Assembly: GCA_014380935.1 (NCBI GenBank)
Contig: JACMIX010000440.1
Location: 1-35,102, forward strand
Origin: Gloeobacterales cyanobacterium ES-bin-141
Lineage (GTDB): Bacteria > Cyanobacteriota > Cyanobacteriia > Gloeobacterales > Gloeobacteraceae
Direction: 5' to 3'
DNA: 35,102 nucleotides
In this document: in pieces, positions 1 to 35,102 of the stretch
Layout of the letters: every line of letters begins with the position of its first letter
How positions within the stretch are numbered: the stretch's first letter is position 1
The notes under the pieces: model-generated
What the model saw: the letters and a program-made list of their open reading frames with translations, nothing else
Told to the model about the DNA's origin: nothing
Database searches by the model: none
Translations under genes and position numbers: made by a program

Positions 1-932
1 GTCGGGTTCAATTCGTCCAGGATGATCGTCTTGTAGAGACCCGAGGCAATCGCTGCCTGGGCGATTTCCCAGCCGCGTTCGGCCTCGACGTAATCGAGTT
101 CTTGTTGCTTGCCGCGCCAGACGATAGCGTCGCGACCACAGCGGTGGTGGTCGATCAGGTGTGGATAGCTCTGGTGCAGGGCGCGAATCGCCGCGTCCTC
201 CGTGTAGCCTGTGCCGCCCTTCAGCCACTGCATGATCAGGACCCGGTGCGAGAGATCGCGCGAGATACCCTGGCCAATTGCCTGCAGTGCCCGCCCGAGG
301 GCTGAGGTCGATTTGCCCTTGCCGGCTCCCGTGTAAATTTCGATACCCGATTCGCGTCCGTTGCCGTTGGTCTCCGGGCGGCGGTGCGCCCGCATCTCGG
401 AGTGCAGGTTGGCAATTTCCAGGATCTCGGGCGGGGCACCGCGACCGGTGATGATGACTTCCAGGTCCTGAGGCTTTTGCTGAAGCGTACTGACCACTTC
501 AGTGACCGGCAAAAGCCCCAGGTCGAGTACCGGGTTGAGTTCGTCGAGCACCAGCACTGAATAAAAACCCGAGGCGATTGCTCCTCTGGCAATGTCCCAA
601 CCCCGACGGGCCTCTTTTTTGTCAAACGGCTGGACCTGATCGGGTCCGAAGAACTCGGCCCGACCCGTGCGGACCTGGTCGATCAGGTGCGGGAAGGCAC
701 GGCGCAAGGCCCCAATAGCCGCGTCCTCGGAATATTCCCGTCCCGGCCCTTTCAAAAACTGCAGCAGCAAAACCCGGTTCTGCCGCTTCTCGGCAATTCC
801 CAGACCGATCGAGCGCAACACGACCCCAAGAGCCGCCTGGGACTTCCCTTTGCCATGCCCGTCGTAGACGTGGATCTGGCCTATCTTGCGGTCAGGAATC
901 ACCTGGGCAGTGAGAATACCGATCTCTGGCAT
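1..932 (-). CDS. Cob(I)yrinic acid a,c-diamide adenosyltransferase-like P-loop protein (CobO/BtuR type) with two tandem domains; C-terminus truncated by window edge
   Basis: Manual translation of the minus strand from ATG at 932: MPEIGILTAQVIPDRKIGQIHVYDGHGKGKSQAALG...VLLLQFLKGPGREYSEDAAIGALRRAFPHLIDQV...VLVLDELNPVLDLGLLP...VIITGRGAPPEILEIANLHSEMRAHR, then a second P-loop, IEIYTGAGKGKSTSALGRALQAIGQG...ILDELNP. No stop between the two copies. Absent from the supplied ORF track because it runs off the edge. Confidence 0.85.
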   Translation of the reverse strand, partial: MPEIGILTAQVIPDRKIGQIHVYDGHGKGKSQAALGVVLRSIGLGIAEKRQNRVLLLQFLKGPGREYSEDAAIGALRRAFPHLIDQVRTGRAEFFGPDQVQPFDKKEARRGWDIARGAIASGFYSVLVLDELNPVLDLGLLPVTEVVSTLQQKPQDLEVIITGRGAPPEILEIANLHSEMRAHRRPETNGNGRESGIEIYTGAGKGKSTSALGRALQAIGQGISRDLSHRVLIMQWLKGGTGYTEDAAIRALHQSYPHLIDHHRCGRDAIVWRGKQQELDYVEAERGWEIAQAAIASGLYKTIILDELNP

Positions 933-1122
933 GACTCTTCCTCGTGAGCGTGGGCTGGCTGGACCATACTCTATCATGCACATCCCACATTTAGCAGGTA
1001 AAGTTTGGTGGTGCGCTACAGGCAGTGTTCAAGGACAGAAACCACCGTATCCAGTACTAGGCTAGCCTGGGGTTTCGGTGCTTGTCTGCGGCTGGAGTAA
1101 TATGCATTTTTGGGACAGGCCT

Positions 1123-1509
1123 ATGAATGGACCGGTGGTCTACACGGGAGGGTGTCACTGTGGCGCAGTACGTTTCCGGATCCTGGTTGAAAACCACGAG
1201 GCTACTGATTGCAACTGCTCCATCTGCCGGATGAAGGGCTTTTTGCACCTGATTGTCGCGCCGGAGCATTTCACGTTGCTGCGTGGTGCAGATGCCCTCA
1301 CGACCTACACATTCAACACCAACACAGCCAAACATACTTTCTGCGGCACCTGCGGTATCCACGCCTTCTACCGGCCTCGCTCACATCCCGACGCGTACGA
1401 CGTCAATGTACGCTGTCTGGACGGAGACGTACTCGGGCAGTTCGATCTCGTTCCCTTTGATGGAGTCCACTGGGAGCAGAATGTTCACTTGATTCGTGGT
1501 GAGCACTGA
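1123..1509 (+). CDS. GFA / CENP-V family protein (glutathione-dependent formaldehyde-activating-like)
   Basis: GGCHCGAVRF...CNCSICRMKG...FCGTCGIHAFYRPRSHPDAYDVNVRCLDG, typical GFA cysteine pattern. Internal ATG at 1123 preferred over the 1078 start. Confidence 0.85.
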   Translation: MNGPVVYTGGCHCGAVRFRILVENHEATDCNCSICRMKGFLHLIVAPEHFTLLRGADALTTYTFNTNTAKHTFCGTCGIHAFYRPRSHPDAYDVNVRCLDGDVLGQFDLVPFDGVHWEQNVHLIRGEH

Positions 1510-1573
1510 TGGCTAAAACGTGAGGCAGGGTCTTCAAAATGACCGACAAAACGGTTCATGAGTGAACATTTCT

Positions 1574-1598
1574 GAAACCCTTTCCCTGAGAGGGTTTC
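1574..1598. terminator. Hairpin in convergent intergenic region (candidate bidirectional terminator)
   Basis: GAAACCCT-ttccctgag-AGGGTTTC, 8-bp perfect stem between the convergent GFA and cruG genes; no long U-tract. Confidence 0.4.
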
Positions 1599-1618
1599 AA
1601 GCTTTACAATGTAACAAA

Positions 1619-1643
1619 GTATGCCTGCCCTGAGCTGGCATAC
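1619..1643. terminator. Second hairpin in the same convergent intergenic region
   Basis: GTATGCC-tgccctgagct-GGCATAC, 7-bp perfect stem. Confidence 0.3.
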
Positions 1644-1688
1644 CAGAACATACTACCTGCCTTCGCACCGAGCATTTAATGCCTGTCA

Positions 1689-2909
1689 TTACCCTGTTTT
1701 GGTGGGCCGCCCCAGGTCTGCATAATTGCGGCCTCGCCATTTGCGCGGCACCGTCAGGGTGGAGATGACAATCCGGAGTACCGCAAACGGGTCTGCGAGT
1801 GGTGAGAGCCAGAAACTCCAGCGCAAGCGATCGTAGGAACCACGAATCCCGAATAGCAGCAGTACGCGGATGGCGAGGAGCAGACCATTGACCCAGCCGA
1901 GCACACTTGCCAGGGTGCCTGTCCCGAGGGCTCCCAGTGCTAGAGCAATCAAGATGAGAACCGGCAGTCCCTGTGCCAGAACTAAGAACACGACGTCAAA
2001 AAACTGCTGAGTCGGTGTTGAGGCATCTTTTAGATCGAGGGAGCGTCCCCACTCCTTCCAGGTCTCAACCGCTCCGTCGTACATGCGCACCTTGATGAGC
2101 TTTGCCCCGTCCTGAAAGCTCACCCTGGCACCCTGGGCTGCCAGGGCACGCGCCAGGGTAACATCGTCGCAAAACGAGCGGCGAGCTGAACTGAACCCGC
2201 CCAGACGAGTGAGGGTCTGCCGATTGAAAAACGCACATTGGCCGTTAGCCATAACGCGCGATGCGTCAGTATCGGTCCCGCTCGGCCCGAACCGGTAGAT
2301 AAGTGTAATCAGCAAGGCAGGCTGGAGCCAGAACTCGGCTGTGCTCTCGAGCATAAACTGAGGTGAGAGCGTCAGGGCATCGTAGTTACCTGCATGGGCA
2401 GCCTCGATCAGGGCTGGGACCAGGCCCGGTTGGGGAACCGTGTCGGCGTCGATGCAGAGGACCCACCTGTTATCGGGGTCAGACTGCGAAAAACCATACT
2501 GCAATGCCCAGGGACGGCCTACCCAGCCAGCCGGTAACGGGTCATCGTAGACGACTCGAAAGCGTGGATCACGCTTTTGGATTCGCTCGACCAGGGCAAC
2601 TGTGCCGTCTGTTGAGCGGCTATCTACGACCAAAATTTCTGTGACCTCCGCTCCCTGACGGTGCAGGCCCTCTAGACAAGGGGAGAGCCTCGCTTCCTCG
2701 TTAAGAGTTGGAACAACCACACTCACCCGGTCCGGTCGTCTCACGGTCAAAATCGGCAATAAAGGCGGACGGCGCGTCCGACCCTTGGCCAGACGCGCCA
2801 TCAACACCAGCAGGGCAACTGCCTGCGAGGCAAGCAGGAGCACTGTTACAAACATTGGGCTAATCCGTGACGCCGGACAGTTGTGAGGAAGAAGGAAGCG
2901 TTCCTCCAA
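1689..2909 (-). CDS. cruG: Glycosyltransferase family 2, carotenoid 2'-O-glycosyltransferase CruG-like
   Basis: SVVVPTLNEEARLSPCLEGL...EILVVDSRSTDGT...LCIDADTVPQPG GT-A fold motifs; directly overlapping downstream of cruF. Confidence 0.75.
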   Translation of the reverse strand: MEERFLLPHNCPASRISPMFVTVLLLASQAVALLVLMARLAKGRTRRPPLLPILTVRRPDRVSVVVPTLNEEARLSPCLEGLHRQGAEVTEILVVDSRSTDGTVALVERIQKRDPRFRVVYDDPLPAGWVGRPWALQYGFSQSDPDNRWVLCIDADTVPQPGLVPALIEAAHAGNYDALTLSPQFMLESTAEFWLQPALLITLIYRFGPSGTDTDASRVMANGQCAFFNRQTLTRLGGFSSARRSFCDDVTLARALAAQGARVSFQDGAKLIKVRMYDGAVETWKEWGRSLDLKDASTPTQQFFDVVFLVLAQGLPVLILIALALGALGTGTLASVLGWVNGLLLAIRVLLLFGIRGSYDRLRWSFWLSPLADPFAVLRIVISTLTVPRKWRGRNYADLGRPTKTG

Positions 2910-3723
2910 GCCAGATCCAGACCACCGGCAGCAAGCCCAGTGCGAAACCCAGCACCACCGGAATATATAACCCCGCAGCGACGCTCATGACGGCTGAGAA
3001 GAGCATGTTGCTGGTGTAAATAATCAGAGGCAGTGTGAGTTGCGCACGGTTGGGCACAGCCACATTACTCTTCCAGAGCCAGCGCGCTACGGCCATGAAC
3101 AAAAGTCCCGTCCCGAACCAGCCGGCGAAGTTCTGAAATGGCATACCGAAGAAGGGACCGCCTTCCTTCCAGCTCCAGAACCCCGACGCGACCGCCATGG
3201 CAGGGTCAAGGACCAGATCCCACGCAGTCAGGAACCAGGCCCCCAGCAGCAACGGACCGACGGTTGCAACGATCCCCCGGCTCTCGGAAAAGGCCGCCCG
3301 GGCAAGTATGTAGCAGACAAAACCCATATAGAACCAGGACAGCGGGATCGTAAAGGGGACCAGACCCAGGATCATCGGACCGAGGAGACCGGGAGTGTAC
3401 GCATAGCTGCCGAAGGGAAAACCCGTGCTGGTACCGAGCAGTTCACTCGCAAGCGAAATGAGCAAGGCAGGAACCAGGAACATGAGCAGCCGCTGCCAGC
3501 CAATCGTTTGGATACCGTAAATCAGCACGGCCACCGCGCCAAAAAGAATGTAAACTGGCCCACCCTGCGTCATACCAAAATCAAAAATTGCCTGTCCTTG
3601 GGGCGGCAGGTTGTTCATGAACTCGGGTACCAGGGGTAGAAACACCAACCCGTAGAGCCCGAAGAGCATGGAGGCAATGTGCAGGCCAGTCATCGCGTTC
3701 TTGAGCAGATTCAATGATTTCAT
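2860..3723 (-). CDS. cruF: Carotenoid biosynthesis protein (CruF-type gamma-carotene 1'-hydroxylase family)
   Basis: Polytopic membrane protein with LLGTSTGFPFGSYAYTPGLLGP, DLVLDPAMAVASGFWSWKEGGPFFGMPFQNFAGWFGTGLL; adjacent to cruG. Confidence 0.8.
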   Translation of the reverse strand: MKSLNLLKNAMTGLHIASMLFGLYGLVFLPLVPEFMNNLPPQGQAIFDFGMTQGGPVYILFGAVAVLIYGIQTIGWQRLLMFLVPALLISLASELLGTSTGFPFGSYAYTPGLLGPMILGLVPFTIPLSWFYMGFVCYILARAAFSESRGIVATVGPLLLGAWFLTAWDLVLDPAMAVASGFWSWKEGGPFFGMPFQNFAGWFGTGLLFMAVARWLWKSNVAVPNRAQLTLPLIIYTSNMLFSAVMSVAAGLYIPVVLGFALGLLPVVWIWLGGTLPSSSQLSGVTD

Positions 3724-3941
3724 CGAGCGACTCTAAGTAAAAAACAATAAAGAACCGAGAGCAAGTATTTATCCAGAACCAATGAGGCCATGAGAAGCTG
3801 TGAAGCTAGAAATAAAACTTCACAGGTTGAGTATAGTTCATGTCGTAATCGGCACCATAACAAATGCACACTCTAGATCGAGGTCTGCCGGTACTCCTGA
3901 CGCTGGAGTTAAAATGACGCATTCCAAAACTGCGAAGAACC

Positions 3942-5123
3942 ATGAAGACTGCCACACGCCTCGAACGCATTCCACCCTATTTGTTTGCTGAGATCGACCG
4001 CAAGCGCGACGAAGCCATTTCCCGGGGAGTTGACATCATCAACATGGGTGTCGGCGACCCCGACCGACCCACTCCCGAGCATGTCGTCCGGGCGATGCAC
4101 CGGGCAATTGACGACAGTTCAACTCACAACTATCCGCCCTATAAAGGCACAAAAGCTTACCGCGAGGCAGCGGCGGCGTGGTTCGAGCGGCGCTTTGGTG
4201 TAGGAGGCTGGAACCCGGATACAGAAGTCGTCTCCTCGATCGGCTCAAAGGAGGCGATTCACAACACGTTTTTGGCTTTCGTCGATCCGGGCGATCTAAC
4301 CCTGATTCCCGACCCAGCCTACCCGGTTTACCGTACCGCGACCATCTTTGCCGGGGGCGAGCCCCATACTATGCCTCTGCTGGCGGAGCGCGGCTTCTTG
4401 CCCGACCTCGCGGCTATCCCCGAGCAGGTGGCCCAACGTGCCAAGCTCATCTGGATCAATTACCCCAATAACCCGACCGGCGGGGTCGCAACCCTCGAAT
4501 TTTTCGAAGAGTTAGTCCATTTTGCCAAACGGCACGACATTCTGGTCTGCCACGACCATGCCTACAGCGAGATGGCCTACGACGGCTACAAACCCCCCAG
4601 CATCTTTCAAGTACCGGGGGCGCGGGAGGTTGCAATCGAGTTTCTCTCTTGCTCGAAGGCCTACAACATGACCGGCTGGCGGGTTGGCTTCGTTATCGGT
4701 TGTCCTACCGGCATCCAGGGGTTGGGACAGGTCAAAACGAACGTGGACTCCGGTGTATTCAAAGCGATTCAACACGCGGCTGTTGCCGCTTTCGAGACCA
4801 GCGAAGCGGACTTGCAGGCGCTCATGGCGGTCTACCAGAACCGGCGCAACATCATTGTGGATGGCCTGCGCTCCCTGGGCTGGCCCCTTGAGGCACCGAG
4901 GGCAACTCTCTACGTCTGGGCACCCATACCCAAGAACTACCAGTCATCGGCCGAGTTTGTCACTGCCCTACTCGACAAGTGCGGGATTATCGTTCCGCCG
5001 GGTAATGGCTATGGCGCGAACGGCGAGGGCTTCTTCCGGATTGCCCTGACTGTGCCTGACGCACGGATGCGCGAGGCTATCGGACGTATGGAGGCCGCGG
5101 GCATCCGATTTGCGTCGCTTTAG
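3942..5123 (+). CDS. dapL: LL-diaminopimelate aminotransferase
   Basis: MKTATRLERIPPYLFAEIDRKRDEAISRGVDIINMGVGDPDRPTPEHVV...NYPPYKGTKAYREA...NYPNNPTGGVA...SCSKAYNMTGWRVGFVIG; PLP aminotransferase class I/II. Confidence 0.9.
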   Translation: MKTATRLERIPPYLFAEIDRKRDEAISRGVDIINMGVGDPDRPTPEHVVRAMHRAIDDSSTHNYPPYKGTKAYREAAAAWFERRFGVGGWNPDTEVVSSIGSKEAIHNTFLAFVDPGDLTLIPDPAYPVYRTATIFAGGEPHTMPLLAERGFLPDLAAIPEQVAQRAKLIWINYPNNPTGGVATLEFFEELVHFAKRHDILVCHDHAYSEMAYDGYKPPSIFQVPGAREVAIEFLSCSKAYNMTGWRVGFVIGCPTGIQGLGQVKTNVDSGVFKAIQHAAVAAFETSEADLQALMAVYQNRRNIIVDGLRSLGWPLEAPRATLYVWAPIPKNYQSSAEFVTALLDKCGIIVPPGNGYGANGEGFFRIALTVPDARMREAIGRMEAAGIRFASL

Positions 5124-5800
5124 ACCCTGACCCGCGGACGGGTGGTAGGTAACTGGGCAAAGAGGCTCGCCAGGGATGGTTGGGCAGCACCCGGGCCGGA
5201 GACAATCTCGATGATTTTGTCGCTCGACTCGGGCGTCTGATAAGCCTCCACGCAGACCCGGGCCACATCCGCCCGGTCGATGTTGCCCTCGAAGAGGGTG
5301 TCTGCCGGGCTGATGACGATTTCTGCCCCGCCCGCGCCGTCTCGCAGACCACCGGGGCGCACAATCGTGAACGCAAGTCCACTGCGGATCAGGTGTTCCT
5401 CCGCCCTCTTCTTCCAGAAGAGCACTCCACCAAACAGATTGAGCGGGTGCAAAAGCCGCGAAACGCACAGGGACGAGACGAGAACGAAACGTTCAACACC
5501 GGCCGCCCGCGCCCGATCAACTAGATTCACAGTGCCCTCGTAGTCCACCTGTTGCGCACCGTTGCCTCCGAACCCCGTGCGCGTACCCGTGGCGCAGAAA
5601 ACAGTCGTCACACCAGCCAATGCCGGTCCGAGCGAATCCGCCCGCAACACGTCCCCCTCGAAAACCTCCGGGTCGCCCCCCAGTTCCTGTCGGGCTTTGT
5701 CCCTTGAACGGGCCAGGATGCGGGGGGGCTCCGCCGGGCGAAGTTTCTGGACAATTTGCCGGCCTGTCTGGCCCGTGGCACCCACTACTAGGATGGTCAT
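5120..5800 (-). CDS. NAD(P)H-binding atypical SDR family protein
   Basis: MTILVVGATGQTGRQIVQKL Rossmann motif; ...VERFVLVSSLCVSRLLHPLNLFGGVLFWKKRAEEHLIRSGLAFTIVRPGGL. Start set at the internal ATG rather than 5839. Confidence 0.85.
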   Translation of the reverse strand: MTILVVGATGQTGRQIVQKLRPAEPPRILARSRDKARQELGGDPEVFEGDVLRADSLGPALAGVTTVFCATGTRTGFGGNGAQQVDYEGTVNLVDRARAAGVERFVLVSSLCVSRLLHPLNLFGGVLFWKKRAEEHLIRSGLAFTIVRPGGLRDGAGGAEIVISPADTLFEGNIDRADVARVCVEAYQTPESSDKIIEIVSGPGAAQPSLASLFAQLPTTRPRVRV

Positions 5801-5922
5801 GTCTTCGTCCTGTCGAGCCGATTGGCGCGATCTTGGCACACGCGCACGAGCCGTGTCCTCTCACGTCGGCCATATAATCTGGTCTAGGGATCCGTAGTTT
5901 CGATTCCTTACCCGGGACTGTT

Positions 5923-6987
5923 ATGGCCATACCCCAGACGATGCATGCAGCTGTGTTCTACGGCGTCGGCGACCTGCGCTACGAGCAAGTGCCCGTCCCC
6001 GAGGTTGGCGATGACGAGGTGCTGGTCCAGGTTCGTGCCTGCGGCCTGTGTCAGTCGGATATCAAAAAGCTGCGCTACCCCCTACTGGATCCACCCCGCA
6101 TCTTCGGTCATGAGACGAGCGGTACGATCGTGCGGGTCGGCGCGTCCGTCACCGGCTGGCAGATCGGTGACCGGGTAGTCGTTCTGCACCACATTCCCTG
6201 CTTTTACTGCGCCTATTGCCTGAACGAGAACTACTCGATGTGTCAGGTTTACCAGCAGGTGACCACCACGGCCGGGTTCGTTCCCTCGGGAGGTGGCTTT
6301 GCCGAGTACGTCAAGGTACCCGGCTACATCGTCAGTCACGGCGGCTTGATCCCCATACCTGAGGGCGTGAGCTTCGAGGAGGCAAGTTTCGTCGAGCCGA
6401 CCAACTGCTGCCTCAAAGCGGTCAAGAAAGCCCAAATTCAGCCCGGACAGTGGGTTCTGATCACCGGAGCAGGACCGATCGGTTTGATGTTTGCCATGCT
6501 GTGCAAACACTTCGGGGCACGCCCCCTGGTGACCGACTTGCTACCTTCCCGTATCGAGCGCGCCCGCACCCTGGGAGCGGAGGTTGCCCTCGACGCACGC
6601 GCACCCAGGCTCAAAGACGAAATTCTTGAGCTGACCGGCGGCCTGGGCGTGGATGTTACCCTGCTCGCAGTTCCCAGTACCCAGGCCTTCTTTCAAGCCC
6701 TCGACGCGACCCGTAAGGGTGGAAAGATTCTCTTTTTTGCCGAATTTCCCGAGCAAGTCGAGATCCCGCTCAACCCAAACGTCCTTTACCGCAAGGAAAT
6801 CGACCTGATGGGGTCCTACAGCTCGTCCTACAAAGTTCAGCACCTGGCATCCCAACTGGTCTTCGAGCGCCGCATAGACGTCGGGGCGTTGATTTCCGAT
6901 GCGTATCCCCTGCGCGACCTCGCAGCAGCAGTCGAGCAGGCCGTTCGACCGGCAGAGCAAACCTGCAAAATCGTCATCCGGCCTTGA
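5923..6987 (+). CDS. Zinc-dependent medium-chain alcohol dehydrogenase
   Basis: CGLCQSDIKKLR, GHETSGTIVRVG, CFYCAYCLNENYSMC, WVLITGAGPIGLMFAML. Confidence 0.9.
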   Translation: MAIPQTMHAAVFYGVGDLRYEQVPVPEVGDDEVLVQVRACGLCQSDIKKLRYPLLDPPRIFGHETSGTIVRVGASVTGWQIGDRVVVLHHIPCFYCAYCLNENYSMCQVYQQVTTTAGFVPSGGGFAEYVKVPGYIVSHGGLIPIPEGVSFEEASFVEPTNCCLKAVKKAQIQPGQWVLITGAGPIGLMFAMLCKHFGARPLVTDLLPSRIERARTLGAEVALDARAPRLKDEILELTGGLGVDVTLLAVPSTQAFFQALDATRKGGKILFFAEFPEQVEIPLNPNVLYRKEIDLMGSYSSSYKVQHLASQLVFERRIDVGALISDAYPLRDLAAAVEQAVRPAEQTCKIVIRP

Positions 6988-7939
6988 GGTCTCCTTTCAC
7001 CCACCAGGCAAGACCGCTCAACAGCCCGACAGACGTGAACACCGCGAACCACAGCACTCCAAAGCCCAGGGCCTGACTCCCATCCACCCCGAGTAGACCC
7101 AAAAGCAGTACATATCCTCCCTCGCGAATCCCCAGGCCGTTCAGACTGAGAGGAATCAGGCTGGCCAGGGTGACCAGTCCATACGCGGTCAGTAGCCCCG
7201 AAGCCGAGACATTCAGCTCGATGGCCGCAGCCAGCAGCAGTAAAACGCTCCAATTCAGGCACTGAACAACGAGGGTGCTTACACCTACCCGCGCCAGGCT
7301 CGTGCGACCTCGCAACCGCTCCTCCCACTGATGTACCTGCCGGGCGGCACTGCCCAACCGTCCCGGGGCACCACTAAACCATCCGCTCATTACACCCAGG
7401 ACCAGCCAGGCTACCGCAACAAGCACCGTCAACCCCCACAACCAGGGTCCCAGGACCCAACGGTAAGCTTCGACCTGTACACAGGCCAGGCTACTCAGTA
7501 CGAGCAAGAACATCAGTCCGCTATAACGGTCCGCCAGCACCGTATAGGCAATCGCCCAGCCCTCCTCGCGGGCCTCACGGCCCAGTAGTACTGCCCGGCC
7601 CGCGTCCCCGCCGACACTCCCAGGCAAGAACAGGGTGAGGAATAGCCCCATGAAATAAACACGCAGGTAGGTCCACATCCCGAAAGGCAACTTCAGAGCG
7701 CGACCAAGCCACGCCCATTTCACAGCATTCAAGACCTGGCCTGCCAGGAATACACCCACCGCCATGGCGAGGAGCCCCAGATCTGCCTGTTTGATTACCT
7801 GTAGGGTCTGTCGCGGATCGATCACCCGACTGAGCAAGCCCAACAGCAACAGGCTAACCAGTACTTTGAGTAAAAGCTTCAACCCTTTGAAGCGGTTCGC
7901 ATTGGTAGGGACAGGGACTGGTTCAGGCATCGGCATCAA
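6974..7939 (-). CDS. Lysylphosphatidylglycerol synthase TM region / flippase-like (UPF0104) membrane protein
   Basis: Polytopic; MGLFLTLFLPGSVGGDAGRAVLLGREAREEGWAIAYTVLADRYSGL and SLIPLSLNGLGIREGGYVLLLGLLGV are family-typical. Confidence 0.8.
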   Translation of the reverse strand: MMPMPEPVPVPTNANRFKGLKLLLKVLVSLLLLGLLSRVIDPRQTLQVIKQADLGLLAMAVGVFLAGQVLNAVKWAWLGRALKLPFGMWTYLRVYFMGLFLTLFLPGSVGGDAGRAVLLGREAREEGWAIAYTVLADRYSGLMFLLVLSSLACVQVEAYRWVLGPWLWGLTVLVAVAWLVLGVMSGWFSGAPGRLGSAARQVHQWEERLRGRTSLARVGVSTLVVQCLNWSVLLLLAAAIELNVSASGLLTAYGLVTLASLIPLSLNGLGIREGGYVLLLGLLGVDGSQALGFGVLWFAVFTSVGLLSGLAWWVKGDLKAG

Positions 7940-8092
7940 ACTACCTTATCAGGAACCGCAGAATCGAAAAGAGGGATGCGAGAAACGTAGCAACTAATAC
8001 CCAATCAGGCTCTCCTGGTAGCTTTACAGAGAATTTACAAAAGTTATCATTAGCTCTCACTCTCCCCACGGCTTCCCCAGTTGCTCCACAAG

Positions 8093-8147
8093 TTTTCCAC
8101 AGGTAAGCAACGAAACAGGCAAAGTCCTTCGACCTTCCTGTGGAAAA
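8093..8147. promoter_or_regulatory. Pair of inverted DnaA-box-like sites (TTTTCCACA / TGTGGAAAA)
   Basis: TTTTCCACA at 8093-8101 and TGTGGAAAA at 8139-8147; 12-bp perfect inverted repeat GTTTTCCACAGG / CCTGTGGAAAAC (8092-8103, 8137-8148). Confidence 0.5.
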
Positions 8148-8322
8148 CCCGAGGCCGATCGCCCTCAACGCTTTGTAAAGTTATGCAACAGAGAATGCAC
8201 AAATAAGCCGATTCATTCGTTATAAATGTCAGGCTAGCCGCCGATGGTGCTGAGGAAGGAACGATTGACACAACTGACGGGCGGCCAAACAATGGGTTGC
8301 AACTCGATTCAAGCTCCGGTCT

Positions 8323-8523
8323 ATGAAAACAATGGTGAGTGTTCTTGCAGAGATTCCCGAAGAATTGCACGATACCCTTCAGGTTTATCTTGATGGTCAT
8401 CCCGACTGGGACCAGAACCGTATATTTACAGCTGCCCTTTCTTTGTTTCTACTTCAAAATGGCAATGGTGATCGTCGCGCCGCCCGTACTTACCTGAACA
8501 CCCTTTTTCAGAAGAGTTCGTAA
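8323..8523 (+). CDS. Small conserved cyanobacterial protein, DUF2811-like
   Basis: MVSVLAEIPEELHDTLQVYLDGHPDWDQNRIFTAALSLFLLQNGNGDRRAARTYLNTLF; family assigned from memory. Confidence 0.7.
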   Translation: MKTMVSVLAEIPEELHDTLQVYLDGHPDWDQNRIFTAALSLFLLQNGNGDRRAARTYLNTLFQKSS

Positions 8524-8640
8524 AGCAAAGACGGGTGCTCCGCAAGCCAGCCTTGCCCAGTACAGTTTCTACTAACTGAGATAGGATCTAGCCAAGGCAT
8601 TTGCTGAGAAAATGTCTCGGTGCTGTACGTGTAGGCAAGT

Positions 8641-10047
8641 GTGGAAGCGGACTTCGGCTTGAATCAGCCTCTGGACACACTGGTTGTCGGTGCCGGTTTA
8701 ACCGGCCTGACCCTGGGCTGGCATCTTGTAAATGCCGGTCGGACAGTGTTGTTGTGCGAAGCAACCAACCGGGTTGGTGGGGCGATCTCCACCTCCGAGG
8801 CGGACGGGTTTATTCTGGAAGGCGGTCCGAACGCTTTGCAGGAAACGCCCGAGCTCAGCCAGCTCGTCCAGAAAATCGGCATGGCGGAGCGTCTGCTCTA
8901 TGCTGACTCTCGCCTGCCCCGATACGTCTGGTGGGATTCACAGTTGCGGGCCGTTCCACGCAACGTTCCTCAGTTTCTACGCTCGGACCTGCTCAGCTGG
9001 TTTGGTAAAGCCCGGCTCCTGTTTGAGCCGTTTGTTCCCCGCCTTGAAGAGGAACGGGAGGAGACCGTCACCGAATTTGTACGCCGACGGTTGGGAGATG
9101 AGGCACTCACGCGCCTCATCGACCCCTTCGTCTCGGGCATCTACGCCGGTGATCCCGGTCAACTTGGGGCAGCCGCGGCTTTTCCCGAGCTGACCGCCTG
9201 CGAGCGAGAGACAGGTAGCCTCTTGCGTGCCAAGTTGCAGGCCGGGCGGACTGGCACCCGGGCTGTGCGCCGCGTCTGCTCATTTCGCTCGGGCCTGCGT
9301 GAGCTGCCGGAGGTCCTTGCCGTCCGTCTGGGTGAGTGCTTGCGGCGTGAACACCAGGTTGTCGGTCTGGAAAGAGCCGGAGACTACTGGCGGGTGATCA
9401 TCACGCATCGGGACCATTCATTGAGTATCCTGGCCCGGTCGGTCGTATTGACCGTACCGGCCTACGTGAGTGCTCAGCTTTTGCAACCTCTCGACAACTC
9501 TCTAGGACGCTCACTAGAGAGCATCTACTACCCACCTGTGGCCGTTCTCAACCTGGGTTACCCAGTCGCCAATTTACCGCGCGCCCTGGACGGATTCGGC
9601 CACCTGATTCCCCGTGGTCAGGGCATGCGGACCCTGGGTGGTATCTGGAGTTCGAGCCTGTTTGCCCAGCGTGCTCCGGAGGGTTGGTGTCAGATTACCT
9701 GCTTTATCGGCGGTACTACCGACCCCTCTTCACAGGACCTCAGCGAACGGGAGCTCGTGCGGCTTGCCCACCGTGACCTCCAGCAAGTGTTGGGGTTACG
9801 GGGTGCCCCGAAGGTGCTCGCAATCACGCGCTGGCCACGGGCCATTCCCCAATATGCCCTTGGTCATCTGCACAAACAAATGCGCGTTGAAGCCCGCCTT
9901 ACCGGGCTTCAGGGCATCTTTCTGGCTGGCAATTACTTTGGCGGTGTGTCTTTGGGCGATTGCGTCGTACGTGCCCAAGTGCAGGCGGGGCAGGTGCAAA
10001 CCTATCTGGGGAGCGTCTCGAGTCAGGCCAGCCTGCGTTCAGCCTGA
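8641..10047 (+). CDS. hemG: Protoporphyrinogen oxidase, HemY/HemG-type FAD flavoprotein
   Basis: LDTLVVGAGLTGLTLGWHLVNAGRTVLLCEATNRVGGAISTSEADGFILEGGPNALQ...FLAGNYFGGVSLGDCVVRA; GTG start. Confidence 0.85.
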   Translation: MEADFGLNQPLDTLVVGAGLTGLTLGWHLVNAGRTVLLCEATNRVGGAISTSEADGFILEGGPNALQETPELSQLVQKIGMAERLLYADSRLPRYVWWDSQLRAVPRNVPQFLRSDLLSWFGKARLLFEPFVPRLEEEREETVTEFVRRRLGDEALTRLIDPFVSGIYAGDPGQLGAAAAFPELTACERETGSLLRAKLQAGRTGTRAVRRVCSFRSGLRELPEVLAVRLGECLRREHQVVGLERAGDYWRVIITHRDHSLSILARSVVLTVPAYVSAQLLQPLDNSLGRSLESIYYPPVAVLNLGYPVANLPRALDGFGHLIPRGQGMRTLGGIWSSSLFAQRAPEGWCQITCFIGGTTDPSSQDLSERELVRLAHRDLQQVLGLRGAPKVLAITRWPRAIPQYALGHLHKQMRVEARLTGLQGIFLAGNYFGGVSLGDCVVRAQVQAGQVQTYLGSVSSQASLRSA

Positions 10048-10084
10048 TTGGCCCTAACATAGGGACAGCCTGTTCGATGAAGAA

Positions 10085-10645
10085 ATGTTAAAGCCAACGC
10101 AAGCACCCCTCCCTGCCGATCCCATCACAGCAGAGCTAGTCTTTCATGAACTCAATCCCACGCAACGGGCCTTTCTGGTCACGGATGGGACTGTAACCGA
10201 GCTTCTGGAGGCCGTTTTCCTTGAGGCGATTGAGGTAGTGAAACTCAGTCAGCGGACTGCACCATTAGCCAATCCAGTCGCCTCTCTAGCAGCTGGGACC
10301 GGTGAGACGGGGTACGCACGTGAAGTCCTGCTAGTCGGTAAACAAAGTAGACACCACTACGTACACGCCAGTTCGATCATCCTGCTTGATCGGTTGCCAG
10401 GAACATTGCGCATCGAACTGCTCGAGACCGGTAAAGGTATCGGGCACATCCTGCGCGATCATCACATCGAGACATTCCGGCAGATAACCGGCTACTGGTC
10501 CGAGGCAGCTGCGGGTCTTGCAGACTACTTCGGGCTGATGTCCGGAGAACTGCTGCTGGGGCGACAATATGTCGTCCATCATCAAGGCCGGCCGATCATG
10601 CAAATTCAGGAAAGGTTTGCCCAGTCCACCTTTGGTGTGTCTTAG
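10085..10645 (+). CDS. Chorismate lyase (DUF98 / cyanobacterial chorismate pyruvate-lyase family)
   Basis: NPTQRAFLVTDGTVTELLEAVFLEAIEVVKLSQ...REVLLVGKQSRHHYVHASSIILLDRLP...GIGHILRDHHIETFRQITGYW. Confidence 0.75.
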   Translation: MLKPTQAPLPADPITAELVFHELNPTQRAFLVTDGTVTELLEAVFLEAIEVVKLSQRTAPLANPVASLAAGTGETGYAREVLLVGKQSRHHYVHASSIILLDRLPGTLRIELLETGKGIGHILRDHHIETFRQITGYWSEAAAGLADYFGLMSGELLLGRQYVVHHQGRPIMQIQERFAQSTFGVS

Positions 10646-11217
10646 TATCGACGCACCAGACCGGTCACAATCCCCAGTACCTCAAGACCGCTAACCGGAT
10701 GAATCGGTGAGTAGCGGCTGTTGGCGGGCTCGAGCCAGGTTTGCTGCTGGCGGCGGCGCAGAGTCTTGAGCGTCATCTCGCCGTCGATGCGCGCAACGAC
10801 CACATCCCCGTCCTGGGCACGATTGTTGCGGTTGACCACGACGATATCGCCTTCGTAGATCCCGGCCTCGATCATCGAGTCGCCTTTGACCTTGAGGAGG
10901 AACGTTCCTGTACGGTCTTTGACCAGGTACTCGTCGAGGGAGAGACGATTGCTGAGCACGTCCTCCTCGACCGTGACCGGCACACCGGCAGGAATCCGGT
11001 TTTCTAGAAGCGGGATTCCTAACAGGTCGGGGTCTATGTAGTAACGGTTGCCCTGAGCTTTGAGGTAGCCAAGTTCCTCGAGAACCTGTAGCCAGCGGTA
11101 TACTGTCGTGCGGTGCTGATCAAGGTCCGAGGCCAGGGTCCGTATCGGTGGAAGAGGCGTGGAGCCGTAGGTTTCGATCAGCTGCTGAAGGAACTCTTTT
11201 TGCCGAGCCGTAATCAT
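10642..11217 (-). CDS. lexA: LexA repressor (S24 peptidase)
   Basis: N-terminal HTH (RTLASDLDQHRTTVYRWLQVLEELGYLK); Ala-Gly cleavage site in IPAGVPV; catalytic Ser in KVKGDSMIEAGIYEGD; catalytic Lys in ARIDGEMTLKTL. Confidence 0.85.
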   Translation of the reverse strand: MITARQKEFLQQLIETYGSTPLPPIRTLASDLDQHRTTVYRWLQVLEELGYLKAQGNRYYIDPDLLGIPLLENRIPAGVPVTVEEDVLSNRLSLDEYLVKDRTGTFLLKVKGDSMIEAGIYEGDIVVVNRNNRAQDGDVVVARIDGEMTLKTLRRRQQQTWLEPANSRYSPIHPVSGLEVLGIVTGLVRRY

Positions 11218-11227
11218 ATTGATGCGA

Positions 11228-11241
11228 TGAACACCTGTCCA
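11228..11241 (-). promoter_or_regulatory. Candidate LexA operator upstream of lexA
   Basis: Minus strand TGGAC-AGGT-GTTCA, 10 bp upstream of the lexA ATG and 1 bp downstream of a -10-like TATACT (11243-11248), with TTCACA (11265-11270) at 16-bp spacing. Same format as the site at 12102-12115. Confidence 0.65.
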
Positions 11242-11317
11242 CAGTATAACGATTTACCCGCGTTTGTGAAGTCCCCAAGCCCGTACAATAGCTTTGACGG
11301 ATTCAACAAGGGCAACG

Positions 11318-11767
11318 GTGGAACGGACGTTAATTGCAATTAAGCCGGATGGAGTACAGCGTGGGCTCGTAGGAGAGATCTTGCAGCGTTTTGAGCGCCG
11401 GGGCTACAAATTTACCGCTCTGAAGTTAATGCGAGTCAGCGAAGAATTGGCTCAAAAACATTACGCAGAACATCAGGAGCGGCCGTTTTTCAAGGGGCTA
11501 GTCCAGTTCATCACCTCGGCCCCGGTGGTGGCAATCGTTCTTGAAGGCAAAGGCGTAGTTGCAACGGCTCGCACCATGATGGGGACAACTAATCCTCTCA
11601 ACTCTGCCCTCGGCACCGTTCGGGGCGACTACGGCATCGATATCGGACGCAATATTATCCATGGCTCCGACAGCCCCGAATCTGCCGAACGCGAAATCGC
11701 TCTGTGGTTCAGTCCGGAGGAACTCGTTGACTGGCAGGCGACTATGGGTGCCTGGGTATACGAGTAG
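11318..11767 (+). CDS. ndk: Nucleoside diphosphate kinase
   Basis: (V)[30 protein letters not shown]...[23 protein letters not shown] at 11318 preferred over the TTG at 11294 in the track. Confidence 0.95.
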
Positions 11768-11785
11768 GAGCGCTTTTGTCTTTAA

Positions 11786-12013
11786 CTAGTTTTCCTGGCC
11801 AGTTCTAGAAGCGACGTTCTGGGGCTGGCTTTTTTCGTCTGGCGACTCTGGCGTCTTTTCTGAAGACGCGGCATCTTCGGAGATGCCCGATTTGAAGCCA
11901 CGGATCGCCTTGCCGAGTGAACTGCCCATCTCTGGCAGTTTCTTGGGTCCAAAGATAATCAGTGCCACTAAACCGACGATTACGACTTCCGGAATACCTA
12001 AACCAAAAGGCAT
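11786..12013 (-). CDS. tatA: Twin-arginine translocase TatA/TatE family subunit
   Basis: MPFGLGIPEVVIVGLVALIIFGPKKLPEMGSSLGKAIRGFKSG. Confidence 0.92.
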   Translation of the reverse strand: MPFGLGIPEVVIVGLVALIIFGPKKLPEMGSSLGKAIRGFKSGISEDAASSEKTPESPDEKSQPQNVASRTGQEN

Positions 12014-12094
12014 ACGATACTCACTGCTTGAGGAATTGGTTTACTCAACCATCTTGACACACTCCCTCAGAGTGCCATACGCCATTTTATACAC

Positions 12095-12123
12095 TTGAAT
12101 ATGGACGTTCGTTCATATATAAT
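12095..12123 (+). promoter_or_regulatory. Candidate promoter with LexA-like operator in the -35/-10 spacer
   Basis: TTGAAT (12095-12100), 17-bp spacer, TATAAT (12118-12123). Dyad ATATGGACGTTCGTTCATAT at 12099-12118 contains TGGAC-GTTC-GTTCA (12102-12115). Confidence 0.65.
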
Positions 12124-12157
12124 ATGAGCAAAGGACCACAAGTGCATCGGAGTCGCC

Positions 12158-12895
12158 ATGGAAACGCCCTTACGAAATTTGGCTCAAGCTGAGCCATTAC
12201 TCGACAAAGTCCAAATCAAGCCTCAGGTTGTCAGCCCCGACCAGGCTCGTGCTCTGGCAGTCGCCTATCTCGAGGCCCGCGATGTGGCACAGCGCCTCGA
12301 CGACGTGTGCGGACCCGAGAGCTGGTCGGACAGCTACCATTCCTTGCAGTCGGGTCCGGAGTGGGTAGTGGAGTGCCGCCTCAATATTAACGGCGTAACC
12401 AAGTGCGATGTCGGAGTAGGAGACGATGCCAAGGCAGCTTACTCAGATGCTCTCAAGCGTGCCGCCGTCAAGTTTGGCCTGGGCCGCTTTTTGTACCATT
12501 TGCCCAAGATTTGGGGAGACTACGACGCTGACAAGCAACGCTTTGTCGAGCCACTTGCTGTACGCGCCCAGATGCTCAATCCCATTCGGCTCTCGCCTGT
12601 GCCCGAGCCCGGTCAGGATACGGAGGCAGCGGCAAGCGCCTTGAGCGACAAGCAGATGACCTGGCTGTTGCAAGACCTTCTACGTCGCCCTGGCATCGAG
12701 GCAGTCCTTCAAGAAAATTGCGAGAAGATCGACACACTCTCCAGGGCTAAGCGTGCCCTGGGCTACTTGCTGGCCACCCCGCATGGAGACATGGGTGCCC
12801 GCTTTGCGCGCGTTGCGACCCTTGAGGAGTGGAAGAGGCTGATTGACGTGGCCAAGCGCTTGCCCGTCGCCCTACCAACCGCCAGTGGTCAGTAG
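12158..12895 (+). CDS. Rad52/Rad22-family DNA repair/recombination protein
   Basis: ARDVAQRLDDVCGPESWSDSYHSLQSGPEWVVECRLNINGVTKCDVGVGDDAKAAYSDALKRAAVKFGLGRFLYHLPKIW, Rad52 core-like pattern. Confidence 0.8.
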   Translation: METPLRNLAQAEPLLDKVQIKPQVVSPDQARALAVAYLEARDVAQRLDDVCGPESWSDSYHSLQSGPEWVVECRLNINGVTKCDVGVGDDAKAAYSDALKRAAVKFGLGRFLYHLPKIWGDYDADKQRFVEPLAVRAQMLNPIRLSPVPEPGQDTEAAASALSDKQMTWLLQDLLRRPGIEAVLQENCEKIDTLSRAKRALGYLLATPHGDMGARFARVATLEEWKRLIDVAKRLPVALPTASGQ

Positions 12896-12954
12896 TAGTT
12901 CCAATCGGCCTGCACAAGGCGCGGGCCGCCATTCACTATCACAAGGTAACAGTC

Positions 12955-13341
12955 ATGAACTTAAAAGCACTAACGCCCAATCTCATGGTTGAAAGCGTCA
13001 GCCAGACAGTCGAGTTCTATAAAGATGTCCTGGGTTTCGAACTGGTGATGACCCTTCCCGAGGAGGGCGTACCAGATTGGGCACTGGTCCGTAGCGCGGG
13101 CGTGGAGATGATGTTTCAGTCACAGGCAAGCATGAGCAGCGAATTTCCCAGCTTCCAAAACCGACCGGTGGGCGGTTCTTTGACGCTCTATATCCAGATG
13201 GAAGACGTTCAGGAGTTCCACGCACGGCTTCAGGAAAAAGGCATCGCCGTCGAGGACCTAAATACTACTTTCTATGGCATGCGGGAATTTCGCGTTCCGG
13301 ACTGTAATGGATACATGCTGGTGTTCGCTCAACAAGTTTGA
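12955..13341 (+). CDS. VOC / glyoxalase-bleomycin resistance superfamily protein
   Basis: LTPNLMVESVSQTVEFYKDVLGFELVMTLPEEGVPDWALVRSAGVEMMFQ...REFRVPDCNGYMLVFAQ. Confidence 0.88.
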   Translation: MNLKALTPNLMVESVSQTVEFYKDVLGFELVMTLPEEGVPDWALVRSAGVEMMFQSQASMSSEFPSFQNRPVGGSLTLYIQMEDVQEFHARLQEKGIAVEDLNTTFYGMREFRVPDCNGYMLVFAQQV

Positions 13342-13384
13342 AGTACTCACGGGGCGACGAGGATGAGTGAAGCAGGTAAACCAC

Positions 13385-14170
13385 TCAGCCAGTGCTGTCG
13401 AGAATTAGACGCGTTGCCTCCCCCGGAACATCCCAATGCGTCAGATGGCCACAATTCTCGAACCAATGCAATCGTGCATCGGGAAATAGTTCTAGTGCCC
13501 GCTTTGCCTGATTGGGAAAGCACACCCGGTCATCGCGCCCCCAACCAATGACCAGTGGACTTTTGATCGAGTTCAACGGTGCACCCTTTTGTGTCTCTCC
13601 ATAGGCGAGCTGGTACAGCAATTCGTCAAAAGACCGAGAGGTAGCAAAGCTGCGCATTTCTTCGAGCGTAAGCGTCGGGGACAGTTCCCAGGGATGTACC
13701 GAGAACTGAGCAAAGAGCGCAGTGCGACTCGCAACGTTCTCGGTCAACGTCGGCATCACAGGTTGCAGCAGGCGGACAAGGTTGACCGAACTATAAACCG
13801 AGCCATAGAAGAAGTGACGCTCCCAGTCGTTCCAGAAACCACCAGGGTTCAATGAGACAACCGCCCCGAGCACACTGCCACGTCGCGCGAGTTCGAGTAC
13901 AAGGCGCGCTCCCATTGAACTGCCCACCGCATCAACACCGGTGAGATCATTTGCACGCAGAAAATCGGTAAGGGCATCGGCGAGCGTTCGAATCGATACC
14001 TCACCAGGCAACGGTAGAGTTTCACCAAAGCCGGGCAAATCAATTGCGATGATCGCGCGTGCGCGAGCCAGGTCGTCGAGGACCGGACTCCACGAACGCC
14101 AGCTGCCGCCCAGACCATGAACGAGCAGTAGCGGCTTACCCGTTCCTCGCCGGATGTGGTGCATGTTCAT
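13385..14170 (-). CDS. Alpha/beta hydrolase
   Basis: LLLVHGLGGSWRSWSPVL, nucleophile elbow GSSMGARLVLELA, C-terminal NCGHLTHWDVPGE. Confidence 0.9.
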   Translation of the reverse strand: MNMHHIRRGTGKPLLLVHGLGGSWRSWSPVLDDLARARAIIAIDLPGFGETLPLPGEVSIRTLADALTDFLRANDLTGVDAVGSSMGARLVLELARRGSVLGAVVSLNPGGFWNDWERHFFYGSVYSSVNLVRLLQPVMPTLTENVASRTALFAQFSVHPWELSPTLTLEEMRSFATSRSFDELLYQLAYGETQKGAPLNSIKSPLVIGWGRDDRVCFPNQAKRALELFPDARLHWFENCGHLTHWDVPGEATRLILDSTG

Positions 14171-14215
14171 CGTGGGCTATCCCTGTTGCTTACTTGCTTC
14201 AAAGCATATCCTCGC

Positions 14216-14911
14216 TCACATCACAAACAACAGCAGCTCCGAGTCAGTGCGGGCTTCGAGGGCGATGAACTCCTCGTTGCTGATTGCCGCGCCATCGCCG
14301 GCCTTGAGGGGCAGGCTGTTGAGTGTCAGTTCACCACGCGCTACTTGAAGCCAGGCGTGTTGGCCGGGTTTCAACGGGTGGCTGAGCTTCTCCGCCGGGG
14401 CCAGTACGGACGCGTAAACCTCGATATCTTGGTGAACGGCAAGAGCACCGTTCCGCCCATCTGCCCCGGCAATGAGACGTAGCCTGCCGCGCTTTTCAGC
14501 GGTGTCAAAATGACGCTGCTCATAGCTCGGCGTAATTCCCCTGCTCTGAGGCAAAATCCAGATCTGTAAAAAATGAACTGGATTCGAGGACGAGTGGTTG
14601 TACTCGCTGTGAGATACACCCGTACCGGCACTCATGCGCTGCACCTCACCCGGGTGCATAACGGAGCCATTGCCCAGGCTGTCTTTGTGCTCAAGGGCCC
14701 CTTCGAGTACGTACGTAATGATTTCCATATCGCGGTGTGCGTGAGTGCCAAAACCATGCCCGCCTAGTACTCGATCCTCGTTGATGACACGCAGGGGGCC
14801 AAAGCCCATGAAGCCTGGATCGTAATAGTCGGCAAAAGAGAAGGTGTGGTAGCTGTCGAGCCAGCCGTGATTGGCATGCCCACGTGCATCGCCTGGGCGA
14901 ATCGTGATCAT
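14216..14911 (-). CDS. Pirin family protein
   Basis: MITIRPGDARGHANHGWLDSYHTFSFADYYDPGFMGFGPLRVINEDRVLGGHGFGTHAHRDMEIITYVLEGALEHKDSLGNGSVMHPGEVQRMSAGTGVSHSEYN. Confidence 0.95.
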   Translation of the reverse strand: MITIRPGDARGHANHGWLDSYHTFSFADYYDPGFMGFGPLRVINEDRVLGGHGFGTHAHRDMEIITYVLEGALEHKDSLGNGSVMHPGEVQRMSAGTGVSHSEYNHSSSNPVHFLQIWILPQSRGITPSYEQRHFDTAEKRGRLRLIAGADGRNGALAVHQDIEVYASVLAPAEKLSHPLKPGQHAWLQVARGELTLNSLPLKAGDGAAISNEEFIALEARTDSELLLFVM

Positions 14912-14946
14912 CTCTGTTCCTCCCTACCTGGCTTAGACTTCAATTC

Positions 14947-14973
14947 TTTAATATTAAACTATTTAATCTTAAA
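14947..14973. promoter_or_regulatory. Two tandem TTTAATNTTAAA dyads upstream of the pirin gene (candidate MarR operators)
   Basis: TTTAATATTAAA (14947-14958, perfect palindrome) and TTTAATCTTAAA (14962-14973), 15 bp apart start to start; related TTCAATCTTAAC at 15459-15470 upstream of marR. Confidence 0.55.
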
Positions 14974-14984
14974 CCAAAAGACCT

Positions 14985-15437
14985 CTAGGCTGGCTCCTGT
15001 CTACCGAGTTGTCGGCATAGACGTCCCAGCTCTTCTTGCTGAGTTGCAGTTAGAACAGCCATTGTCTCGATAACAGCTTCTACGTGGTGAGGAAAGAGCT
15101 GACTGATCATTTCCTGTCCTGTCTCGGTAAGGTGGATACAGATGAAGCGGCGGTCCTCGGTTGTCCGCTCGCGTCGGACTAGGTCTCGCTTTTCGAGGTT
15201 ATCGACGACCATTGTGATGTTGCCACCGCTGGTCAGCAATTTCTGCGCCAGATCGCGTTGACAGAGCGGGCCAAGGTGCAATAGTGCTTCGAGTACCCCG
15301 AATTGGCTGGCACTCAGGCCGGCAGCAGTCAGGTGACGGTGGATGCGCGCCGTTACCGAACTGGTAGCGCGGACCAGTTTGATATAGGTATCCAGAGCCA
15401 GAACCTCCTCTGGAGTACCTTGATATCTGGTTCCCAT
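14985..15437 (-). CDS. MarR family transcriptional regulator
   Basis: LSASQFGVLEALLHLGPLCQRDLAQKLLTSGGNITMVVDNLEKRDLVRRERTTEDRRFICIHLTETGQEMI. Confidence 0.93.
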   Translation of the reverse strand: MGTRYQGTPEEVLALDTYIKLVRATSSVTARIHRHLTAAGLSASQFGVLEALLHLGPLCQRDLAQKLLTSGGNITMVVDNLEKRDLVRRERTTEDRRFICIHLTETGQEMISQLFPHHVEAVIETMAVLTATQQEELGRLCRQLGRQEPA

Positions 15438-15458
15438 GCATCGTTCCGACTGAAATCA

Positions 15459-15470
15459 TTCAATCTTAAC
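15459..15470. promoter_or_regulatory. Candidate MarR operator upstream of marR
   Basis: TTCAATCTTAAC, 10/12 identical to TTTAATCTTAAA at 14962; about 21 bp upstream of the marR start. Confidence 0.45.
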
Positions 15471-16435
15471 TAACCAGCCGGGAGCGTCTGTGCACGAGAA
15501 GCCTGGCTGAGGTCGATGTTCTTGGCAAGCCGCTGGCGTACGACCTCGTACAAAACAATGCCGCCGGCTACAGAAGCGTTCAAACTCTCCGTCTTACCGT
15601 CAAGCGGAATCGATATCAGATGGTCGCAGTAACGCTGGGTCAGTAAAGAGATACCCTTGCCCTCCGAACCGACAACCACGACCAATGGGCCAGACAAATC
15701 GACTGTGAAGACAGGGCGTCCACCCTGGGCCTGCGTACCGACAATCCAGAAACCAGCAGCCTTGAAGCGTTCGAGCGCCTGGTTGAGGTTGACGACACGG
15801 GATACGGGCAGGTGTTCGATAGCCCCGGCAGCTACTTTGGAGACTGTGGAAGTTACCCCGACTGCCCGCCTTTGTGGAATTACAATACCCTGTAGCCCGA
15901 GCGCCTCGGCGCTACGAATGAGTGCCCCCAGGTTGTGAGGGTCTTCGATGCCGTCAGCCGCCAGGATAACCGGGTTGCTGCTCTTGGCCTGTGCCAATTC
16001 GATCAGCTCTTCAAGTTCAAGATAGGCATGGGCTGCGGCCTGCGCTGCCACACCCTGGTGGTTTGCCCCGTCAGTCAACTGATCGAGGCGCTTTTGATCG
16101 ACAACATCAATTACCGCACCGTTGCTTTTGGCTGCCTCGAGCAAGGTCAAAAAGCGCGGGTCATAACGCAAGCGGTCAATGATCCACACCCGGTTGAGCG
16201 AGCGTTGGGCTTGCAGGGCTGAGAGCACGGACTGCTTGCCGTAGAGAAGGTCAGGATTTTCTTCCTCCCCGGCAGCCTGCACCTGAGACGTCACAGGCGT
16301 CGTAATTGACCGGGCAGGTCTTGCCGGCCTCGGTGCTCTCGCTACCGGGGTAATAGTCTTGGGATTTTTGCGTGTCCGGAGGGACCGTTTAGGCTTTTGG
16401 GGGCGCGGTAGGGCCATGATGATATATTTCGTCAC
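15470..16435 (-). CDS. rlmB: 23S rRNA (guanosine-2'-O-)-methyltransferase RlmB / TrmH group 3
   Basis: [23 protein letters not shown]...[39 protein letters not shown]...[49 protein letters not shown]. Alternate start at 16417. Confidence 0.93.
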
Positions 16436-16790
16436 AAAGTTTGAGAATTGAGACCAAGCGCTCGGGAGCGCTCAGATACAGGTAGCCCAGCAGAGTTTCC
16501 AGTCCAGAGGCGAGCCTGTAGGTTGCGGGGTCAAGGTGCCGAGGAATGGTCATCGCGGCGTTACGTCCCCTGCGTACCAGTTCTAACTCTTCTGTCATCA
16601 AATGGGGCTGTAAGTCAATCAGCAGGGAAGCCTGGGAACGCGCGCACACGCGCTCCACGGTCCTGGTGTGCATTTGAGCGGCAGATACAGGTGGACTGAG
16701 CAAGTTGCGGCGGACATGAAGTTCCCAGACTGCATCCCCCAGGTAGGCAAGGGCTACTGCCGAAAGTGTACGTGCCTGGGAAGGCTCCAC
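16389..16790 (-). CDS. mrnC: Mini-ribonuclease III
   Basis: [23 protein letters not shown]...[36 protein letters not shown]; overlaps the 5' end of rlmB. Confidence 0.88.
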
Positions 16791-16793
16791 ACC

Positions 16794-17147
16794 TCAAACA
16801 CCCCCGGGAAGATTAGAGAGCGCTTCATCAAGCGAACCGCGTAGTGACAGAAACTGCTCAAGGCGCACGAGACGAACCGTTTGCGTCACCCTGGGATTGC
16901 TGATGATCTGCAGGGTTCCGCCGATTGTCTGAATCTTCTTGGCCAACCGCACGAGTGCACCCAGGCCGGAGCTGTCCACAAAGTCAATCTGAGCGAGATC
17001 CAGAATGACGTTTGCAGAACCTTCATCAACGTATTTGTCCATTACCTTCCAGAAGACTGGCTCTGAGAATGCGTCCATCAAACCAGTCAAGCGGAAGATC
17101 TGGCAATTACTGCTTTCCTCGCGGGTGCCCCGCAAACTTACAGTCAA
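16794..17147 (-). CDS. STAS-domain anti-sigma factor antagonist
   Basis: IFRLTGLMDAFSEPVFWKVMDKYVDEGSANVILDLAQIDFVDSSGLGALVRLAKKIQTIGGTLQIISNPRVTQTVRLVRLEQFL; conserved DSSG. Confidence 0.93.
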   Translation of the reverse strand: MTVSLRGTREESSNCQIFRLTGLMDAFSEPVFWKVMDKYVDEGSANVILDLAQIDFVDSSGLGALVRLAKKIQTIGGTLQIISNPRVTQTVRLVRLEQFLSLRGSLDEALSNLPGGV

Positions 17148-17255
17148 GTTTATTTGATCAGGAATGGTCGTTCCTCCGACACAGCAGAGCGCTACACCAG
17201 TGCTTTAATATAAAATTTTAATTCTCAACTGTCCAGGTTTTGGCCACCTTGGGCC

Positions 17256-18950
17256 TTAAGTAACGTCCGACTCGATGCGCTGAAGCTTGAGCATGATACG
17301 GCCAAGCGCGACGCTGAGCACTCCGACCAGGGCCAGAGCCAAAAAGGCCTCCAGGCTACGGCTACCCGTGTAGAGAACCACGGAAGAAATAAGCGCACCA
17401 ACAAACAGAACACTGTAGATGAGACCGATAATGCCCAGGTTTAGCCGCCTCAGTAAGCGGTCGGTCTCAGCAGCCTTTACCCGCAGACGCAGTTCGCCCC
17501 GGTCGGCGCGGTCAAGGGTCTGCTCGATACGCCTGGGAAGATTAACCGCAAGCGAACCAACCTGACCGACTTGCTGGCCGAGTTGATTGAATAACTCTCG
17601 TGCTCCAAAGCCTGAGTTATTTGTCAAGAGCTGATCCGCAAATGGTTGGGCGACGTCCATAAAATTAAAGGTTGGATCCAGGCCTTTGCCCAACCCCTCC
17701 AGGGTGGAGACGGCTCGAAGTACAAACGTGAAGGTAGCCGGGAAACGGAAGGGCTGGTCATAGGCCATTTCGTAGATATCATCGGTAATCTCGGCAAAGG
17801 AGAAAGACTGGCTCTCAAAAGGCTTATCGGCGAAATTTTTGAGCATAAACTCGATTGAGCGGCGGATCGGAACACGGTCCGCTCCGGGTTTGATCGCACC
17901 CAGGTCAGTCAATGAGTCGATGATCTTATCTGCATCCTGCTGGGCGACACCCAGGAAAGTGTCCATCAGCTTTTCCTTGGTGCCCGGCTGAATGTGACCC
18001 ATCATGCCGAAGTCATAGAAGATGAGCATCCCATCCGGACGGGCAGCAATGTTGCCGGGATGGGGATCGGCGTGGAAAAAGCCATCGTTGAGCAACTGCT
18101 GGAGGTAGGAGCGCGCCCCGATGCGCGCTAGGGCCTGACGGTCTAGTCCTGCCGCTTCCAGGGCCTCGTAGTTGCTGATCTTAATGCCCGGTAAATACTC
18201 GAGAGTAAGCACTTTGGGCGAGGAGTGACGCCAGTAAACCTTGGGAACACAAATTTCAGTACTATCGCGGAAGTTGCGACGGAAGGTATCAGCGTTGCTC
18301 CCCTCATTGAGATAGTCGATCTCGAGAAAGAGAATCCGGGCACACTCGTCATATATTGGCACCCACTCGCGCCCACCCTTACCGTAGCGCGGATGGTTTT
18401 GGAGATATTGGGCAATGCCGCGCAGGATGTGGAGGTCGATCTTGAAGAGCTTCTCAAGACCGGGGCGCTGAACTTTGACAACAATCTCCTCACCAGAGTG
18501 TAATTGAGCTCGGTGGACCTGACCAAGCGAAGCAGCAGCAATCGGCGTCGGGTCAAAAAATTGAAAAAGCTCCGGCAAAGGACGGCCGAACTCGCTTTCG
18601 ATCGTCTGGACAGCCATCTGATAAGGAAAAGCCGGCACCTCGTCCTGGAGCTTGGACAGTTCGTCTACATACTCTTTGGGAAACAGGTCGGCCCGGGTCG
18701 AGAACAGCTGACCAACCTTGATAAATGTCGGACCCAATTCAAGCATGGTCTCACGGGTCCAGACAGCCCGCTCAATGCGGCGCAACGTTCGACTTTGCTC
18801 TGTATCTCCCTGACGGTAGGACCAGGGCTTTTCGTCCAACCATCTATAAAACAAAAGCCGCAGGAAAAAGCTCCAAATATCAAGCAACCGCTGGAGTCGA
18901 GAATAGTTCTCCCGACTCCAGCGGTAGGAAATGGTGGTGGGCGGCGTCAA
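17256..18950 (-). CDS. ABC1/AarF/UbiB atypical kinase family protein
   Basis: LGPTFIKVGQLFSTRADLFP (KxGQ), AAASLGQVHRA, IVVKVQRPG, DGFFHADPHPGNIAARPDGMLIFYDFGMMG; C-terminal TM hairpin. Confidence 0.93.
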   Translation of the reverse strand: MTPPTTISYRWSRENYSRLQRLLDIWSFFLRLLFYRWLDEKPWSYRQGDTEQSRTLRRIERAVWTRETMLELGPTFIKVGQLFSTRADLFPKEYVDELSKLQDEVPAFPYQMAVQTIESEFGRPLPELFQFFDPTPIAAASLGQVHRAQLHSGEEIVVKVQRPGLEKLFKIDLHILRGIAQYLQNHPRYGKGGREWVPIYDECARILFLEIDYLNEGSNADTFRRNFRDSTEICVPKVYWRHSSPKVLTLEYLPGIKISNYEALEAAGLDRQALARIGARSYLQQLLNDGFFHADPHPGNIAARPDGMLIFYDFGMMGHIQPGTKEKLMDTFLGVAQQDADKIIDSLTDLGAIKPGADRVPIRRSIEFMLKNFADKPFESQSFSFAEITDDIYEMAYDQPFRFPATFTFVLRAVSTLEGLGKGLDPTFNFMDVAQPFADQLLTNNSGFGARELFNQLGQQVGQVGSLAVNLPRRIEQTLDRADRGELRLRVKAAETDRLLRRLNLGIIGLIYSVLFVGALISSVVLYTGSRSLEAFLALALVGVLSVALGRIMLKLQRIESDVT

Positions 18951-18994
18951 TGCGATTACCTGCGGTCGAGAGAGAACACCGGATTTGCAAGGCT

Positions 18995-19360
18995 TCAGGA
19001 GGCCTGGTTGCGATTACGATAACGTTGCAGCTCCGAACGCAAACGAGCGATCTCCGCCCTTAATTCATCGATCGTTTGCTGCAGGTCAGCCGAACGAGTA
19101 CTACCGGAGCCGCCTCGATACCCGTAGACGCTCGCATCAGCTCCTAGATCACGCATCACCTCAGCCTGTTCGGCCTCGGCGCGCATCAAGACAGCTTCGG
19201 CAAATTCTCGTAGGTGCTCGCGCTGATCGGCCTCGTACTTTCCCACCTCACTCAGGAGGTCGGTGACGGAGTCCTCCAACTTCTCGAGCAGCACGTCCGC
19301 GGTCGCTCGACCAATAAAAAATGCACGGATCAGGGGATTGCTCACATCGGCGCTCCACAC
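18995..19360 (-). CDS. Conserved cyanobacterial coiled-coil protein (possibly DUF6825-like)
   Basis: SNPLIRAFFIGRATADVLLEKLEDSVTDLLSEVGKYEADQREHLREFAEAVLMRAEAE...ELRAEIARLRSELQRYRNR; directly upstream of the ABC1K gene on the same strand. Confidence 0.65.
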   Translation of the reverse strand: MWSADVSNPLIRAFFIGRATADVLLEKLEDSVTDLLSEVGKYEADQREHLREFAEAVLMRAEAEQAEVMRDLGADASVYGYRGGSGSTRSADLQQTIDELRAEIARLRSELQRYRNRNQAS

Positions 19361-19455
19361 ATTTTCAGGGGCTCACTGCATCTTTTTAGAATGCAGACTT
19401 CTTGATAGTAGCGCACAAGCTTGAGAGCAAGACGTTTATGGCTTGAAAGTGGGCG

Positions 19456-19542
19456 CGGAGAGAGAGGGATTCGAACCCTCGATAAAGTCGCCCCTATACA
19501 GCATTTCCAGTGCTGCGCCTTCGACCACTCGGCCATCTCTCC
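19456..19542 (-). tRNA. tRNA-Ser (anticodon GGA)
   Basis: Minus strand GGAGAGATGGCCGAGTGGTCGAAGGCGCAGCACTGGAAATGCTGTATAGGGGCGACTTTATCGAGGGTTCGAATCCCTCTCTCTCCG; anticodon loop CTGGAAA, long variable arm, acceptor GGAGAGA/TCTCTCC. Confidence 0.96.
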
Positions 19543-19585
19543 AGCGGCAACTACAGATTATAGTCTGTTCCGGGCCGTACGACTC

Positions 19586-20191
19586 TTAACGCAGGGTTAC
19601 AAGAATAGTCTGATTAACGATTCCCTGACCCTGTTGGCTCTGTTGGACTAAGATCCGGTCTGCACCGACTAGCCGCCCATTCAGAAAACCAAGCCCTCCC
19701 CTGGAGGAGACCAGGCTTGTGTAACCCGCGCTCAAACCCCTGAAGTCGATTCGGTTTGTTCCCGGTTTTAGCAGGCGGTTGAGAGGCACTACCAGGCTGC
19801 CACGGTCGGGGTAAAAAGTACGGCCATTGACACGTATGGTCCCACGCAGGGACTGGCCTGGTAAAGCCCGCGCAATCAAGTAGTGGGACGAGGCGCGTAA
19901 ATCCTCCGAATCGAGATCGAAGGCCGAGGTTTGATGGCTCTGATTGATTGCACTGCTGCTCTGGCTATAACTACTTTGCTGCTGGATAACGGAGCCTGAA
20001 TCACTCCAGTTGGGGGTGGTGCGGATGCGGGACTTGCCATCTACAACCGAGACGCTGCTGCTGCCGGTGTTCACTCGCACGTCTCCATGACCGCCTACCT
20101 GCACAGAGACCTGTGCCTGGGCCGCATCGATCGTGCCGAGCCTACTTACTAAGGTCAGAGCAGCAAGTAGCCAGTACAGGTATCGGCTCAT
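19586..20191 (-). CDS. Secreted Ser/Gln-rich protein of unknown function
   Basis: Signal-peptide-like MSRYLYWLLAALTLVSRLGTIDAAQAQ, then VIQQQSSYSQSSSAINQSHQTSAF low-complexity region and C-terminal ILVQQSQQGQGIVNQTILVTLR; RBS-like GGAGG upstream. Confidence 0.75.
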   Translation of the reverse strand: MSRYLYWLLAALTLVSRLGTIDAAQAQVSVQVGGHGDVRVNTGSSSVSVVDGKSRIRTTPNWSDSGSVIQQQSSYSQSSSAINQSHQTSAFDLDSEDLRASSHYLIARALPGQSLRGTIRVNGRTFYPDRGSLVVPLNRLLKPGTNRIDFRGLSAGYTSLVSSRGGLGFLNGRLVGADRILVQQSQQGQGIVNQTILVTLR

Positions 20192-20226
20192 CGTGTACCC
20201 TCCTATAGACCGGACAGAAGTTTGCT

Positions 20227-20601
20227 TTAGTTTTTGCCAGGGTTATTTTGAACGCCCCGCCCGTCGCGGCGGTTGAGGAAGGAATTTCCCCGAGCGCTAC
20301 CATCGAAGCGAAATTGACTGCTCTTGGCCAGACTCTTATCGGGAATATTCACCTGGGTACTCTTCACAACACCTCTGTAGTTGTCCGGGACGTAGATGTT
20401 GACGGCCTGGGATTGTTGAATGGACTGGTCGAGTACCTGAACTTGATTAGTGTCACCTGTACCACCGCCGGCGTACTGTCCCTGAGAACCGTTGTTGGCT
20501 GCCGTTTGCGTTTGAACAACTGGGATGACAATTCGATCGGCGTAGGCCGGTGCAGCAATCCAGACTGATAGGACAAGAAGTGAGGGACCGATGGCTTTCA
20601 T
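20227..20601 (-). CDS. Small secreted Gln/Asn/Ser-rich protein of unknown function
   Basis: MKAIGPSLLVLSVWIAAPAYA-DRIVIPVVQTQTAANNGSQGQYAGGGTGDTNQVQVLDQSIQQSQAVNIYVPDNYRG. Confidence 0.7.
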   Translation of the reverse strand: MKAIGPSLLVLSVWIAAPAYADRIVIPVVQTQTAANNGSQGQYAGGGTGDTNQVQVLDQSIQQSQAVNIYVPDNYRGVVKSTQVNIPDKSLAKSSQFRFDGSARGNSFLNRRDGRGVQNNPGKN

Positions 20602-20629
20602 AGGGAAAACTCCAGAAGGGTGAGAAATG

Positions 20630-20652
20630 GGGAGCCGGTTTGTCCGACTCCC
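20630..20652 (-). terminator. Strong hairpin between two genes of the secreted-protein cluster
   Basis: Minus strand GGGAGTCGG-ACAAA-CCGGCTCCC (9-bp stem including one G-T pair), followed by CATTTCTC. Confidence 0.5.
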
Positions 20653-20702
20653 ACAAGCAACGAGAGGAGAAACACGACAGGCTTCAATTTGCTGGCCTGG
20701 AC

Positions 20703-21032
20703 TCAGGGAGCCAGGTCTGGCAGAGCTAGCTGGATTTGCTGACCGTTCTGCACGCCCACCCCGGTCTGAACGTTAGGGGAGACTCTGATGTTCTGGGAAC
20801 CGGGGTAACTGTATGTACTGCCCCGGCGACCGGACTGGCTGTACTGGTACTGGGGCTGCTGCTGGACGAGGGTACCACTCTGCTGCTTGACCCCGAACCC
20901 CAGCTGAATTTGTTGAGCATTCTGGACACCGACAGCAGTCTGGACGTTGGGGCTTACCTCGATGCTGCCGGCTTCAGCCGCACCTGCCATCAAGACCAGC
21001 ACAGTCAGACCACAGAAAACACTACTACGCAT
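20703..21032 (-). CDS. Small secreted Gln-rich protein with two 21-aa repeats
   Basis: MRSSVFCGLTVLVLMAGAAEAGS signal peptide; repeats IEVSPNVQTAVGVQNAQQIQL and IRVSPNVQTGVGVQNGQQIQL separated by a Q/S/Y/G-rich linker. Confidence 0.75.
   Translation of the reverse strand: MRSSVFCGLTVLVLMAGAAEAGSIEVSPNVQTAVGVQNAQQIQLGFGVKQQSGTLVQQQPQYQYSQSGRRGSTYSYPGSQNIRVSPNVQTGVGVQNGQQIQLALPDLAP
20727..20789 (-). repeat. 21-aa coding repeat, copy 2 (IRVSPNVQTGVGVQNGQQIQL)
   Basis: 18/21 residues identical to copy 1. Confidence 0.85.
20901..20963 (-). repeat. 21-aa coding repeat, copy 1 (IEVSPNVQTAVGVQNAQQIQL)
   Basis: 18/21 residues identical to copy 2. Confidence 0.85.
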
Positions 21033-21043
21033 GGCCGTCCCCC

Positions 21044-21394
21044 TTAGTAGTTGAAGTTGGGGCGGCTGCCCTGGTTTTGCTTGAGACTGCGCATATCGAT
21101 CAGAGTCTGCTGAGCGCGGCCCAAGGACTCTTGAGCCTGCCTGGATGTCTGGACACCGGCACTCGTCTGCTGAATGTTCTGACCTCTGTAGGAGGGCCGT
21201 GCGTACTGGGACTGCTCCATGTTCTGGACGCTGACACCCGTCTGAAAGCCGCCACCTGACGAGAACTGGTACTGCTCGCCTTGCTGGATGCCGACGGCAG
21301 TCTGGGTAACATCTGCCCGGGCAGTGCCCACAGCGACAATACCCACGAGCAGCGCAATACCCAAGACCTTACAAGACGCGGACTTAAAATGCAT
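21044..21394 (-). CDS. Small secreted Gln-rich protein with degenerate QT(A/G)V repeat units
   Basis: MHFKSASCKVLGIALLVGIVAVGTARA signal peptide, then DVTQTAVGIQQGEQYQFSSGGGFQTGVSVQNMEQSQYARPSYRGQNIQQTSAGVQTSRQAQ. Start at internal ATG 21394 with GGAG upstream. Confidence 0.72.
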   Translation of the reverse strand: MHFKSASCKVLGIALLVGIVAVGTARADVTQTAVGIQQGEQYQFSSGGGFQTGVSVQNMEQSQYARPSYRGQNIQQTSAGVQTSRQAQESLGRAQQTLIDMRSLKQNQGSRPNFNY

Positions 21395-21538
21395 AACAAA
21401 TCTCCATGGGAAACACGTAAGCCCCACTTTCGCAGGTTGCTTTGCGTGCTCCCACGGGCGTCAACGCAGCGCCTAAAGCGCTTCCTAGTAGCGATTGTTG
21501 CGTCTTAGCGCAGCTTGCCGTGCGTTGATGCTCAGGCA

Positions 21539-21561
21539 ACAAGCGTCTCAGTTACGCTTGT
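21539..21561 (-). terminator. Hairpin just downstream of the second ABC1K gene
   Basis: ACAAGCGT-ctcagtt-ACGCTTGT, 8-bp perfect stem 25 bp past the stop of the 21586-23286 CDS; no U-tract. Confidence 0.4.
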
Positions 21562-21585
21562 CAACGGGAAGAGCAATGCCGACAC

Positions 21586-23286
21586 TCAGATAGGAAAGGC
21601 TGGCTTGCTCCGTCCACTCAAGCGCTCACGCAGACTGGTTAAAGCGGTTTCGACAGCGGTACCGACCAGTTGGCGGGGTTTGATTGCAGGACTCACCAGA
21701 TACCACAGGCGGGCGATCTCATGCGTGTGCAGTCGATCATCCTCGGTCAGAGCCATAACCACGCGCTCACGCAGATAGGCGCCTTCCTCGGACAAAAGGG
21801 ATTGCAGACCTAAGCGCGCTGTAGGCAGCAGATCAAGGCTGCCGCCCGTCCCAGCAATCTCGATCAAGTTCTCGAGACGGTGCCACTGGAAACGGCCATC
21901 TTTGAAGAGAATATCGATCAGGCGCCCGCGGAGGCGGGGCGATTCTCCCATCAACAGCCGACGTGCGACGTAAGGATAGGCCACTTCAACGATTTTGAAG
22001 TTGGGTGACAGAGAGAGCGCTACCCCTTCTTGGGTAATGAGTGAGCGAATGATGAGTGCAAACTTGGCCGGTACGCGAAAAGGGTACTCGAAGACAAGAT
22101 CTGAGAACCGGTCAGTAATTGTTTTGAAGTTAAAGTCGGCAACTTTTTGACCAATGATGTTGCCCAGGACTGACTCCAGGGCAGGCACAATCGGTCGCAG
22201 ATCAGTGCCCGGTGCCAGAAAACCTAAGCGAACATAGTCCTGGGCGAGCACTGTGTATTCGCGGTTGATGAGGTGAACGAGCGAATCAACCAGCGTCTCC
22301 TTGGTGAATTCATCGAGCTGATCCATCATTCCGAAGTCGATGTAGGCCATACGGCCGTCGCGCAGAGCGAAAAGGTTGCCCGGGTGCGGGTCCGCGTGGA
22401 AGAACCCGTGCTCAAGCAACTGGCGCAGCCCTGACTCCACTCCGATGCGAATAAGTTTGTCAATATCCAGGCCTGCTGAGCGGATGGCCGTGGTATCGGT
22501 GAGCTTGATACCGTCGATCCATTCGAGTGTGAGTACCCGGCGAGTGCTGTATTGCCGGTGGATCTTGGGCACATAGACATTTGGGTCGCCGACGAAATAT
22601 CCGGCAAAGCGCTCACAGTTGTCGGCTTCTTGCTCGTAGTCGATCTCCTCGAACAACTTTGAGCCGAATTCATCGACGATGATTGCGAGGTCATGACCAA
22701 GGTTCAACGGCAGGTACGTCGTCAGCGGGCTGGCAGCAAATGTGCGGAGCAGGTATAAATCGAGCGCCAGTCCCTCGGTGAGGTTGGGGCGTTGTACTTT
22801 GACTGCAACTGTCTCACCAGTAGGAAGCTCGGCTTTGTACACCTGCCCGAGCGATGCCGCTGCAACCGGTACCGAATCAATTTTGGCGTAGACTTCTCGA
22901 GGGGGTCTGCCCAGTTCCTGCTCGATCAGTTGGTAGGCGACCATATTGTCGAATGGAGGCAACTGATCTTGCAGGCGGGTCAACTCTTCCATGTAAATCT
23001 TGGGCAGCAAGTCAGGCCGCGTCGAGAGGGCCTGACCAATCTTGATGCTGCCCGGTCCCAAGTCCGTGAGTAATTGCCGCAGCTGAACGGCACGCTTTGG
23101 GAGGTGCGCCTCGGTGCGCCCCTGCACCCCGTCCCACCACACGCGGCCAGCAAAACTCAGAAGCGTAAAGAGCACGGTGATAGCTCTCCAGAGTACCTGC
23201 AAGGGCCGGCGCTTGTAGTAGTTTTTGATGACCTGCGAATCGTAGCGATGAAGACTTTTAAGATCGGACACTGTTCTCTTAACCAA
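21586..23286 (-). CDS. ABC1/AarF/UbiB atypical kinase family protein (second paralogue in window)
   Basis: LGPGSIKIGQALSTRPDLLP (KxGQ), AAASLGQVYKAELPTGETVAVKVQRPN, HGFFHADPHPGNLFALRDGRMAYIDFGMMDQL. Confidence 0.93.
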   Translation of the reverse strand: MVKRTVSDLKSLHRYDSQVIKNYYKRRPLQVLWRAITVLFTLLSFAGRVWWDGVQGRTEAHLPKRAVQLRQLLTDLGPGSIKIGQALSTRPDLLPKIYMEELTRLQDQLPPFDNMVAYQLIEQELGRPPREVYAKIDSVPVAAASLGQVYKAELPTGETVAVKVQRPNLTEGLALDLYLLRTFAASPLTTYLPLNLGHDLAIIVDEFGSKLFEEIDYEQEADNCERFAGYFVGDPNVYVPKIHRQYSTRRVLTLEWIDGIKLTDTTAIRSAGLDIDKLIRIGVESGLRQLLEHGFFHADPHPGNLFALRDGRMAYIDFGMMDQLDEFTKETLVDSLVHLINREYTVLAQDYVRLGFLAPGTDLRPIVPALESVLGNIIGQKVADFNFKTITDRFSDLVFEYPFRVPAKFALIIRSLITQEGVALSLSPNFKIVEVAYPYVARRLLMGESPRLRGRLIDILFKDGRFQWHRLENLIEIAGTGGSLDLLPTARLGLQSLLSEEGAYLRERVVMALTEDDRLHTHEIARLWYLVSPAIKPRQLVGTAVETALTSLRERLSGRSKPAFPI

Positions 23287-23389
23287 GCTTTACGTCGTGT
23301 AGTTCCATTTTCACTCAGTATGGACATGACGATCAAATAATTGTTAGGTAGAAATACTTGCCCGGTCAACATTGATATGACTGGCCCCA

Positions 23390-24052
23390 TCAGTTCAAAC
23401 CGAGGTCACCGGGCAGGAGGGGTTGGAGTTTGACACCAAAAACCCGTGCAAAGGCGGTACCGACAATGGGCCGAACATCGTCCAGGGTAAGCTCGGGGCA
23501 AAACTGGGTCATCGAACCCACTGGGTAATTGAGTCCGCAGGGCACAATGTGCTCGAAAGCCCTCAGGTCGGGGTCTACGTTGAGGGCAAAGCCGTGCATG
23601 GTTACCCAGCGGGAGACCTTGATACCGATGGCTCCCAGTTTGCACTCCCCCACCCAGACTCCTGTCAACCCCGCTCGTCGCTCAGCTGCAATCCCAAAAT
23701 AGCCAAGCGTCTCGATCAAAACCGTTTCGAGCTGGCGCAGGTACCAATGCAGGTCTTTGCAATATGAGTTGAGGTCCAGGATTGGGTAGCCGACAATTTG
23801 GCCCGGCCCATGATAAGTAACCTCGCCACCACGCTCAGTCCGGTGCAGGGGTGCCTCGGGGTTGGACTTGACGAACTTGAGATCCGCACCCTGGCCGAGT
23901 GTGTATACAGGCAAATGTTCGAGCAACAGCAATACATCGGACAAGCTCCGCTCTGCGATGCGGCGCTCCATCAGTTCGCGCTGCCAGCGCCAGGCAGTAG
24001 GGTAGGGAACCAGGCCGAGTTCAAGTAGAATGCATTCGGGCATGGCTCCCAT
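23390..24052 (-). CDS. lipB: Lipoyl(octanoyl) transferase LipB
   Basis: [16 protein letters not shown]...[24 protein letters not shown]...[35 protein letters not shown]...FEHIVPCGL. Confidence 0.95.
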
Positions 24053-24134
24053 TGTCGGGTAAATCCAAAGAGACCGCTGGCGGGTGTCTCCCTGAAAAGA
24101 TGTCCGCCCCGGTATTCACCCGCTTCATACAGCC

Positions 24135-25856
24135 CTAGAACTCGTAGCTCGCACGTATGTTGCCGACAGTAAGGCCATTCTGGTTGACGTTGTTGGCATT
24201 AAGCACAAACACTGCCTCGGGAGTAATTGATAAACGGTCACTGATGCGAAAGCGGTAAGCGACCGCGATATTGCTCTCGGTGGCGTCCCGTCTTGGCAAG
24301 GAACCTAGTAAGTTGTTGGTACCCGAGCCGAATGCGGGACCACTGACGCCGACATTGGTGATGTTGATTGGCTGTAGGTAGGCGGCTTCAAGTAGATTTC
24401 CCTTACCGAGCAAGTCCGGAAAGGCAAGGCCTGCCATCCAGGTATTGGAGTCAACAGTACCGCTGATACCGGGACCATTCACGTTACCGAAGAAAGCGGT
24501 CGAGCCGTAGGAGTAGCGTCCAAAGAGGGCAATATTAGGGGTGATGTCCAAGTCGAGACGACCGTGGTAAACCGAGTGCCCGACGTTGGAGACGGTATCC
24601 GGGTTAAAGAGGAGACGGCCGTCACCGCCGGTGCGGTCCCCACCGGCCGAGCCGAAGATGAAAGAGTTTGAAGCCGACAGACCTGAGGAACTGAGGTTGG
24701 TGTAGTTGAAGCCGAGGGCAAGCTCGATAGCCGGGATCGGTCGGATGCTCAACTCACCGACAGCCTGGGTACTGCCGCCCACGATACCGCCACCGCCTGC
24801 GAACTCGGTGACCGCGGCACCACCGCTATTGGCTGCGTAGAAAGCCCGAAACGCAAACGCCGGTGAGAAACGCAGGTCGATATGGGCACCCGGGCGGTCG
24901 CCGGTCAGTACGCCGATAAAGAGCGGGTCACGCCGGAAGTTGCGGAAGGAGAAGTTTTGAACTTCGTTCTGGGTGTACTTGCTGCGACCAACGATATCGA
25001 TGTTTTGAATTTGCGGGCCGAAGCGGACGCGCAGATCCTGCCGACTGAAAATTGACAGTGGAAAGTCGTAGTAAACCTTGTCGAAGCTGGCCGTGACAAG
25101 TCCCGTAGTCGAGGCATTACCGGACGTTCCTACATAATCGATGCGACCCACGTTGTAGGGTGCCGACTCACCCGCACTGCCTCCGAGGCGCACCCGCAAC
25201 TGGTCACCTGGCGTGATGAGTGAGTTTGCCCGGAAATTTAAGCGTGTGCGGTTCAAGAAAACCGCGTTGGTCGCCCCGCCGGGGAGGGGATCCCCACCAG
25301 CTGTTGCGTCTCGAAAGATTAACGCGTCGGTATCGGCTCCCTGGATACTGACGGCGAAAACCAGTTCTGCGTCCAGTTTGGCTGTAGTTGAGAATAGCTT
25401 TGACTCGATCTCCTTGGTCTTGGACTCCAGGGCATCTACCCGCCCGCGCAGGGCGGCAAGCTCCGTTCTGAACTCATCTTGTAACCGTTGCAGGGTAGCA
25501 AGGTCCTCTTTGGTCACTCGGTCGGCGTTGCCTGCGGTAATCAGCTCGTTGACTTTTTCGAGCGCGGCGTTAAGACCGGCGGCAAATTCGTAGCGGGTCA
25601 GAGCACGGTTGCCACGGAAGGTTTTGTCAGGATAACCCTCGATAACGCCGAAGCGCTCGACCACAGACTTGAGAGCCTGGAAAGCCCAGGAATTGGGGTC
25701 AACATCGGTCAGCTCAGACACCGAGTTGACCTGGGCAGTCAGGGAATTGTTGTAGTAGACAGAATCCTGCTCTTGATCCGCACGAGCAGGCTGAGCATCC
25801 AGAATCAGGGATGCCACGGCAAGCAGGCCGAGACTTGCATAGAAATATTTCACCAC
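24135..25856 (-). CDS. Cyanobacterial SLH-domain porin (iron uptake porin / OprB-like)
   Basis: Signal peptide, SLH motif VSELTDVDPNSWAFQALKSVVERFGVIEGYPDKTFRGNRALTRYEFAAGLNAAL, coiled coil, beta-rich C-terminus ending in YEF. GTG start near 25856 with GGAG upstream preferred over 25889. Confidence 0.9.
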   Translation of the reverse strand: MVKYFYASLGLLAVASLILDAQPARADQEQDSVYYNNSLTAQVNSVSELTDVDPNSWAFQALKSVVERFGVIEGYPDKTFRGNRALTRYEFAAGLNAALEKVNELITAGNADRVTKEDLATLQRLQDEFRTELAALRGRVDALESKTKEIESKLFSTTAKLDAELVFAVSIQGADTDALIFRDATAGGDPLPGGATNAVFLNRTRLNFRANSLITPGDQLRVRLGGSAGESAPYNVGRIDYVGTSGNASTTGLVTASFDKVYYDFPLSIFSRQDLRVRFGPQIQNIDIVGRSKYTQNEVQNFSFRNFRRDPLFIGVLTGDRPGAHIDLRFSPAFAFRAFYAANSGGAAVTEFAGGGGIVGGSTQAVGELSIRPIPAIELALGFNYTNLSSSGLSASNSFIFGSAGGDRTGGDGRLLFNPDTVSNVGHSVYHGRLDLDITPNIALFGRYSYGSTAFFGNVNGPGISGTVDSNTWMAGLAFPDLLGKGNLLEAAYLQPINITNVGVSGPAFGSGTNNLLGSLPRRDATESNIAVAYRFRISDRLSITPEAVFVLNANNVNQNGLTVGNIRASYEF

Positions 25857-26067
25857 TATCACTCCTCGGATGACGCAATGGAGGGCCACTGACCGTCAGG
25901 TCATCAGGCGATAGCGCGCCTGTGTAGCAGCCCTCTTAGCGCTTTTTCACACTCTTCATTCATGAAGCTACCAAGTTACAGCCGTTCAATCAAGCGAGAA
26001 TCTGTAGTACTACAGTTACGGACAAAATAACAGAATCGCCACGCCTGGACCACGAGTGTGGCCCAGC

Positions 26068-26949
26068 TTACAAATTCAAAGCACTCAGGTCCTGCACGTT
26101 GTGCACTTGTAAAGACCGAACAGTCTTGCGGGCGAGTCCGGTCAGAACAGTACCGGGGCCAATCTCGACCAGTCTGGTGATGCCCAGTAGCTCTAGAGTC
26201 AGGATGGTCTCGCGCCAGCGGACCGGGTGATCGATTTGTCGGGCCAGTTTGGCCTTGAGTAGAGCCGGATCGGTCGTCGGGGTCGTGGGATCAGTATTAG
26301 AGAGGACCGGGACACGGGCTACGGCAAAGTGGACTTTCTCCAGGAGTACCGCGAACTGCTCGGCAGCCGGGGTCATCAGCGGCGAATGAAATGCTCCGCT
26401 CACGGTCAGAGGAACAATCCTTCTGGCTTTGCTCGCCTCGCTCACGGCGGCTACAGCCGCGGGAGTACCGGAGATGACTACCTGGGTGGGGTGATTGTCG
26501 TTGGCAATCACGACATCCGACCGTTCAGCACACAGGCGCTCTAGTTGGTCGCGTTCGAAGCCGATCAGCGCATTCATCGTCCCGGCCTGCTGCTTGTCCA
26601 TCAAACGGGCACGTTGTTCGACCAGCTTCAGACCAGTGGCAAAGTCAAAAACGCCCGCCGACCAGAGAGCGGCGAACTCGCCAAGCGAGTGTCCGGCCAC
26701 CGCCCGTGGCTCCTCACCAGTCTGCATGAGTGCCTGTGCGAGCGCGACCGAGATGGTAAATAGAGCGGGTTGTGTGTAGAGCGTCCGGTCAAGACGTTCA
26801 CCGGGACCGGCGCAGACCTCGGCAACAGACCAGCCTAAGATCCGCTCAGCTTCGGTGAGAATATCCCTGGCACCCGGGTGAGTCAGGAGATCCCCGCCCA
26901 TTCCCACATGTTGTGAACCCTGTCCCGGAAACACCCAGGCTGTTTTCAT
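26068..26949 (-). CDS. fabD: Malonyl-CoA:ACP S-malonyltransferase
   Basis: WVFPGQGSQHVGMGGDL, AVAGHSLGEFAALWSAGV, SGAFHSPLMTPA, EIGPGTVLTGLARK. Confidence 0.95.
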   Translation of the reverse strand: MKTAWVFPGQGSQHVGMGGDLLTHPGARDILTEAERILGWSVAEVCAGPGERLDRTLYTQPALFTISVALAQALMQTGEEPRAVAGHSLGEFAALWSAGVFDFATGLKLVEQRARLMDKQQAGTMNALIGFERDQLERLCAERSDVVIANDNHPTQVVISGTPAAVAAVSEASKARRIVPLTVSGAFHSPLMTPAAEQFAVLLEKVHFAVARVPVLSNTDPTTPTTDPALLKAKLARQIDHPVRWRETILTLELLGITRLVEIGPGTVLTGLARKTVRSLQVHNVQDLSALNL

Positions 26950-27008
26950 CCACCCCTCGGCAATGCTGAGGGATCATCATAGCGTAAGGGGTGGACGGCT
27001 CGAACGCT

Positions 27009-28382
27009 TTAACGCAGCGGACGGGCGAGCTTCAGGGGTTGATCGAGCCGGACGAGGATGAATTCGTTGTTGTCCGGTTCGCCCGGGGTACGCCCGGTAC
27101 TGAATGGGTAGTTGTTGTCATTGATGACCAGCAACGTCGTGCTGTTGATCGGCAGGACATCCTCGATCGTGACGAAGGGGAAAGTAAACGTGCCGTCGGT
27201 CGTGCCGTTGCCACCAAGCCCGAACGGGTCCTCGATATTCAGCAAGTCCACGAGCAGTTGCTTCTCAACAAAACCCTGGCTGTCCAGTTTGGTGATGTCG
27301 AGCTTGTAAATGCGCTTGAATTGGGCCGGGTCAGTCACGGCCGGGTTATTGGGGTCGCCCTGGCGGCTATCGCGCTCGATAACCAGAAATTCACGGTCGT
27401 TGATGGCGGTCAGATCGCCGATCGCCTGGCCACTCTCAACGGTGTTTTCCATGCGGTAGTAAAAGACCCGACCCGTGTAGCTCTTGGTCGCGAGATCGAA
27501 CTCGTTGATGAGCAAACGGTTGCGATTGGTGTCGGGGACAAGCGGGCCTTCGAGCATGGCGTAGAGCTTCGTGCCGCTCGCGTTAAGCGCAGTACCCTCA
27601 AAACCGCGTGAACCGGGCAAGTTGGGGACAGTGTCGCCCAGAAAAGGGTTGTCTGGAGACTGAACAAGCGGTAGGGGCGGATCGCCGAGCCCTAGAAAAT
27701 TAGGCAACGAGAACGGCGGCTCGATCAGCTGGCCATCCGCTGAGACATGCAACAAGAAAGGTCCGAATTCTTCCCCGAACCAGTAGGTGCCGTCGCTGAC
27801 TTTGCGGAAGGATTCGAGGTCGAAGTCTCCCCCGGTAAGCAGGCGGCCCGACTGAATACTCGAATCAACTGGAATTGAGGTTCCCGGATAGACCGACTGT
27901 GCCGCAACAAGCTCGAAGCCCGCCTGGTTTGCGCTGTCATTGAGCTGCAAAAAGCTCTCGGCGCTAAAGTCGGTCAGAGGGCGACCGGTCTCGCGGTTGA
28001 CCGGGAAGACCTCACCACTGCCGCCGAACCTGGTCAGAAAGTCCGGCTGTACGGCGTAAAAACGCAGCAGGTAGTCGGGGGAGTTGGCCTTGGCACCAAA
28101 ACCGTTGTCGGACATGACCAGAAAAGTTCCGCGCCTGGGACCGGGCAGGACCCCGGAGAAGCCCTGAACGGGTTGCTGATCGACGAAAGGAACTGTCCTG
28201 CCGTTCGTCTCGCCGGTAATGAGTTGGCCGGAGGTGGGTCCGGGTGCAAATGTGTCGGCGGGCAGGACGGCGCGTCCGACCAGCTCGACAGCTATAGCTG
28301 TTGATGACGCGCCAGAAGCAAGGCCGAGGGCAAGCGACAATAAGCCGCCAGTCAGGAGTTTGCGCATGGATGTACGTACCAT
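27009..28382 (-). CDS. Secreted esterase-like activity of phytase family protein
   Basis: GVLPGPRRGTFLVMSDNGFGAKANSPDYLLRFYAVQPDF...DGTYWFGEEFGPFLLHVSADGQLIEPPFSLP...NEFDLATKSYTGRVFYYRM; N-terminal signal peptide. Confidence 0.85.
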   Translation of the reverse strand: MVRTSMRKLLTGGLLSLALGLASGASSTAIAVELVGRAVLPADTFAPGPTSGQLITGETNGRTVPFVDQQPVQGFSGVLPGPRRGTFLVMSDNGFGAKANSPDYLLRFYAVQPDFLTRFGGSGEVFPVNRETGRPLTDFSAESFLQLNDSANQAGFELVAAQSVYPGTSIPVDSSIQSGRLLTGGDFDLESFRKVSDGTYWFGEEFGPFLLHVSADGQLIEPPFSLPNFLGLGDPPLPLVQSPDNPFLGDTVPNLPGSRGFEGTALNASGTKLYAMLEGPLVPDTNRNRLLINEFDLATKSYTGRVFYYRMENTVESGQAIGDLTAINDREFLVIERDSRQGDPNNPAVTDPAQFKRIYKLDITKLDSQGFVEKQLLVDLLNIEDPFGLGGNGTTDGTFTFPFVTIEDVLPINSTTLLVINDNNYPFSTGRTPGEPDNNEFILVRLDQPLKLARPLR

Positions 28383-28615
28383 CGAGAAGACCGCACCACT
28401 GTAAAACTGTCAGAGGTGCAGGCTTGTTAAGGCCAGTTTAAAATCCGGTTATCGCAGAGATAGACCCCAACGGTAGTTCTGCAGACAGCCCACCTACCTC
28501 CAAGACCGAGAACCTCAACGTGGGCGGCCCCATTGTGAGGTAGTTAGTTACTCACAATGAGTAGTAGTGTTACAACCAGCTCAGTCAGGTTAGAGTTAGG
28601 CTGGTCATCTAAAAT

Positions 28616-28687
28616 GCTGGTGTGGCGCAATGGTAGCGCAACAGTTTTGTAAACTGTCGGTCAGGGGTTCGAATCCCCTCACCAGCT
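28616..28687 (+). tRNA. tRNA-Thr (anticodon TGT)
   Basis: GCTGGTGTGGCGCAATGGTAGCGCAACAGTTTTGTAAACTGTCGGTCAGGGGTTCGAATCCCCTCACCAGCT; acceptor GCTGGTG/CACCAGC, anticodon loop TTTGTAA. Confidence 0.96.
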
Positions 28688-28838
28688 TGCAATATTTGAT
28701 TCAATCGAGCGGTTCCTCAAGGTAGCAAAGCAGGCTCACCCGACGGATCTACCCGGGTAAGGAGCGCACTGGCTCTCGGGTAACTATCCGACAAAATCAG
28801 GCTCTCTCCACGTGAGGTGTTAGAGCCGCGCAGTCCCT

Positions 28839-31800
28839 GTGAACTCTGTAAAAGCTACTTCACAGTTTTTCAACCCTGCCCGAGCACAGCTCGTCGAACC
28901 ACTTGGGGCTTGGGGAGAGCTGAGTATTGAGAGGATAAGAAGCCTGATGGGAATCTGGGGGTCAAATCCACTCGCGTTGTGGGTACCCAACTGGAGTTTG
29001 CGGCTCCGCCTGGTTGGGCTTGTGCTGCTGGCCGTTCTGCCCGCCCTCGGCCTCACCCTTTACACCGCCTCCGAGCATCGCCGCTTTGTCGCCATTGATG
29101 TGAAGGCCAACGTGCAGCAACTTGCTGGGCTTGCTTCGGGTCGTCAGGAGGACCTGGTCGAGGGAGCCCGACAACTGCTGGTTGCCTTTGCGCAACTTCC
29201 ACAAGTCCGCGACCCTGACCCCGCCGCGTGCAACAAACTGTTCGCGGACCTGTTGAACCAGTACCCTCTCTATACCAACTTCGGTGCTGTCCGGGCGGAT
29301 GGCACGGTCTTTTGCAGCGCCGTCCCTCTCAAGCGCGATTCCAACCTCCGCAACCGGCCCTACTTCCAGCGCGCAGTCCAGACCCGCAACTTCACAGTCG
29401 GGGACTATCAGGTTGGCCGCATCACCGGTAAACCCTCGCTCAACTTTGGTTACCCCATCTTCGACAGGGCGGGCCTGCTGAAGACTGTTGTCTTTGCCGC
29501 CCTGGATGTAGAACGGCTCAACCGTTTACTGGCCGAAGCCCAGCTGCCCCCGAAGGCGGCCATTTTACTGCTTGACCGTAATGGCACCATTCTTGCCCGT
29601 TCTCCGGACGCACAGCGGTGGGTTGGCAAATCTGTGCCGGAAGCAGAGCTTGTTCGAACCATCTTCAGTCAAAAAAAGGGCATAGCAGAGTTGCCGGGCA
29701 TCGACGGCGTACCACGCCTGCACGCTTTCGAGTCTTTGCGCAGCACGGTCGAGACCGGGCTCTACATGAGTGTCGGAATTCCGACTGAGGTGGCCTACGC
29801 CGAGGCAGATCAGTTGTTGCGTAACAACCTGCTTGGCCTCGGCATAGTGGCAGCTATCTCGCTCCTGGCCGCGTGGTTCGGCGGCAGGTTTATCGTCCTG
29901 CGGCCCATCGAGCAGGCACTCGAGCAGGCAGAACACAAGTACCTCAAAATTTTCGAGAACGCCGTCGAGGGCATCTTTCAGGTCACCATCGACGGTCGTT
30001 GCCTAACAGCCAATCCTATGCTCGCGTTGCTCTACGGATACGATTCGGCAGAGAGCGTGATGCGCGATGAAAACCATGCAGCGAACTATAGCCAGTTGTT
30101 GGAGCGGTTGGCTCGTGAGGATGTGATCTGGGGGCTTGAGTCCCAGGTCAGGCACAATGACGGTACTACCGTCTGGGTCTCACAGAGCGCCCGTGCTCTG
30201 CGCGACGAACAAAACCAACTCATCGGGTGCGAGGGTACGGTTGTCGATATCACTGAGCGCAAACGGGCAGAGGAGGAGTTTGCCTGGTTATTGCGACGTG
30301 AAGCGCACACACGCGCTGAGGCGCAAGCGAATGAGGAGCGTTTTCGCTTTCTGGCCGAATCCATTCCACAAATTATCTGGACTGCCAGGCCGGACGGTTA
30401 TCTCGACTATTACAACCAGCGCTGGTTTGACTACACGGGCATGAGCCTTGAGGAGACCCAGGGCTGGGGATGGGAACCAATACTCCATCCCGACGACCGG
30501 CAGCCGTGCATCGACTGCTGGGACAAGGCTGTTCGGACTGGTGAGCCCTACGAGATTAAATACCGCTTCAAGCGGGCCTCGGACGGAACTTACCGCTGGC
30601 ATCTGGGTCGGGCGCTCGCTCAGCGCGACGCCGAGGGCCGAGTCGTTAAATGGTTCGGTACCTGCACCGACATCGACGATCAACAGCATGCCGAGCAGGC
30701 ACTCCTGGAGGCACGCAGCACTCTAGAACAGCGGGTTGCAGAGCGCACCGCCGAACTTACGCACACGAATACTCTCCTTGAGGAGCAAATTTGCGAACGC
30801 GAACAGGCCGAACGCTACTTGAGTACTCAGCTTGCCGTGACACAGGTCCTGGCGGAATCAGCCACGCTTAGCGAGGCCACTCCCAAACTCCTCTGGATTA
30901 TCACCGAAAGCCTCGGGTGGGATCTGGGCGAGTTGTGGATGGTCGATAAGCAGGCAGGTTTACTGCGCTTTGTCGAGAACTGGCACAGTCCGCGGTTGCA
31001 AATCCCGCTGTTCGAGGCGGCGACGCACCTGTTGGCGTTTGCACCCGGTGTCGGGCTACCCGGCCAGATCTGGGCCAGCGGTCGGCCGGTCTGGTTTACA
31101 GACCTCATCTCAGACCAGAGCTTCCAGCGTGCCCGGACCGCCTGTGAGGAGGGACTACGCGGGGCGTTCGGTTTTCCAATCGTTGCGGGTGGCGGTGTAC
31201 TTGGGGTAATGACCTTTTTTAGCCAACAACAACAATCGTCCGATGAAGAGCTACTGGCGATCCTGGCTGCCATCGGCAGCCAGACGGGGCAGTTTATCGA
31301 GCGCAGACGTGCAGAGACAGCCCTGAACAAGGAGCAGGAGTTTTTGGAGGCGTTGCTCAACAATCTCAGCGATGGGATCGTTGCCTGCGACGCGGAGGGG
31401 GTGCTTACCCTGTTCAACCCGGCCACGCGTAAGCTCCACGGCCTGCCCGAAGAAGCAATCAGTCCCAGGCATTGGGCGGAACACTACGATCTGTACTTGG
31501 CAGACGGAGCGACACGGATGGGCAAGGAGGACATCCCGCTCTTTCGGGCCCTACATGGGGAGCACGTGCGCAACGTGGAAATGGTCATTGCCCCAAAGAA
31601 TAAAGAGGCGCGCACGGTAGTGGCAGATGGGCAAGCGATTTACGATATTCAGGGCCGCAAACTGGGAGCCGTAGCAGTAATGCGCGACATCACCGAGCGC
31701 AAGCGGGCCGAGCAAGCGCTTGAGCGGCAGGTCCAGCGCAGTCTTCTGCTCGGGCAGATCACCCAGGAAATCCGCTCAAGCCTTGATAGCAAGCAGATTT

Positions 31801-33575
31801 TCCAGACGACCGCAACGCAGATCGGACAGGCTTTCAGGGTCGATCGCTGCGTGCTGCACACCTACATCGAGACACCGTACCCGCGCGTTCCATTCGTGGC
31901 CGAGTACCTTACACCGGGCTGGGAGTCGCTTTTGTCGATGGAAGTACCCGTTGCGGGCAACCCTCTTATGGAGTGTCTACTGGCCCAGGAGCAAGCGATT
32001 GCTTCTCCCGATGTCGAGGTGGAACCGCTGTTTGAGGCAGCCCTGCCTCTCGCCCGGCGAGCCGGCATACGATCTATGCTCGCCATTCGTACCTCATACC
32101 AGGGCAAACCGAACGGAGTCATCGGTCTTCAGCAGTGCAGTGGGATCCGCCACTGGACACAAGAAGAGATTGAGTTGCTTGAGGCGGTGGCCGCCCAGGT
32201 CGGCATTGCCCTCTCCCAGGCGCAGTTGCTCGAACAGGAGCAACACCAGAGGCAGCAACTGGTCTGGCAGGCGGAGCATGATTCGCTCACAGGTTTGTGG
32301 AACCGGCGTGCCTTCAAACAAAGTCTGACTACAGCCCTTGAGGACACTCAACAGCACAGTCACCACACCCTGTGCTACCTCGATCTCGACCAGTTCAAAA
32401 TCGTCAACGATACCTGCGGCCACGCGGCTGGGGACGAACTGCTCAGGCAGGTCTCAGCTCTGTTGCAGGCCAATCTGCGCGCAAGCGACATCCTTGCCCG
32501 CCTTGGTGGTGACGAGTTTGGTCTATTGCTTTTGCACTGCCCGCTAGAGTCTGTTCAGGTGACCACCGATAGCCTGATCGAGTGTCTGAACCGGTTCCGC
32601 TTCACCTGGGGTGATAACAGCTTTACCCTTGGAGTCAGCATCGGAGCCGCCGCCGTTGACATGCACACCCATACGCTCGACAGTCTGCTCAGCGCCGCCG
32701 ATGCTGCTTGCTCAGCCGCCAAGAACAATGGTCGTAACCGCGTCTGCATCTGGAAGCCGGACGACGAGGAACTGCTTCAACAGCAGGGACAAGTTCAGTG
32801 GGTGACTCGTATCCATCGAGCCCTCGAGGAAAATGCTTTTTGTCTCTACCACCAGCCTATCGCTGCCATTTCTCCTGACGCACGCACCGGTGAGCACTAT
32901 GAAGTACTGCTGCGGCTACGTGAAGGAGACAAGATTATCTCGCCCATGGCTTTTATCCCGGCTGCCGAGCGCTACAACCTGATGGGTCTTATTGACCGTT
33001 GGGTTATTCATGCCCTGTTCAGTAGCCAAAACGAATATTACCGCCGCAATTGGAAACGTGTCCGTGAGGAGGGTTGCGAGTACCTCTACTGTGTCAATCT
33101 TTCAGGAGCAAGCATCAATGATGAACAGTTTGTCGATTTCATCACCGAGCAATTCCGGATACACGACGTTCCTCCCCAGCTCATCTGCTTCGAGATTACC
33201 GAAACCATCGCCATCGCCAACCTGAGCAAAGCCTCTCAACTCATCTACGCGCTTAAGAACCTGGGTTGCCACTTTGCACTGGACGATTTCGGCAGCGGAA
33301 CGTCTTCCTTTAGCTACCTGAAAAATCTACCGGTGGACTACCTCAAAATTGATGGGACTTTCGTCAAAGATATTGTAAAAGACCCGGTGGACCGGGCCAT
33401 CGTTGCGTCGATTACCAACGTTGCCAGGCTAATGAATGTACGAACAATTGCCGAGTACGTCGAGAACGACGCTATTCTTGATTGCCTGCGGGACCTGGGT
33501 CTCGATTACGCCCAAGGATACGGCATTGCCCGCCCGCGCCCGTTGCTCGATCAGACATCGAATATCGGGACCTGA
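28839..33575 (+). CDS. Multi-sensor c-di-GMP signalling protein: TM-dCache-PAS-PAS-GAF-PAS-GAF-GGDEF-EAL
   Basis: Extracellular dCache-like segment; PAS/PAC ends VDITERKRAEE and RDITERKRAEQ; two GAF-like regions; RASDILARLGGDEFGLLL (I-site RxxD plus GGDEF); YEVLLRL (EVL variant), EITETIAIA, LDDFGSGTSSFSYLKNLPVDYLKIDG. GTG start; a later ATG at 28948 is an alternative. Confidence 0.92.
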   Translation: MNSVKATSQFFNPARAQLVEPLGAWGELSIERIRSLMGIWGSNPLALWVPNWSLRLRLVGLVLLAVLPALGLTLYTASEHRRFVAIDVKANVQQLAGLASGRQEDLVEGARQLLVAFAQLPQVRDPDPAACNKLFADLLNQYPLYTNFGAVRADGTVFCSAVPLKRDSNLRNRPYFQRAVQTRNFTVGDYQVGRITGKPSLNFGYPIFDRAGLLKTVVFAALDVERLNRLLAEAQLPPKAAILLLDRNGTILARSPDAQRWVGKSVPEAELVRTIFSQKKGIAELPGIDGVPRLHAFESLRSTVETGLYMSVGIPTEVAYAEADQLLRNNLLGLGIVAAISLLAAWFGGRFIVLRPIEQALEQAEHKYLKIFENAVEGIFQVTIDGRCLTANPMLALLYGYDSAESVMRDENHAANYSQLLERLAREDVIWGLESQVRHNDGTTVWVSQSARALRDEQNQLIGCEGTVVDITERKRAEEEFAWLLRREAHTRAEAQANEERFRFLAESIPQIIWTARPDGYLDYYNQRWFDYTGMSLEETQGWGWEPILHPDDRQPCIDCWDKAVRTGEPYEIKYRFKRASDGTYRWHLGRALAQRDAEGRVVKWFGTCTDIDDQQHAEQALLEARSTLEQRVAERTAELTHTNTLLEEQICEREQAERYLSTQLAVTQVLAESATLSEATPKLLWIITESLGWDLGELWMVDKQAGLLRFVENWHSPRLQIPLFEAATHLLAFAPGVGLPGQIWASGRPVWFTDLISDQSFQRARTACEEGLRGAFGFPIVAGGGVLGVMTFFSQQQQSSDEELLAILAAIGSQTGQFIERRRAETALNKEQEFLEALLNNLSDGIVACDAEGVLTLFNPATRKLHGLPEEAISPRHWAEHYDLYLADGATRMGKEDIPLFRALHGEHVRNVEMVIAPKNKEARTVVADGQAIYDIQGRKLGAVAVMRDITERKRAEQALERQVQRSLLLGQITQEIRSSLDSKQIFQTTATQIGQAFRVDRCVLHTYIETPYPRVPFVAEYLTPGWESLLSMEVPVAGNPLMECLLAQEQAIASPDVEVEPLFEAALPLARRAGIRSMLAIRTSYQGKPNGVIGLQQCSGIRHWTQEEIELLEAVAAQVGIALSQAQLLEQEQHQRQQLVWQAEHDSLTGLWNRRAFKQSLTTALEDTQQHSHHTLCYLDLDQFKIVNDTCGHAAGDELLRQVSALLQANLRASDILARLGGDEFGLLLLHCPLESVQVTTDSLIECLNRFRFTWGDNSFTLGVSIGAAAVDMHTHTLDSLLSAADAACSAAKNNGRNRVCIWKPDDEELLQQQGQVQWVTRIHRALEENAFCLYHQPIAAISPDARTGEHYEVLLRLREGDKIISPMAFIPAAERYNLMGLIDRWVIHALFSSQNEYYRRNWKRVREEGCEYLYCVNLSGASINDEQFVDFITEQFRIHDVPPQLICFEITETIAIANLSKASQLIYALKNLGCHFALDDFGSGTSSFSYLKNLPVDYLKIDGTFVKDIVKDPVDRAIVASITNVARLMNVRTIAEYVENDAILDCLRDLGLDYAQGYGIARPRPLLDQTSNIGT

Positions 33576-33586
33576 GCTATTTGCCA

Positions 33587-34204
33587 CTAGGATGACGTCA
33601 CAATCAGAGTCGGCTCAGTGGCGGACGCATTAAGCTTGGCCTCGTAAAAACGGCATGCCGCGTAGCCGAGCCCGTAGAGGGTCGCGGCATTTGTACCTGC
33701 GCTGAGCACCGTACCGATAACAGGCAGGCTGACGAGCGGTCGTAGGCCCAGCTTGAGCGCCCGGTTGCTACCCGAGGCCAGTCCAAAAATCATCGCCACT
33801 TCACCCTTACGGTCCGTGTCTTTTAGATCAAGCCCGTAAAGTGCTGCGATCTGATAGACCATTTGAGCCTGCACCAGCAGGTTGGCAGCCAGATCGATAG
33901 CGAGAAGACCCGCGAGGAAACCCGGTACAACGCTACTGGCAAGCCCCAATCCCCCCGCATACAAGGCTTTTTCGGTCATTACCCGTTGCGCAAGCTGAGC
34001 GGGTGTCTCGCCAGGGTGCTCTGCCTTCAAAGTGTTGACGGTACGCTCGACCTCGCTGACATCCACACGATCGACCGCATTGATAAGACCACTCAACCCC
34101 ACCGCACCACCAACGGAGCGCACGAAGGAATTGTTGACCACGGACTCCACGGTACGGCCCGCCTGCCTGGTTGCTTGATCTATCCACTGGTACGCTTCGT
34201 TCAA
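33587..34204 (-). CDS. EcsC-like / hydrophobic membrane-associated protein
   Basis: GGLGLASSVVPGFLAGLLAIDLAANLLVQAQMVYQIAALYGLDLKD...FGLASGSNRALKLGLRPLVSLPVIGTVLSAGTNAATLYGLGYAACRFYE. Confidence 0.6.
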   Translation of the reverse strand: MNEAYQWIDQATRQAGRTVESVVNNSFVRSVGGAVGLSGLINAVDRVDVSEVERTVNTLKAEHPGETPAQLAQRVMTEKALYAGGLGLASSVVPGFLAGLLAIDLAANLLVQAQMVYQIAALYGLDLKDTDRKGEVAMIFGLASGSNRALKLGLRPLVSLPVIGTVLSAGTNAATLYGLGYAACRFYEAKLNASATEPTLIVTSS

Positions 34205-34232
34205 GTTGAACCGTCCTCTCTTAACAAGTGTC

Positions 34233-34616
34233 TCAATCAGGCAGAATGTAGGTCACAAAGAAGTTTTTGATATCCGCAAGTAAGCCTTTCTGCCGCAGAC
34301 GCTCAAGCTCGCCGCCATCGAGCCACCTGCCCCCGCACTCAGGACAAATATCCAGCTGAACATCGGCTACTCGAATGTCATTGACCTTTTCCATAGTCGT
34401 ACTGTCCCGTGGACAGGTCAAGGGTAAAACGGTACGCACGCCCATTGCTTTACCCGTCAATTTCAGATCGCCTAGATCGTCTTTGCTGACTAGCTCGGGT
34501 ACCTCATTGGGATCAAACCAGATACCCAGGCAACTCTTGCACTGATCGACCTCAACTTCCCCAACCATCACCAGTTCCAGGTCCTGTTCGTGTATGTCAC
34601 ATCGGGGACACTTCAT
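34233..34616 (-). CDS. Tandem zf-TFIIB domain protein
   Basis: MKCPRCDIHEQDLELVMVGEVEVDQCKSCLGIWFDPNEVPEL and CPRDSTTMEKV...DVQLDICPECGGRWLDGGELERL. Confidence 0.88.
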   Translation of the reverse strand: MKCPRCDIHEQDLELVMVGEVEVDQCKSCLGIWFDPNEVPELVSKDDLGDLKLTGKAMGVRTVLPLTCPRDSTTMEKVNDIRVADVQLDICPECGGRWLDGGELERLRQKGLLADIKNFFVTYILPD

Positions 34617-34632
34617 CGGGGTTCCTCTCACG

Positions 34633-35102
34633 TCAACTTATCATAGGGTATTCTTCTAAGGCAGATCCGTAGTCGAAATGGCCGTTGGCGGTTGTAAAAG
34701 GGTCGTCCGGATAGCCCACACCGAGCAGACACAAACCCGCGGGCGGTGCCGCGTACTTGACCGCTTCGCGGTTACCGTCCTTCCACAAGGTTTGGAAAGC
34801 CTCAACGCTCAAGCGCCCACTACCGACCTCCGCCAGCACACCGACCAACAGGCGCATCATTCCGTACAGAAAGCTGTTTGCACGCACGCGAATGTGAATT
34901 AACTCCCCCCGACGCAGACATTCAGCGGCGTAGACATGTACCAGCGAGTGGGGCCGGTTAGAACCGCTGCGGCGAAAAGCCCGCAGGTCGTGGTGACCGG
35001 TCAGGGTCGCGAGAGCCGCAGCAATCGCCCGCTCATCGAGTGGAGAGTAAGGATAAAACCAACTCCCGCGCCGGGCAAACAGATCCGGGGTAGAGTTGTC
35101 GA
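34633..35102 (-). CDS. truA: tRNA pseudouridine(38-40) synthase TruA, N-terminus beyond window edge
   Basis: Minus-strand translation ...FARRGSWFYPYSPLDERAIAA...LTGHHDLRAFRRSGSNRPHS...IHIRVRANSFLYGMMRLLVGVLAEVG...YAAPPAGLCLLGVGYP. The track lists only the part after 34887. Confidence 0.88.
   Translation of the reverse strand, partial: DNSTPDLFARRGSWFYPYSPLDERAIAAALATLTGHHDLRAFRRSGSNRPHSLVHVYAAECLRRGELIHIRVRANSFLYGMMRLLVGVLAEVGSGRLSVEAFQTLWKDGNREAVKYAAPPAGLCLLGVGYPDDPFTTANGHFDYGSALEEYPMIS

Follow-up and report, generated by a model that had tools for sequence, protein, structure and literature searches.

The 20-bp imperfect dyad in the promoter of an Erf/Rad52-type single-strand annealing gene of the Gloeobacterales cyanobacterium ES-bin-141 is probably a LexA operator, which would bring the annealing protein into the SOS response; from the sequence evidence, we put the probability of this reading at roughly 0.84. 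An SOS-controlled Rad52-like gene in a cyanobacterium had been proposed in the initial annotation of the window (the whole stretch of 35,102 nucleotides that was analyzed), and the proposal is supported, as a prediction, by evidence on the scale of a regulon. The features of the window that bear on it are as follows.

10642-11217, minus strand: lexA, 191 aa (alignment; TIGR00498, 117.3 bits against a cut-off of 110.95)
11228-11241: LexA box of lexA, TGAACACCTGTCCA (TGGACAGGTGTTCA when read towards lexA), 10 bp ahead of the start codon
11243-11270, minus strand: probable lexA promoter TTCACA-16-TATACT, from a consensus scan; its -10 element directly adjoins the box
12095-12100, plus strand: -35-like hexamer TTGAAT, from the sequence; TTG and the 17-bp spacing are kept in the Gloeobacter orthologues
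12099-12118: 20-bp imperfect dyad ATATGGACGTTCGTTCATAT, self-complementary at 16 of 20 positions
12102-12115: predicted LexA operator TGGACGTTCGTTCA, the core of the dyad (scored at 16.0 bits by a matrix that excludes the annealing gene)
12118-12123, plus strand: -10 hexamer TATAAT, from the sequence; TAYAATATG is conserved in the Gloeobacter orthologues
12125-12138: weak second box-like stretch TGAGCAAAGGACCA, just 3' of the -10 hexamer (6.0 bits; candidate only)
12158-12895, plus strand: gene for the Erf/Rad52-type single-strand annealing protein, 245 aa (PF04098, E 8e-13; phrog_1097, E 3e-24)

The initial annotation had described a dyad between TTGAAT and TATAAT in which 16 of 20 positions match the reverse complement, and its coordinates and sequence were confirmed throughout. 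The spacer between the two hexamers is 17 bp long and contains TGGACGTTCGTTCA, which lies 42 bp ahead of the annealing gene (the box is at -56 from the start codon). Taken alone, the dyad is at chance level, as 20-mers that are self-complementary at 16 or more of their positions number 19 in the window and 16.3 +/- 4.9 in shuffled sequences; since such dyads are common by chance, the dyad itself was dropped as evidence. The core TGGAC-N4-GTTCA is common to the annealing-gene and lexA promoters, and the lexA-proximal site that it had been said to match is present at 11228-11241, 10 bases ahead of the lexA ATG.

The lexA gene lies approximately 1 kb from the annealing gene, on the minus strand. 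Its product has the architecture described by TIGR00498, with a winged-helix N terminus and an S24 domain with an Ala-Gly site and a Ser/Lys dyad. Alignment of seven orthologues (72 to 86% identity) showed that the cleavage site A77-G78 and the catalytic residues S114 and K151 are invariant, as is the putative recognition-helix stretch QHRTTVYRW. From these residues, LexA is predicted to be a RecA-stimulated self-cleaving repressor.

A Rad52/Rad22-family assignment of the annealing gene was upheld in so far as the PF04098 (Rad52_Rad22) match reaches 49 bits against a curated cut-off of 20.3. However, annealing proteins of the phage Erf type are closer to the protein than eukaryotic Rad52 is, and the PHROG 1097 profile "Erf-like ssDNA annealing protein" scores better than PF04098. 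The likeness to the phage proteins of the Erf/Rad52 superfamily (PHROG 1097, PF04098) lies in the N-terminal annealing domain, and the closest phage relatives, annealing proteins of Rhizobium and Thermus phages, are 40 to 47% identical over the first 110 to 140 aa. Unlike its phage counterparts, the gene is chromosomal, has a predicted LexA operator, and, in five genomes, lies amid housekeeping genes at a distance of approximately 1 kb from lexA. Its orthologues, 63 to 67% identical, adjoin lexA in four Gloeobacter genomes. The AlphaFold model of the protein, with a mean pLDDT of 49, is too poor to judge a ring-forming annealing fold. A second protein, encoded in the Gloeobacter genome G003 (L022:1495-2421; phrog_10048, unknown function), has a C-terminal stretch in common with the Rad52-like protein, and its reading frame is preceded, at approximately 35 bp, by TGGACAGGAGTCCT.

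The pattern TGRACN4GTYCA occurs at 17 sites in the 3.77-Mb assembly of the window's genome, compared with 21 for the reversed control pattern. Total over-representation was therefore rejected as a test of the motif: in the absence of a genome-wide excess, most of the 17 sites are expected by chance, and probably are chance occurrences, so that placement alone can be informative. The sites include positions upstream of lexA, the annealing gene, recA (RecA Pfam, E 1e-133), dinB (IMS Pfam, E 3e-51), and the gene for a protein of approximately 180 aa without a Pfam match. We analyzed the SOS-gene placements by a Poisson test that used the genome's own site density, 150 bp of upstream sequence, and an assumed number of 20 SOS-type genes. 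The resulting P value was approximately 4e-7 for three placements and approximately 1e-9 for four; for three, it stays below 4e-6 with 40 candidate genes and the same 150-bp windows. The expectation that the motif would lie near repair genes held, with exact boxes at recA and dinB and one-mismatch boxes, TGGACTTTTGTCCT and TGGACAAATATTCA, at two umuD genes of the same genome. The uvrA gene has at best weak boxes and was rejected as a regulon target. A third exact site in the window, at 5368-5381, is inside an NAD-dependent epimerase-like coding region and is probably due to chance. Another dinB-type gene, on contig C1 (L119) of the same assembly, has no box; it may be foreign, as assembly contamination is 7%.

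The comparison set comprised nine genomes of the order, seven of which have LexA. Among them are Gloeobacterales ES-bin-313 (G007), isolate PMM_0068 (G008), Aphanocapsa lilacina HA4352-LM1 (G004), and three genomes of the same genus as the last (G003, G005, and G006), of which we take G006 to be G. violaceus PCC 7421 and G003 to be G. kilaueensis. The box has a regulon-like distribution over three genera. In six genomes, which represent three genera, an exact box precedes lexA, at a constant 10 bp from the start; this lexA box is identical in the four Gloeobacter genomes, and the third genus has TGGACAGACGTTCA. Exact boxes were also found before recA in five genomes (the recA gene of G007 has TGAACAAATGTCCT), before umuD in two genera (once in G003 and twice in G007), and before dinB in G000 and G003. 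The recurrence of the motif near SOS genes was thus confirmed before lexA, recA, umuD, and dinB in other genera. Four genomes from two genera (L156, L082, L074, and L148) have a further box in their divergent gyrB/yebC region, and two Gloeobacter genomes (L155 and L091) have one 40 bp before ybaB, which is apparently followed by recR. No LexA match was found in G001 or G002; the recA upstream regions of these two genomes contain no box (best scores of -2.6 and 0.7 bits), and their 13 exact motif sites all lie away from homologues of seven regulon proteins. Because the relatives, too, have this box ahead of repair genes, lexA, recA, and dinB among them, the box of the annealing gene is very probably a LexA site.

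Before orthologous rad52-like genes, the site is conserved at best in a modified form. The exact window box TGGACGTTCGTTCA is not kept at the Gloeobacter orthologues, where a related form, TGYACN4GTCCA, with a pyrimidine at a normally purine position, is found instead. When the upstream regions were scored with a matrix trained without the annealing gene, the best site in each Gloeobacter genome was at -55 or -56 from the start codon: TGTACAAAGGTCCA in G006 and G004 (13.8 bits), TGCACAAATGTCCA in G003 (16.3 bits), and the weak or degraded TGCACAAGCGTCCT in G005 (6.7 bits). A related box at the same distance is therefore present in three of the four Gloeobacter genomes. Scores of at least 13.79 bits occurred once in 88,452 background positions and a score of 16.0 bits never; this background avoids loci rich in sites or SOS genes, as backgrounds containing them are biased. 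The Gloeobacter box overlaps the -35 element, relative to which it is shifted by 6 bp, whereas the window box fills the spacer; owing to this shift, it was hidden in a gapped promoter alignment and was revealed by position-based scoring. A second stretch resembling TGGACAAGTGAACA, the counterpart of TGAGCAAAGGACCA in the window, lies 3' of the -10 hexamer in all four Gloeobacter genomes (6.7 to 9.3 bits) and is a candidate weaker operator. In other cyanobacteria, nothing comparable was found upstream of Rad52-family genes (the family occurs in 10 of 294 sampled genomes, that of the window included).

An alternative that we consider unlikely, but that deserves weight, is that the LexA regulon is real while the annealing gene is controlled weakly or in one lineage only, with the box a recent gain and the Gloeobacter sequences decaying or unrelated. 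The exact box is indeed confined, at this gene, to the window's genome, and the Gloeobacter boxes are shifted, degenerate, and, in G005, poor. Against this alternative, the box lies equally far from the start codon in each of the five genomes, three of the four Gloeobacter genomes have high scores, and all four retain the second box-like stretch after the -10 hexamer.

The dyad could also serve a different regulator as its operator and resemble the lexA site by coincidence, given that chance dyads of such quality are common and that the pattern shows no total excess. We regard this as very improbable, as several genera carry the exact pattern ahead of lexA, recA, dinB, and umuD, and the lexA-less genomes lack it there. 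Marginally less credible still is a functionless chance palindrome in an ordinary AT-rich promoter: the 19 comparable dyads in 35 kb, with 16 expected, would agree with it, but the site scores 16.0 bits with the matrix trained without the annealing gene, a value unmatched in the 88,452 background positions.

If LexA does use the dyad as its operator, a dimer of the repressor at 12102-12115, between the -35 and -10 hexamers, would keep RNA polymerase off the annealing-gene promoter. Upon DNA damage, RecA on single-stranded DNA would stimulate self-cleavage of LexA at A77-G78, and the operator would empty. The annealing protein would then be made along with RecA, DinB, UmuD, and LexA and may help to repair broken or gapped DNA through strand annealing. 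We infer binding, repression, and damage induction, as well as the repair role of the protein.

The box resembles two established types. It shares with the Bacillus-type SOS box CGAACN4GTTCG the palindromic GAAC-like half-sites, the 4-bp gap, and the location in SOS-gene promoters; however, the half-site here is TGRAC, with the third position often G, and the DNA-binding helix of LexA is divergent (PMC3091678). The Nostoc-type box RGTACNNNDGTWCB (AGTACN4GTACT) is likewise a 14-bp palindrome with equal spacing, and the Gloeobacter annealing-gene boxes start with TGTAC or TGCAC, whereas most gloeobacterial boxes have GGAC or GAAC half-sites. In the deeper-branching G008 (L029), a box of the Nostoc type, AGTACTTATGTACA, lies 25 to 38 bp before lexA despite the same QHRTTVYRW stretch. 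The combination of this recognition stretch with a Nostoc-form box suggests that drift from the common cyanobacterial form gave rise to the gloeobacterial box, a lead provided by one such genome.

In the literature, the SOS switch of the Gloeobacter relatives is treated as either absent or unexplored. Gll0709 has been described as a divergent LexA, with a proposed transfer from alpha-proteobacteria, and the Gloeobacter LexA was omitted from a regulon prediction because its DNA-binding domain was too different (PMC3091678). Both studied Gloeobacter strains have been said to lack lexA, and it was concluded that an E. coli-like SOS model does not hold for them (PMC5101192); repair genes are outside LexA control in some other cyanobacteria (PMC5101192, PMC4759255). 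In a search of freely accessible papers, we found no literature on a Gloeobacter LexA box and none naming Rad52 together with Gloeobacter. The regulatory logic is already known; what appears to be new is the predicted operator of the divergent LexA, the evidence for an SOS response in Gloeobacterales, and the annealing gene as a putative target. We lean towards a broader reading in which the Gloeobacterales possess a full canonical SOS regulon. In this reading, the regulon is run by a divergent LexA that has a box of its own, TGRACN4GTYCA, for which AGTACN4GTACT is the probable ancestor, and it has recruited both an annealing protein of phage origin and a new protein of approximately 180 aa linked to LexA. 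With a concrete box and a list of targets, SOS in this early branch of the cyanobacteria becomes open to direct testing, and a route by which an annealing protein of phage type came under damage control is suggested.

The protein of approximately 180 aa belongs to no known family; it occurs in each of the seven genomes with LexA but not in the lexA-less G001 and G002. A relationship to SulA or ImuA was considered and is unsupported, with no Pfam or PHROG match, and a moderate structural model (pLDDT 63.5) gave no significant PDB match. An exact box precedes the gene in six genomes, with a second box 30 to 32 bp upstream. In G008, where the frame is broken or incomplete, TGGACAAATGAACA, which is similar to TGGACAAGTGAACA, lies ahead of it. 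The gene adjoins nuo genes (L012:835-1371, on contig C334 of the window's genome; L060, L162, L089, L070, and L107).
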